This document shows positions 1-64,000 of a DNA stretch of 64,000 bases, in pieces (within the stretch, counting starts at the first letter, position 1; each line of letters begins with the position of its first letter). Source of the DNA: Undaria pinnatifida (taxonomy: Eukaryota; Sar; Phaeophyceae; Laminariales; Alariaceae); contig JABAKD010000029.1 in assembly GCA_012845835.1 (NCBI GenBank), positions 13,469,892 through 13,533,891 on the forward strand. The letters are read 5' to 3'. The notes under the pieces are model-generated. The model saw nothing but the letters and a program-made list of their open reading frames with translations, searched no databases and had not been told where the DNA came from. The position numbers and the translations under genes were made by a program.

Positions 1-577
1 TCATTTCGGGCTCGTGAAGTTGTGGGAGGAGAAACGGTTTTCTGCTACAAGCCACTGCTGAACATGGACATTGTTGCAGAAGAATCACGTGTTTGCTACA
101 ACTACGGACAGGTAGGTGACGTTGGCACATTTCGAGAGAAAACACGTTTTCCTACAACACACTGCTCGTACGGACACGGAGGCAAATTTGGACACCATGT
201 AACAGACACAGGAGCTTCTCCAACAGGGCACGCCTCGTCGTAGCCATTGAACTTGCCCGTGGACTCGGTGCTGCTGCGGTCGTTCGCGCTGGCGGCCTCC
301 GTTCCCGCATGTTGGAGAGTAGTACCGGCGTAGCAGTAATTATATGAGGTACCAATGGTATGTGGTAGTGTTCGACACGATGGTGGGCAGACATCCCAGG
401 ATATAGACAATGCGAAGAGCATGACAAGGGACAGATTCGTATACTGCTGAAATGTATTCATAGCTAAAGCAAGTTCATACTTTTGTCAATATATACTCCG
501 AAACGACCTTCAATTCGCGCTACAGTTCACAGAATTAACCAACATGATCGGATGTTGGTTGATAGACTGTTCGAATC
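1..577. other. no gene recognised
   Basis: Open frames on both strands overlap here but none resembles a known family. The first 200 bases contain three weak, diverged direct repeats built around CTACAA and ACGGACA. I see no RNA gene and no clear promoter. Confidence 0.5.
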
Positions 578-639
578 GTGTCGCGCGGACGGTTTCCTAA
601 CAGTCTTTTTTTACTTGACAGGGGAGGCTGGAAATGTTG

Positions 640-1515
640 TTCTCTCCGTTTGAATCCCCGCGTAAAGGTTGCCATTCACCTCGCCCTCATTCCCGCGCTC
701 TTTCTGATCGTTTGTTTATTGTGGACATCAGTAAACGCAAACCCACGGCCAGTGGGACCAGGTTTTCTGCCCTATTTGTCACCGCTTTACTTGCTTATCA
801 GCATTCCCTCGCTGTTTTTTTGCTATTATGTTTGTTTTCCAGTATTCCCTCACTCGTGCTGTTCCTTTTGCGCCTCTAGCACTCAGTGGCAAAACCTGTC
901 CTCGTCTACTTTCAGCGTAATATTTATTTTCCCTTCGGAATCCCAATAGGGTTGAAATCCGCTTCGTGCGTATTGCCTCGATCTGTTGTCGTTGCTCTTT
1001 TGTTTTTTTCTATCGCCGGTGTCAATAAGCACGACACTACGCGACCGGTGGGATCAGGTTGTCCACCCTACTAGTCACTATAGGTTATTTGTTTTGCTTA
1101 TGGGTATTCAAGTTCCCTCTACTTTACTTGGTTTTTTTTTCGTCTTGTCCTTCTCTTATGTTTGTTTATAATAGGCGTTCCCCCTCGCTCTTTTCTCTGT
1201 GTTTATGGGTGCCCCTTCTCTTTTGTCACAATGTATTCGTTTACCGTCACTCTCTCACTGTTCGTGTTTTACCTATCAGATATTTCCCGATCATATGTTT
1301 ATTTATCGTCGGTGTCACGCAAATCCGCGGCCGGCTAGACCAGCTGGTCTACCCTATTTCACATGCCTCTATCTTTTTGTCGCTGTTTCATCCCTCTTTT
1401 GCTTTTTTTTCGGCACTCCCCCTCGCTCTGTTTGTCTGCTCATGGCCGGTATCTATCAACCCAACACCACACGGCCGATGGGGACCAGATTTTATACGGG
1501 GCAGCCGCGATAATG
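640..1515 (+). repeat. diverged tandem 5' cassettes of membrane-protein locus A
   Basis: Three to four pyrimidine-rich, hydrophobic-coding units follow one another. Two carry the same peptide idea, ANPRPVGPGFLPY near 735-770 and ANPRPARPAGLPY near 1320-1355, each followed by a Leu/Phe-rich stretch. Weaker versions lie near 1025-1075 and 1455-1490 (ACACGGCCGATGGGGACCAG). The reading frame changes between units, so they are either exons split by introns or decayed duplicates. They lead directly into the hydrophobic exon at 1510. The 17.0-17.6 kb minus-strand region has the same arrangement. Confidence 0.5.
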
Positions 1516-1737
1516 TTCCTGATCTACTACGGATACTACAAGATCTGGTCGATATTCGTTCCCTGCGTAATGTCCGCGTTTTTTATATCCTACCTGTTCG
1601 GTATGAAGGTCTACTTGGAGAAGTACGCCCCGCAAAAAAGAGCGGCGAATGAGCCAACGGATTTGAGACTTGGAAGCGCACTACTTTCTGAGACACAAAG
1701 AAGGAGTGATGACGGCGGCGAAGAAATGGTGTTGTAA
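1510..1737 (+). CDS. hydrophobic exon of an unrecognised membrane protein, locus A
   Basis: The frame reads IMFLIYYGYYKIWSIF, then a further hydrophobic run, then GMKVYLEKYAP, a basic KR segment and a short acidic tail ending at TAA. It looks like one or two membrane segments followed by a charged cytosolic tail. The same order and many of the same residues occur on the minus strand at 16776-17072 (IMFLVYYGYYERWAVF, GLKVYLEEIAP, KRRK). Codons differ at synonymous positions, which suggests the protein was under selection before the copies diverged. I do not recognise the family. No start codon or splice site is certain, and this copy may be a pseudogene. Confidence 0.45.
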   Translation: MMFLIYYGYYKIWSIFVPCVMSAFFISYLFGMKVYLEKYAPQKRAANEPTDLRLGSALLSETQRRSDDGGEEMVL

Positions 1738-2195
1738 TGATCGCAAGAAGATTATCCAGAGCTTTTCACGGGCCGGATCGCCTCTCACGGGTCGGGCCGG
1801 GCGGATCATTTATCATGGGTCAGGTCGGGTCGGATCGGGTCGAGTCGGTTTGTCCCGCGAAAAGCGGCAGTGAACGAGCCGCCGGGCTCGAGACTTGGCG
1901 ACGCACGCCTTCGTGACACGAGCACAACTTAAGAGTAACAAGGGCGACGAGGACACAGTGTCGCAATGACCGCGAGGAAAATGTCAGGGCGCTTCACTTG
2001 TCAGGATCACTTCTCCCGGACCGGGTCGGGTCATCGCGTGAAAGAGCGGTGAACGAGCTCGTGGGTTCAAGATTCGGCAGCGAAGGGCCTCCGTGTTGCA
2101 ATGAAACCGCAAGGCAATTATTTAAGGGTTTTTCACGGGCCGAATTACTTCCGACGGATCGGGTTGGGTCGCGTCAGGGAAGAAATGACCCGTGA
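1636..2195 (+). repeat. three tandem tail units of locus A
   Basis: A unit of roughly 150-225 bp is repeated three times (near 1636, 1868 and 2050). Each begins with a segment encoding ANEPTDLRLGSALL, AVNEPPGSRLGDARL or AVNELVGSRFGSEG, and ends in a GGGTCGGG-rich stretch with CACGGGCCGGAT or a variant. The second and third units follow the stop codon of the first. They are therefore 3' duplications, alternative last exons or decayed copies. Locus B on the minus strand also has three tail units. Confidence 0.5.
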
Positions 2196-5100
2196 GAGTT
2201 CGAACACCTCCCGACCCGAACTGACTTGACCCGCGACGTTTTCTGAGCCGGCTCAGAACCCGAGAAAAGCCCTGGTTGAGTTTGCATCGCACAACACCGG
2301 ATCCCTCATAAGAAACGAGGTATGAGAAATTCAAGCTGCAATTTACGGGACAATTAGAATTTCGGGAGCCGTTCCATTGAAGCTAGTGTGGAACGCGCAC
2401 CGTTTCTTTTATGAAAATCCAACCCGAGCCAGCATTTTTGTTTCTTGTTATTTACTGGTGTCCCGGTACTTGCACGCAAAATAGCCACACACTCTCGAGT
2501 GAACTTTCTAAGCAGTTGATTGTCTTTACAAGGGCGGGAGTTCAACGGTGGTAAATGCATACGAATAGGGAAGGTTCCCAACGAATAGCTCTTTTTTCCA
2601 CACTCTGTTGGCTAAGGGATGGCAAAGGCTGAACCAAGCGTCCATGGAAATGTCTGCACGACATAATTCGACAGCGATTGTTTTCGTTGCGTGTATCCCT
2701 CGCGTTGGATCGCTTCGTCTCTGAAGGGTGTCCCAGGGTGTGTATTAGTTGTCGGGTGTGTAATAATGGCATGATGCGAGCGCTCGCGGGGACGTGACTC
2801 GATAATCGCAAGGAGGGGGCCGGGGGGGTTATTCAGTACATGCATAGCCGTAGTCGTATGACCATACACCCTCTCGCGTCCTGCTATGCGGGACTGAGCA
2901 TGCATGTGTTGCTTGCCTTGGTGTTTTGACCATTCTGAATTATGCATATAGCTGGTTCATAGCACTCCACGCGTGAATGATACGATTGGAGCGGTCCTTT
3001 ATATTCAACGCGTTTCTGGGTGAAGGGATTTCCCATCCGAAAACCACCCCATATACCCAATAATGCCGTTTTTGGTCGCTTCTCGATATATATGTATGTT
3101 TGATTTTGCATTGGTAATACCCTTGTATAGGGGACGTGTGCTACGATAGAGGTATTAAAGTGTACCATTTTTTTGGCCAAAATATTTTGTGAATGGCGGC
3201 GCTCCTTAACCTAAAGGCGTCGGCAGGTTATTGTCGTTTCTCAATATTATTAGTCTATTTGCCTTCTAGGCCATGGGTTTGTTCATCGGGTTGCGTTTTT
3301 CTTTTTCATAAAAGCGTTTGTTTGTTTTCGTTCGAGCTCCTAGACTGAGGAGCCTCAGATAATAACATGATACAACTCTACCTGAGCATGTGACATGTGC
3401 CTGGGGCCCGTGTTGGGGGTATTTAGGGGCCTGTGTCGGGTCTTGTTTTTCCTGGGGTATGCTCCCACCTCACGATACAGTAACCGGAGCCTGTCCTATG
3501 ACCACGGACAAGTTCATGCGAGTCAATGCGAGAACAACAAGGCGGTATATTAATGGGAAGGGATTTTGACCGCCCCATACCCAGAGGCTGACCTATTCAA
3601 TATGGGGCGGCTAGGCCTTGCGGTAAGGGTAGTTGAGTAGATACGTTTCATGGTGCAGGACTAATTCACTGCTACCACCGCAGAACCGGCAGTTGCGCGC
3701 GCATCTTGTAGCTTAGGGCGTGTAGATCGTTGTTTTGAGCTGGACGCAACAGAGTCCGCAGAAGATATTCTATTCGTTCAGGGCTCGTGTGCGCAACCCG
3801 ATTATGGCCGCCTTATACAGGCTATCTACACTACCAGTAGTAGGCCACGGAATGTTTGTCGTGTTAAACGTAGAATACGCGCTTATTCTGGTTTTGGTTG
3901 AAGAGTTTGACTTGTGCCCCTCAAGAGGGGATTATCATAGCACATGAGCATGCACATGGACATGCACATGAGCAGGATGAGTAGCCTGGCCGAGCCTACG
4001 GTAGGGTTGGGATGTGCTCACTCCATGCATAAGCACAACCAGCTACGGCAGGGGGATCACTGTTGAGGCTGGCGTGAGGAGCTACATAATGTATCTGTAA
4101 CCAGCCGTGTTCATTTTTCCCTGTTCGGCTGTTCGCGATGTTTTACCGCCGCCGCCATAGAATTGTTTGCTGCGCTTCCTGCGGCAAGGAAATGTTTTAG
4201 AGTCCCGTTGTGGGGCGAGGTAGAACTCGGGTCGCTCGCGAGAACGGCCTATCCCAGTACTCGGCGGTAGCGCGGATGGGGGTACCCCCCTATGGTAGCT
4301 CATGCGTCGCTGGCTGGAACGTGATTTAATGGCCGCATGGGAATTGTCGAGGTTTTTCATGGCGCGGTGTTGAACCGAACCGCGGTGTGGTTTTTAATTT
4401 ATCGGTTAACCACACAGTGCGGCCAAAACTGTACCGCGACGTACCTGCACCATTGGAAGCTACTTGAATTTAACCCCCCCGCGCCGCCGCCGCCGCCGCT
4501 TTTGAAAAAGCGGACGTCCACGACCGAACTCGTTTCTCGAATATCCGCGGCCAAAGCTACGGTGATTGCCAGGTCAGTTTCAGGTCACAACTATCAGGTC
4601 ACTTTGAGGGTTACCCTATACATGCTTCGAAGTGCACATACATAGTCTATATATGCATCTAGTTGCGATGTCGTGTTTTCGGTTTCAGAATAATGAGGCA
4701 TGCTTCTATAGGGCGGGGTGCATGCACCAATATTGGTTCTTCTAGGCTCCTCGCTTGAGGAGTTCTGTTTATTCTTGTATTTTCTCAGGCAACAGCCTAT
4801 TTGAAGGAAAAACAAGAGTTCAACCCGATGAGGATTAATTTAAAAGCCCATGGCAACGAATAGTATAGCTAAACTATAACTACCTTCCGGCAATATCGGG
4901 TTAAGGAGGTGCTTATGCAATTAGAAGTGAGCACTACCAACCCTATCATTGCAGCTTGCGTCGAATATGCGACACCACGGCACCACCATGATGGTACCAT
5001 GGGGTTGTGTTTTTTACCCTGCGCCAACAGCGTACGAAGCAAATTTGAGTCCGTTTTTGGGCGACGTACAGCGCCAATTGCGCGAGTGGCCTATTGTTCT

Positions 5101-6283
5101 CCGCAGTGATAGTGGGGATATTATGCCTAGTACTCCGTGCCATGTAATACCATAGCCTTGAGATCGCGTGGAAACCCTTAGTAAGCGAGGGCTTCTCAAA
5201 TAACCGAAGAACACGATTGACAATTGTGCGTACTGGTATGCGCTTGCATGAGACGCGTCAAGAAAATACCAACACCCTCCAACTGGTATTCGAGTGTACG
5301 ACGCGATAACGCGTATTTCATGAATAATTTTCAAGGACGTCAGCCGTGAGTTCGACGAATTTCAGGTCAATACTTATCTTTGCAAGCTGCGTTGTTGGTA
5401 CTCGTAATATACTGTGTGGGTGAGTTTTTATTGGGAGGTGTCCTATTTTTTGTCCACTATAATGGTATTTGCACGAAACATATCGAGAATTTCAGCTTTG
5501 ATTTTTATTTGTATTAAAGTGAATGTTTACCTGCTGTGGCAGTTATGCCCCCCGTTAACTCTTGTTAGACTCAGGTCTAGCAAGCGCCCACAGATATTTT
5601 CGTCAGAGTAATGGTGCGGCAAGAGGGAAGTTCAGGCGTTCGAGTGGCTACCCAGCTTCTTAACATCCTTACGCTGTTGTACTGTTCGGGTTGGTGGCAT
5701 GCACAGTCGTGAACGTTCGTGACGGTGTGCCAACAAGGCATTTACGAAGCTCGCATTTGTGGCAGCCCAGAAACTAATCGCGCGAGTGGCCTCAAACTCG
5801 AAGGTGATTAAACTTACTTAGGGCATCTTCGTAGCCTTGGTTTGAGTGAGGTGTTATCAACCTTCTAGGAAAAGCAGTGCAACACCGACAATTTTTATAT
5901 GCTGCACGCGAGTCGCACATCCATGAGATCTATACACCTCGCCTTCCGTTGCACTCCGGACACGCCCTCTACCCTTTAGCCCGGGCTGCTTGTTGTTGAC
6001 GATGCCATAGTCAACGATTGCTCTAATGATACGTTTTCTCTCCGAAGTCCGCAAAGGGCTAAGTCGAATATGTGACCACTGTTTTCTCCTAGAACACCAC
6101 CTCTGACATATGCCCCCCGTCTAGTTGTCATTCGACAGCATCGTCCGTGACAACGAAGTAGGGACAACCAGCCGAAGTTCCGCCTTTTATACAAGCGGAT
6201 GCAGCCCACCCTTCCTGGCGAATCGCTGACCACCTCACGGCGCAAGCTACATCTGCCAGGTCGGCAAATCCCCCACGTGCAAC
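2196..6283. other. no gene recognised; scattered repeat fragments
   Basis: I see no recognisable protein. The stretch holds a family-3 fragment (3444-3541), a 16-mer GTGCTACGATAGAGGT at 3138-3153 that recurs at 7404 and 10523, a CATGGACATGCACATGAGCA microsatellite near 3945-3975, an imperfect palindrome GCTCCTCGCTTGAGGAG near 4744-4760, and a fragment of the R5 repeat near 5327-5395. Confidence 0.5.
3444..3541 (+). repeat. family-3 dispersed repeat, 3' fragment
   Basis: This is a diverged copy of the end of the family-3 repeat, with CCTGTCCTATGACCACGG followed by a GCGAGAACAACAA tail. Fuller copies lie at 26157-26660 and 38434-38945. Only the last 100 bases or so are present. Confidence 0.7.
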
Positions 6284-7240
6284 GTGAGGGATGCACAGTA
6301 TTTCTATTTTTGACGGAGCACCGCGGCAGTGTCCACGGACCTCCACGGCATTCCACGGCCATGTCAACGGCGTTCCACGGACAGCCGCGGACACTCCACG
6401 GGCTACCTTGGACGTTCCACGGGCTTCCACGGACATTCCACAGGCTTCTACGCAATACCGCGGCAAGCAGAGGAACACCGTGGAGTCCCGTGGCACTAGC
6501 CATGGCGATTTCCACGGCAACCTCCAGGGCAAGGTCCACGGCAATCTCCACAGCAATCTCCACGGCAGCACCCCCGGCAAAGCCGCGGTCACCCATGGAA
6601 ACGTCCACAGAAGCCCACGGCAACGCCCTCGAACACACCCACGGACACGCCTACGGAAACACCCACGGACTTGTCCACGGAACCGCCCGCGGACATCGAC
6701 GGATAGGTCCACGGAAACACCCACGGCAAGACCCACGGCCACGCCCGCGGACATCGGGTGTCTTACATTATTCTTATTTTATTTTATACCATGGGACTGA
6801 CCCTAACCCTAACCCGAACCCATACGAAACACTTGTACAATGTACCAGTCGAAGTGTCCCCTGATGATATCGCTGGGGTAAAAAAGTTGAAAATGTCAAA
6901 TAATGTGTAATGCTATCGGAGGATTGCCGTGACAATGGCCGCGGACGGCCGCGGATGGCCATGGACGTTGCTGCGGTTGGACGTCCGCGGAAACTGCCAT
7001 GGTAATTGACGCGGACTCCCGTGGGTTGCCATAGTTGATACGACGGAGTTTTCCACGGACAGAACCGCGGCACGTGCCGTGGCCACAACCGTGGCATTTG
7101 CCGTAGAAGTGCCATGAGCCGTGGCGCTTGCCGTGGAAACCCGCGAATTTCCACGATAGCCCGTGGCAACACTCACGGAAGGCTTCCGCAGTCATTGCCG
7201 CGGACCTCCGCCAAAAAGTCGAATAATGTGCATCCGTCTT
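6284..7240. mobile_element. fold-back element F (inverted termini, CCRYGG-periodic arms)
   Basis: The left terminus has GGATGCACAGTATTTCTA, then TTTTTGACGGAG and CCGCGGCAGTG. The reverse complement of the right end has GGATGCACATTATTCGAC, then TTTTTGGCGGAG and CCGCGGCAATG. The inverted terminal repeat is thus about 43 bp at good identity. Both arms consist of CCACGG, CCGCGG or CCATGG every 10-12 bases. A CCCTAA tract lies in the middle (6801-6821). A second, end-like segment near 6878-6915 suggests internal rearrangement or two adjacent copies. No coding capacity beyond repeat-encoded frames is visible. The TGCAC and TTTTTG spacing resembles elements 1 and 2, but I found no convincing target-site duplication. 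Confidence 0.65.
6801..6821 (+). repeat. telomere-type CCCTAA tract inside element F
   Basis: Two CCCTAA units are followed by CCCGAACCC. The tract lies near the centre of the fold-back element. The following words AACCCATACGAAA recur after a degenerate CCCAACCCC tract near 22141-22175. Confidence 0.75.
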
Positions 7241-8942
7241 CTGCGTTCCGACTTAGCTGGGATGCGGGAGTCTACAGTCTAAAGACTACGCGCATTCGCG
7301 ATAAACATTGTAGACCCCCTCCATCGGTAAACTATATCAAGAACCCACTCGAATTCCCCCTAACACATCGCTTACACTACAATATCGCTTACACTACAAG
7401 CACGTGCTACGATAGAGGTAGCACATCGTTGCCATTTTTTTATGACTGACGGCGTTCCAACGGAGGAAGGCGTTCCTCAACCGAGGGACTATCCCATATC
7501 GATGGCCTAGACGCCCCAGCCCGCCGATGAAACCTGATGAGCGCGGGAATTAGACCTCTGACCTTTGCACGGTGTGATTCAGCAGTATTAGTATTATAGT
7601 AGGAATACCAGCAAAATAGATACAAAGGTGGCGAATGCAGAGGGTCTCGGCGTGTTGGGTGGGACGTTGGACAAGGAATATCGAGAAATCGACCACTCAG
7701 GGGGGTTTACCCTCTCGGGGGAAGCGGACACATACACCCTTTCGGAATATCGACGCGGATTATGTTGGTAGCGTTTGGAGAACCCGTATAATAGTGTTCT
7801 CAAGGAATTTGGTCAAAACCCTGTGACTGACGAGGCTCCTCAACACCTTAGAAACATCTTAGAAACACTTTAAAAGAACCTTATTTACAGACTGCCTGGT
7901 ACCAGACATCGCTGGCGAAACGCCTCCAACTCGCCAGCGAAAGTCAGTGAGCGCTGACAACAAGCCTCTGACTTTTGCGCGTGTGATTCACAGCAGCAGC
8001 AGTAGCAAAGGGGTCACCAATCAAACCCAATCAAGCCGTGTGTACTGTAGGAGAGTATCTCGTTTGTCTCGTACATGGTGTGCCGCGGCCATATTATCGG
8101 ATACTACTATCTGGTATATAGTGTACATGGTATTATTAGTGTAATTAGTGTAGTAACATTGATCTGTACACAGTGGTAGTGCATGCAACGGTCGAGGTGC
8201 GTCTAAGCTGATCCTTGCGATGGGGCATCTTAATTGACGGACTCCGTACATGCCCCAAACGCCGAACATGAAGATAACTGCTAAAGGACCTGATGAATGA
8301 TCCCATGACTAGGTATAGAGCAGACTTTTTCGCCGAACAAGAACGACACTCCGACGATATTGGAGTTTAAAATAGCCTTGTAATTAATGGAACCTAGTTC
8401 GGTCAAAGAAAGTGCTACCACCCTCATAGAACGTGTCTCTGCAATACATACTGTACATAATGTGCATACTGTACATACTGTGCACGCATACTGTGTATCT
8501 CAATAGTAACAGAAATTCATGTATGTGCGCTCATACCTCCCGGGTCACTTGCACAGTAAAAGTGAGTGATGACTTTTGCGATCGATGGTGTTGTAGCAAT
8601 CGCGAGCTGGTCGTTGGTGTCACCATTGTCAACATTAGACAAATGACGGTCTCGATCACCTAGATAGATAGATTATGGCATGCATGTATGTGTCGTTATG
8701 GTATATTGCGCGGGATCTGTGCCGTAAAGATCCAACCCGACAAGCGTGTGGCCTACTACATGGTGCAGACCATGCGGCCCCCGTGAAGCGACGTTGGTAT
8801 CTAGGTTCCCACCCGGAAAGATAAAATATTGTCCATACAGATCACATAGCTCAGGAATGTCTGCTCTAAGAGATAGATCGTTAGGCCTAGAGATAGATCA
8901 TAGATGTTGTTAGAGTTGTGGTGCACCTAAATTATCTGAGGC
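7241..8942. other. no gene recognised
   Basis: I see no convincing gene. 7404-7419 carries the recurring 16-mer GTGCTACGATAGAGGT. About 8024-8110 is homologous to the internal part of element 1 (9374-9470), most visibly as minus-strand peptides DNMAAAHHVRD and DNMVNAHCVRDE. The stretch 8430-8700 has short TGTACATA and GATAGATA simple repeats. Confidence 0.5.
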
Positions 8943-8950
8943 TACTCGCT

Positions 8951-10167
8951 GGGCCACCTGCACTATCTGCATTTTAGGTGGAAGTTAATGAGAGCTTCCA
9001 TAGAAGCTCCATCGCTTCCATGGAAGCTTCCACGGACGCTTTCACGGACGCTTTCACGGACGCTTTCACGGAAGCTTTCGTGGAAGTAAATCTGCTTCCA
9101 CGTAAGCTTTCACGGAAGCTTCCGTGGAAGTAAATTTGATTCCACGGAAGATTTCACGAAAGCTTCCGTGGAAATAAGCAATAAATTATAAATAAGAAAT
9201 AATAATGTTTTTCCACGGAAGCTTTAAAAAAAACCTCCCATGGAAGCTTCCGCGATAGCTTCTGCGTGATGGAAAATTACTGCCACGAAAGCTTCTGTGA
9301 AATCTTCCGGCATGTATGTGGATGACATACTCTTTAAATCATATATACCCTAACCCTAACCCTAACCCAATGAAACGCGACAACCATTGTACGGTGAAAC
9401 CCCCTTCGTCTCGTACACAGTGTGCGTTAACCATGTTGTCGAAAAGGTGGTAAGCTCTACTGAAGGCACAGTAGTGTACAAAACAAATATATCCGTGAGA
9501 GCTGTCGAGGAAGCCGCTGAGATTCCGTGGAAACTGCAGAAGCTTCCATGAAAGTGAAATGTAAAATTCCGTGGATTTAGCTTGCAACTTTTCGTGGAAG
9601 CTAATTCGAAAGCTTTCACGAAAAGCTTTCGTGGAAGCTTTCGTGGAAGCCACTGAGCTTCCGACCTTCCGTGGAAGCTGCCGCTTGCTTCCGTGGAACT
9701 AAACCCTAAAATTCCGTGGAAATGCTTTCGTGGAAGCTTTCGAATCCGTGGAAACTTCCGTGGAAGCACTTCCATGGAAGCTTTCGTGGAAGCTTTCGTA
9801 AAAGCTTTCGTGGAAGCTCCCGTGGAAGCTTTGGTGGAAGCTTTCGTGGAAGCTTTTGTGGAAGCTTTTGTGGAAGCTCACGTGGAAGCTTTCGTGGAAG
9901 CTTCCGTGGAAGTTTCCGTGGAAATCACTTCCGCGGCATTTTTCACTACTTCCATGGAAGCTTTCGCGGAAGCTTCCGTGGAAGCTTCCGGGATTTGTTT
10001 TCCATGAAAGCTTCCATATCTTCCATGGAAGATTTCACGGAAGCGCTTTCACGAAAGCTTCCTCGGAAGCTTTCATGGAAGCTATGGAAGCTTCAATGGA
10101 AGCGGTGGAAGCCTCCATGAAAGCTTTCATAAACTTCCACGCAAAAAGCAAGTAGTGCAGGAGACCG
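8951..10167. mobile_element. fold-back element 1 with 8-bp target-site duplication
   Basis: The element begins GGGCCACCTGCAC, then TATCTGCATTTT and GGTGGAAG. It ends TTCCACGCAAAAAGC, then AAGTAGTGCAGGAGACCG, which is the inverse of its start. It is flanked on both sides by TACTCGCT (8943-8950 and 10168-10175), a perfect 8-bp duplication. The arms are almost wholly a 12-bp unit, GTGGAAGCTTYC and variants, in which AAGCTT alternates with CCRYGG. A unique core near 9340-9500 includes a CCCTAA tract. There is no transposase frame, so it is non-autonomous. An 8-bp duplication fits the hAT, P or Zisupton-like superfamilies, but the terminal bases do not decide between them. Confidence 0.88.
9348..9368 (+). 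repeat. telomere-type CCCTAA tract inside element 1
   Basis: Three CCCTAA units and a final CCC stand in the unique core of the fold-back element, about one third of the way along. Confidence 0.85.
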
Positions 10168-10175
10168 TACTCGCT

Positions 10176-10539
10176 TAAAGAGCTCTGTACCACCTTCACC
10201 CAAAGGCTGGCTGCGATAAAAAACAGAGTGCGCAACACGATGCACAATGAATCGTGGCATGACCCTACTGCAAATGCACAAACAACGAATATCATCATGG
10301 CGAACACGCGGATGACCTTTTAACGCTGTTTTTGTTGTTGAGCAGTGGTTAAGTTGAGGAACCACGCCCCGTCACAAAAATCTCCGGGGCCAAAAATTGA
10401 TACCCCTGACAAGAGGTACGTACGGCATTATTACAGCGCGTATTGAATAACAGTATACATACGCCAATTTCCCCTTCCTCCGAGTTTAAGATTTTCACTT
10501 CCTTTGAATTTAAGATTTTTACGTGCTACGATAGAGGTG
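10176..10539. other. no gene recognised
   Basis: This is a spacer between two mobile elements. TTTAAGATTTT is repeated near 10490 and 10510. The recurring 16-mer GTGCTACGATAGAGGT sits at 10523-10538, one base outside the next element's terminus. Confidence 0.5.
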
Positions 10540-11355
10540 TTAGGGCCCGAATTAACGAGGAACTTGCCAAATCGAATCTCGTTTTTTTTTTTAATTTCAT
10601 GAAAAATACACGAAAAATTCAACTTTGGTTCTTATCAAGGAACGGCGCAGTGCGTTCTAGCACATGAAAAAATTCAAAAAATGCAAAAGGGTCAACGAAC
10701 ACCCGTGGGCAACGACCGAGGCGAGCGATGGCTCGCGTCTTCCCCGGAGCGCCGCGGCTAGCGGCAGATTGTGCTGGCCGGCAGCGGCTTGGAGGCTATG
10801 GCGGTAGGCGTCTCTTGGATGGGCTGGCGCCACCCCGCCGCCCGACACGGGCAGCCGCGACGGGGATATAGCGGTCGAACTTCTGAGCGAAGTCATCATG
10901 TGGTAGTTGGTCGTGTAACTTTCGAGGTGCAAGGCGACGAAAAACTGGGTTTGCGGCGGTTTCGGTTGTTTTCGAAGCGTCGCAGGCGGTCTACGCTGTG
11001 CTAAGGACCTTCGGAGGCCGCGCTGCGGCTGCTCCGGTGGTCCTACCTCTCGCAATGGTGGCTTCTCGCCTCTCAATCAGCCGACGACATGGCATCAATT
11101 CGCGTGGCCGTCTTCGGTTACACAGAACAAGCCATGTCTAGGTGGACAATCTCCCTAAATTCAAGTTCGATTTTCGACTAAATTTGACCGAGAAAGTTTG
11201 TTTTTCCTTCTTTGTTTAATTTGATTTTTCGTAATAATTCTGAGAATGCCTGCTTGGTGATTCATTTCTTGACCAATCAGATGCAAATTAAATTAAATTC
11301 TATAAAAAAAAATCGAAATTCGATTTGGCAAGTTCCTCGTTAATCTGGGCCCTTA
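10540..11355. mobile_element. MITE-like element with about 60-bp inverted termini
   Basis: The left end reads TTAGGGCCCGAATTAACG, then AGGAACTTGCCAAATCGAAT and a T-run. The reverse complement of the right end reads GTAAGGGCCCAGATTAACG, followed by the same AGGAACTTGCCAAATCGAAT and a T-run. The centre (10700-11080) is GC-rich, unlike the AT-rich ends, and has a Pro/Arg-rich minus-strand frame that resembles no protein I know. It may be captured host DNA. I could not define a target-site duplication. Confidence 0.6.
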
Positions 11356-11757
11356 CCATGGAGGTGTAACTTTTGGTGTGAAATGGGGTTCCGAATGACG
11401 GGGCCCGGCGTCTTAACCCAAAATCGTCGTATTTCGCTCTTTTTTCGCATGGTTCTCGTTGTATATACCTAGGCCATGGGATTTTTTTCATCCGGGGCAG
11501 CAGTTAGTTGTATTTTTCTCCAAAATCAGTCTTTGGGAGAGGTCTTAAGCTACGAAAGAAAGGAACCTCGGGGAAAAAGTGGTGCACCTCTAGAGCCATG
11601 GTAGCATGCGTCTTAGAGCCGCTCGGAAAGAGGATTTGAACGTGTTTTTTCTCCCGCACATACATGGCGATCACATACATGCATGCAGTTGACACATGCC
11701 GTGGTATAGAGGTGCCCCCGCCATGGAATAGAGGTGCCCTACAGAGCCAACCCCCCG
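11356..11757. other. no gene recognised
   Basis: I see no gene. The phrase CCATGG(A)ATAGAGGTG or a close variant recurs near 11357, 11700 and 11722. The last lies just before the SINE target site. Confidence 0.45.
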
Positions 11758-11764
11758 CAGAGGT

Positions 11765-12087
11765 ATAACCGGTCGCCCCGGTGGCGTATCAGGTTATCCT
11801 CGAGCCTGGTATAGGTCAGTTTCGTGAGTTCGAGCCCCGCCGAGTGCATACTCGTATAAATTCGTTGGGACTTTTTCTTGTGCACAAATTGACTTGCGGA
11901 AAGCGCGATAGCGTGAGTTAGCAACATTCGATGAACAATCGACGAGCAGCGGGATTGCTGAACCCTATGCGCGATAAAAATTGAAGGCAAGAACCGGGGA
12001 GGAGAAGGGATGACACCTGTGACCACGGCTTGTCCAGAAGCTGGAAAGTAGAAGTGTGCTAAAAAAAAAAAAAAAAAAAAAAAAAAA
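11765..12087 (+). mobile_element. SINE family 1, copy a
   Basis: This is a tRNA-derived SINE of about 320 bp. A perfect A box TGGCGTATCAGG lies at 11782-11793 and a perfect B box GTTCGAGCC at 11828-11836. The body carries GCGCGATAAAAATTGAAGGC and CCTGTGACCACGG, and the 3' end is a run of 27 A. CAGAGGT flanks it at 11758-11764 and 12088-12094, a 7-bp target-site duplication. It is non-coding and would depend on a partner LINE for mobility. Further copies are at 20403-20724 (+) and 22744-23047 (-). Confidence 0.9.
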
Positions 12088-12268
12088 CAGAGGTGCAGCA
12101 GAAAGTCCATCAGCTCCTTACATGAGATGCTCAATGTCACATCGCCATCATCACCCGAAAAATGACTTCGAAGGTATTCGTTCGCACAACCAGACCGAGC
12201 GTCTATGCCATAGTACTAAAAAATACGTGCTCGTGAAATTCACTTGATCAATGACTAACCAGCATAGT

Positions 12269-12393
12269 TCCTCACTTGAGGAGGTCAACAATCGGACAGG
12301 TACATTATTAGTTAATCCAACAACTGCAACCCCAACCGTGGGATGAGCCACTAATAGTGTACTTATTTCTGAGGCTCCTCGCTTGAGAAGGTC
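12269..12393. repeat. pair of imperfect palindromes
   Basis: AGTTCCTCACTTGAGGAGGT at 12269 and GGCTCCTCGCTTGAGAAGGT at 12372 are about 100 bases apart. The same kind of palindrome occurs near 4744, 14966 and 61845. They may be termini of very small elements or hairpin-forming sites. Confidence 0.45.
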
Positions 12394-12477
12394 TCTATCA
12401 AATACGTCACACAAAAACTAATTTCGAGCGAAGTGACAGTACCACCCGATCAACAGGCCCATGGCCTAGGTATACAA

Positions 12478-13460
12478 ATTCGTCGAACTCACGGCTGACG
12501 CCCTTGAAATATTTTTTATAAAATACATAGACTACACATATATTATAAAAATTAAAATACACTTCAGCTGTGAGATCGAAGATTTCGTCGAAACTCATCT
12601 TCGCAAGCTGTGTGTGATACTCCGATCGCGCGCATTACGAGTTGTGTGTCCTCATTAAGGATATAGGTCGGCGACTCCCCTTACAACTACAGTGTAGCTA
12701 TCAGGGTCAACAGGATGATTTTAGTCAGTCTGTGCGCGGAAACTATAAAACCCGTTTCTGAGGGGGACAAAATCTGACAGCTGTGAAGGGAAAGGGGGGC
12801 CTGGTTTTGATCAAAAGCGAGCGGGTTTGAAGGGGGGCGGGGGGGGGGGGGGGGGGGGGGAGGGGCAATTTGTGCATGTAAGCTATAAATCCTTTCGAGG
12901 GGATAAATCTGACGGTTTTGGCACCAGTATATTATTGGGGGCGGGGGGGGGGGGAGGGGTTGGGGCGGGGGGGGGGGGGGCGGGGGGGGCAGCTCAATAT
13001 GTGCCTGGAAACTATACATTATTTTGAGGGGATAAATGTGACAGTTTTGGAAATAATACATCAGTTTATCATGTATATGATCCTGGGGTAAGTCGTACAA
13101 TCAGTGAGTAAAGAGAGGGTGGAGTGTTCGAGGGGGTGGGGTTGGGATGGGTTGGGGGGGGAGGGTGGGGGGTGGGGGCGGGGGCGGGGGCGGGGGGGGG
13201 GGAGGGGGGGGGAAGGGCTTTAGGTGAGGGGTTTGTTATACGTGTGGTGCTAGGTCTAGGCGAAGGTGCGGGTGATGGGGAAGAAGGGGGCGTTCGAGGC
13301 GGGGGGGGGGGGGGGGGGGGGGGGACACAGCGGCATGGATGGCTCTCGAAAGATAATGAGGTGATATCCTGTGCGTGAAGTGTTTATTAATGTGGCGGAT
13401 TTCGATATTTGGTGGGGCGTTTGAGTAAGGGAGAGCAAGAGGGGGGGGGGGGGAGATTTT
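12478..13460 (-). repeat. R5 dispersed repeat, copy 1
   Basis: In reverse orientation this matches 30070-30970. Shared landmarks are CTTGCAAAGATGAGTTTCGA (here TTGCGAAG), CGTCAGCCGTGAGTTCGACG, GACCTATATCCTTAATGAGG, AGTCGTACAA and a TTTATTA-rich segment, all separated by G-runs in this orientation. The minus strand opens with a frame MSFDEIFDLTAEVYF (start 12598). Two other loci have the same short frame, but I cannot assign a function and it may simply be a frame within a repeat. Confidence 0.7.
12837..13455 (+). other. G-run cluster
   Basis: Several runs of 10-25 G separated by short spacers occur at about 12837-12860, 12935-12990, 13125-13215, 13302-13324 and 13440-13454. They could form G-quadruplexes. 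The inverted R5 copy at 30 kb has C-runs at matching places. Run lengths are likely to be error-prone in the assembly. Confidence 0.75.
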
Positions 13461-15261
13461 TTAGGAGGTTTAGGTCACAAAAGACTACACATATATGTAT
13501 ATTGCTAAACAAGAATCACATCCACATGATTTTATTGATGTTGTGTTAAGACTAATCAATCAATGTTGGTAATTATATTTAAAGACCATTCAGAACATGG
13601 TAGCTTAGCCGAAAAGTGGTGCTCTCTGTCGTATCACGCGTCGCTTCCGAGTGTACGTCGCTCAGAAAGGGGACTTTAAGCATGTTTTTTTGCTGGCGCA
13701 TCGCGATCAGCGTGACACAATACTACATGGCGGTGCTTATCCTGAAGCGGGAAAAAAAAAATGTATATATAGTCTCAAGTCTACATCGGTACGCACCAGC
13801 GACTCTGAGACTTCAAATATATGTATGCATCACAAAAATGACTAATAATGACCATAAAAAAGTGACTGTTGTACTATCCCCCGTGTCACATATCACACCG
13901 TAGACTCGGTCCCCTGCCCCCTATCGTATCACGCCAGCCGGCCGTGATACCATCACTCCCTTCCTCGCCCCCCAACCTTCATGTTGAGAAACTAATATGG
14001 CCTGGTCCTGCTCCTGTTGCTATTTGGCTATAGAGAAACGCGTTTCAATAGAGCCCTCGCCCCCCCCCCGCCTTCTGTGCTCCGTTTCGAAAGGGATGCG
14101 TGGTCAATGGTCAAACGATTAGAAGGCAAGCAAAAAATAAGTACGCTTCCCCCCCCCCCCCCCCCCTTCTTCCACCCCTCTCACCCGCCATCTTGGTTCA
14201 TTTGAACACGGCATATCTCCTCCAACCCCGAGCCCCTCTGGGTATTTACTGCCCCTCTGGGTATTTACTGCCCCTTTGCGGACCCATGGATTGTTATGTG
14301 GCATGAATATCGTAGCTACTAAATAAACGACGAGGAGTGTGATCTCATCAATCTAGCGTCTCCGTAGCACGTGCAGCAGGACGAGCAGATACCATGCTTC
14401 GGACATGCGCTCCAGCCCCTTACATGTAGCTCGGACAAACATTCACTACCGCAATCAGCCCGGACAGCTTGGTGCAGCGAACGCTGTACAGTAGAGGTTC
14501 CGCCTACGGTACGGAGCCGGTCTGTGCCACGCGCGAGCACCGGCACTATAACGGCAATCAACACTGCTCCGCATACTGACACTACTGGTTGCCCCATAGG
14601 TGCCAAGCAATTTTACACGCGCTATACCGGGCAACCGGCACTATAAAGGAACCACTGCTGCAATCGTAAACCAACACGCTCACCTTTTCCCCCTCTTATA
14701 ACCCTTTAGAACTGCATCCAATTTTGGGGGGGGGAGCACACAATTTGAAAATAATGTGCACGTCGAACGACGAGAATAGTGTCGAGCGACCCATACATGC
14801 TGCGGTAAGCGTATACCTAATCTGTTCCTTGTATCTAGATACTCTTCGCTTGGAGTGTAACCCCAAATTCGCAATGATCGACAAAAGACCGAAGGTGAGA
14901 CCCGATAAAAAATCCAACGGTCTATGTATATCACGAAAAATATTGTAAACAACGATGTTGGGCAGTTCCTCACCTAAGGAGTCAAAAGATGTCAGAAGAC
15001 GGCACTTTGACACCCTGACCGGCGGCAATTGTCCAATAATGTACCCTTGACTGACGTGTAGAACGACCGGGTTCACAGCCTTCACCGCTGGACCTTTTCC
15101 CGTGACCGACCATGTCCCGACATATTTGCTGAGGAGGCCCCGTCAATTATACATATTAGGGCCAAAATAGTCCCCATCGAAGCACGCGTCGAAAAAAATC
15201 TGCAGTTATCTGAGAGATACGAGGTACTGACCGTTATACGTCCGGTATACGTCACCTACTG
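13461..15261. other. no gene recognised
   Basis: I see no recognisable gene. Notable items are a 19-bp exact tandem duplication (GCCCCTCTGGGTATTTACT at 14232-14250 and 14251-14269), a C-run near 14151, and a palindrome fragment AGTTCCTCACCTAAGGAGT near 14966. Confidence 0.5.
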
Positions 15262-15595
15262 AGCTAGACCTAGCGACGGCGGTATTGTAGTATCATACAC
15301 CCGCGTTTTCCCTGCCGCGTTTGAGCTAGCATGCTTGCGTCAATGACTCTGTTCTATCTCTCTGACAAAACGACTTCAACTTAGGCGATTGTTCGGTCCA
15401 TTGCGGAGTCACACCGCAAACATCAAACAGCACGTCGTACGGCAAGCCTTGACACCACAACGAACAGGGGGGCCACGCGCGCGAGTGACACCGAGCCACC
15501 GCAACGAAAAGAAAAAAAGAAAGAGACCCCTCTAGCGTCGCTTTCGTCGGTAACAATCCGCGCTGGTTGCTAGCCCAGCGGTTGCGGTGCATCAA
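15262..15595. mobile_element. candidate MITE copy c (diverged)
   Basis: This shares ATGACTCTGTTCTATCTCTC and TGACAAAA, and the later word CGCGCGAGTGACACC, with the MITE-like sequences at 16360-16655 and 48069-48345. The ends are not clear. It lies just downstream (minus-strand sense) of the tail units of locus B. Confidence 0.4.
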
Positions 15596-15679
15596 TAGAA
15601 AAAATCTTCAATCTGGGGTCGAACCCCCCCCTCCTTATTTCTCACCACCCCCTTCCCCCCACCTAAAGCATAGAATGGG

Positions 15680-16092
15680 TCAATGGTCAGCTTGATCTTG
15701 ACCCACGCGTGTGTCCCTTCCCTCAACCCGGTCGGCAGCTAGGAGCGAGGAGCTGAGGCTGTAATTTCGCGGGCTGGTTACTGCCTTCGCTGCTGCCGTC
15801 TGGCGAAAGCTTTCGTCGCTTCGATCGAAGCCAGAGTTCTTCAAGGTATTACACCCAAGCAGGTCACTTCGTATGACGCTCGAGGGGTCGGTAACCTTCG
15901 AGCTTGATTATGAGCCACACACGCGCCACATGCCTGCAGTCGGTCGGCCAGCCAAGTAGAAAGGAGGAATCACACGCTGTACTTTCCTCGGAGGTGCTAC
16001 CGTCGCTACTGCCGCCTGACCAAACCTTTCGCCGCTTCCATTGCCGCGCAGTTTCTTCCTGATACACCTTCAAGCCGGCTACTACAGCAGGG
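15680..16092 (-). pseudogene. tail units 2 and 3 of membrane-protein locus B
   Basis: Two more tail units follow the intact hydrophobic exon on the minus strand. One (about 16080-15870) encodes GLKVYQEETARQWKRRK, then a Gly/Ser-rich acidic stretch and SSFLLGWPTD. The other (about 15860-15690) encodes SPRNYSLSSSLLAADRVE. They match GLKVYLEEIAP, KRRK and SPRNYSLGSSLLAGD of the first unit (16800-16960). They lack the YYGYY membrane segment, so they are partial duplicates. A candidate MITE and a short tandem repeat lie between them and unit 1. Confidence 0.55.
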
Positions 16093-16320
16093 GTCTCCCA
16101 ACAAGGCAGGTATCCCTATATAAGGCGGTATCCCTCAATAAGGCGGTATCCCTATATAGGGCGGTATCCCGACATAAGGCGGTCAAAATTGCTTGGCGCA
16201 ACTGCCCAACAAGGCGGGTATCGTTATATCAGGCGGTATCCCGATATAAGGCGGTATCCCGGTATCCCGTTATAAGGCGGTATCCCAATGTAGGGCGGTC
16301 AAAATCTCTTGGCGCAACTG
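16093..16320 (+). repeat. 18-bp tandem repeat in two larger blocks
   Basis: The unit GGCGGTATCCCTATATAA repeats with small changes. Two blocks of about 105-115 bp (16093-16197 and 16205-16320) each end in GGTCAAAAT, then TTGGCGCAACTG. This is a higher-order tandem structure. It lies between tail unit 2 and the MITE of locus B. Confidence 0.8.
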
Positions 16321-16359
16321 AGGAATTGCACTCAATAACCTAACGTTTTCGATCAAGGC

Positions 16360-16655
16360 TACTCGTACAGTAGCGGGGTACCCACAATTTTCCCCATTGA
16401 TCGGGTGTTCACTAACAGTCGCGCGAGTGACTCTTTACCTCTCTGACAAAATCACGTTCGTTCGGCAATTTTTCGTTTGTGAAGCGTAGAGAACCATCCC
16501 TTTTGTTGTTTAATATCAAGAATGTTAAACAGAGCACGAAAGAAAGAAAGCCTGTCACCGCAAGAAACAGGGGGGTCACTTGCGCGGGTGACATCGACGA
16601 GCTTCTGAAAAAAAAGTGTCCAATGGGGGTAAAACGCCCTACCGTATCCCATTGG
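16360..16655. mobile_element. candidate MITE copy b
   Basis: The left end has GGCTACTCGTACAGTAGCGG and GGGTACCC. The right end has CGCCCTACCGTATCCC, which resembles the inverse of the GGCTACGGTAGGG terminus at 48 kb. Internal words GTCGCGCGAGTGACTCTTTA and GGGGTCACTTGCGCG are shared with copies at 15.3 and 48.1 kb. There is no coding capacity. It separates tail unit 1 from tail unit 2 of locus B. Confidence 0.55.
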
Positions 16656-16775
16656 TCTGAAATAAAACGAATATAACGGCTTCTCCCGGTAAGGCGGCCA
16701 TATTGCTCTCTATAGCACACCAGCGCGAACTGCGCGATCCTTAGTGCACATAGGCGAGTCCCATAATAGAGTCGA

Positions 16776-17072
16776 TTAACTACCAGCTTGATCTTGAGCC
16801 ACACGTGCGCCCTGTCCCCCCAGTTGGTCTCCGGCTAGCAAGGAGGAGCCTAAGCTGTAATTCCTTGGGCTGCTGTCCTCGCTGCCGCCGTCGGATGCCT
16901 TTCGTCGCTTCGATCGCGGCGCGATTTCTTCGAGGTACACCTTCAAGCCCGTCATGTAGAGTATGGATAGGAGAGAGAGGGTAGAGGTGATAAACACCGC
17001 CCAACGCTCGTAGTACCCGTAGTATACGAGAAACATGATCATCCCGACGGTGAAACACAACTGTAACGACAC
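16776..17072 (-). CDS. hydrophobic exon of an unrecognised membrane protein, locus B
   Basis: The frame includes TVGMIMFLVYYGYYERWAVF, a Thr/Ser/Leu-rich hydrophobic run, GLKVYLEEIAP, a basic KRRK cluster, a Gly/Asp/Ser acidic stretch and SPRNYSLGSSLLAGDQ, and ends about 20 residues later. It parallels the plus-strand exon at 1510-1737 residue for residue in the membrane part. I expect a small membrane-anchored protein with a charged cytosolic tail, but I do not recognise the family. The start shown is not a certain initiator, and an intron may precede it. Confidence 0.5.
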   Translation of the reverse strand: MSLQLCFTVGMIMFLVYYGYYERWAVFITSTLSLLSILYMTGLKVYLEEIAPRSKRRKASDGGSEDSSPRNYSLGSSLLAGDQLGGQGARVAQDQAGS

Positions 17073-17620
17073 CCACCAATGGTTTCAGAGGGTCCGACGA
17101 TATCGTAGCCGTGTCGCGCAGACGTGTCGTGTCGCCAACAATAGACAAGAAGAAGACGAAAGACAAGAGCACAGGCGCAGGGGTGAGGTGGGTGGAGGGG
17201 GGGGCGGGGGGTGGTCGAACGGCATCGTAACCGTATCATAGTATGTCAGAGAGTCATGATCATTGCGACCGTTAAACACGACGGTAGTCATATCCGTCCA
17301 CGGTTCTGAGGGTTTCGACGATATCGTAGCCGCGTCGCGCAGCGGTGTCGTGTCGCCGAGAATCGACAAGAAGAGCACAGGCGCAGGGGAGAGGTAGGGG
17401 GGAGCTACTCGAAAGGTACTCGTTCGTGCCATCGTAATCGTAGTAAATGAGAAACCAGATCATACCGACCGCGAAACTGGGTTCACGTCCGTCAGTACGT
17501 TTAATGGTTCCGACGATAGCGTAGCCGTGTCGCCCAGCCGTGCCGTATAGCGCAGAATAATTTACAAGAAACAAGCAGACAGGCATACGGACGGAGAGGG
17601 GGGGGGGGGGGGTCCAAAGG
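17040..17620 (-). repeat. three tandem 5' cassettes of locus B
   Basis: A unit of roughly 190-200 bp repeats three times. Each has, on the minus strand, a GGCGACACGACAC-like stretch, GACACGGCTACGATATCGTC and a segment encoding TVGMIMFLVYY or a relative (VGMIWFLIYYDYDGTNEY near 17430-17480). G-runs on the plus strand separate the units. Two units also agree in another frame (FLSIVGDTTRLRD and FLSILGDTTPLRD). The frame is not constant, so these may be exon duplicates with introns or decayed copies. Confidence 0.55.
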
Positions 17621-18519
17621 TCCTCGCCCGTAGTACCGGTAGCAGATGAGGAGCACGGTCACCCTTGCCCTGAATGAATTTGTGCGAATGCAGCAGCAGA
17701 GCAGCAGCAGAACGAGAAACAACACTACGTGGTGGAAATCGAGTATAGAAGGGTCTACTCGTATTGATAGTAGACTTCTGTCCATCTACTTTTTTTGTTT
17801 ACTTTCCTCACAATGGCGTCGCAGACAGGCCGAGAGGTTTCGAAGATTGAGGTCGACCAAGTTTTCAATTACAACCTTCATCCGAACATCTACAAAGAAA
17901 GGGGAATATTCTCACGAATCAAGAACTTACAAAACCCGCATGCTCAGAAAACACTTAGTCAGATGGAACGATGACAACAATGCGATCGTTGCATACCGTG
18001 TCCAATGCCGAAATTGGGTCGGAGAGACAATCGGCAGCATATCATGAGGGTTGCAGACACATTCCGAGTTAGATCGAGTTAGATGTCAGGTTTAGTGTAG
18101 GGGGACGTGGTGGAACTCGAGTCTACAAGGACCTACGACTCGTAGCAGCTAGCTTCTGTCGATCGACAATTTAGTCTACTTTCGTCTCAACCAAAACGTG
18201 GGCTTCTATAGGCCCTGCGCGGCTCGGCAAAACGAGGCAGGCGACAGTATGGGCCTTGCTCTGTGGGTTTTACTCGGTGCGACTACGTACCTCCCGGATA
18301 CTGTGCGGGGATCATAACAACTCGAGAAATCGCAGCTAGGTGCCAATCTCCCAGGGTAGACGGACAGAGGGGGGCAGTGATGTCACAGGCGACGTGTGTG
18401 TTACTTGTTCAGTACGAGGCGTCAAGCAAAGTTCACACGTCTAGTTGCAACAGATACGTAGGATGCTAGAGAGATGTTGGGCTGCTTTTGCTGTTGTGTT
18501 TGCTGGTGGACATCGATTG
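17621..18519. other. no gene recognised
   Basis: There is an open plus-strand frame at 17646-18047 without similarity to anything I know. CAGCAG trinucleotides occur near 17690-17710. I see no further structure. Confidence 0.5.
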
Positions 18520-19622
18520 AACATGCCATCTGGCACGTGCCATGGCATGTCCAGTTATTGTACAACAAAACGTCTTTTTTTAGACAGGTGCCACGGTGTG
18601 CCATGGCAATGCCAAAGCAACCGTGGGCAATGCCACGGACGACTATGGGCATTTGTGATCATGCAACGGTCAACCATGGCAACCCCATGGTCACCCATGG
18701 AATGCCACAGACAACCATGGCAATCCTATATGGTCACTCATGGGAATGCCATGGTCATCCATCGGGATGCCACGGGCATCCGGTGCAACCCATGGCCATC
18801 CATCGCCATCCCACGAGTGACCATGGCAATGCCACGGTCGTCCGTGACAACCCATGGTCTTACATGGCCATCCCAATAGCAACCATGGGAATGCCATGGT
18901 CACCCACAAGAATGCCATGGGTTATCCGTGGCAATGCCTTGGTCAACCAAGGCAATGCCACGGTTAACCATGGCAATGCCATAGTCACCGATGGGAATGC
19001 CATTATCGTCAACCATGGGGATGCTATGATCGCCCGTGGCAACCCGTGGCAATACCATGATCGCCGGTGGCAAAATCCGTGGGAATGCCATGGTCGCCCG
19101 TGGCAACCCACGGCCACCCATTGTCATCCGGGGGAACGTCACGGTCAACCATGGCAATGCCATGGTCACCCATGGAAAGGCCATGATCATCAACCATGGC
19201 AATGTCACTGTCATCCATGGGAATGCCATGGTCACCCATGGGAATGCCATGGCCACCCGCGTGGTTATTCATGGCCATGCCATAGTTGCCCGTGGCAACC
19301 CATGGCAACCCATGGTCGTCCATGGCAACCCATGGTCATCCGTGGCCATGGCATGGTCTAACACGACCATGCCATGGTCCCCCATGACAATTTCATGACA
19401 CCCACAGGAATGCCATGGTCACCCATGGGAATGCAATGATCGCCCGTGGCTACACATGGCAAAGCCAAGGTCGTTCATGGTCTTCCATAGTCATCGGTGG
19501 CAATGCCACGGTCAATCATGACCATGCCATGGCCCATGCCATGGGCAACCATCATAATGCCATGGCAACCCACGGGAATGCCATGGTCGCCCGTGGCACC
19601 CCATGGCAATGCCATGGTCGTC
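18520..19622. repeat. CCATGG-periodic satellite-like array
   Basis: CCATGG, CCGTGG or CCACGG recurs about every 10-11 bases in units such as GGCAATGCCATGGTCACC for 1.1 kb. Because the hexamer is self-complementary, the array can fold back on itself. Frames stay open for up to 295 codons on the plus strand and about 100 on the minus strand, giving His/Gly/Met/Trp-rich peptides. I take these to be an effect of the repeat, not genes. No inverted termini or target-site duplication were found. Confidence 0.8.
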
Positions 19623-20402
19623 CATACTCCACACTGGGCTCTGCGAGGAGGAGCGTAACCCCTTGAAAAAAGAGCTCAGCGACGTTGAACGCTCAGAGCA
19701 TGGAACTCAGCCGAGATCCCGGCATGCGTCGTATCGTAACGTACCGATGGGTGCCTTGGTTGCCCCGCAGCCGAAAGTGCGAGAAAAAAATCTCGGCCAC
19801 CGGAGAATAGCATGCGAAAAAACGAAAAAAAAAGTGCATACCTGGTAGTTTATTGAACGTAACATAAAAAATACCGGCGTGATGGTGCTGTTATTCTTGT
19901 TCTCTGTGACGCTCTGTACTTTGGGCCCAGCCATTCTCGAGTGTGAAGTGCCGAGAGGAAATAAAACGCAAGTCAGTAAAAACACAACACAAACGAAAAT
20001 ACATTAAACTACCCAGACACAACAACCAAAACGAAAGGAGCAACAGCACAGCAAAAGCAAAAGCAGAACAAACAACTGCAGCAACACAGACGGCACAACA
20101 CGACTTTGAAGTACACAAGCATTCAAAATTCATAATTCAGACACAAACGAACAGAGTGCGCAAGGCTTGTGGGGAATATGTAGAGCAGTACTGGCAGTAC
20201 TGTACCTGATATGCGTAGCTGATGTCCTCGGAGCTTCGGCGAATATGAACGCGATAGATCTGCGGCGGTTGAAAGCATTGGCACGATGCACAGACATGGC
20301 AAGTTCGTGTTCAGTTTACATATTGCCACTTTCGCTTGTCCAAACTTGCAACAAGCTCGCACCTGGCATGTCACACAACGATGCTGATTGCTGAGATCGT
20401 TT
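19623..20402. other. no gene recognised
   Basis: I see no gene. The centre (19950-20110) is A-rich on the plus strand with many ACAACA and AAAGC words. Confidence 0.5.
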
Positions 20403-20724
20403 TGTACCGGGCGCCCCGGTTGCGTATCAGGTTATCCTTGTGCCTGGTATAGGTCAGTTTCGTGAGTTCGAGCCCCGCCGAGTGCATACTCGAGTATAAA
20501 TTCGTTGGGACTTTTTATTGTACACAAATTCACTTGCGGAAAGCGCGAGAGCGTGAGTTAGCAACACTCGATGGATAAATCAACGGGCAGGGGATTGCTG
20601 AACCCTATGCGCGATAAAAATTCAAGGCAAGAACCGGGGGGTAGAAGGGACGACACCTGTGACCACGGCTTGTCCAGAAGCTGGAAAGTAGAAGTGTGAG
20701 AAAAAAAAAAAAAAAAAAAAAAAA
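20403..20724 (+). mobile_element. SINE family 1, copy b
   Basis: This is nearly the same as copy a. The A box TTGCGTATCAGG (20420-20431) has one mismatch, the B box GTTCGAGCC (20466-20474) is intact, and the tail is 24 A. GTACC stands at both edges (20405 and 20726), a weak target-site duplication. Confidence 0.88.
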
Positions 20725-20789
20725 CGTACCCGCCAACTGGTGCGCACACACAGCTGGTCTGACCCTGGCAAACGCTTTTATCGCATTCC

Positions 20790-20898
20790 GGTTCGTTATT
20801 GTGCGTGGTTGCTGTTCTCGCATAAGCAAGTCCGTGGTCACAGGACAGGCTCCAATCACTCCGGAGTAGAGGAAAACCCCAGGAAAAAAACACACTGC
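20790..20898 (-). repeat. family-3 dispersed repeat, fragment
   Basis: The reverse complement matches the family-3 3' part, with CCTGTGACCACGGACTTG and GCGAGAACAGCAACC. It sits shortly after the poly-A of SINE copy b. Confidence 0.7.
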
Positions 20899-20959
20899 TT
20901 TAGAACATACCAGGCACACCCATCAAATTTTTCTGCCGGTATGCCATCATCAGTGGACA

Positions 20960-21490
20960 AACACCCACAGGTCCCTTAACCCCTTTGGAGCCCCCGAACC
21001 CCTCCCTATACTAAATCCAAGTAATTTTGTCCCCAATACGGGCTTCCAGTTGTAAAGGGGTTAAAAGCGGCCACTACGTCGTCTCCAGCATGAAACCCTG
21101 TACTTGCGCTGCCGGGGTTGTAACGAGGACAACTGATAGGGACAGCTCACGCTGTACCTACAATGGGATCCGAAGGGTGCGCCAGCTAGCGTTGGGCTGC
21201 GAAAGCAACTGAGTCAAATCGACACACGACGCGTATGAAAATACGTGGAAGTGTGGTGAGCTTATTTTTATTTTTTCCCATCCGCCGGAGGATAAAAAAA
21301 AAAAACTGCCGCGTTTGCGATGGCATGAAATCGAATTCAGCTCGCCAGGTTTCCGACAACAGTCGAGCCCTTTTAGAGCCCCCGAACCCCTCCCTAGACT
21401 AATTTCAAGTGATTTCTTCCTAAAAAAAGGTTTTCCAGTTGTACAGACGTCAAATCAAGACTACAGCAGGTCCCTTATTAAGAGCAAACT
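20960..21490 (+). repeat. repeated GAGCCCCCGAACCCCTCCCT segments and a second repeat
   Basis: GAGCCCCCGAACCCCTCCCT, then CTAA and CAAGT, occurs near 20989 and again near 21377. Each is followed by TTCCAGTTGTA after about 45-55 bases. Between them, 21160-21306 is a near-exact inverse of 59779-59912, sharing GGGTGCGCCAGCTAGCGTTG and the palindrome-like ATCCGCCGGAGGA. Confidence 0.75.
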
Positions 21491-21675
21491 TTTTTAAGGG
21501 CCATCGGTATATTAAGGACCCTGTCGGCTTTTGACGCACTTTCAGCTGAGAGTGGCCTTGAACGTATTATACGTCTACATGATCTTTGTTTTTATTTGTT
21601 TTCTTATTTTGTTTTTTGTTTTTTGTTTTTGTTTTTGTTTTTGTTTATTTCGTATTTCTCTCTTCCAATGTATTC

Positions 21676-21882
21676 CTGTTGCTGACGTATGTATGTTGTG
21701 CCTGTCGTACCCAGTACTAGGGCATGACATTGCGTTGTCGAATGCATTACGATGCATTATCTCTGTGTCGTAGCTTGTGACCACAGAGCTGATCTTTCTA
21801 GGGTGAAGAATCAGTACGGACACTGGGTGTGCTGGATGTCGACGAGTAGAAGAACGGTTTAATGTGAAGAACACACACACAT
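21676..21882 (+). repeat. family-4 repeat, copy a
   Basis: The 207 bases match 26747-26953 with one difference that I can see. The segment includes CGTAGCTTGTGACCACAGAG and ends in an ACACACAC run. A diverged relative is at 23060-23221. It is non-coding and the function is unknown. Confidence 0.85.
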
Positions 21883-22234
21883 GATTCGTATAATACCAGT
21901 CCTGCTTCGTACTACAGCAGTAGGGTCTTTCGAAACCCAGTATGGTTGCGGCTATCGATCAATGATGATACGTAGTTGCCGACCGCTGCTGTCTGTTGTT
22001 ACTCTGTTGTGCTTTATTTTTCATTTTCTTTCTTGTCGCGCCGCCCTGTTTACCCTTTTTCTTTCCAATCGTTTTCTCCTTGTTTTTCTCGCTTTTTATT
22101 CATCTTTTATTTTATTTTCCCAAATTGTTCCCAAAAAAGATAACCCCAACCCCAGCCCTATACCCCAACCCATACGAAATATAACGCTACTGCTGTGGTG
22201 AAATGGTTGAATAAACACAATAACAACTACCTTT

Positions 22235-22433
22235 CATTGTAGACTGACTCCTGATTTCACTTTTATATATTTCTGGTGGAGGCAAGAATTGCGTCAGCTG
22301 TGATACACGCGTGTACCACCGTGGGTTGTTTGTTGTTCTTCCCTCTGGGTTATTCCTCAGCTCCAAAGTGACTGGAGCCTGTCCTGTGACCACGGACTTG
22401 AGTATGCGAGTTAATGTGAGAACAACAACAACC
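22235..22433 (+). repeat. family-3 dispersed repeat, partial copy
   Basis: This shares GTAGACTGACTCCTGATTTC, CCTGTCCTGTGACCACGG and GTGAGAACAACAACC with the copies at 26 and 38 kb. It lacks the pyrimidine-rich 5' part, although a T/C-rich stretch lies upstream at 22010-22130. A degenerate CCCAACCCC tract at 22141-22170 ends in the words AACCCATACGAAA also seen in element F. Confidence 0.75.
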
Positions 22434-22743
22434 TGGTGATGTATATCACCAGCAAATACGTTACAGTCTGATGTGCTGGCTTGCATAAGATTCGTTTTTG
22501 GTCTACGTGTGCTCATTTAGCGTGGGTGTGGTTGGCATCTCATGGCCAAATCACGACCGTTGTATTACGCAGCTTAGCCTTATGGCTTGCAAAGATGAGT
22601 ACTACTGTACCGTCCCCAAATTCGTCGAACTCACAGCTAACGTTGTTAGAATAGCATTCTAAGCTCACCTCTAGCAGTATTTAGTATCTATTTGCTACAA
22701 GTACCTGGTACAGTATGTGTTTTCTTGTATTAGACTATATTCT

Positions 22744-23047
22744 ATTTTTTTTTTCTTTTCTTTTCTCACACTTCTACTTTCCAGCTTCTGGAGAAGCCGT
22801 GGTCACAGGTTCGTGCCTTCTCCCCGGTTCTTGCCTTCAATTTTTATCGCGCATAGGGTTCAGCAATTCCACTGCTCGTCGATTGTTCATCAAGTGTTTC
22901 TAACTTTCCGCGCGTCAATTTATGCACAAGAAAAAGTCCCAACGAATTTATACGAGTATGCACTCGGCGGGGCTCGATTTCGCGAAACTGACCTATACCA
23001 GGCTCGAGGATAATAACCTGATACACAACCGGGGCGACCGGCCTATC
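22744..23047 (-). mobile_element. SINE family 1, copy c
   Basis: This is a reverse-strand copy with the head near 23047 and the T-rich tail (poly-A on the minus strand, interrupted by C) near 22744. It carries the same core as copies a and b. CTATATTCT on one side and CTATCATTCT on the other look like an imperfect target-site duplication. The B box is altered to GATTTCGCG-like sequence, so this copy is older. Confidence 0.82.
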
Positions 23048-23059
23048 ATTCTGTTTCGA

Positions 23060-23221
23060 TCTTTCAGCGTGGTTTGTGACCCCAGAGCTCATCTGTCTGC
23101 CCCAGAGCTCATCTGTCTGCTCTATTACTATTAATAGGCATTATCGGCACGGACACAGGTTGTGTAGTATAGATGGGTGGGAACATCAGTTTCATGTCAA
23201 GAACACACACACCTGTGGGCC
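23060..23221 (+). repeat. family-4 repeat, diverged copy with a 20-bp tandem duplication
   Basis: The words GTTTGTGACCCCAGAGCT and TCAAGAACACACACAC mark it as a family-4 relative. CCCAGAGCTCATCTGTCTGC is present twice in tandem (23081-23100, 23101-23120). Confidence 0.65.
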
Positions 23222-24270
23222 TCATACCTCTAGTCTATACCATTATATAAATAATATGGTACCAGGTACCTGGTATCATTTAGTCTGTCGTATACGTGGG
23301 CTGACTTTTCGTTCGTGGCGGATGTACGACTTGCTTTAGCTATAATACTTAGACATTCTTGGGCTGGTATTCTTCCAAACCGTATAGACTGTGCTGTGAG
23401 ACCACCTACAACCGACGACGTGACTATGAGAACAACAAAGGACCAATGAACCAATCGCTGCGTGTGTAAAGCACGAAAGAGTAGGCTCCTGTGACACAGC
23501 AGTTCATACAAAAAACAGATGCCGCAAACCTGAGGAAGTTGCGCGAGAGCCAAAAGCAGCCCCCCCGTGAACCCGACGTAGGTGAATATCAGCTCTTCGG
23601 TGAAAAGACTCATCGTCGCCTCTGTGTCACAGCAGCAGTCGCGTTTCCTTTCGTTGCAAGCTGCAAAGAGGTTCTTGCCTCCTCCTCCCCTCTAGAAGCT
23701 GGAGTTAGCGGCGCGTTCGCAGCACACCCCCTTCCTGTGGAGACGTTGAACTTGCGAAGAAGAGATGAAAGTAGCGGTGTATCTATGTGAACCAAGTGTC
23801 GTCGCGTAGCTCGCAAGGTGGGTGTTCGCGTGTGGTCTGTTATTATTACGTTATCACACGTTAAATCACACTGATGTCTGTGAACTAGGCGTGCACGCTA
23901 TGGATACGCGTCACCGGAAGCATCACCTTCGGCTTCACTCCGCGGGTGTTCTTTATCATCTGTGTGTCGTATTAAACAGCGGGACATATGGGTGAGGCTG
24001 GCCTGAGAGGCTAATTGTTGCCATTAGACAATAATAATACTTGGTACGTATTGCACAGAGCATAGGTCTACTGCTCCTTTTTTGAGTTTTATTATTTCTC
24101 TCGTTTTTCTTCTTTTGCTTCTTTTTTTTCTTGCGAACAGCAGTCTGTTTGGTGTTGCTCTCTGGCTCGTTGCACATGTTTTGACCTCGCGTGTTCGCTG
24201 CCGTTGGTATTGCACGGCCAACTCACCTTGCTTTATTTGCTATGCGTGTTTCTGCCTCACAACGCCCCGG
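23222..24270. other. no gene recognised
   Basis: Open frames on both strands around 23490-23810 do not resemble any family known to me. GGTACCAGGTACCTGGTA near 23259 is a small palindromic cluster. Confidence 0.45.
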
Positions 24271-24361
24271 CGGTCTATAGTGGTTACCCTCGAAGTGCTA
24301 CTACTACTGGAGTTGGTCGTTGAGTTCGACTCCCACCCCGTGGTGAGATTTTGAATTATTA

Positions 24362-25521
24362 GAGTGTTTGCGAAAGTACGTTTTTAGAAATTTACTTTTT
24401 CAAAAATTGTCCCGAAGGCAATATTCGCGGTAAATTTTTGAAAAAAAGGCAAATATGTACTTTGTCGAAGGTAGGTTTTGATCAAAAGTTACGGTAAATT
24501 TTGTCTCTCTGTTTCATTAGCCTACAATACACCGAGCATTTGTCCGAGGCAGAACGCCTCTGCAAGGGTCTATAGCGCCCCAACCACGGGACAAACAGGA
24601 CAAGCACCGCTGTTTGCACAGCAGCAGTACAAGCAACGAACGCACGGAGGATGGAGAGGGTAGTACCCTGAGCACGACGCACAGGCGTAACATCAGAGAT
24701 ATGCAGCAGGCCGGTGATGAACCGTCTGTTGCTGCCCTCTGCGTCCGTGACCAAGGGTTTAGCGCTTGCTGCAAGCTGTGGTGAACTTCTCGCAGCTGGC
24801 GGAGTCGAACGCACGCACGCGGAGAGGAGCCTCAACGCAGGGAGCGACACCACGCGCCTTGATTGCGGCTATCGTGTGCCGCATCTGGCAAGATAGGACT
24901 CGTATCGGTCCATCTGTGCGACAGCAGCCACCGCGCTTCTCCAACATCACCGCGACTGAAGCGTGGCATGACTTTTGGTTTAGGGCAGAGGAGCGGAAAC
25001 TCCTCTGCCCTAAACCGCTGCGTGCAGATTCTTCGCAGGGTGGTGCTTCGCAATAACAGGTCCACGTTCCATGGGGAAACTGCGCTTCGCCTTCCCTTCC
25101 GTCGCATGAGGAAGGCGTTGCTCTGCTTGTAGCACGTGTAATGAGGTAGTCCCTGCTCACAAGGTGTTTTTACGCGCGAGACAGACCGCCATACCTCTAA
25201 TTTGTAGTCTGTTGGGTGCTTGCATGTACCACCGTGTTCCAGGTACTGCTGCACCTGAAACGAGAGGCTCGAGACTGGAGTACGTACAACGAGTACTCGT
25301 ATCGTATAGTACTATAGAGCAGCAACTCGCACTGCTGCTGCTGTACTCGTACGTATATTACAATCGCGCACATCCCCGTTTCCCTTCTAAATTTCGGAGG
25401 CGTCGCCTGCAGGATTTTGTTTACCGCTAGCGCAAACACACCAAAAACTCGGTGGGAAGGCAATTTACTTTTTTTAGCGGAAGGCAAGAAAATTTTTAGA
25501 AACGTATTTTCGCAAACACTC
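24362..25521. mobile_element. mariner-like non-autonomous element in SINE 2
   Basis: The left terminus reads GAGTGTTTGCGAAAGTACG, then TTTTTAGAAATTT. The reverse complement of the right terminus reads GAGTGTTTGCGAAAATACG, then TTTCTAAAAATTT. TA stands on both sides (24360-24361 and 25522-25523), as expected for Tc1/mariner-type integration. The interior is more GC-rich and includes open frames on both strands without transposase motifs, possibly captured host sequence. A perfect hairpin lies at 24977-25016. Confidence 0.78.
24977..25016. repeat. perfect 17-bp hairpin
   Basis: GGTTTAGGGCAGAGGAG and its exact inverse CTCCTCTGCCCTAAACC are separated by the six bases CGGAAA. The stem lies inside the mariner-like element. 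It could be a transcript hairpin or the scar of a smaller element. Confidence 0.85.
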
Positions 25522-26156
25522 TATTTGCGAAAAAAAAGCAACAACCAAATGGACGGAGAGAAGAACTGCTGTGGAGAACGCCTGTTACAATTAACAGCAG
25601 TGTGGGTATAGGCACAATTCGACGGAGTCGACGAGGGAAGAAGATGCCGAATTGTTCTCGCGGTAAAAATGAAGGCGCGTACCGTTGTGGGGAAGGGTGA
25701 AAAGGGTACGCTTTGTGTGACCCCGGATCTGAGTTGCTACTGGGAGAAACCAGAAAACAGTAGTGGGGAGCGCGAGAGAAGTGCGAGGATAATAAATGGG
25801 AAGGGAAAAAAAAACAAAAGTGTGCGACCACAGAAAAAACTCGTCTTTGTTTGTCTCTGGACTGCTTTGAAAAAGAACACACATACGTACGAGTATTTAT
25901 ATTTGCTTTGCGTGCCGTGATGTCGGAGAAAACAGTGCAAAAAGTTCCAAAATCTAAAATTCTAAATATAATTGGTGTGTGATTCGTTTAGCTGGATGAA
26001 GCCCCACGTCACACCACACAACCAGGGCATCTTTGATGTGTTGTGTTGTGTGTTACACAGAGTAGGGATCACCCTTAACACGCTAGCCAGTAATCTTAAC
26101 ACGCTAGTAGCGGATTCGCTTTGATCACCAGCTAGCAGGTACAGGGGGGGGCTACC

Positions 26157-26660
26157 CCAAGTTACCCTCATTTTTTTCTCTTTTCCTTTCCTTGCTTCCT
26201 CTTCTTGTCTTGCCTTTTCTTGCTTTTCTTGTCTTTTCTTTCTTTTTCTTTCTCGTTTTCTTTTTTCGCTTTCTTCTCTTTTCTTTCCTTTCCTTTTTCT
26301 TCTTATTTGTTCTTTGTTTCTTTTTTCCAATTGACTTGCGTCTGTCGTGCGTATGCGTGGTGATAGACACTATTAATACGTGTAATATATACGTGGTAGT
26401 CTTTCTTGGGTGGCAAGCGGTATCAAGCGCGAGTAATGAGACGTATGCACCAGGTATAGACCTGGCGCATCGTAGACTGACTCCCGATTTCACTTTTATA
26501 TGTTTCTAGTGGAGCATGAATTGCGTCAGCTGTGATATATGCGTGTACCACCTTGGTTTTTTTTTGTTTTTTCCCTAGGGTATTCCTCAGCTCCAGAGTG
26601 ACTGGAGCCTGTCCTGTGACCACGGACTTGATTATGCGAGTTAATGTGAGAACAACAACG
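26157..26660 (+). repeat. family-3 dispersed repeat, long copy
   Basis: The order is a 180-bp CTTTTCTT-rich stretch, CAATTGACTTGCGTCTGTCG, TGGGTGGCAAGCGGTAT, a middle part with GTAGACTGACTCCCGATTTC, CCTGTCCTGTGACCACGG and a GAGAACAACAAC tail. The 38.4-kb copy has the same order. The AAC-type tail suggests a retroposed non-coding element. I see no Pol III boxes. Confidence 0.8.
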
Positions 26661-26746
26661 AAAACAACTCTCTGTCAGCTGTGTTTTTTTTCGGGGGGGG
26701 GGTGTTGTCTTCACATTAAAACCGTCCTTTCTACCCAACGACATCA

Positions 26747-26953
26747 CTGTTGCTGACGTATGTATGTTGTGCCTGTCGTACCCAGTACTAGGGCATGACA
26801 TTGCGTTGTCGAATGCATTACGATGCATCATCTCTGTGTCGTAGCTTGTGACCACAGAGCTGATCTTTCTAGGGTGAAGAATCAGTACGGACACTGGGTG
26901 TGCTGGATGTCGACGAGTAGAAGAACGGTTTAATGTGAAGAACACACACACAT
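26747..26953 (+). repeat. family-4 repeat, copy b
   Basis: This is near-identical to 21676-21882 and placed just after a family-3 copy. The near identity implies recent movement, duplication or gene conversion. Confidence 0.85.
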
Positions 26954-27185
26954 CAGTACACCCAGAGTCCGTGCTGAATCTTCATCGAGAGAAATACCAA
27001 TTCTTCTGTGGTCACATACGACTCCTGTGGAACAAAGTACAGTAAACCAAACAAGCAGTCGCAATTCATCAAGGTAAACGCAAATGAAATGCTGGCGTAC
27101 TGGGTACGAGAACACAACAAAACAAGCCAGATCATGAAAAAAAGAAGAGTAAACCTCTTATTTTACTTCGTATTTAACACACTAA
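26954..27185. other. no gene recognised
   Basis: This is a spacer with an open frame in each direction and nothing recognised. Confidence 0.4.
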
Positions 27186-27839
27186 GGCCATTTCTTATGC
27201 AGTCGGGTTCCGCCAGTCGAAACGGCCCTTTTCAACTGGACTTGTTTCCCACTGGATTCTTCTGGTCCTTCTTCTTATCGTCAGTCGAGTTGATTTTATA
27301 GTTTTTGTGCTCTTCCTAGAGGCGGTTGGTGTGAGGGAGTACTAGTGCTGTACAGCAGGCGAAATCGGTTGGCAGCTCTGCGCTTCGCGCTGTCTCCGCG
27401 AGCAACGGCTCGACGAACCTTCGTCCCAGCGAGTTGGTGGCTTTGGGCTTAGCCGAAAGCCGCCAAAGCTACGTTCGTGGAGTTGCACTCAGCCGAGAGC
27501 CGCCAAAGCTACAGTTGGCGCAGCCGTTGTTGGCAGCATGGGATCGAGACCACGCGCTGCTGCCGTCGTGTGATACACGCTGCTGGCGAGCGGAACTAGG
27601 AATGCGCCACGCTGACTTGCTGCGAGAAGCAACATCAGGGATAGCCAAGCCAGCGTCAGCGCCTTGTATGATACTGCAGTGTGGTACCTGGTATGGGGGT
27701 GTGCCCGTGTGCCCGTTCGGGTGTGTGTTTGGTGGTGGGATGGGCGATGCGATCGGTTCAAAAAACGTGTGTAAAACTCTTTCGACTGAGTTTTTCGACT
27801 GGAGGGTTCAATCGAAAAAGTCGAGTTTTTCGACTGGAT

Positions 27840-29387
27840 GGGCCACCTGCACTATCTGCATTTTTGGTGGAAGCTTCCGTGGAAGCAATGGAAGCTTCCA
27901 TGGAAGTATAGAAGCTTCCACGCTTCCATGAAAGCTTTCATGGAAGCTCCCATGAAAGCTTCCACGGAAGCTTCCACCGAAGCAACTTCCACGGAAAGCT
28001 TCCATGAAAGCTTCAACGGAAGCAACTTCCACGGAAGCTCCCACGAAAGCTTCCACGAAAGCTTCCACGGAAGCAAAGCTTCCACGGAAGTTTCCACGGA
28101 AGCAACTTCCACGGACGCTTCCACGGAAGCTTCCGTGAAAGCTTCCACGGAAATTTCCACCGAGACAACTTCCACGGAAGCTTCCATGAAAGCTTTCACG
28201 GAAGCTACTTCCACAAAAGCTTTTACGAAAGCTTCCACGGAAGCTTCCATGAAAGCTTCCACGAAAGCAACTTCCACGAAAGCTTCCACGGAAGCAACTT
28301 CCACGGAATCTTCCACCGAAGCGACTTCCACGGAAGCTTCCATGAAAGCTTCTACGGAAGCTTCCACGGAAGCAACTTCCACGAAAGCTTCCGCGGAAGC
28401 AACTTCCACGGAAGCAACTTCCACGAAAGCTTTCACGGAAACTTCCACGGAAGCAACCTAACCCTAGCCCTAACCCTAACCCCAAGATTCCATGGAAGTT
28501 AGACTTCCATGGAAGCTTCCATTACTTCCACGAAAGCTTCCATTACTTCCATGAAAGCTTCCATGGAAGTTACTTCGATGGAGGCTTTCGTGGAAGCTTT
28601 CGTGGAAGCTCCCCTGGAAGCTTTCATATCTTTCATATCTTCCATGGAAGCTTTCACGGCAGCTTCCACGACAGCTTCCGTGGAAGTTACTTCCGTGAAA
28701 GCCTCCATAACTTCCGCGAAATCTTCCATTACTTCCATGAAAGCTTCCATGAAAGCTTGCGTGGAAGTTACTTCCGTGGAAGCTTCCATAACTTCGGCGA
28801 AAGCTTCCATTACTTTCATGAGAGCTTCCATGGAAGCTTTCGTGGAAGTTATTTCCATGGAAGCTTTCGCGGAAGCTTTCGTGGAAGCTCCCGTGGAAGT
28901 TGATTCCGTGGAAGCTTTCATATCTTCCATATCTTCCATGGGAGCTTCCACGGAAGCTTCCACGAAAGCTTCCACGGAAGTTACTTCCGTGAAAGCCTCC
29001 ATAACTTCCGCGAAAGCTTTCATTACTTCCATGAAAGCTTCCATGAAAGCTTCCATGGAAGTTACTTCCGTGAAAGCATCCATAACTTCCACGAAAGCTT
29101 CCATTACTTCCATGAAAGCTTCCATGGAAGCTTTCGTGGAAGTTACTTTCATGGAAGCTTGCTTGGAAGCTTTCGTGGAAGCTCCTGTGGAAGTTATTCC
29201 CGTGGAAGCTTTCAAATCTTCCATATCTTCCATGGAAGCTTCCACCGCTGTCATTGCTTCCATGGAAGCTTCCATGGAAGCTTCCATAGCTTGCATATCT
29301 TCCATGGAAGCTTCCATGGAAGCGGTGAAAGCTTCCACGGGAGCTTTCACGAGCTTCCACGCAAAATGCAAGTTGTGCAGGAGACCG
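27840..29387. mobile_element. fold-back element 2 with 8-bp target-site duplication
   Basis: It starts GGGCCACCTGCAC, then TATCTGCATTTTTGG, and ends CGCAAAATGCAAGTTGTGC, then AGGAGACCG, with the same termini as element 1. GACTGGAT flanks both ends exactly (27832-27839 and 29388-29395). The arms are the 12-bp GGAAGCTTCCRY unit with its variants. Long frames of about 200-306 codons are open on both strands at once (peptides such as STEASTEA and FRGSFHGS) and are almost certainly a by-product of a 12-base repeat. A CCCTAA tract stands near the centre. Confidence 0.9.
28457..28483 (+). repeat. telomere-type CCCTAA tract inside element 2
   Basis: Four CCTAA-type units, one of them CCCTAG, lie between the two arms. 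This is the third fold-back element here with such a tract. Confidence 0.85.
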
Positions 29388-29533
29388 GACTGGATCCGCC
29401 AGTCGGAATTCTCAGTCGAAAAAAGTTGAGTCGAAAACGCCCTTCTTCGACTGCGTAAGAAAGCCCGATTTGGGCTTCAGTCAAAAAAGGCCGTTTTCGA
29501 CTGACAAATCCGACTGCATAAGAAATGGCCTAA

Positions 29534-30069
29534 GGGAGATTCCTATGATAACGAACAAAAAATGCCAGGAAACGTGACATTTTTGTCAAGAATCCTGATC
29601 TTTCATGTATGTCACGATGTGTGACAAAAACATCGAATCTCATGACATATTTTTTTATGATTTGGTCAAAACGGTTCACATAATCACGGTGTTTTCTGAC
29701 AAATGTCACACCTCCTAAAACACAAGAAGACGCGCCTACTCAAGACACACAAAACCACTCTGCACTCCATCGACATCGAGGGAGGATATCCAGGGCCGGT
29801 GGGGGCACATATGGTGCATAGCAGACCCTGCGAATGCTAAGCATGCCGGTTGGGAGGAAAGACGAGGTACTGCGGACGATGAGCGACTGCCCACAGGAAA
29901 GTCTGTGGCGTTTTGAGTGTAAATGTCACCAAACGTGAAATGTCATCTCTTTTCATCGTTCGGAATTAAATGTCAAGATTCGTGGTATTTTGTCACACCC
30001 AAATGTCACGGTCCCTGACATTTTGTTTCGTCGTTAGGAAAGATCCTAATACCAGGTACATATTGCTAT
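29534..30069. other. no gene recognised
   Basis: ATGTCA and TGTCAC words recur many times between 29570 and 30020 (for example AATGTCACACC, AAATGTCACC, AAATGTCACGG), a loose low-order repeat. No gene is seen. Confidence 0.5.
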
Positions 30070-30970
30070 AATATATGTATAGCAAGCCCCTACATCTATG
30101 CGAGCTAAACCTGTTAAAAACCCTCCCCCCCCAAAAAAAAAAGAACCCCCCCCCCGCCTCTCTTTTCCCCCGTTCCCTCTTGTTCATACGCCCCACCTAA
30201 AATTGAAATCTGCCAGAGTAATAAACACTTCCACGCAGTTGATATCACCTCATTTTCTTTCTAGCCATCCATACCGTAGTTCCAATTCATCCCCCCCCGC
30301 CCTCCCAACGCCCCCTCTTCCCCACCACCCACACCATCGCCTAGACCTAGCACCACACGTATAGCAAGCCCCTACATCTATGCGACCTAAAGCTGCTGAA
30401 CCCTCCCCCCCCCCCCCCCCCTCCCCCAACCCCCCAACCCCCCCACCCCCTCGAACACTCCGTCCTCTCCTTACTGGTTGTACGACTTACAGGATATATA
30501 CATGATAAACCGGTGCATTCCTTCCCCAACCGTCAGATTTGTCCCCTTAGAGGATTTTTTAGTTTCCGCGCACAGATTGGGTTGCCCCGCCCACCCCCCC
30601 CCCCCCCCCCTCCCGCTCCCTCTTGTTCAAACCCAGGCTCCCACGCCCTTAAAACCTCCGCCCTCCCCTCACCGGTTGTACGACTTACAGTATATACTTG
30701 ATAAACTGATGCATTTCCTTCCACAGCTGTCAGAATTTGTCCCCCTCAAGAACGAGTTATATAGTTTCCGCACACAGACTGACTAGCATCACCCTGTTGA
30801 CCCTGATAAGCTACACTGTAGTTCCAAGGGGAGTCACCGACCTATATCCTTAATGAGGACACACAACCCGTAATACGCGCGATCGGAGTATCACACACAG
30901 CTTGCAAAGATGAGTTTCGACAAAATCTTCGATCTCACAGCTGGAGTGTATTTTTATGTTTATAATATGC
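30070..30970 (+). repeat. R5 dispersed repeat, copy 2
   Basis: This is the inverse of 12478-13460. A 50-bp block TATAGCAAGCCCCTACATCT, then ATGCGA, occurs twice (30075 and 30359). It is followed by C-runs, GTCCCC-flanked segments and CTTGCAAAGATGAGTTTCGA near its right end. The frame from 30910 reads MSFDKIFDLTAGVYFY and stops about 20 codons later. Confidence 0.72.
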
Positions 30971-31003
30971 AGCAGTGCTTATATACAGCAGCACTCAGTG
31001 TAA

Positions 31004-31370
31004 TCCGGTCGCCCCGGTGATCTATTATTAATTAGTAATAGTAGTGTTTACCCTCGAATGCTACGTGGCGTACTACTTACTACATATATGTACAGTTGGT
31101 TTATGGACGAGCTCGAATTCCATGTATGTGGGGGGTCGGACTCTTGAGCTTATTTGCAAAAATAAAAGTAAAAGTGATTCAACTACAGTAGTAGTACTGA
31201 GAGCGCCTAGTAACGTGTGAGTAGGCGCAATTCGATGCGACTCGACAAGGGAAGAAAGGGTTGATTTTTTTCTCGCGATAAAAATGAAGGCGACTACCGC
31301 ACGTAGTGGGGAGAGGGGAAGAGAGCCTGCTTGTTGGCCCCGGATCCGAGTTACGACTACAACAAGCTGG
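31004..31370 (+). mobile_element. SINE family 2, copy b
   Basis: The head CCGGTCGCCCCGGTGATCTA is followed, after an expanded TA-rich segment, by TTTACCCTCGAATGCTACG. The body GGCGCAATTCGATGCGACTC, CTCGCGATAAAAATGAAGGC and GGCCCCGGATCCGAGTTACG matches the other copies. The boxes are degraded, so it is probably inactive. Confidence 0.75.
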
Positions 31371-31496
31371 CTCACGTGAAAAAAAACGAAGTTATTCTCC
31401 GGCGAATGTCCACGCCGTTTTTTCGATCCAGACGATTAAGTATTGCACACGTGTCACGTCTTCTATGTGTCGTTGCGAAGACCTCACCTACCTTTC

Positions 31497-32631
31497 GTGC
31501 AAGTTGCACTATCTGCAGTTTTGGTGGAAGTTCATGAAAGCTTCCATGGAAGCGTGGAACCTTCCACGCTTCCATGCTGTGGAAACTTTCTTGGACGCTT
31601 CCATGGAAGCTGCTTTTTCCGTGGAAGCTTTCGTGAAAGCTTCCATGGAAGTTACTTCCACGGAAGCTTCCTCCGTAAAAAAATCCGTGAAAGCTTCCGT
31701 GGAAGTTGCTAAAGAACAACTCTCACGGAAGCTTTCGAGGAAGCTTTCATGGAAGCATTCACGGAAGCTTTCACGGAAGTGATTTGCTTTCACGGAAGCT
31801 TTCACTGAAGTTTTCACGGAAGCTTTTGTGGAGGAAGCAATTGCTTTCACGGATGCTTTCACGGAAGAAGCTTCCACGGAAGTTTTCGTGGAAGTAATTT
31901 CTTTCACGAAAGTTTTCACGGAGGAATCCTCCGTGGACGTAAAGTGGAAATAAATTTACTTCTACAGAAGCTTTCGAAAGTTACTTCCGTGGAAGCTTTC
32001 GTGAAAGCAAATTACCTCCACGAAAGCTTCTGTAAAAGCAAATTACCTCCGCGAAAGGTTCCATGAGAGCTTTCGTGAAAGGTTCCATGAAAGCAACTTA
32101 CTTCCACGAAAGCTTCCGTAAACGCTCCCTTCCGTGAAAGCTTCCGTGAAAGCAAAGTACTTCCACGAAAGCTTCCGTGGAAGTAGCTTCATTGCAGTGA
32201 AAGCTTCCGTGAAAGAAAATTACTTCCACGCAAGCTTCTGTAAAGCCTCCACTACTTCCACGCGGAAAATACTAGTGGATGTTCCGTGGAGTCGTCCATG
32301 ACAGCTTCTCCCACGGATCCGTGGACAGAAGCAGCGTCCCGGGAATCTTCCGGGAAAGGGATGGAAGCTTCCACCGAAATAAATAGTAATGCATGTACTT
32401 GCCGGAAAGCTCCCATGGAAGCTACTGGCACGTCCATGTGCAAAACGTTGAAGGTATTATAATATCTCCCTCCGGCACTGGCACCGAGGGCACGGAAGCT
32501 CCAACGGGTCAACGGGAACCACAACTTGGGAACCTGTACCATTGTCAAGCTCCCGTGGAATCCGTGGAATCTCCCGCGCAAAATTGAAGTTGCATGCGCT
32601 TCCACCACCAAAATGAACGAGCAGGCGAGAG
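31497..32631. mobile_element. fold-back element 3 (old or composite)
   Basis: The left end has TTGCACTATCTGCAGTTTTG and GTGGAAG, as in elements 1 and 2. The right side has two end-like segments, GCGCAAAATTGAAGTTGCAT near 32576 and the inverse of a terminus near 32600-32631 (GCTTCCACCACCAAAATGAA). The arms are the same 12-bp unit, more diverged, with GAGGAAG insertions. No duplication matches across the ends, and there is no CCCTAA tract. It could be two elements that recombined. Confidence 0.6.
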
Positions 32632-32639
32632 ATCCCGCA

Positions 32640-34139
32640 AAACGTATACCAGGTATATATGCGTTGCTAAGTGCGGTTAAGTAACTACGTAAGCACTGAG
32701 AGTAAGATTTGATAAAGCTGGGAGGGTCCGACGTATTGCCATGTACACGCCTACGTACGTGAACTGGTCTAAAATTCACTTTTTTCATGATGTTCGCAAG
32801 GATTATTGTAAGCTGAGGTAAAGAGAGAAAACGTGGTCGACGCCGGCTAAAAGGACGTGTCACGATATTCACGCAGCCGTCCCATAGCTTTTACTGGCGG
32901 TAGTCGGCCCACGCCATGATGGGTGTATCGTTTGTTAAAATCGAGTGTAGGGGTGACCGTCCATAGGTTCGTCGTTGGTCGCGGCGAACCACAAAAAGGG
33001 GCGACCCCCGGTCCTCCCGGTCTTCGGTCCTCTGTCCGTGCTCTGTACTGTATAGGCCTTCAAATTCTATGGAGGCATCCTACGTGGGAGAGAACGTCAA
33101 AGTAAGTCAATTACACTCATCCTTCGCGAGAAGATACAACTTAACGAGCGAACCCTTCCTCACCAACATAAACCGGTCGGGGAGGCGGCGAGGTACGACG
33201 TCACCCCCTCCCACCGTGCACGTGTCCGTACGCCCCCCCCCCGACACCACAATACACCCACATAAAAAATAGCGCTGGTACAGGCGAGGCCTGCAGACAT
33301 CAACATCGGACTACGTCACCCAGTTCCCAACGAACAAGCAGCAGATTGCACGACTCAGTAGAGGCTACAGGTCGGACGCGTCGACGCCGTGATGCCAACG
33401 CCAGCGTCCACGACCTACCTCATAACAGCAACAGATAAGACCGCACTGCAACAGCCTAAGCAACATTTCAGATCCGGCAGCGGGGTAGGGGAACGAGGCA
33501 AACAACACAACACCTTCCCAACGTGTACCATCTTCGATATATATCTGCAACCGGCGACGAAGTCAATGCGTACGAATAACGGACGCCAGCCCAGAGAACG
33601 GGGTGAAGAGGCATCAAGGCCTTTAGCTCACCCGCAGCTTTCACCAGTATTTTCTGCCCACAAACACGCATAGCCACATACCCCGTATTACTATGTACCC
33701 CGAGACGCCCTTAATCGTTGTGGACGACTTCGTCATAAGGGAACTAACCACCGCCCCCCCCGCCCCAACCCACCTCCACCGCGACCCCAGGGTGTCGGCG
33801 CATGAACAATACAATAGCAGCACCCGGCCGTCATACCCGCTCTTTGACAACAAACAACAAGAAGAGGAAGGCACCTGTTCCAGAGAACGCCACGCGCTCG
33901 TGACGAGGACTTCCTCCCCCCCCCCCGCCCCCCGCCTGTCAATCCCCGCCCCTCGTGACGCTGGCTCGCCGCCCACCCCTCTCTCTCTATTCCTCTTCCG
34001 ACGTGCGCGCAGATAGTACCGAAAGGTCTACCTCCCACTAACCGAACCACAGGGTTCCCCACAACCCGTACAAATCTCACCGCATGACAAAACACGCCCA
34101 AACCCATGCACCCAGCACTGTCCATCGGCTCACCCGCGA
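32640..34139. other. no gene recognised
   Basis: Frames on both strands (for example 33641-34179 minus) show no known motif. Several 9-15 base C-runs are present between 33230 and 33950. Confidence 0.45.
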
Positions 34140-34159
34140 CAAACAGCAGGAGGCATTTC

Positions 34160-34477
34160 TTCTTATTTTTTGTCTTCATCCCAATTATTTTCCTCGCATT
34201 ACTCTCGCACTCCCTCCCAGTTGTAACCCAGATCCGGGGTCACATAGCGGGCCCTCCTCCCCTCTCCCCACTACGATACATGCCTTCTATCGCGAGAACA
34301 TTTCGTCGACTCGCGTCGAATTGTACCTACCCGCGCTGCCAGGCGGTCTCAGCCGTTGATCCCTTTTTTTTTCATTTTTACGAACAAAGTCAAAATCTCA
34401 CCACGATGGGAATCGGACTCAAGGGCCAACGCTAGTAGTATTCGAGGGTAACCACTAGACCACCGGGGCGACCGGCC
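34160..34477 (-). mobile_element. SINE family 2, copy c (uninterrupted)
   Basis: Read on the minus strand, the head is GGTCGCCCCGGTGGTCTAGT, with an A-box TGGTCTAGTGG and a near B-box GTCCGATTC. The linker is GGTGAGATTTTGAC plus an A-run, and the body has ACAATTCGACGCGAGTCGAC, TCTCGCGATAGAAGGCATG and GACCCCGGATCTGGGTTAC. It serves as the intact reference for the split copy at 24-25.8 kb. Confidence 0.82.
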
Positions 34478-36546
34478 CCGGGCAATGCGAACAAATATTA
34501 CTGCGCTTGGCGTGGAGGCCTCAACATCAACGAGGAACCTCTTCCGCCATTTTGCCACCGGAAGCTGCGGTGTTTCTTGGTCGCGGCCTCCACAGGGTCA
34601 GACTCCCCTTGCAAAAATCTTCGTCGTGGCATGCGTCCAAGTCTTCCAACAATTGAAGCCACCTGAACAACGGAAGCAAAGCGGGCAACGTGTGGACGAC
34701 GCAAGCACAGTTCGTGAGAAAGCGTCCGTCCCGCTTCTCATCGGGTTAAGACTTGGTTTGCGCATGCGCGAATCGGGGCAGCCCTTGCCCGCGCCCCCTC
34801 CCCCTTGTTACGAACAAATACCCACTCCCACGCCGAGCCGGGGCAAGGGATAGAATACTTTTTGAGCGCTATTGTTACTTCCACGTACACGGCTATGTGG
34901 TGTGTCTTGCGTTGCAAACGTTGCCCTGCCAGGATCGATTTTGGAGCGGTTTACGTGTTTCAAAAAAAAGTCGTACGTACGTACGTCTACCTGGTAACCT
35001 TTCACCAGGTCATTGACAACGAAGTTACCCTAACCTAGTTGCCGTTTACCGCCTAAATTAACAAGCAAGTTACCCCTATTTCCTGAAGGTGACCCTACCT
35101 CCCGCCCGATCACGCCGACGCGTACCATCTACGTTAACCAAGAACCAGAAAGAGAACATGTTGCTATTGTCAGCAGTGTTGTGGAGCGATGGAGGGGAAC
35201 CTCGGAGTCATATCTGGTCGCCGTGGGCATCGGGCACCCGGGCGCGATCGGCGGAATTCCGTGTTCCCGCTTTCCGTTTAGGGTTCTGGTCATTCCCTTC
35301 ATGTTTCCCTCCTTACGCGAACCTTTAAGCGAATACTAAGCCGTCCGCCAAGCGCTAAGCTTCCGTACGGTTTTTCCATTCGCCATGGCCTGCAGGCAAC
35401 GCCGCAATTTCTGTAGGGGTTCATCCTCGTCGTTGTCCACGTCATCATCGGGGGCATCGGTATACTCCGCGCCGAGAGGCGCTTCAGACAGGAGGACCAT
35501 GACACATGAGCGTGCTACACAGCAACGAGCCACAGTAAGTAAGCATACGCTTTCCACGGTGTATACCTGGTCATACCTGGTCATCGTTCGCCCTACGTGT
35601 GTGCGTCATTGGTAGTGTGCCCACATCTAATTTCATGGCACTGGCACCGGCGTGCTACATCATACTTTCTTCTGCCAAAATATACTGACAAGTCCTCTTC
35701 TGTGTTTAGGGAAACGCTAAACAACAGTGACGGAGGTACGATGGCGGGGGAGGCCTCGAGGAAGCCACGGTGGCCCGAGTGCTTTTGCGCGATTGAAACG
35801 ACCTACTCGCCCGAGCTTACTGCAAAACGATGTAAGGTGGTACGATGAAGGCCATGCTTGCAAATGAATTCCATCCCAACCACCACCCACCCACCCACCC
35901 ACCCCGACGTTCTGTAGCCTCACTTTCATACCTCGGGAAGAGGGTCACAGGCGCGCGTGTTCTTCGCCGGGCAAGGTTCATCTGCAACCCGCGATGAAGA
36001 AGTGTCCATGACGTGTACCACATTGCGGGGCAGAAATCAAGGTCAGGGATGCAACGGAGGCTACACGGCCTTAGGACGGCGAACACGCACAACAACAACA
36101 ACACCACCCACACACCCCACGCCTACCAACTTCTCCCCACGGCTTACGACGTTGTATATGTACAAACGACGTTTGGTGACCTCCACGCGCCGAAACAAAA
36201 TGACGAAGGCCTCGTGGCGGTGTCCTTGGGGAAAAAATGTCACTTGCATTCCTCCATTTGTTCGAGATTTTCTGCGCAGGCGCAGGGTCGACGTCATGTC
36301 ATCCGTACCTACCGTTTAACAGAAAAAATACATGATCCCAACTTCAGCGCCCAAGTAAACATTTACGTCCAGCCATGTAGCTAACGTCGCGTGCGATTCA
36401 AGTCACCAATTGACGATCGCACCATGCAAGCGTTCCACCCTCTTGAACCGATTAAGGGCACTACTGACGCGTCCTCTTCCGAGCCCTTGCCGTCGCTGAA
36501 ACACACGTCCTGGTCGCTTACCCACCCAACCGTGGTGCTGTAGTCG
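34478..36546. other. no gene recognised
   Basis: Open frames are scattered and no family is recognised. A fragment of the transposase-like gene that follows may begin in here, but I could not trace it. Confidence 0.4.
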
Positions 36547-36846
36547 TTGCCATCTCACGCGGAGTCACAGGCCGACGAAGCGCGACAACTCCGGCTGCTG
36601 TTTTCGACCCATTACACGCACGGGCACTTCATAGCGACTCCGAACTGCGACATCATCGCTGGGTTCGGTCCGTTGTGGGAACACGAAGGGATGGAGGTCG
36701 TGGCCGGTTGCTTGGACTCCATCTGGGAAGACCTCGCCAACCGGCCAGAATTGATCTTCTACGACAAGGGCTGTGCTCTACGGTGCTACCGCTTGCATCC
36801 TCCGGACAACTCCTGGCTGGGAACTCGTCACTTCGTTGACAAGTGA
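36547..36846 (+). pseudogene. transposase-like fragment (N-terminal part)
   Basis: A 100-residue frame contains HYTHGHFIATPNCDIIAGFG, then FYDKGCALRCYRL, a W, and GTRHFVDK, and stops where tryptophan would be expected. An aspartate with DKGC, then an aromatic-rich spacer and VDK/VDR followed by an aromatic residue is how I remember the core of KDZ-type (Kyakuja-Dileera-Zisupton) transposases. That assignment is from memory and needs a profile search. The frame ends at the LINE fragment, which may have inserted into it. Confidence 0.4.
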
Positions 36847-36849
36847 CAT

Positions 36850-38191
36850 GGTCCTATCCCGATTTAGACAAGCCCTTCGTTGTCGGTAAATCTGGTCTTG
36901 CGTTAGCCTTCGTTACTCGTTTTGGCGTGCCACCGAGAATGCTCGCCGTCATCCGCGAATTCCACGACGGCATGCAAGCATGCGTGCGGTTGGATGATGA
37001 AGAGTGCTCGGATAAGTTCGACGTGGGGCAAGGTCTCAGGCAAGGATGTGTGCTCGCGCCACTGCTGTTCAATATGTTCTCCACGGCGATACTGCCTGCG
37101 GCCGAGAAACGCTTCCTCGCTTATGCAGCCATCACGGACAACATGGTGCAGCTCCAACGAAAGGAAAAAGGCGAGAAAAAGGGCACTTCACGCACAGGCA
37201 AAGTGGACGGGCGGAGGGGGGAGGAGGGGGGGGGGGGTGCAGAGATTGTGGGGTATGCTGTACGCGGACGATGTAGGCATCGTATCGCGATCATCAGAAG
37301 GGCTGGAGAGGATGATGACGGTGATCGCGACTGCGTGCTCGTCGTTCGGGCTCACGGTCTCCGAGGTAAAAACAGAAATCATGTGCCTGGAAACCAAAGG
37401 CGGGGGGGAAGGTGTCCTTCACAATCAATGCAGCCGGCCAGGTATACAAACAGACAATCGAGTTTGTGTACTTGGGCGGGGCTATCACCGCAGACAGAGA
37501 CCTTAGCATTGAAATAACGCGGCGTCTTCAGAGGATCTGGGCGTGCTTCCACCGGTACAAGATGGAAATCTATGATCGCCCGGGTGTGCGCTTATGGTTG
37601 AAGGTGCGGTTGCTGAAAGCAGAGGTGGTCGAGACACTGCTTTACGGTTGCATGATGTGGAGCCCGGACAAGCCTGGCTATGACAGGCTACGACGGGTTC
37701 ACCACTCCATGCTCCTCCGATGCCTCGGATGGTGGAAACGGAAGCGCGACGACCACACTCTATCATACGCCGACGTGCTTACCAAGACAGCTTCCGAGAG
37801 CATAGAGACGACAGTGCGTAAACGGAGGATAATTTTCGCGGGATTCGTAACACGTATTGGGGAGGAGCGCCTGCCACAGAGGGTGATGTTTGGGGAGCTT
37901 GTTGGGGGTGAGGGCTACTCAGGGGGGCAAGAGAAGGACTGGATGGCTCATCTGGAGGAGGATATGTCGGTCTTTGAAATGAAATTCGAAGGGTGGCGAA
38001 AGGCTTCTCAGAAGGCCGGCATATGGTTTCGACGAGTAGAGGAGGGAGCCGAGTTGTTCATGCGGAATTGGCATGAAAAGGAGAGACACAAAGCTGCAGA
38101 GCGACGCGCAAAGGCTGCGGCAGTGCCATCCACCGTCGGCATCTCTAAGAGGCCGGGGGGAGGGGCCAGGAGGGAAGGGGGGACGGGGTGA
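36850..38191 (+). pseudogene. LINE (non-LTR) reverse transcriptase, 5'-truncated and frameshifted
   Basis: In order, the protein has a fingers/palm part with FDVGQGLRQGCVLAPLLFN, the catalytic palm motif MLYADDVGIVSRSSEGLERM, a KTEIMCLETK segment, FVYLGGAITAD, LKAEVVETLLYGCMMW and a basic C-terminus. It polymerises cDNA at nicked target DNA in the LINE cycle. It is split into three frames. The changes fall in G-runs at about 37217-37235 and 37399-37409, so real frameshift and homopolymer sequencing error are both possible. No endonuclease domain is seen, so the element is 5'-truncated, as is common for LINEs. Confidence 0.85.
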
Positions 38192-38233
38192 GGGGGAGGG
38201 GGGAAGGGGGGGGGGGGGAGAAGGGGGGGCGTC

Positions 38234-38432
38234 ATGCCCAAGAGACTGAAGTCTGGGTCTGGCCATCGTCTTGAAATTCGTGGGCCTTCCAATGGCGGTC
38301 ACAAAATAGCGCAAGACCGCCCTGACATCTTCGCCATGTTGCGTTCTCTCCCCAGTGCCATTGATGCACTTGATACCCTCTATGAGCCTAATGCCGTCTT
38401 TAGTCAGTTCCTAAGGTCTGCTAGTATGACAG
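38234..38432 (+). pseudogene. coding-like fragment after the LINE
   Basis: The frame starts MPKRLKSGSGHRLEIRG and reads on through DRPDIFAMLRSLPSAIDALD and FSQFLRSASMTV. It then runs into the pyrimidine-rich start of the family-3 repeat. Composition looks protein-like. It may belong to the broken gene around it or to the LINE 3' region. I do not recognise it. Confidence 0.35.
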
Positions 38433-38433
38433 T

Positions 38434-38945
38434 TCTTCCCTCTTTTCCTTTCCTTGCTCCCTCTTCTTGTCTTGTCTCTCCTTGCTTTTCTTGCCTTTTC
38501 TCTTCTTTTCTTTCCTTTCTTCGTTTTTTCGCTTCCTTATCTTTTATTTCCTTTCCTTTATCTTCTTTTCTTTTCTTTGTTTCTTTTTTCCAGTTGACTT
38601 GCGTCTACCGTGCGTATGCGTAGTGATAGGTACTACGTGCAATATATTCGTGGTTGTATTTCTTGGGTGGCAAGCGGTATAGTCGGTTTTTCTAGGCGCG
38701 AGTAGTGAGACGTATCACCAGGATGAACCTGGCACATCGTAGACTGACTCCCAATTTCACTTTTATATATGTTTCTGGTGGAGGCATGAATTGCGTCAGC
38801 TGTGGTATGTGCGTGTACCGCGATTGCTTTGTTTATGTTCTTTCCCTGGGGTATTCCTCCTCTCCAGAGTTACTGGAGCTTGCCCTGTGACCACGGACTT
38901 GATTATGCGAGTTAATGTGAGAACAACAACAACAACAACAACAAC
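38434..38945 (+). repeat. family-3 dispersed repeat, long copy
   Basis: It has the same order of parts as 26157-26660: a CTTTTCTT-rich 5' part, CAGTTGACTTGCGTCTACCG, GTAGACTGACTCCCAATTTC and GTGACCACGGACTTGATTAT, ending in six AAC units (38927-38944). Confidence 0.82.
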
Positions 38946-39055
38946 TAGCGATACAAGGGTTGGGGATGGATTGGACATGCTCGACGTTCCATGCGTAGTG
39001 ACGACGAAGGTTTTCTTCCCATTGCCCAACACCCCCACATTACCCACGATTTCGG

Positions 39056-39460
39056 TTGGCTTCGGCGTGTGGTCAACTATCGAAGGGCTCGAAGTGGACA
39101 TATCTGTTGGCGTCCTCAACACGAGCATGCCACGGTCGGCGAGAAAAGGACGCCTACATCGGGCAAACTATACCCGAATTTGACGGCTGTCCAAAGGTAC
39201 ATACGAAACAGAGCCTAACTTTACGCCACGCGTGGGTCTCTTGCACCTTCGCGGAAAACACGCCGCAACTTGAGTCCCATTTCGGGGGTCATTCGCAGGC
39301 GGACTGCTCCGAGTTCTGCTCTCCCGAGGCGCGAGCCGAGGATGATCCGAAGTTGTGGGGCGTTGACGATGACGGCAACGAATGTTTCTTGTGGAATAGT
39401 TCGATGGCGGAGAGTAGCAGCTGGTGGATCCACGGTATGCCTTCTCCACGCATTGCCTAG
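39056..39460 (+). pseudogene. transposase-like fragment (C-terminal part?)
   Basis: The frame contains CSEFCSPEARAEDDPKLW, then FLWNSSMAESSSWWIHGM, before a stop. An Asn-Ser-x-x-Ala-Glu motif followed by a tryptophan-containing helix is what I would expect near the C-terminal part of KDZ-like transposases. It would then be the second half of the gene whose first half is at 36547-36846, with the LINE and family 3 between. This is inference. Similarity searching would settle it. Confidence 0.3.
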
Positions 39461-41125
39461 TTCCCTTCTCCTGACAAAGCGGTCACTTCAGTCGTTGACG
39501 CTGCCAAGTCGACCCTGGGCGATACCGATGACGACATCGGCTCCGAATGTTCCGCAAAAGGCTGCTTGCGCACGTTTGCTCGAAGGCTAAAGCTTTGTTG
39601 GGAGTACAGCTGACTGAGTAACGGCCCCTTGTTCCTACTGTAGATTCGCGATTCTCAATTGGTACCTCGCCGACGGCGTTCATACACGACGTAAAATTAC
39701 ATAGACACACACCTCCACCGTTGCTGAGACAAAGACGCGACGTTAATACACGAACGACTTAACAGACGATCGCAAAATGTATGTCACGTTGACGACGACG
39801 TAATCTGCACCATGCTTGTTACACCCCTTTGTCAGGGTTCGGCCACATTGCCAAGCAGATGACTCGAGTGCTCTGGTGGAGCTCTTCCTCAACCAATGCG
39901 TTTTGAAGACAAACGAGTGACTCCAGGCTAGGACCTTGCTTGACAAAAGCCCAACCTTCGACGATAAAGCATCGGAGATGGAGGACTACTCCCTCCGTGT
40001 GTGCGGGGGGGGTGGGGGGCCAAGTAACATTGATCGTAAGCAGCTGGCGAGTGCTATGATCAAGGAACGACGCGCTCATGATTCCCAGGGGGCGGGGTAG
40101 AGAACGGTTGGGGAGGGGGGCGGGGGGCGGGGGAGGGCGGACCGGCGGACAGGGGTTGGACGTTACTCTATGGGGGCGGCGTGCGTGGCAGCGAATAAAT
40201 TGCTGCAATTGTGACGTAAATGGGTAGTATTCGATATCCGGTCTAGCCTCCGCTCGGCGGTATCCTACCCACGGACCCACCACTCACCGTCGACAAGTCG
40301 CGCGCCGGGGATGGTTTAGGAGTGGTACACGAGTCGCTGTAAAGGGGGGCTTGAGTGCTCAGAGCGCCCATACCTTCGCCGGTAATGTGTACAACCTGAG
40401 TTCGGGTATGTTTGCACAGCGCCCAGTGCCGTGTCAACACACCGAACGTTACTTTCCAGCGGAACCTGAGTCATCGACGGAGCGGGGACGTGGATCGCAT
40501 ATGACCCCTGATGTTCACCAATCATGTTCCAAACTTTCTAAAAAAAGTGAAAGTAACACCGTGGGCACATGTTGGGCCAAATCGGCCTGAGAAAAAACTT
40601 TCAGCGAAATTATACGAGTTGTTCGAGACGGCGATATTTCTCGTCGGACACCGATGGACGAAACGAACAACTGCGCCGTGGAATGTCAACGGGGCGCGCC
40701 GATGAGGCGCTCTGACCCACACTCTCGTCACAGTGTTCACAACACGGCCGTGACACGCAGCTGGCGCGAGCCAGGCGTCTGATAGAAACACATTTAGGCG
40801 CTACTGTGTAGAAAATAGACGGCAAAAATGTCCTTCTGCTTTGTTTTCACCACAGGAGCGGCACGGGGGTATCTTCCACCGACGCCTTCTTTGTTTGTAT
40901 TGGAAAAAAGACTTCGCAGCATCGCGTTTCCATTGCCATCGGTATTACGCTCTCGGTTTTGGTATGACGACGTCGGTGGCGGGCGGGGGGCGTGAGGTTG
41001 GGGGCATCCTATTCCGCCGAATTCGACGCTGAGGAACAAGGGGCTTTGTCCGCGCAGTGACCGCACTTACACACGGGTGGGGCCCCGGAGCTCAACATAA
41101 CCCACACGAGCACTTTGAACATGAT
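39461..41125. other. no gene recognised
   Basis: I see no recognisable gene. A G-rich stretch lies near 40000-40145. Confidence 0.45.
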
Positions 41126-41473
41126 TTAATAACTAAGTACTAATCCGATGCGGCTGGCCGGTAAGGCTTCCGTGCCTGCTGGCGGGCCTTTCATGGTTTT
41201 GTCGCCTGCTGGCGGGACTTTCATAGTTTTTTCGCCTGCTGGCGGGCCTTTCATATTTTCGCCGCTCGTCCATATGACTTCCGTGCCTGCAGGTGGGCTT
41301 TTCGTATAGCATTCAACGTCACAGCTGGCGTTTCGTGCAGTTTCGGTCACAGCTACTGTCCGTCTGTGCGACAGCTGACGATTTAGATAGAGGTGGACAA
41401 GGTGCATCTTGCATTTGTTTTTCGTGTATGCGTCAGACCTATCAACCTTCACATTTTCCATTACCACTCGCAA
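41126..41473 (-). CDS. hypothetical short ORF with PPAG repeats
   Basis: A 115-codon minus-strand frame encodes about four repeats of the type TMKGPPAGE. The underlying DNA unit is 30 bp (41174-41203, 41204-41233 and 41234 onward, with a diverged copy at 41285), so the frame is kept through the repeat. There is no similarity that I recognise. It could be a small protein with an expanding repeat or chance. Confidence 0.3.
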   Translation of the reverse strand: MRVVMENVKVDRSDAYTKNKCKMHLVHLYLNRQLSHRRTVAVTETARNASCDVECYTKSPPAGTEVIWTSGENMKGPPAGEKTMKVPPAGDKTMKGPPAGTEALPASRIGLVLSY

Positions 41474-41559
41474 GTAACTCTGTAGACTATGCCTTGGACC
41501 TCTGAGACAGCCTGCAGAGAGCAGAGTTCAGCGTGCAGAAAAACACTACCAGGTACAAT

Positions 41560-41640
41560 ACACAGCTTGCAAAGATGAGTTTCGACGAAAACCTCGATCT
41601 CACAGCTGGAGTGTGTCTTCATTTTTATTATAATACCCCC
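41560..41640 (+). repeat. R5 fragment
   Basis: CACAGCTTGCAAAGATGAGT followed by TTCGACGAAAACCTCGATCT matches the end of R5. The frame from 41575 reads MSFDENLDLTAGV and stops soon after. Confidence 0.7.
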
Positions 41641-43427
41641 GCTCTCTCGTGTGGCATCACCTGAAGGCCCCTGTGCAGAGCTCTGCCACTCATGGTCGGT
41701 CAGAATGTCTCTCTGGGTGTGCTGATGCCGGAATCCGGTTCGATTTGTGCTTGTTGGTTGACCTCGCTCGTTCCAGATGCATCGCAGCAGCCGGCAGCCT
41801 GTCAGTGCACTACTGACTGGTAGAATTGTTGCCTCGGGCAAAACCTACCCTCGACCGACCCTAACGGTTCTCGTCGGGGCGAAGCTCCTCCGAGGATGAA
41901 ATACGTACGATACGCCTGTGGCTCGCTCTGCTGCCCCAGTTGTTTCTGCCTGGCATGCTTGCGCTGTGCCTGTTACAACAGCTCTGCTGTTCTGTCATTG
42001 CCCGAAGTCGCACGGTTTCTGGTTCCGATGTGTTTTGTTTTGCTTTCCACAAGAAAAACGCTGCTAAACAAAAAGGCTGATGCTGCAGCTTGTCCAACAT
42101 ACTTAGTACGCAGGCCGCCGGAAAGTTGCCAGTACTCTGCTATACTAATTATGTGTTGTGCGCGGTCGGGGTTCGCGCCTCTCAAGTTATTGCGGCCGCG
42201 CGAAGGGTAGTCCCGCTCACACGATCGTCTGAATCGCACGATACAGCTGCAGTTTCGAGTGTACTAAAACAGCAATTCGCACATCCAAGTGTACCGGCAA
42301 ATTATTGCGCATGTGCGGCTACCCATCGGTCGGCGTATTTTCCAAAAGGTCTGGAAATTCATTCAACCGGGGTCGTACTCATTGCTGACGGTTTTCAATT
42401 ATGTGTTAAAAAATGCTTCAATCTTGACAAAAATGGTGAACGCCACGCAGAGGAGCTTCAAAATTTGAACAAAAATCCGACGGACATCACCGCCGTGTTT
42501 AGTTTTACTACCTCTACGTGTAGTCTACAGTATTAGTCTAGTTTTTAATCTCACACACCACCAGCAGTGCGCAGGATAATGCTGCTGCTGAAGACTGCTT
42601 GATGTGCGTGGGAATAGATGTTTTTTTTGCTGGTTACAGCACAACAGGTTAGAAGTGTAGTCTAGTAAATGGTGGACTGTTGTACGCGCATCGCATATGC
42701 TTAGCACAACAACAGCTTCACCCAAATGCTCATTATACGCCGGGGTACATGAACGTCGCAGATACCACTCTAGCTTCGGTGAACTTCTATGCGCACAACA
42801 GTATTAGACTAATAGTAGTACCCGGTAGATACAACAACATGTTACAGCAGCATCGACATGACTTATCTGGGCCGTCCCTACACTAAAAAAAAATGCAGAA
42901 TAGGTGCATACTTTACCGTTAGGATACGAGCGAACGCGTGGGGGTGCAAAATGCAAAATCAGCAGCCTCTTCTTGCGTCACCGTTCCTATGAAGAAGAAC
43001 CTTGTAGAGAGTACGTTTTTTGTTGCGATCAAATACGGTGCCTTCATTATCGCATACGGAGCCTTAGGCGTTACATTTATTCCCTTGCCCAGGTACCATC
43101 GCTGCGGGGACTACAAGCACGGCGTCGCCCTACCGCGCTTGGTCGGTTTAGGCTGCAGTACATGCAGTGCAACCACTTTGGAAGTTGCCGTGAAAGGACG
43201 TGCGCGTCGGGCCGTGGGTGCGTGTTTGGTACTTGATGCCGTGGAAGACATGCGCGTCGAGCCGTGAGTGCCTGTTTGGTACCAGGTACTTGGTAACAAA
43301 GGAGTGCGCTCGGGAAATTTCACGTACTTCCTCCATGGGCGTAGGCCAAGGATGGTGGATTGCGGAGCCTTTGCTTGAAGGACCTTGCTCCCTTAAGGAT
43401 GGCGATGGAGATGTGGTACGACAACCA
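41641..43427. other. no gene recognised
   Basis: Open frames on both strands resemble nothing I know. GTGCCTGTTTGGTACCAGGT and GCGTGTTTGGTACTTGATGC near 43219-43290 are a diverged direct repeat (about 65-bp spacing) around ACATGCGCGTCGAGCCGTG. Confidence 0.4.
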
Positions 43428-44170
43428 CTACTTCCACGGAGGCGTCCATGGAAGCTGCTACCATGGAAGCTTCCGCGGGATGAAGATCTGGACCCATTTC
43501 CGCCAAAGGTGCGAAAGTTTGAACGGCAGATTCGACGGAAGCATCCAAAGCCGGGAAGCTGTTTCCGCGTGAAGTTCATGGAAGTTTTTGTGGAAGCCCC
43601 CATCCAAACGCTCATGAAAGCAGCTTTCATGGAAGTAGCTTCTGTGAAAGAGAGCTTCCACGAGCTCCCGTTCAAACCCCCTTGGAGGTAACTTCGATAG
43701 ACGGCTTCATGCAAGCTCCCGTCGAACGCTAATGAAAGCTTTCGTGGAATGAAACGTGAAAGCTTCCATGAAAACACACGGAAGAGTTCGTGGAAGCTTT
43801 CGTGGAAGCTACTTCCACGGAAGTTCACTTTTTATTTCCTTGACAACATGACGTGGAAGAGAAAATAAACCGCTTTCATGGATGTATTAGTCTAGGCTAC
43901 ATGTATTACTTATGAAATGATAATTACTTCCGCGAAAGCTTACATGAGAATGGGTTTCCGTGGGAGCTACCGTGGAAGCCGCTGAGCTTCCGTGGAAGCT
44001 ATGGAAGCTTCCATGGAAGTAAAACGTAAACTTCCGTGGAAGTAGCTACCACGAAAACTTTTCGTGGAAGCTTTCGTGGAAGATTTCGTGAAAGCTTTCG
44101 TGGAAACTTTCGTGGAAGCTTTTGAGGAGCTTCCGTCGAAGCTTTCGTGGAAGCTTCGTGGAGGCTTTCG
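43428..44170. repeat. GGAAGCTTYCRY arms without termini
   Basis: This is the same 12-bp repeat as the fold-back elements, in two blocks (43430-43850 and 43930-44170) separated by AT-rich DNA. I found no TGCAC-type terminus and no CCCTAA tract, so it may be a remnant. Confidence 0.65.
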
Positions 44171-44584
44171 TGATCGTATTATTGGCAAAAAAATTGAAAA
44201 TAAATAGAAAACAAAACCCGCGACGGTGTGTGTTCTGCACACACACCAATTACACTGACATTTCCACCCATGTGATATGCACCCAGCTCAACCAGTGCTC
44301 GTGCCGATACCTCCTCCTAGAGAGAGCTCTATGGCCACAAAGCCACGAAACACATAGACATCATTGCGAATACAGAAATGTGATGTGTGGTCACGCAGTA
44401 CTGAATATGCCATGCCGAACGCAATGAATGCGGAGACGGACCATGATAAGCGAGCCAGCACACCAGACTACGTCAACAAGGGGGTATAAAACAGGAATAA
44501 AAGACTGGAAAAGTAATCCATTGGAAAGAAAGCAAAAGGAAGAAACCAACTAAAAAATGATCGAAAGATGAGCATGAAAATAGC
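44171..44584. other. no gene recognised
   Basis: AT-rich spacer; nothing supported. Confidence 0.5.
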
Positions 44585-45430
44585 CGTTGTCAGTCCCCTC
44601 ATCGAACACGTTGGTCTCCTCTTCACGAAAACATGCTTGTGCAATAATATTATGATGGCGTTCTCCACGGTGGAGGAGGGTAGAAACTGGCCGATCTCCC
44701 TGGTCCAGTTTTCCATGCCCCTCCCCCGCCCCTATCCCGGCTGTGGTACGCGGCGGACCTGCCCTCTACTCTGACAGACAACCTCCACAGCCAGAACCCC
44801 CCCTTCCCCCAACTTCCAGGATAAAGAAGAAGAAAGACTGCCCATCCTTTCCTTTCCTCCTCTCGCCCCCCGCCCCCCCTGCATACGTTCCTGCTCGTGA
44901 TGCAATCGGGTCGGTGAGTGGGAGATTGCGATCGGTGGCACCGTGTTGCCTCTCTACCCCCCATGCTCCTGCCGTCGATCCTCCCTACTACTGCTGCTGC
45001 TGCTGTCGCTGCTGCGCAGACGCTACTTCCTTCTATGGATATATCTACCGGCCCCAGTGCCCGATGCTCGCTGCTGCGGTGCTGCTGCTGTACTACTGCA
45101 GCAGCTGCTGCTGAGAAAATCCTTCAACAATGTTTCGTTCCCTGGAATCACTCCCCTCCCCTACAACCGGTTTTGCGATATTACCCATTCCGTTCCGCCA
45201 AAATCCAGACTGTCCAGGCATTCTTACATTTTGGTCTCCTCCGCACGGAGGTGTGCTTATTCATTAATAGCATGGCGTTCTCCATGGGGGAGGCAGGGTG
45301 GAAAGTAGCAGGTCTCCTTCGCCCAGCCCCCCCCCCCCCCCCCCCCCCCGGTCGTTCCGTCCCCTACCCCGGCTATTGTGGGCGGCTGATCAGCTCAATA
45401 CCCTGACAGACAGCCTCAACAGCCAGAAAC
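44585..45430. repeat. direct repeat of about 190-230 bp
   Basis: TTGGTCTCCTC, an ATGGCGTTCTCCA block, a C-rich tract, CTATCCCGGCTGTGG and CTGACAGACAACCTCCACAG (44610-44800) recur as TTGGTCTCCTC, ATGGCGTTCTCCA, CTACCCCGGCTATTG and CTGACAGACAGCCTCAACAG (45230-45430). They lie at the 3' side (minus sense) of the DIRS-like relic and could be part of its terminal repeat system. Confidence 0.6.
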
Positions 45431-46228
45431 CCATTCAGAAGCTGCCTTCTCGGCCTACCTCTACCTTTACCCCACCTCTACACACCTCACCTCGTCCATT
45501 TGCCCCGGCTGCCTGCCAGGCGCCCCTGCACTTCCTGTTAGAACTCTGGCCACCCAGGGGGGGTCTTCCATATTGGACCTCACGCACCCCATAACGGCCT
45601 TCGACGCTCACCTTCGTCCTCTCTGAATCACTCGCGGCTGTGCTCCAATCTCGGCCAGTCTTGTAACTCCCCCTATCCTTCCCGATTGCAGCGCGAAGTG
45701 CTCCGATACCAGTTCCCACACTGCCCCCCTCCTTTGCTCCCTCCATTTTTTCCCACATCTCCAACCCCCTCCTTAAGCAATGTCGCATGCCCGCTCGTCC
45801 ACAGCTTTCACCTCCCCCCGCCATCAGCGGGTTGTTCTCCCACCCCCGGAATCCTACCTCGGTAGTTCTCCATCATCTCCATCATCAACTCCACCTCATT
45901 CCCCTCCACCCTACCCCCATCCCCTCGGCTCCCCTTGTCCTTGCGGTGGCCACCCCTTTTCTGTTCTAGCCTCATTTCCCCCCCTTGAAGCGGATCTCCG
46001 CGTTGTCCGCTGCCGTCTTTCTTCCCGGCCCCAGCTGCACCCCTTTCCCATAACAATTCAAACATCTCCCCTCCTCAAGCAGTAACCCTCATGCAACGTT
46101 CCTCTCTCTTCCACGAACAGGTCCGATGCCCTCAGCAACAGCTGATACGCCACTGTCAGTCCAATGTCACTTTCCTCCACACTCCCCCCCCACTTACCGA
46201 CGCTCTCCACCATCATTCTGATCATTCC

Positions 46229-46489
46229 TCAAGTCAGTGGCCTCCTTGCCCGCGTCTGATTCCCCACGTCCGCATGCACCCTCTTGATCCCTGTCTTCAG
46301 TGCCTCGGTCCTGAAAAGTCGCAGCGGCAGCGGCAGTGACAAACCCCTCCACTGCTCGTGGTCGACGTTTATCGTCATCAACTGGTTCTTCATCCCCTCG
46401 CGGCAGTAGAAGATTAACTTTGTCAACTCATCCACCAACTCCCCCTCGTGCATCTCTCTCCGCAACCAATTGCATTTCCCTCTCATCAC
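46229..46489 (-). pseudogene. tyrosine recombinase N-terminal region, fragment
   Basis: The frame has NQLMTINVDHEQW, LRLFRTEALKTGIKRVHADV and TRARRPLT. A helix ending in 'RRPLT' before the catalytic part matches the DNA-binding N-domain of recombinases found in DIRS-like elements, as I remember it. The catalytic Arg-His-Arg-Tyr part could not be located in the following 1.5 kb. Confidence 0.45.
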
Positions 46490-46679
46490 CCTTCAGCTCA
46501 CCTACATCCTCTAACCTTGCGCATAAGTCCTCCGAGTCTACTTCGCAACTCGTCCACGTGCATAGCTGCGCGCAAAATCTCCGACCACATCCCCGCTCCT
46601 TCCGCTCCTAGTTCCTGGGCCTGCTGCGTGATGGCGGGGCATTCTTTGGTCAGCCTTGAGCGGGTTTCATCTCCGTTTC

Positions 46680-47125
46680 ACCTCGTTATCCCGTCTACTA
46701 ACACGTTCTCCACCCTCCGCACATATTTTTCCTGGAAACACCATCCCCCTGTCTACTCGAACACCTCCAACATCCTCACAATATCTCCCGATCTCTCTTC
46801 TCCCTTGCGCCCTTGCAGTTAATTGCCCACTGCACCGCCGAAGCACTATCCCCCTCATCAGTATCGGCTCCCCCACCCTCGGCGGCGTATCCTTCCTGGC
46901 CACTATCATCACAAACGCCGTCATCACCATTCCCAGCAACTCTAGAACATTGATGGATAGCCGGTTCTCGTCCCCTCCCTTTCGGCTCTTGATTGTTCTC
47001 AATCTCTGCTCCTTGGTCAGCGTGTGCCTCCAGACCACCTTGGCCTCCAGGGGCAAAACCCCTAACGCCTCAAACGAGGCGTCCGAAATACATGTCCTCC
47101 GGTAGGGTTGGTTCACGAAACGGGA
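46680..47125 (-). pseudogene. RNase H domain of the DIRS-like element
   Basis: Motifs in order are CISDASFEALG (first catalytic Asp), INVLELLGMVMTAF (catalytic Glu) and EPILMRG. After a one-frame shift come DSASAVQW and, after another shift, GWCFQ and VRRVENVLVDGITR. This is a retroelement RNase H, which would remove the RNA strand. There are at least two frameshifts and a stop. Confidence 0.7.
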
Positions 47126-47159
47126 AAACGGTACCGCCAAAATTCCTCTCCTCTCCGTG

Positions 47160-48655
47160 CCAAAGCTCCCGACCATCTCCACCACACTGCATCCGCCATG
47201 AACTCCTCTGTCAGCTCCAGCACCCTCTTTTTTTTTGCCTTGTTCATACCCCTTCCCCACGCCACCCGCCACCCTTTTCTCTTTGCCCATTCAGATGCTT
47301 GTTACGCTGCGGAAGACGCCCCACGAAATACATCCCTCCTGTGATTACGTACGCCACGTGGTGGAGTTTCCCCACTAGCACGAGGATATTGTATACTGTC
47401 GCCTGGCGCCTCTTCCAGGATCAGTCCTCGAGCATATCCCGTAACACATTGATCTTCCTGTCCGGTAGGGTGTCGTCATTCTCTCCGTGCATGGGTCAAA
47501 ACCCAGCTCATCCTGCCGAGGGGGGCAGTTCGTCAAGTTCTTGTGCGACAAAAAATGCTACCCTCCCTCCGCCCTCTCTCCCATCGTCCGGTGGTGGTGA
47601 TTCGACCATAGCGCCTGCGGCGTCGTTAGGCACTTCCCCCCATCTTTGTACACTGCACCTCCACCGATATCGGGCCATCTATGAAGACAACCACCCATGC
47701 GGGGTCCTCCGCCCCCCCTTGGCTATACGGCCCCACGACAGCGGCTCTACCGCGACTCCCGTCTGCGCTGCTACGTGGACACACGCTGTGGCCGCCCTAA
47801 CCGCGACCAGAACCATCACCCACGATTGTTTCGTCTGCCGCTGTGCCTGCTGGATCGCGCTGGCGATCATCCACCACCAACTTGGGCTCCCCCTCCATCC
47901 AAACTGCAGCCGCATGTCGATAGACAGGTAACCCCCCAGCACGTAGCCGAAATTCGCTGCCCCTATCGAGTCCATTGCCACCTACCGAAAGGCACTCCTC
48001 TTGTCCATCTTCTGTCTCAGGATCCTTCTTCCCTTCCCGAACTTGTCCGTCAGCGCCAACACAGACCGAGGCTACGGTAGGGGGGGTACCCCCGTTTTCA
48101 CTGTTGTGTTTGAGCCACTCGCACGAGTGACTCTGTACCTCACGGATGAAAATCGTTTAGGCACTTGTTTTGGAGCAGCTTAGATTACCTTTGCATTGCG
48201 GATTGATTTCGTCAACATAAAACAGGAAGAAAACGTAAGATCGCAAAAGAACGAAGGGGTTACTCGCGCGAGTGACCCCTAGCCACTGAAATTCAGGGTC
48301 GAAAAAGGGACCAGGGCCGAAAAAGGAACCCCCCTACCGTAGCCTACACTTCTGATAATCTGACCCACCACATCCGACGGGGGACATTCCCGAATCTGGT
48401 CCCAGTACGTCGTCTCATTAACTGGCCGCCCCCGCTTCCAGTCATGGCTGTTCGTCGAATCGTGAACTGTCCTCCTCTTCCCTCTCTCTTCCACCGCTCC
48501 CACTGGATTAATCCGAAAACCTCGCATCATCCGCGCCAATCATACCGATATCACGATCGCCCTCCCCGTTGTGACGCCTTCCCCCTCGGTCTTCCACATA
48601 TCGGCCGCGTGCTTTCTGGCGCTGCTATGGTTCCCGTACGCCAGCTCCCGCTCGA
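47160..48655 (-). pseudogene. reverse transcriptase of the DIRS-like element
   Basis: Segments in minus order are LAYGNHSSARKHAADMW; a stop; ARMMRGFRINPVGAVEE with VHDST; QIIRSV; an inserted MITE; KFGKGRRILRQKMDKRSAFR; GAANFGYVLGGYL; RLQFGWRGSPSWWWMIASAI; FIDGPISVEVQ, where functional copies would have Asp-Asp; then INVLRDMLEDW, LVGKLHHVAYVITGGMYFVG and LTEEFMADAVWWRW. This is an RT thumb-and-palm order, inactivated by stops, shifts, the insertion and the Asp to Gly change. Confidence 0.75.
48069..48345. mobile_element. 0.28-kb MITE inside the RT pseudogene
   Basis: The ends are perfect inverted repeats of 17 bp, AGGCTACGGTAGGGGGG and CCCCCCTACCGTAGCCT. RT codons resume on both sides. Internal words CTCGCACGAGTGACTCTGTA and GGGGTTACTCGCGCGAGTGA match the candidates at 15.3 and 16.4 kb. 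I could not fix a target-site duplication. It is non-coding. Confidence 0.8.
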
Positions 48656-48753
48656 AATTTCCTCCCGCGCACCATCATCCGGCACGCCCACCCCCACCAC
48701 CTGTTCCAGCAGTGCAAACTGGTCGATATTGTGCTGTTCCCCGAAAACTTCCG

Positions 48754-49677
48754 TCACCCGCCCGACGTCAATATGTCGTGCGAACAACTCCCCTCCGAAC
48801 TCGTACACCACTTTCCCCACATCCCCTCCTTTCCTTTGTAATATTTTCCCCTCAATTCTGCCACGACCCCTAACAGTCGATCGCTCGCGTCTGCGTCTTC
48901 CCTCGTCTTCTCCGGGCGCTCCATCGCCCCCATCCACCGTGCGGTTGCTTCCCTTCTTCCCCTTGTCGATCTTGGTGGCCCTGTTGCTGCGCCTTCCTCC
49001 TCCCCTCCTGCGCACCCTGCCCGCCACCCCTTTGCGACGCACCCTCCACTTGGCCCCGTTGACGTGAACGCCCCCTCCCTAATCGTGTGCGGCCACGATG
49101 CCGCCCGATCCCATCCCTCTTCTTTGCGCGCCCCCCTCCCCGCGCACACATCCGGTCTTCCTTTGCATGGCCTAGCTACCGTTGCCTTCGCCCTCTTTTC
49201 CTGCGCGGCTCTCTTACCTCGCAGCCCTTCGGGCCCATTGACACTGGCCCCCCCTTCCTGGTCGTGCGTGGACCCATTTCTGTAAACCCTTCCTCCTCGG
49301 CGGTGTGCGGCCCCGTTGCCGCACACTCCCCTCCCCACTCTTTGCGCGGTTCCCTTGCCACCTACCTCCCCTTTCGTATTTTGCGCAGCATGGCTGTGGT
49401 TGCCTTCCCCCCATTTTTCCCGCGCGACCCTTTTGCCTTGTAGCCCTTCGGCCTCATTGACACTGGCTCCCCCTTCCTGGTCGTGCTCAGCCCCTTTTAC
49501 CCGACACTTTGTCCTAATCTCCATTCGCGAGCCTCTTGCCGCACCCTCCCCCCTCCCTCCTGTAATCTTCTGCCGTCGCCCTAACACTCTCTCGTGCTTC
49601 TCCCCTCCATCTGTTCTCCTCTGATCCCTCTCCCCAACAGTCCCTCCCCCACCCCTCGCACCCCCCGTTTGCTTCAC
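48754..49677 (-). pseudogene. gag-like basic ORF with internal repeats
   Basis: The 307-codon frame is Gly/Arg/Lys/Glu-rich. HDQEGGASVNEAEGLQGKR and HDQEGGASVNGPEGLRGKR are about 73 residues apart, and a weaker third (HTIREGAFTSTGPSGG) follows, so the DNA has a roughly 220-bp tandem duplication (49080-49500). It precedes RT on the same strand, where a nucleocapsid-like ORF would be. No zinc knuckle is seen. The coding assignment rests mostly on position. Confidence 0.4.
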
Positions 49678-50164
49678 CTACGTTGACCGGTCTGACCGAC
49701 TCAGGTATCACCCCTGCCCGCGAATTTAGTCTCCTAGCCTTTCCGGTCCGCATGGTGACCCTCGCTGTGCTCACACGCGTCCTTCGGTCCCCGCTCGTCC
49801 TTGGCTGACCCTACGCTCCCGCAAAGCCCATGTCCTTATTCGTCCTTCTTGCTTTTTCTCTCCCCCCTCCCGTCCTCTCTCAGTGTGGAACGCTTCTCTG
49901 TCTCCCCCTCCCCCGTTCCGCGCGTTTTCCCCCCCCTTCTCACCCACGTGCCCCAGCTCTCAATCATCCATTTCTCCATTTACGGGCAAAATCTTTCGTT
50001 CTGAAAGATGTAGCACCCCCTGCTGCCCCCCCCCTCGTTCCTCTCCTCTCCCTTCCGTTCTCGTGAGCAGACCCCCCCCCCCCCCCCCCCCTGCCCCCTT
50101 ATTTCCGCCCGTTGCTCTCTTCATACCCCCCCCACCCCCCTGCCCCCCTCCCCCCACCCCTCTA

Positions 50165-50718
50165 CTAACCCCCCCCCCCTTCATGAATAGCGGCGCCGCT
50201 TCCAGCCACGTCTGCGTGCTCCTGAATTCCGGGACCGGCAGCAACCCGGCCTCCTCCGCGGTCGGCCACGTGTTCCCCCTCCGCTTCAACCTCAGCGCTT
50301 GCGTCCGTCCGCACCGTTTGCCCCGACGACGCCAGGTCCATATTGAAATGCGTCACGAACTCGTCTTGGGAGGATTCCTACTTTAGCTCCTTTCTGTTCG
50401 TCACAAAGGAGTAACTTGTGCCCTCCTTCATGCGTGCAACCGGCTTCCCCATTGCGAGTTTCCACTCGATCTAACGCTTCCTGTCCCATCTTCGTGTGCG
50501 TATTTGTCGCGAGCTTTACTATGTGCAACATAACCCTCGACGTGGCCTCCACCCGGTCTGGCAATGCTGCCCCACCCTTGGCCCTCCGCTTTCCCGACTT
50601 CTCCCATCCTCGAGTACATGGTCAGGTCAAGGTCGAAAGAACGTATCAGGCCCCCTTCCACCTTTCTGTTCCTAAACCACCGCTCGCTGCACAGCGGTAA
50701 CATCACCCGTACCTTCAC
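50165..50718 (-). pseudogene. possible 5' ORF of the DIRS-like element
   Basis: Overlapping frames contain RWFRNRKVEGGLIRSFDLDL, THEGGHKLLLCDEQKGAK and GILPRRVRDAFQYG. They look like protein that was once continuous and is now split. I recall similar words in the first ORF of such retroelements, but this is weak. Confidence 0.3.
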
Positions 50719-51009
50719 CGAACCCCACGACGGTATGCCGCGGTCTGCTCTGATAACCCTACATGATAATTCCCACGACCATCACCTGCGTCCATGATGA
50801 TGGTTCCGGCTCCATGAAAGACCTGCTAGGCCCTGAGTCCTGGTCTGTCTCCCAGCCCCCGCCCTTCCACCTCTCTCCACCCGACGACCCTCCTCTCTTC
50901 TTCCACTCCTGTGCTTCTTTCATGTCTTCCCATTATGCTGTCCCCCGCCAACCCCCCCCCCTGATCCCTTTACCTCCCCGTTGGTCCTTCCTCCTGTCGT
51001 CTCTCAATT

Positions 51010-51310
51010 GCCGTCCTTGGCTGGTTGGCCCTTCCGCAGGCCTCTACCCCTTGGTTCACCCGCCCACCAGCCGCCCTCGGCCGTTAGGCTCCTGTGCTGG
51101 CATTTTCCCCTACCCTCCGGTACCCACCTTCCCACCTCAGGCCCTCCCGTCAGGCTCACCCAACAACCGTCCTGGGCTGTTGGGTGTGTGTGCGGGTCTC
51201 TACCTCTTCCTGTCCACCTTCCCCTCTCTACCCCCCCCCGTCTGATGCGTCCAGTGGCCGTCCTAGGCTGTGGGCTCTATCTGCAGGCCTATACCTCCGG
51301 TTTCCCATCT
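51010..51310 (+). repeat. diverged tandem repeat, four units
   Basis: CCGTCCTTGGCTGGTTGGC, CCGCCCTCGGCCGTTAGGC, CCGTCCTGGGCTGTTGGGT and CCGTCCTAGGCTGTGGGCT begin units of 60-90 bp. They lie at the 5' side (minus sense) of the DIRS-like relic and could be part of its leader. Confidence 0.65.
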
Positions 51311-51350
51311 CTCCACCTCTGGATTCGGCCGTGTTGTGCCGCAGCTCTTG

Positions 51351-52036
51351 CCTCTGAGTTGATACTTGATCAATTTCCCCCCCGTGGCCTCCGTTTCATA
51401 CAGAGTGCCGTACCTGGTATCGAGTTTCATGCTCGATACGTATTTTACGTATTGCTGGTATGTCATAAAACAAGCAGAACGACGGGAAAAAAGGTACTTT
51501 GTTTTTTCGTCTTGTTTTTGGTTAAGAAAGCTGACATGTTCTTGGGCTGTTTTCTTTTGCAGAAAAACTCTACCTACATTTGGCATTCTCCGCCACATAT
51601 TATTGCTTGCGATAAGCATTGGGTACGGAGGTTGGAATAGTGGATTTGACCCCCCCCCCCCTCGTAAACTATATGATTGTGTAGCTCTGACTAGCGGTGC
51701 ATGACGGACGTCTGTACATGGTCCCGAGCAGGGTGGTTATACATGAGGAGAGTGATCAAAGACCAAGTCTGACGTCGGATACATGTATATCTATACTACG
51801 TACGTATGGCATTGCAGGGTTGCAGTATCATTGTGGATACCATGTCCCCGGTATATAGTTATAGAGATTGAATGCAAAGGAGGGTCAGATCACGGCCATC
51901 GGGCAAATTCATTTTGCGTAGCACGTTCGACCTTCTTGTTGCTACTCGCAGTGCCTTCCCGCGTCTGAGTCTCAATTCGGAGCACAACCTGCAACTTCTC
52001 AGGCGGAAAATGGGTAGGAGAAGACCTAGCCAGAGC
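51351..52036. other. no gene recognised
   Basis: Nothing supported; the composition changes abruptly here from C-rich to mixed. Confidence 0.45.
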
Positions 52037-52106
52037 CACGGAGGAGAGACGAGATGTGGGGGACGGAGATGCACGGAGGAGAGACGAGACGTGGGGGACG
52101 GAGATG
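52037..52106 (+). repeat. 35-bp tandem duplication
   Basis: Two copies of a 35-bp unit starting CACGGAGGAGAGACGAGA and ending GGGGGACGGAGATG differ at one base (GATGTG versus GACGTG). Confidence 0.9.
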
Positions 52107-55100
52107 GGCCTCGGCTGTGGTGGAGTTTGTTGTGGTATCTCGTAAAACCCTGATAGCAGCTCGTTCAACGTTTAGGGTGCTTCATTGTACGAGAATGCGG
52201 AGTTGGGCTATTATTGGTTGCATTGTGTATGATATCGTACGTGTTGGAGATGCGTGATACATACTACGTTAATTTTGGATGCAAATCGTCCCTTCACCTG
52301 TGCACGTATCACTGATGTATGCAGAAAAGGTGTAACCAGTGTAGTGTAATCAGATAAGATTGGATTTTGGGTTCCTTAAACTAGGTCTTGGGTTTTGGTA
52401 TTTGAGTGTTACCGAAAACAGAGGCAAACTAGGTTTTCGTTTTTGTCATTTGAGAGTGTTGGTGCTGTCGAAAGAAAAAAATGTTTTATTCTTGGTAGTA
52501 TATGAGCTTTTGTAGTTAGATTGCAATTTATTTTTGTCTTGGACGTGAGATTGAAATTCAGAGCATGACATGACTGTGCAGAATAATGGTTATCCAATTG
52601 CATTCAGCCGATGACCGCTTCGTCGGGAAGGCTCAACGTCGATTGCTGAAAAAACGTTGAAGAATAGCCAGTATTGCTTAAGTTTTGAGATTGGGTAGCT
52701 GTGGTATCTCTTTCAGGTCCAATAAGCATGTTTTTGGTGTTTTGGTATTCGGTGTGGATTAACGTCATCATGGTTGTGCAACAAGCAGAGGGGATGTTGT
52801 TTTTTGCTTGTATCACAGAATGATGGTGTGTGCCGTGGGGTGTGTGTAACCGTAACACATCTCGGAGATGCGGCGAGAGCCATGTTTCCCCGAACGGGTA
52901 AAATAAGTCGGTGTGGGACCGTGACACGGGGTCACGTACTGTATATGACAAGGTGCAACGCACCGACGCCCCTCTACTTTGATGGATCTCCTTCATGGGG
53001 CTCTAACTTGATAAATCTTGTTATTTATCTATACTCTTCTCATCGATTCATGACACTCCTGGCGTCGAGACCACAATTTCGGTGAGCCAGCCATCCCCTT
53101 TGCACCTGTTTCATCGATTAGGCTGGTCTAGGCACTTGCACGTGGTCTACGCGGTGAGCGCGTAGGGGCGATGAGTTTTGAGAGAGTACTCGAAGGTGTG
53201 CCAAACGTTCTCATGGGTGTGCCGACTGGAAACACCAAGGTGTGTCCTTGGGATGTATCATCGATGCCTTAGACGAGAGTGACCTCCACTCTGCATGATG
53301 CACACAGCGTACACATGCTTAAAGTGGTGTCCAATTCAAGAATCGAACACGGGATTCATTCCCTTGCTTTATGGATGTTCTTTATTACCTTGTATTTGAA
53401 TATTGCGGTGCTTGTTTTTTGCCAACAGACTACCGTAGACCCGGGCAACCCAATGAGGCACCACGACTAGTCGTGCGTGTCGCATGGTTGTCTGCTCGGG
53501 TCACCGAACTGAGGGGTGTGGTTCGGGCGTAAAGGGTCGGGGTGCCTGTGAGTTAGGATGCTGTAATGGCGTGTCTGACTTGGTGGAGAGGCGCACTGTA
53601 CTTGGTAGGACTGGGTTGAGAGTGAGGCCATCCCGGCAGACACTACCGAGATTTATCCCATTTTGAGGTTTATAGCATCGCCGATGCGACCGAGATTGAC
53701 CCTGTGTTCCGTGTGACTTGATATCGGTAAAAGGTCATGTTGTCACTCGCGGCTATCACGTCTGGCGCGGCCCAAAACACCGCGGAACAATCAAGTTGTT
53801 TAACGTCAAAAACCCAACGGAATTGAGCAACCCGCACAACAGAGCATGCTTCATACTCGGCATGCGAGGCCCGGCCATATGCAAGAGCAGCTGCGCCGCT
53901 CCTGTCCGAAACAACGACGAATAGATGGGGGGAGGCACTCCTCCGGCGAGGTTATAACCGACCAAGACTTGAGACGTGTGCTACATTATATGTCCATTGT
54001 GCGTCGCCCAGGCGTTCTGCTGGAACGTGCTTCCACACCACTGTGCGAGAAAAAATGCTTGCAATCGGCTACCGGGATAACGCATTACGTTTCGCGCGTG
54101 TTGCGCATATATTGACAAATTCGCCAGCGTCAACGAGGAAAAATAACGCGGGAAAACGTCTCGGAAGGAAACGAAACCTTGAAATATAGATAAACGGTGC
54201 AACCAACCGAACTCATAATATGCATCCATGATGGATGAGCACTGGGAGTATTAAACTTAACGCGTAAAAAACAAATCGCAGGAACTGCGGTAGGTCGAGA
54301 GCAAGAATTTTCCTTCAACTGTCTCGATGCTCGTTTGCAAACACCCCTAATGCAGATGGACGCTTTGGCATCGCGGATCGACAAACAGTATCTCACGCAT
54401 ACATGGACTGCACGAACCATGTGTCCGGGCGAATGCCGCAAATGGGTTTCTTCTTCCATTTTCGCTACCTCGTGGCCCCGAATCTGAGAATTCGCTGGAC
54501 TGAGAAATACTTAAAAAACGGTGTGTTGAATTGTTGATACAGTTTGTTTTTTTCGAAATATTCAGGAGCACTACCATCGTACAAATGATCCCACCATTGC
54601 CCCTTCCCCACCATTTTCTTCCGCTGGCACATATTTTCCTGTCTCCGGCTGAACAGAGGAGGGTATTTTACGCAAGCTAGGCGGATAGAAAGGCATCCCC
54701 CCTCGTAAACAACATGGACGAGGGATGCGTCCAACTCGCCATCGAAGGTCCAGGCGCACTATATTTCAGATTAGAAATCCAGTACTTACGGAAAACAACG
54801 GATGGACAGAATCGACACCACCAGCGGCGGGTACGCGCTTTGAAATGCTGAGAGATGCTAGCAAATCCTCGGCTACCGCCCTCGGTGGTTTGGCACCGAC
54901 AACCTCCCTTGAGAAAACATCCCCGCCACACGTACTGCCTAGTTATGCCTAATACGTCAGTAGAAAACCAAAGCGTTGAAGCTTAACCTTTTCAATAATA
55001 CAGCAAAAAAAAACTCTACACTTATAACTATTTCGCTGCTGTAAACAATATCCCACAAAATCCCACGAATTTTTACCTCCAAAAACGCGGGTGTAACTCC

Positions 55101-57103
55101 AAGAAGGTTACGCTTTTAAGCATAAGCACCGCTTGGTATTCCAACCCATCAGATACATACGTGTAAACCCACCACCCGAATATAGATGCAACTGAGACAC
55201 ACCCCTAACCCCCACAAGTAACGTATCACCTGATTCCAATGCCATCCTTTGTTCTGTTGTGATGTGGATATATTTATCGTACAAACCTCCGTGAAGCAAC
55301 CTATCCACCCACAATCTCCTCTCAATCGCACTTAACCATTTTACAGCTATACCCCCGTTTAAGAGACAAAAACTAAATCAGACAAAAAAAAAGGATTAGA
55401 AATAGGGCGTGACATGAGCCGCGAGCTTGCTGGAATCTGCTGCCCACAACTGGTATCTGATATCTCCATTGAAAGCAATCAATACTCCAAGAGCTGAAAG
55501 CTTGTGATTGTTTCATAGCCGACGCGGAGACTGCTCCTCGTAATGCTTTTCAGGCGGACATCGACCACGCCAGATACTAAATAGTGCATGCAGTTTCAAC
55601 AACGACAGACAATAAACGGTGCATTAATTTGCTACGCACGAAAACGGCGGGCCTGCTCTGTTCTTCGCTAAAATAAATCCTATATACCCTGCTTGCAGAA
55701 CCCAACCAAGTCGAGAGAAACGCACCACACCCACTCGGGGGAAGATACAAGGAACGCTTCGGCTCGGGGTTATATATTAAACGAAAGGCGAAGAGAGCCG
55801 GAGCTCACGCCTTGAGGACGTGAAAATCATCCAAACCGGCCACTGAGAAAACCTCTCATCAATCCAGCAGCATGGGAGACAGTGGCGGCACAATTGGTCG
55901 ATATTCGCTCGCCCGACTGACAAACCAACAACAACTGCCCCTGATACCCAGCAACGCCTGCATCTACTGCCAAAACGCCCCTTCACTCCGAATTTATTGC
56001 GTCCTTCTCTCCTCCATAAAGCGAGGTTCTCTACCTATGACGTTATCACGGCTATTTACGGTTTTATCTCATCTCAGGTCTGATGCACAACATGAGACCT
56101 CGTACTTATCTCTGCCTTATTATCACATATTGGGTCTGACACACCACCCAAAACGCGTGACTACACGGTAAATCGAAACCGTGCAGAGTAGCGCGCTCCA
56201 TTCCTCCCGCCACCTAACCCCTGACATGATACACAACCCAACGCGTGCCTACACGATAAATCGAACCCGTGCACAGCAGCGCGCTTCGTCCCACCATCTA
56301 CTCTCCTGGAATCGCCGATACTAACGAGCCTGAAAACTGGAAGGTCTCCCACCTTCCCAGCACCAAGTCCCCGGCAACGATCTGACAGTCCCTCCCACCC
56401 CTTGAGTCAGTGGGGAGGGAGGGGGTCCCTCATACCGTGGAACAACTTCCTCCCGTAACTAACGTCTAGCACCAGCGTACAAGGCATCCTTTGGGTCGTC
56501 AACATGCTGCGGATACGTTCTCCGGACGTCTACTTCCAGCATACATTTTTCGACCACCACACAACGCACCAAACCGAACCAAACCGCGAGACAAATGTAT
56601 CAACAACACGTTGGCTGATAGAAAGTGCCCTTATCGTGTATCGTGTCCTCACCCTGATGGCTGCGTATCTCTTCGAGCTAAGCGACGCCTCACATCACAC
56701 TACACTGAACTAAACCACTGGATAGTAATACCAAAAAACACCTCGGCTCGTAAAAAATGCATCACACGGTGGCCCGTAGAAAAGTGCCATTGTCGTGCAC
56801 CGTATCCTGCCAACACACCAGGCTACAGCGGTCAGTGTGTTCCTCGGCTTGAGTGAACGGGGCGGGGGGGGGGGGACAGCTTCGTCGGCTTGAGACACCG
56901 ACTGAAAAGCATACAAGTTGAGTTAATAGCCGAATAAAAAACACCTTACGCCCGACACAAGCTAGTTGAGTGCTAAGCCGAAAACAAACACCTTGCACCT
57001 TACAGTCGAGGCGTACCTGGTACTAGTTGAGTGCTTAGCCGACCGGAAACACCTCACATCCGACGCTTACTAGACGAGATGCTTAGACGAATGAAAAAAT
57101 AGT
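52107..57103. other. no gene recognised in about 5 kb
   Basis: This is the longest plain stretch of the window. Frames are short and overlapping on both strands, no family is recognised and no element termini were found. Near 56184 and 56250, CGGTAAATCGAAACCGTGCA and CGATAAATCGAACCCGTGCA form a diverged direct repeat about 66 bp apart. AGTTGAGTGCTAAGCCGA-type words recur between 56920 and 57045. Confidence 0.45.
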
Positions 57104-57945
57104 TTATACGTCTCCCAAATGCTCGGTCTTGAGAATGGAGGTGTCCCTCCGCCCTCCGACCCCATTCGAGCCCAGGTGAGGGCTAAACACCTGGCGGTTG
57201 CTGCTGCCGTGGTTGAATAACTTGTGGGTTGGCGCGCTCGCTGATCCGGACACAGCAGCCATTGCCGAAGCGGCCGCCGCCGTCAAATTTGACCGGTGCT
57301 CCTGCTGCCGGGGAAGCGATGGAACGGGGAGCCGCGGCGACACACCAAGCGACTGCGGTACCGATTCCACCCCCCCGCGCCCACCGCTGGTGCTTTCCCT
57401 ACCGCCAGCCATCGCTCCACTGGAAGTCGAAGCGGGCGAAACTCCCTTAGAGGGGTATGCTGCTGCAGAGCCGGTGCGACTTCCACCCAACGCGCCATCC
57501 GCATCATGGAAATCTTGCGCAGAACAAGTCCTCCCATCCGAATCGTGCTTCGGTCCCCGGGGGGGGGCAACGCCGCGGGGAGACTGGAAACCGTGCGCCG
57601 GGGGCAAGTAGGTCGGGGTCGCGCTCTCGCCTGGGACTTCATGGTCGCCCCCCCTCGTGCCCCGCCGAGCTGCAGCGGTAGCGGTGGCTGAACTCGTCGA
57701 GGTGGCAGACTGAGAGGTTGATCCGCCACTGCCGCTTCCCTCGGTGTCGTACGGCTTAGTCATGGCAACGGGGATGTGGGGGTCCGGGGCGACGCGGGTG
57801 CTCGCGCTAGTGTTGTTAACGCAGGAGTTTTGGGGGATTGTTGTCTTCTGGGTGCTCGAGGACGCCTTTGCACTTGACAAAGACGAATTGTTGTCGTTGT
57901 TGAGGCGGGCCGTGGTGCCTCCGAAAGCCTCCCCTAGGTTAGTTA
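57104..57945 (-). CDS. large exon of a disordered Ser/Gly/Ala-rich protein
   Basis: The minus-strand frame stays open from about 57945 to a stop at 57104. The sequence is rich in Ser, Gly, Ala, Thr and Pro with scattered RR and RGG, as in an intrinsically disordered regulator. No ATG is needed, because CTAACCTAG before it could serve as branch and acceptor. The first residues would be EAFGGTTARLNNDNNSSLSS. No fold is recognised. It is probably the C-terminal exon of a gene that also includes exons near 59.3-62.7 kb, but phase could not be proved for that join. Confidence 0.5.
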
Positions 57946-58228
57946 TCTGCAGGGTTTGTTTTGGTCCGCGGAACGTGGATTGGTTGGTGAGTGGAATTTG
58001 GCGACGGCGTAATGAGTCTGAGAGGGTATATACAGTTACCTCGGTTAGTTTCCTGTAAGGTTTGATTTCCGTGGAACGTGGGTTGGTTAGTAAGAGGGGC
58101 TTAGAGACGGGGGAATGGGTCTGAGAGGGTAGGTTAGGTACTTGTAAGGGTTGTGGTTGTCCGCATAGAGTGTGTTGGTTAGAATGAGCGGTTTGGAGAG
58201 AAGGTGAAACGAGCCTGAGAAGTCGTTG
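57934..58228. repeat. three-unit tandem repeat, likely intronic
   Basis: GGTTAGTTATCTGCAGGGTT, CGGTTAGTTTCCTGTAAGGT and GGTACTTGTAAGGGTTGTGG begin units of 95-110 bp that share GGAACGTGGATTGGTTGGT, TGAGTCTGAGAGGGTA and variants. They lie just upstream (minus sense) of the exon at 57.1-57.9 kb. Confidence 0.65.
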
Positions 58229-59095
58229 AGCGGGGACAAGGCAACACCAACGACAACGTCAGCAGCGAGAGCTGCTAACCATCTACCAACGCGCGCAAGT
58301 TGACGGCCGCAATAAAAACATACTACGTAGTGGAATTTATGCAATGATCTGGGATCAGGCCGGGTGATCAGAGTTCGGCCGAGGTTACAACCTGAAAAGG
58401 AGGATGCTGGCCCTTTCAGGGCTGTCCACATTGCCCCACACCATTAATAAGTCTAACCAGTTTGTCCGAAAAACGAGGATGCAGTTCTTAACGAAATTAC
58501 CTGCGGTGGATGTGAAAAGGAAGCCGCTACTCAGTCAGATATACGTACTCATAGTTACCGCAGCAGTTTTCTGGCGACGCCAAACCCGCACAGCCATGGG
58601 ATGCTACCGGACGTGCGTGCGATCTACCTCATGCGTGATCTGCATGGCGTGTGATCTGCGTGATGCGAGATCGGCATGTAGAGCAAAGATACAGAACAGC
58701 GATTATGGTGCCAATGATAAACGATCTCTTCCCACATTTCTCCGGGGTTTTCCTAGGGGTGTTGCGCCGAAACTCCGTTCCGTGGACATAGTGCTGGCCC
58801 GTGTTACACGTAAAGTATGCCGAACGACGAGAAGGAACAAACTCGTATTAATAGTCACGCCGCATGTTGCAATTCTCCGATATCCAAGAAAGGTACTCAG
58901 GTCTTGTTATACTCGTGCTTGTTACCCGCATGTCAACCAGGCCTAAAGGCGTAGTCTCGCCGCGCATTACCTTTTATCGGAATATGATTATGTTTTATCG
59001 GAATATGCTCAAAAGAGCATCATCAGTGTACTCGTGTGCAGCGACTGCACGTCACCCAGATCCATAATATATGAACATAATATATGCACTTCCGA
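58229..59095. other. no gene recognised
   Basis: A plus-strand frame at 58404-58946 has no recognised motif. GCGTGATCTGCATGGCGTGT and GATCTGCGTGATGCGAGATC near 58632 are short direct repeats. I treat it as non-coding. Confidence 0.4.
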
Positions 59096-59152
59096 GTCCA
59101 TCATCCATCATCCATCATCCATCATCCATCATCCATCATCCATCATCCATCA
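59096..59152 (+). repeat. ATCCATC microsatellite
   Basis: A 7-bp unit, ATCCATC, runs about eight times without interruption. Confidence 0.95.
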
Positions 59153-59306
59153 AATACAGGTTCTCAAGGTAGGAGGTTCAGAAAAATACGGGTGCATCGC
59201 TACCTCAAAATGAGCATTAACTAGTATAACAACTAACAAAGAATAGTAATAAAAAGTAATAAATACGTAGCAATATTGCTAGCATGCGTCGACTTCTATC
59301 ACTAAC

Positions 59307-59444
59307 CTCGGGAAGGCCACGGTGGTTCTGCCTCAAGCAAGGGCTCTCCGGTAAGTTTCCTGCGCTAGCGGCGTTCAGCAAGCCGGAGTAGCCCCCGGCG
59401 CGAAGACCGGTACCAGCCGATGAAGGGTGCTCCCTCCAGAACGC
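59307..59444 (-). CDS. candidate internal exon d
   Basis: The acceptor GGACATAATTCAG precedes GCG TTC TGG and the donor is CCCGAG before GTTAGT. The 138 bases are open only in the frame AFWREHPSSAGTGLRAGGYS, then GLLNAASAGNLPES and onward for 46 codons. Both edges are in phase 0. Candidate exon c (60645-60678) also ends in phase 0, so b-c-d joins without a stop. No domain is recognised. Confidence 0.5.
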
Positions 59445-59778
59445 CTGAATTATGTCCAAAAACGGACACAACACCGACAAGAACAAGCGTATTGAGGAGT
59501 CAGAAACAAAAAAATGATGGCGGTATCGTCTTCCTCGAACATCAACAATAGCAAATGCCTTGAACTAGTACATATGAATTCATTATTTTTCGCCAACACT
59601 ATATCGTCTGCCTCGAACATTGAAACGAATTGATGTCTTGAATGGTATGAATTGATAGAGTGTCACCACCCCGCCTATACAGATACAATCATCCCTTCAT
59701 TTTTGCTTTTTTGTTTTTCATCCTCCGGCGGATGGGAACAAATTAAGCTTGAGATTTTTTTATTTTATTTTTTTTCCT

Positions 59779-59912
59779 CCGGCGGATGGGGAAAAATAAA
59801 GCTTTAGCTCACCACACTTCCACGTATTTTCATACGCGTCGTGTGTCGATTTAACTCAGTTGCTTTCGCAGCCCAACGCTAGCTGGCGCACCCTTCGGGT
59901 CCCATTGTAGGT
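59779..59912 (-). repeat. inverted copy of the repeat at 21160-21306
   Basis: The reverse complement has GGGTGCGCCAGCTAGCGTTG, CGACACACGACGCGTATGAA and CATCCGCCGGAGG. A further TCCTCCGGCGGATGGG stands at 59719. Near identity to the 21-kb copy suggests a fairly recent mobile or duplicated sequence. It has no coding capacity. Confidence 0.85.
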
Positions 59913-60314
59913 AAGCTTGAGATCACCGCTTATCGGCTCCCTCAAGGTGTACTTTAATGAATGTCTTCAATAACTACGAATTAGATCATTGACTCACCAC
60001 CCCCACACTATTCCATGGGACACTCCTTACCTCGCGCCTGGGCCCGACCGGGCCGCGAACAGCCGACGGGACACGCTGGGGTGCTTCCATCATGGGGGGC
60101 GTGAACCATCTGGGGTCGCAATCAGAAAAACCGTACAAGGATGTTCCGCGAGGGGGGGAGAGGGGGGGGCGGGGGCGTCACCTTTCGTAGACCGAATACA
60201 CACATGATAATACATGACAGGGTAGCATAGACGCACGGTACGGCAAGGTTACGCCCGTTTTTTCTGAGTCGCCTGGCTTGGGGAGCTCAACCCATCACTC
60301 AAAAAAACGGCTTT

Positions 60315-60384
60315 GAGAAAATATGATGCGATGATGACCAATCCAAGTAGAGAAAATATGATGCGATGATGACCAATCCAAGTA
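60315..60384 (+). repeat. exact 35-bp tandem duplication
   Basis: The 35 bases starting GAGAAAATATGATGCGATG and ending CCAATCCAAGTA occur twice without difference. Confidence 0.95.
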
Positions 60385-60644
60385 GCACTAGTCGACAGGG
60401 CCGCATACGCCCAATAGGCCGCACAGGCCGCATAGCTTACGCAAGACACAATTACGTGCGTGGTGCCCAATCTCGATACGAGAGGGCGTTGCGACAGCGC
60501 AGCTTAGCTAACCTCTTGGAGACTGCAAATTCCCCGCTATTTTGTTCTTCAACAATTTCTCCCCAAAAGGGTGGTTGGAGTTTTCGAGAGATCGCAACTC
60601 CTTTGGGGCTTCACAAGGCGGAATAAACGTACAAACAAACTGAC

Positions 60645-60678
60645 CAAAGTGGCCAATACAGGATCAGCCACACCAATT
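60645..60678 (-). CDS. candidate 34-base micro-exon c
   Basis: The acceptor ACCCCCGCAG precedes AATTGGTGTG, and the donor is ACTTTG before GTCAGT. It enters in phase 2 and leaves in phase 0, exactly what is needed to join candidate exons b and d, adding IGVADPVLATL. Micro-exons are easy to find by chance, so this is tentative. Confidence 0.35.
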
Positions 60679-60882
60679 CTGCGGGGGTGTTGTGGAGGTA
60701 GTGTGCCCGAAACGCAACAGTAGGAGCTAGGCGACACGCCGTGTGTTCAGAGTCGTACCGTGGCGTGCTCCTCCCTCACATTTGATCAGACCGCGCTCGT
60801 CGCCTTTCGGTCTGTAACCGCTAATCAAGATATAGGCAAGCCAAAAGAAAGGTAACCACGAACGTTAGCAAACGTACTGCAC

Positions 60883-61133
60883 CTGGTGTGGCAGTTTTCT
60901 CCTCCGAGGCCGATCGCAGAAGGCGCGGCCGCCGCTGCCGCCGCCGCAGCAGCAGCGGCGGCGGCGGCGGCAGCGGCGGCAGCAGCCTTAGCGGTGGAAG
61001 CAGTGGCCGCCACGACTCGCCGCTTGTGGTGAGGGAAAGGCAAAGAGTTGGGGGCTTCGAAAGCGCACTGCTTGACCTCAACGGAGAGTGGGCGTTTCTT
61101 TCCGTTAGCGCCGGAGGTTCCGCTGGCGTCGTT
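60883..61133 (-). CDS. candidate exon b with long poly-alanine run
   Basis: A branch-like CTAAC stands before ACATTGCAG, the acceptor. The exon begins AAC GAC GCC in phase 0 and ends CACACCAG before GTGCAG in phase 2. The product has GKKRPLSVEVKQ, HHKRR (basic, possibly nuclear targeting), about 20 Ala encoded by mixed GCN codons, then SAIGLGGENCHTR. Mixed Ala codons argue for protein-level tolerance over simple replication slippage alone. No domain is recognised. Confidence 0.5.
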
Positions 61134-62316
61134 CTGCAATGTTTCAGTTAGGGGTTTCCGTCGTGGTTGGCGTTAGGGTTGCAGGCACGGGGTCGGGTAG
61201 CGTTGGTGGTTTATTGCGGTGAACAACATGCCAAAGGGGCATCTTCTCTGTTAGCGTTGACCATTTGTCCACTGCCATACTCGCCTACTCTAATTCCAAG
61301 CGTCCCCCAAACTGGAGATTCCGTTCAAAAGGGATAATCCGCAAAACTCTTATACACCATTAATATTGACAGTTCTAGGAGGCGTGTCCAAAACAACGAG
61401 GGTACGGTTCTCAAGGGGCAAAATGTGCGCCCGCTGTTATACTTCTCCACAAAAACCTTCCCTCGCGTCGACCTGGTACGTATTTTATTAAATTATTCAG
61501 AACACGTCAGCTTTGAGTTGAAAAAATTAGGGGCGCTGATCATTTTCTCCCTCGATGCTGAGCGTAGCTCTCATTCGCTTACCAGGGTAGGGGATAACCT
61601 TCAGGGTACTTGATCACATCCTGATTAAGGTGCAGCTACCAAACAAACGACGATTGTGCGAGCTTATCAAGCCTCTATTAATAGGAAGAACATGCAATAT
61701 CACCATGCTATGATAAACGCGTGCCACACAGCTCCTTGCATCGCAGTTGTAATATGGCACGTCTTCTACAACAGCGACCCGAGTCATCCCACGATAAGGC
61801 TTGCACGTTTTGAGCCAAAAAAAGGTATACCTCTTTCATCGGTTGAGCTCCTCAAGTGAGGAACTGCCTGTTAATCATTGATCAAGCAATTTCACGAGTA
61901 TACTTTTTGTAGGGCAAAAGCCTAGATGCTCGTTCGGGTTGCGCGAACAAATGCCTTCGAAGTCATGTTTCCGTCCGGTGAGATATTCATCTCCTCGTAT
62001 TAGGAGCTCAGAAAAATCTTAGAATATGCTCCACCCCTATAGCGTGGGATGAACCCCCGGGCGCTTCTTCGGCCGGCCGATGCTGTAATCAAAACAGTTT
62101 CGTTGGACACATGCTCCCTCTTAGGTCTCGAAAGGGGTTACGCTTGTGCCTGCTGACACTTGCCCACAAAGAAATCCCCGAAACTGTACGTACTGCAATT
62201 ACTTTTCCGTGAGGGCTGGGGTACGACTTAGGGTACGGTTGGGTTAAGGGTTTAAAGTGTGCCCGACGATATAAACTTGTCCGAAAATCCGCCCTCGATG
62301 CAGAAATAGCTCGTAC
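61134..62316. other. likely intron or intergenic DNA; no gene recognised
   Basis: No frame here is convincing. CTAATTCCAAGCGTCC near 61291 and GGTACGGTTCTCAAGGGGC near 61401 resemble words near 21400 and 63180-63230. A palindrome GAGCTCCTCAAGTGAGGAAC lies at 61845. Confidence 0.4.
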
Positions 62317-62682
62317 CTCGTTCCCAGCAGTGATAGCACCCTTGCCCTCTGGGAACGATGGAGGCAGCGGTGGACACGATGGGTCCGAGAGGACGGACAA
62401 AGGGAGGGACGGAGAAACGCCGTTGCTGTAGTCGCTAATATTGCTGACCATGCTGCCTACGCGTAGGCCGGCGCTGGTGTTGTCGATGCCTACGCGTAAC
62501 CCGGTGCTACTGCTACCGCCGCCGCTGCTGCCGCTGCCACCGAAGCCGAGATGGCCAGCAACAGTGTCGACGGGTGCCCGTTCGCTTTTCGCAACATGTC
62601 TCGACTTCGTAAGGCCGGGCCGACGCCGCGCTGCGCCGGTCCGTTGGACCTGGAGGGTTTCATTTCGGGAAGCATTGCGCAC
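62317..62682 (-). CDS. candidate exon a (upstream exon)
   Basis: The open frame has a Gly/Ser-rich part, then STGLRVGIDNTSAGLRVG (a duplicated GLRVG) and VSNISDYSNGVSPSLPLSVL, and ends GGGAACGAG before GTACGA, a good donor in phase 0, matching exon b. The left edge is unsure: the frame stays open further upstream and no ATG is visible in it. GCCTACGCGTAGGC at 62456 is a short palindrome within it. Confidence 0.4.
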
Positions 62683-62807
62683 GTGAGAAACTTGTGGAGT
62701 TGGCAGGGGCGGGAGTTGTTCGTGTGGTATACGGTATGCTGGCGAGTTCTATTCCGGGAAGCACTGAGCTCATGAAAAACTGGCGAACATGGCGAGGGAG
62801 GCTGCAC

Positions 62808-64000
62808 ACATTTTATACATAGCCGTAGTCTTGATTAACATAGGGGGGGTCGGGGTCGCTCGTCTATTTTCGGTATGCGACGGCGATATATTTGACAAGA
62901 AGCGCTGTGCTCGTCAAAAAATGATGAAGGTGCCGTGGGCGGAGGTTGTTCGGATATCTTCTTTTGGTATGTGACGGCTAACTATAGCTGTCCGGATACC
63001 ATAGCAGCAGCGACGACAACAACAACAGAAGCGGCAAAGAAAAAACACTGCGGTTTTCCTTCCCCTCCCGTGGCCGCCTGTCAAACTCCCTCCAACCATA
63101 TACTACGGGCACGCATTATACGAGTACAGCCCCTACCCCTTAACACTTTTAGAACTGTAAAAAAATCGTCCTACACTAATTCCAAGTGATTAGCTCTCGA
63201 AAAAACGAGCGTGCAGTTCTCAAAAGGGCTAAGTCCTCAAAAACGCACCCCTCGCGCTACGGAGCAATTGGGTATTTCCGGCGCTCGTTCGTTAGCGTGC
63301 TTCACCTTTGGTCGCGACAGCGACAGCTTCCCCCATTAACTCTTGTAGGACCCCAAAAAAGAAAACTATCCCAGACTTCCAACAAATGTTGTCTCCAAAA
63401 ACATTCGTTCTGTGCTACAAAAGTTCAACTGCCGTCAAGCACCCCCCGCACCATACTAACTCCAAAGTAGGTCGCCGCCCAAATCGAGCGTTCAATTCTA
63501 AAAGAGTGCGATTCTCCTCACACCCACCCACCCCCGCCCCCGCGCTGCATACGGATCGAAATATTTCCGACACTGGCTTGTTTAGCGCGGTAGAGTTACC
63601 TTAGGATGAGACAGCGGCCGGGATGACGGAGGGGTTGTCCTCTGCCTGCAGTGAACGCCGCCGGTTGCATTCAAACGTTTTTTGAACTTTTCGCGGAAGC
63701 CAGGCTTGGCGCTGAAACGACCGAATCGCAACGGAACGAAAACCCAAACGGTCGGAATAACGGACGATCGGGGACGACGTCAGGGACAGGTGTAAAAAAC
63801 GCGTGCGCCACTGTAATGCTCTCAACACGCCCAGCTATGCCAAAATAGTTGCTATGAAACAGCATAATTGGCGTACGCGGGAAAACGAGCAAACCACTTG
63901 GCCATCTTGATCGCGACCATAATGACTTCATTGAGCGTGTCTGTTATTATTCCTTTTTTTCTGGATACGGAGCACAAGATACCATCTATATCATATGTTT
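62808..64000. other. no gene recognised
   Basis: ACTAATTCCAAGTGATT and GTGCAGTTCTCAAAAGGGC near 63174-63228 recall words at 21400 and 61300-61420, a weak dispersed repeat. Otherwise nothing is supported. Confidence 0.4.

Follow-up and report, generated by a model that had tools for sequence, protein, structure and literature searches.

A probable non-autonomous Foldback-type DNA transposon with a body of palindromic 12-bp units and an oriented telomere-type core

The window, which is the whole 64-kb stretch of DNA analysed here (contig positions 13469892-13533891), contains a repetitive tract, E1, whose inverted ends, satellite-like body and flanking 8-mers raise the question of whether it is a mobile element and, if so, of what kind and moved by what. 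E1 is very probably a non-autonomous cut-and-paste DNA transposon of a Foldback-type family, moved in trans. Its status as a transposon is supported by defined ends, a target-site duplication of exactly 8 bp, several hundred dispersed ends and the empty site of one copy.

Borders, dispersed copies and target-site duplications

E1 starts with GGGCCACCTGCAC and ends with GTGCAGGAGACCG, which agree at 10 of 13 bases when read as inverted repeats. The 8-mer TACTCGCT stands directly outside both termini and these are its two occurrences in the window, both strands having been checked. The terminal core TGCACWAYYTGCNNTTTNSGTGGAAG, with up to 3 mismatches allowed, has five matches in the 64 kb, namely both ends of E1, both ends of a second element (E2) and the left end of a third (E3), and none in 100 shuffles of the window. 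The perfect 8-bp duplication and inverted termini described in the initial annotation were thereby borne out, and E2, located about 18 kb from E1 in the same orientation, shows the same borders with a different perfect 8-mer. E3 has no duplication, and its right end has decayed to a weak match made by eye only. The coordinates of all four elements or candidate elements are given in Table 1. As had been claimed, E1 appears to have no gene of its own, none being seen in its sequence. Long open frames in E2 (up to 325 aa) were considered as genes and rejected because they are a product of the 12-bp period of the body. A blind scan of the window for terminal repeats with duplications was likewise discarded, having been swamped by satellite (148 matches at 8 bp compared to 0-1 in 20 shuffles).

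Table 1 Positions of the elements and their parts within the window
Feature	Position	Strand	Remarks
Left target-site duplication of E1, TACTCGCT	8943-8950	.	Identical to 10168-10175
Element E1, subfamily A	8951-10167	+	1217 bp; terminal repeats and duplication; genome copies 76-85% identical
E1 left terminal region	8951-8986	+	Outer GGGCCA followed by the CCTGCACTATCTGCATTTT inverted repeat and the first satellite unit; from terminal consensus of 31 complete copies
E1 core nearly free of 12-bp unit	9311-9550	+	Unit density and alignment; 84-96% with L002-L008
(CCCTAA)n telomere-type block in E1 core	9348-9368	+	
E1 right terminal region	10132-10167	-	Outer CGGTCT (reverse strand), then CCTGCACTACTTG
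Right target-site duplication of E1, TACTCGCT	10168-10175	.	
Left target-site duplication of E2, GACTGGAT	27832-27839	.	
Element E2, subfamily B	27840-29387	+	1548 bp; termini as in E1, own perfect duplication
(CCCTAA)n block in E2	28456-28482	+	Left part imperfect
Right target-site duplication of E2, GACTGGAT	29388-29395	.	
E3, degraded copy	31497-32600 (end approximate)	+	Left end good from TGCAC core inward
E4, degenerate satellite stretch, possible old copy	about 43150-44180	.	Candidate ends only; unit density and reading

The genome searched comprised 511,146,479 bases in 68 contigs. With E1 as the query it yielded about 40 longer matches over roughly 0.7-1.3 kb, at the identities given in Table 1, plus many shorter ones (40 of 1867 candidates scored). 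A 30-base left-end pattern with 29 fixed bases has 105 exact copies and its reversed control none; a 21-base left end with at most 2 mismatches occurs 502 times (control 0), and a 14-base right end has 256 exact copies (control 4). As a sample we took the first 30 of the 105 exact left ends in contig order (L009-L038), 14 of which were extended by further sequence. Right ends were present for 27 of these 30 (26, and L018 once it was joined to L052), while none was found within about 4 kb of L013, L020 or L034. The 32 complete copies range in length from 175 bp (L028) to 2699 bp, the latter being the distance between the two ends of L018, whose duplication matches at 7/8. L004 is the same copy as L027, and L007 the same as L025.

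In-register duplications of at least 7/8 flank 21 of the 27 complete sampled copies (8/8 in 11, 7/8 in 10). The remaining six score lower (L038 6/8, L019 5/8, L025 3/8, L010 2/8, L017 and L029 0/8), and a one-base shift raises L025 to 7/8 and L010, which lies in a short repeat, to 8/8. When the left and right flanks of 26 copies were randomly re-paired, 0.3% of pairs reached at least 7/8, compared to 20 of 26 (77%) for the true pairs. This comparison of flanking 8-mers at other copies had been proposed as a check in the initial annotation, and its outcome, together with the empty site described below, supports the claim that E1 is a mobile DNA element. The length of the duplication is exactly eight: in 20 pairs, selected for matching, 17-20 agree at each of the eight positions and 3-9 at positions outside. 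Beyond the 30-copy sample, the duplications of E1, E2, L005 and L008 are perfect and that of L003 scores 6/8; L002 and L006 show one end only. Thirteen of 208 positions differ in the 26 of 31 flank pairs that have no more than 2 mismatches, which suggests that the insertions are of moderate age. In 23 duplications, C is slightly over-represented at position 3 and G at position 6 (11/23 each).

L009 sits in a tandem repeat, with GAAATGAA as its target. When its flanks are joined over a single GAAATGAA, they align continuously with two L028 repeats (91% and 86%) as well as with a single L039 repeat (80%), in which one base of the 8-mer is changed. The joined flank of E1 was unique in the genome at the search sensitivity used, and E1 therefore has no paralogous empty site. 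The expectation that empty sites would exist thus held for one copy, L009, in paralogous repeats within the same genome, but not for E1 itself.

Some copies are arranged in ways that deserve separate mention. L034, L035 and L036 (C23:4.13-4.16 Mb) lie about 12 kb apart and have a common left flank that is 89-94% alike, pointing to a tandem segmental duplication that carried the element; L035 and L036 appear to descend from a single insertion duplicated in this way. L017 and L018 (C18:12.351-12.355 Mb) face each other about 4 kb apart, L017 having no duplication and L018 the imperfect one given above. The largest copy read, L094 (C1:2228460-2232160; about 3.65 kb), has satellite arms around a 2-kb unit-poor interior in which three open frames tested gave no Pfam match. 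Its flanks have TGTGCT in common but no full in-register 8-mer, and the copy has no CCCTAACCC.

The 12-bp unit and self-pairing of the body

The terminal consensus of 31 complete copies (L018 left out) reads GGGCCACCTGCACTATCTGCATTTTTGGTGGAAGCT on the left and, read inward, CGGTCTCCTGCACTACTTGCTTTTTGCGTGGAAGCT on the right. Each end has six conserved outermost bases, which differ between the two (GGGCCA versus CGGTCT); the inverted repeat proper begins at CCTGCAC, and the terminal inverted repeat is imperfect. The agreement among ends is partly built in, because the selection of most copies relied on a right-end profile and, at the left, on the pattern from base 5 onward; bases 1-4 of the left end lay outside this pattern.

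The repeat unit of the body, GGAAGCTTCCRY, is a palindrome plus two bases, and therefore any part of the body can pair with any other. With up to 3 mismatches and in two registers it covers about 46-49% of E1 and 68% of E2, compared to 1-2% of one shuffle of each. The initial annotation had described the body as nearly all GTGGAAGCTTYC units. The 12-bp unit is indeed present, with seven exact copies of GTGGAAGCTTYC in E1 and one in reverse, but the description was overstated, as the unit makes up about half of E1 and leaves a core that is nearly free of it. This core matches L002-L008, at the identities in Table 1 per 60-base bin, and is absent from E2. The unit-poor core and the telomere-type repeat inside it had been missed earlier.

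E1 was rightly called self-complementary: its predicted DNA fold scores -308, compared to -160 +/- 5.5 for 15 shuffles. The fold-back is thus real, but its source is the palindromic unit and not a pair of long matched arms. Such matched arms were considered and rejected, since in the 29 copies of at least 1000 bp a left arm scores on average 167 against its own right arm and 165 against the right arm of another copy, drawn at random. Left arms score fairly well against themselves reversed (143), and no arm match extends beyond the common end and the unit. We therefore use the term Foldback in a structural sense, without a claim to classical long arms: the inverted ends hold short tandem repeats and insertion is accompanied by a target-site duplication, while long arms matched within one copy were not found. 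The palindromic unit would then give rise to the self-pairing of the body as a by-product, and copies probably changed in length as units were gained or lost through slippage or unequal exchange.

The telomere-type block

CCCTAA is found in 29 of the 32 complete copies and TTAGGG in none of the 32, so the orientation of the block is fixed. The three complete copies without CCCTAA are those of 175, 401 and 1039 bp, and some others (L019, L035, L036) have a single CCCTAA only. The first CCCTAA lies at 0.24-0.62 of copy length (28 copies). Sorted by crude patterns, the contexts of the block fall into types A (9), B (12) and C (6), with 4 unassigned; all three core contexts of E1's family hold the block in one orientation.

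TTAGGG is likely the telomere repeat of the host. Of eight 1.5-kb stretches at contig ends, that of the window's own contig terminates in an array of 119 TTAGGG units, three others have TTAGGG runs (25, 49 and 16 units), one has 12 CCCTAAA and three have none; perfect two-unit telomere runs occur in 4 of the 8. Telomere-type blocks abound in the genome, in which a 15-mer of this type has 10,020 matches, terminal arrays included, compared to 43 for its reversed form. We considered whether telomere-type blocks are special to this element family and rejected the idea, as 3 of 20 distinct sites from the start of the list for contig C1 lie in the family. Flanking inverted arms scored above 40 at 7 of 21 telomere-block sites (the 20 C1 sites and window site 6801); among mismatched pairs the 95th percentile was 24 and the largest score 123, the latter possibly joining sites of one family. 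Two of the seven belong to E1's family and two others are alike; the remaining 14 of 21 sites have no clear arms.

The block is probably a captured piece of the host repeat, since inherited by the copies. It is also conceivable, though we think it improbable, that breaks at hairpin tips in the centres of fold-back structures were healed with host telomere sequence, in which case unrelated inverted-repeat families would have acquired CCCTAA cores and many interstitial blocks would be fold-back scars. If telomere cores do arise repeatedly in inverted-repeat elements, they would form a record of hairpin-break repair.

Two further sites with such blocks were seen. At L069 a telomere-type block is flanked by inverted arms, 43 bp long and 41/43 identical, that belong to another repeat family. 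At 6313-6821 of the window a CCACGG-type tandem repeat (6313-6756) is followed by (CCCTAA)n at 6801-6821, and the right flank resembles that of the telomere-block site L077.

Relation to known elements and candidate transposases

Judged by sequence layout, E1 appears to be a known kind of element, resembling Foldback-type elements such as Tm1 but distinguished by its palindromic unit and by a telomere-type core of fixed orientation. Sea urchin TU elements and Drosophila FB also carry short tandem repeats in their inverted ends, with units that differ from that of E1, and TU elements make 8-bp duplications. Tm1, a Mutator/Foldback element of root-knot nematodes (PMC3169594), resembles E1 in having, beyond the inverted repeat, terminal motifs that are asymmetric (7 bp in Tm1, about 6 here), short tandem repeats in arms of variable length, mostly gene-less copies, some copies without duplications, and an empty site, demonstrated by PCR for Tm1. 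It differs in its 14-bp unit, mostly 9-bp duplications and end sequences (CGGTTAA and CCTACCC, compared to GGGCCA and CGGTCT here), in that one copy type carries a MULE transposase, and in that the part of that paper used here mentions no telomere block. Since sequence, unit and usual duplication length differ, E1's family is built like Tm1 without being a member of it. Galileo, of the P superfamily in Drosophila, is alike in its long, internally repetitive ends resembling Foldback (PMC3573991) and in tandem repeats that hold transposase binding sites (PMC3688188), and unlike in its 7-bp duplications, repeats of about 210 bp in one subfamily and known transposase (both sources). Tetris of Drosophila virilis (PMC4079207) is likewise a non-autonomous foldback element whose ends contain tandem repeats, with duplications of 8-10 bp, a link to satellite DNA and no autonomous copy found, whereas its repeats are about 220 bp long and also form long satellite arrays. 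Among the titles and abstracts of open-licence literature listed as matches, none described this family or any foldback element with a telomere core, and the terminal and satellite patterns had no match in viral and prokaryote collections, from which the window's own genome was possibly left out.

We propose that a transposase encoded elsewhere binds the common terminal sequence CCTGCACTAYYTGC, and probably also the reiterated 12-bp units beside it, pairs both ends, excises the element and would insert it into an 8-bp staggered cut. The units beside the ends are plausibly transposase binding sites by analogy with Galileo, in which such sites were footprinted in the tandem repeats of the ends (PMC3688188). 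An autonomous parent was sought near the ends: among the matches listed, none of 73 hAT and MULE matches on the compared contigs lay within 25 kb of 163 exact ends (100 right, 63 left). The absence of such a parent among these matches counts against the transposon reading, as do the copies without a duplication (L017, L029), with a reduced one (L003, L038, L019) or without a right end (L013, L020, L034), the interior of L094 with no Pfam match in the three frames tested, and an imperfect inverted repeat whose outer six bases differ between the ends. Coupled with the tandem nature of the body, the missing partner ends and duplications could instead point to a satellite array that grew in place between chance flanks; we consider this exceedingly improbable, because hundreds of sites show fixed ends, duplications are far more frequent than among re-paired flanks, and one copy has an empty site.

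For a transposon moved in trans, the driver could come from several superfamilies. A Mutator-like (MULE) transposase, as in Tm1, is a possibility that we hold tentatively. Like Tm1 (PMC3169594), E1 has short tandem repeats and, beyond its inverted repeat, asymmetric outer motifs; most foldback elements are regarded as Mutator (PMC4079207), and the genome contains 111 MULE matches. However, the duplication is 8 bp here versus most commonly 9 (8-10) in Tm1, and, among the matches listed, no MULE match of the 25 included in the comparison of 73 was near the ends. Slightly less likely is a different superfamily that makes 8-bp duplications (Zisupton/KDZ, P-like or unknown). Zisupton makes duplications of this length (PMC12730594) and KDZ is common in Ectocarpus (PMC12477816), which bears on the case only if the host is a related alga; a KDZ profile had no match in the genome, but it also had none in any of 14 control genomes and is thus uninformative. 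We regard a hAT transposase as slightly less likely still, even though 8 bp is the usual hAT duplication length (PMC12730594) and the length found here, and 150 hAT dimer-domain matches occur in the genome. Eight of these 150 loci, fetched at about 3.2 kb each, contained no matching end at up to 2 mismatches. hAT elements prefer targets with T2 and A7 and have CAG-type ends. The 23 duplications, with their C3 and G6 excess, have T2 in only 3 and A7 in 6.

Whichever transposase moves it, the family, with its several hundred ends, represents a palindromic-unit satellite travelling as the body of a transposon, so that the spread of satellite and interstitial telomere-type repeat can be traced copy by copy. 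Its complete copies, which span the length range above and have common ends, also form a natural series that bears on how many subterminal units the transposase needs.

The window holds other repeats besides this family. A different satellite, of about 21 bp and with palindromic CCATGG cores, occupies 18591-19620, and inverted copies of other dispersed repeats, 88-95% alike and 11-18 kb apart, are found at 12540-12793 and 30714-30968 and at 11794-12090 and 22735-23013. At 36840-38191 are two overlapping open frames, the first of which matches reverse transcriptase weakly (PF00078, E 2e-4, short of the curated cut-off), and this segment is perhaps a LINE remnant.
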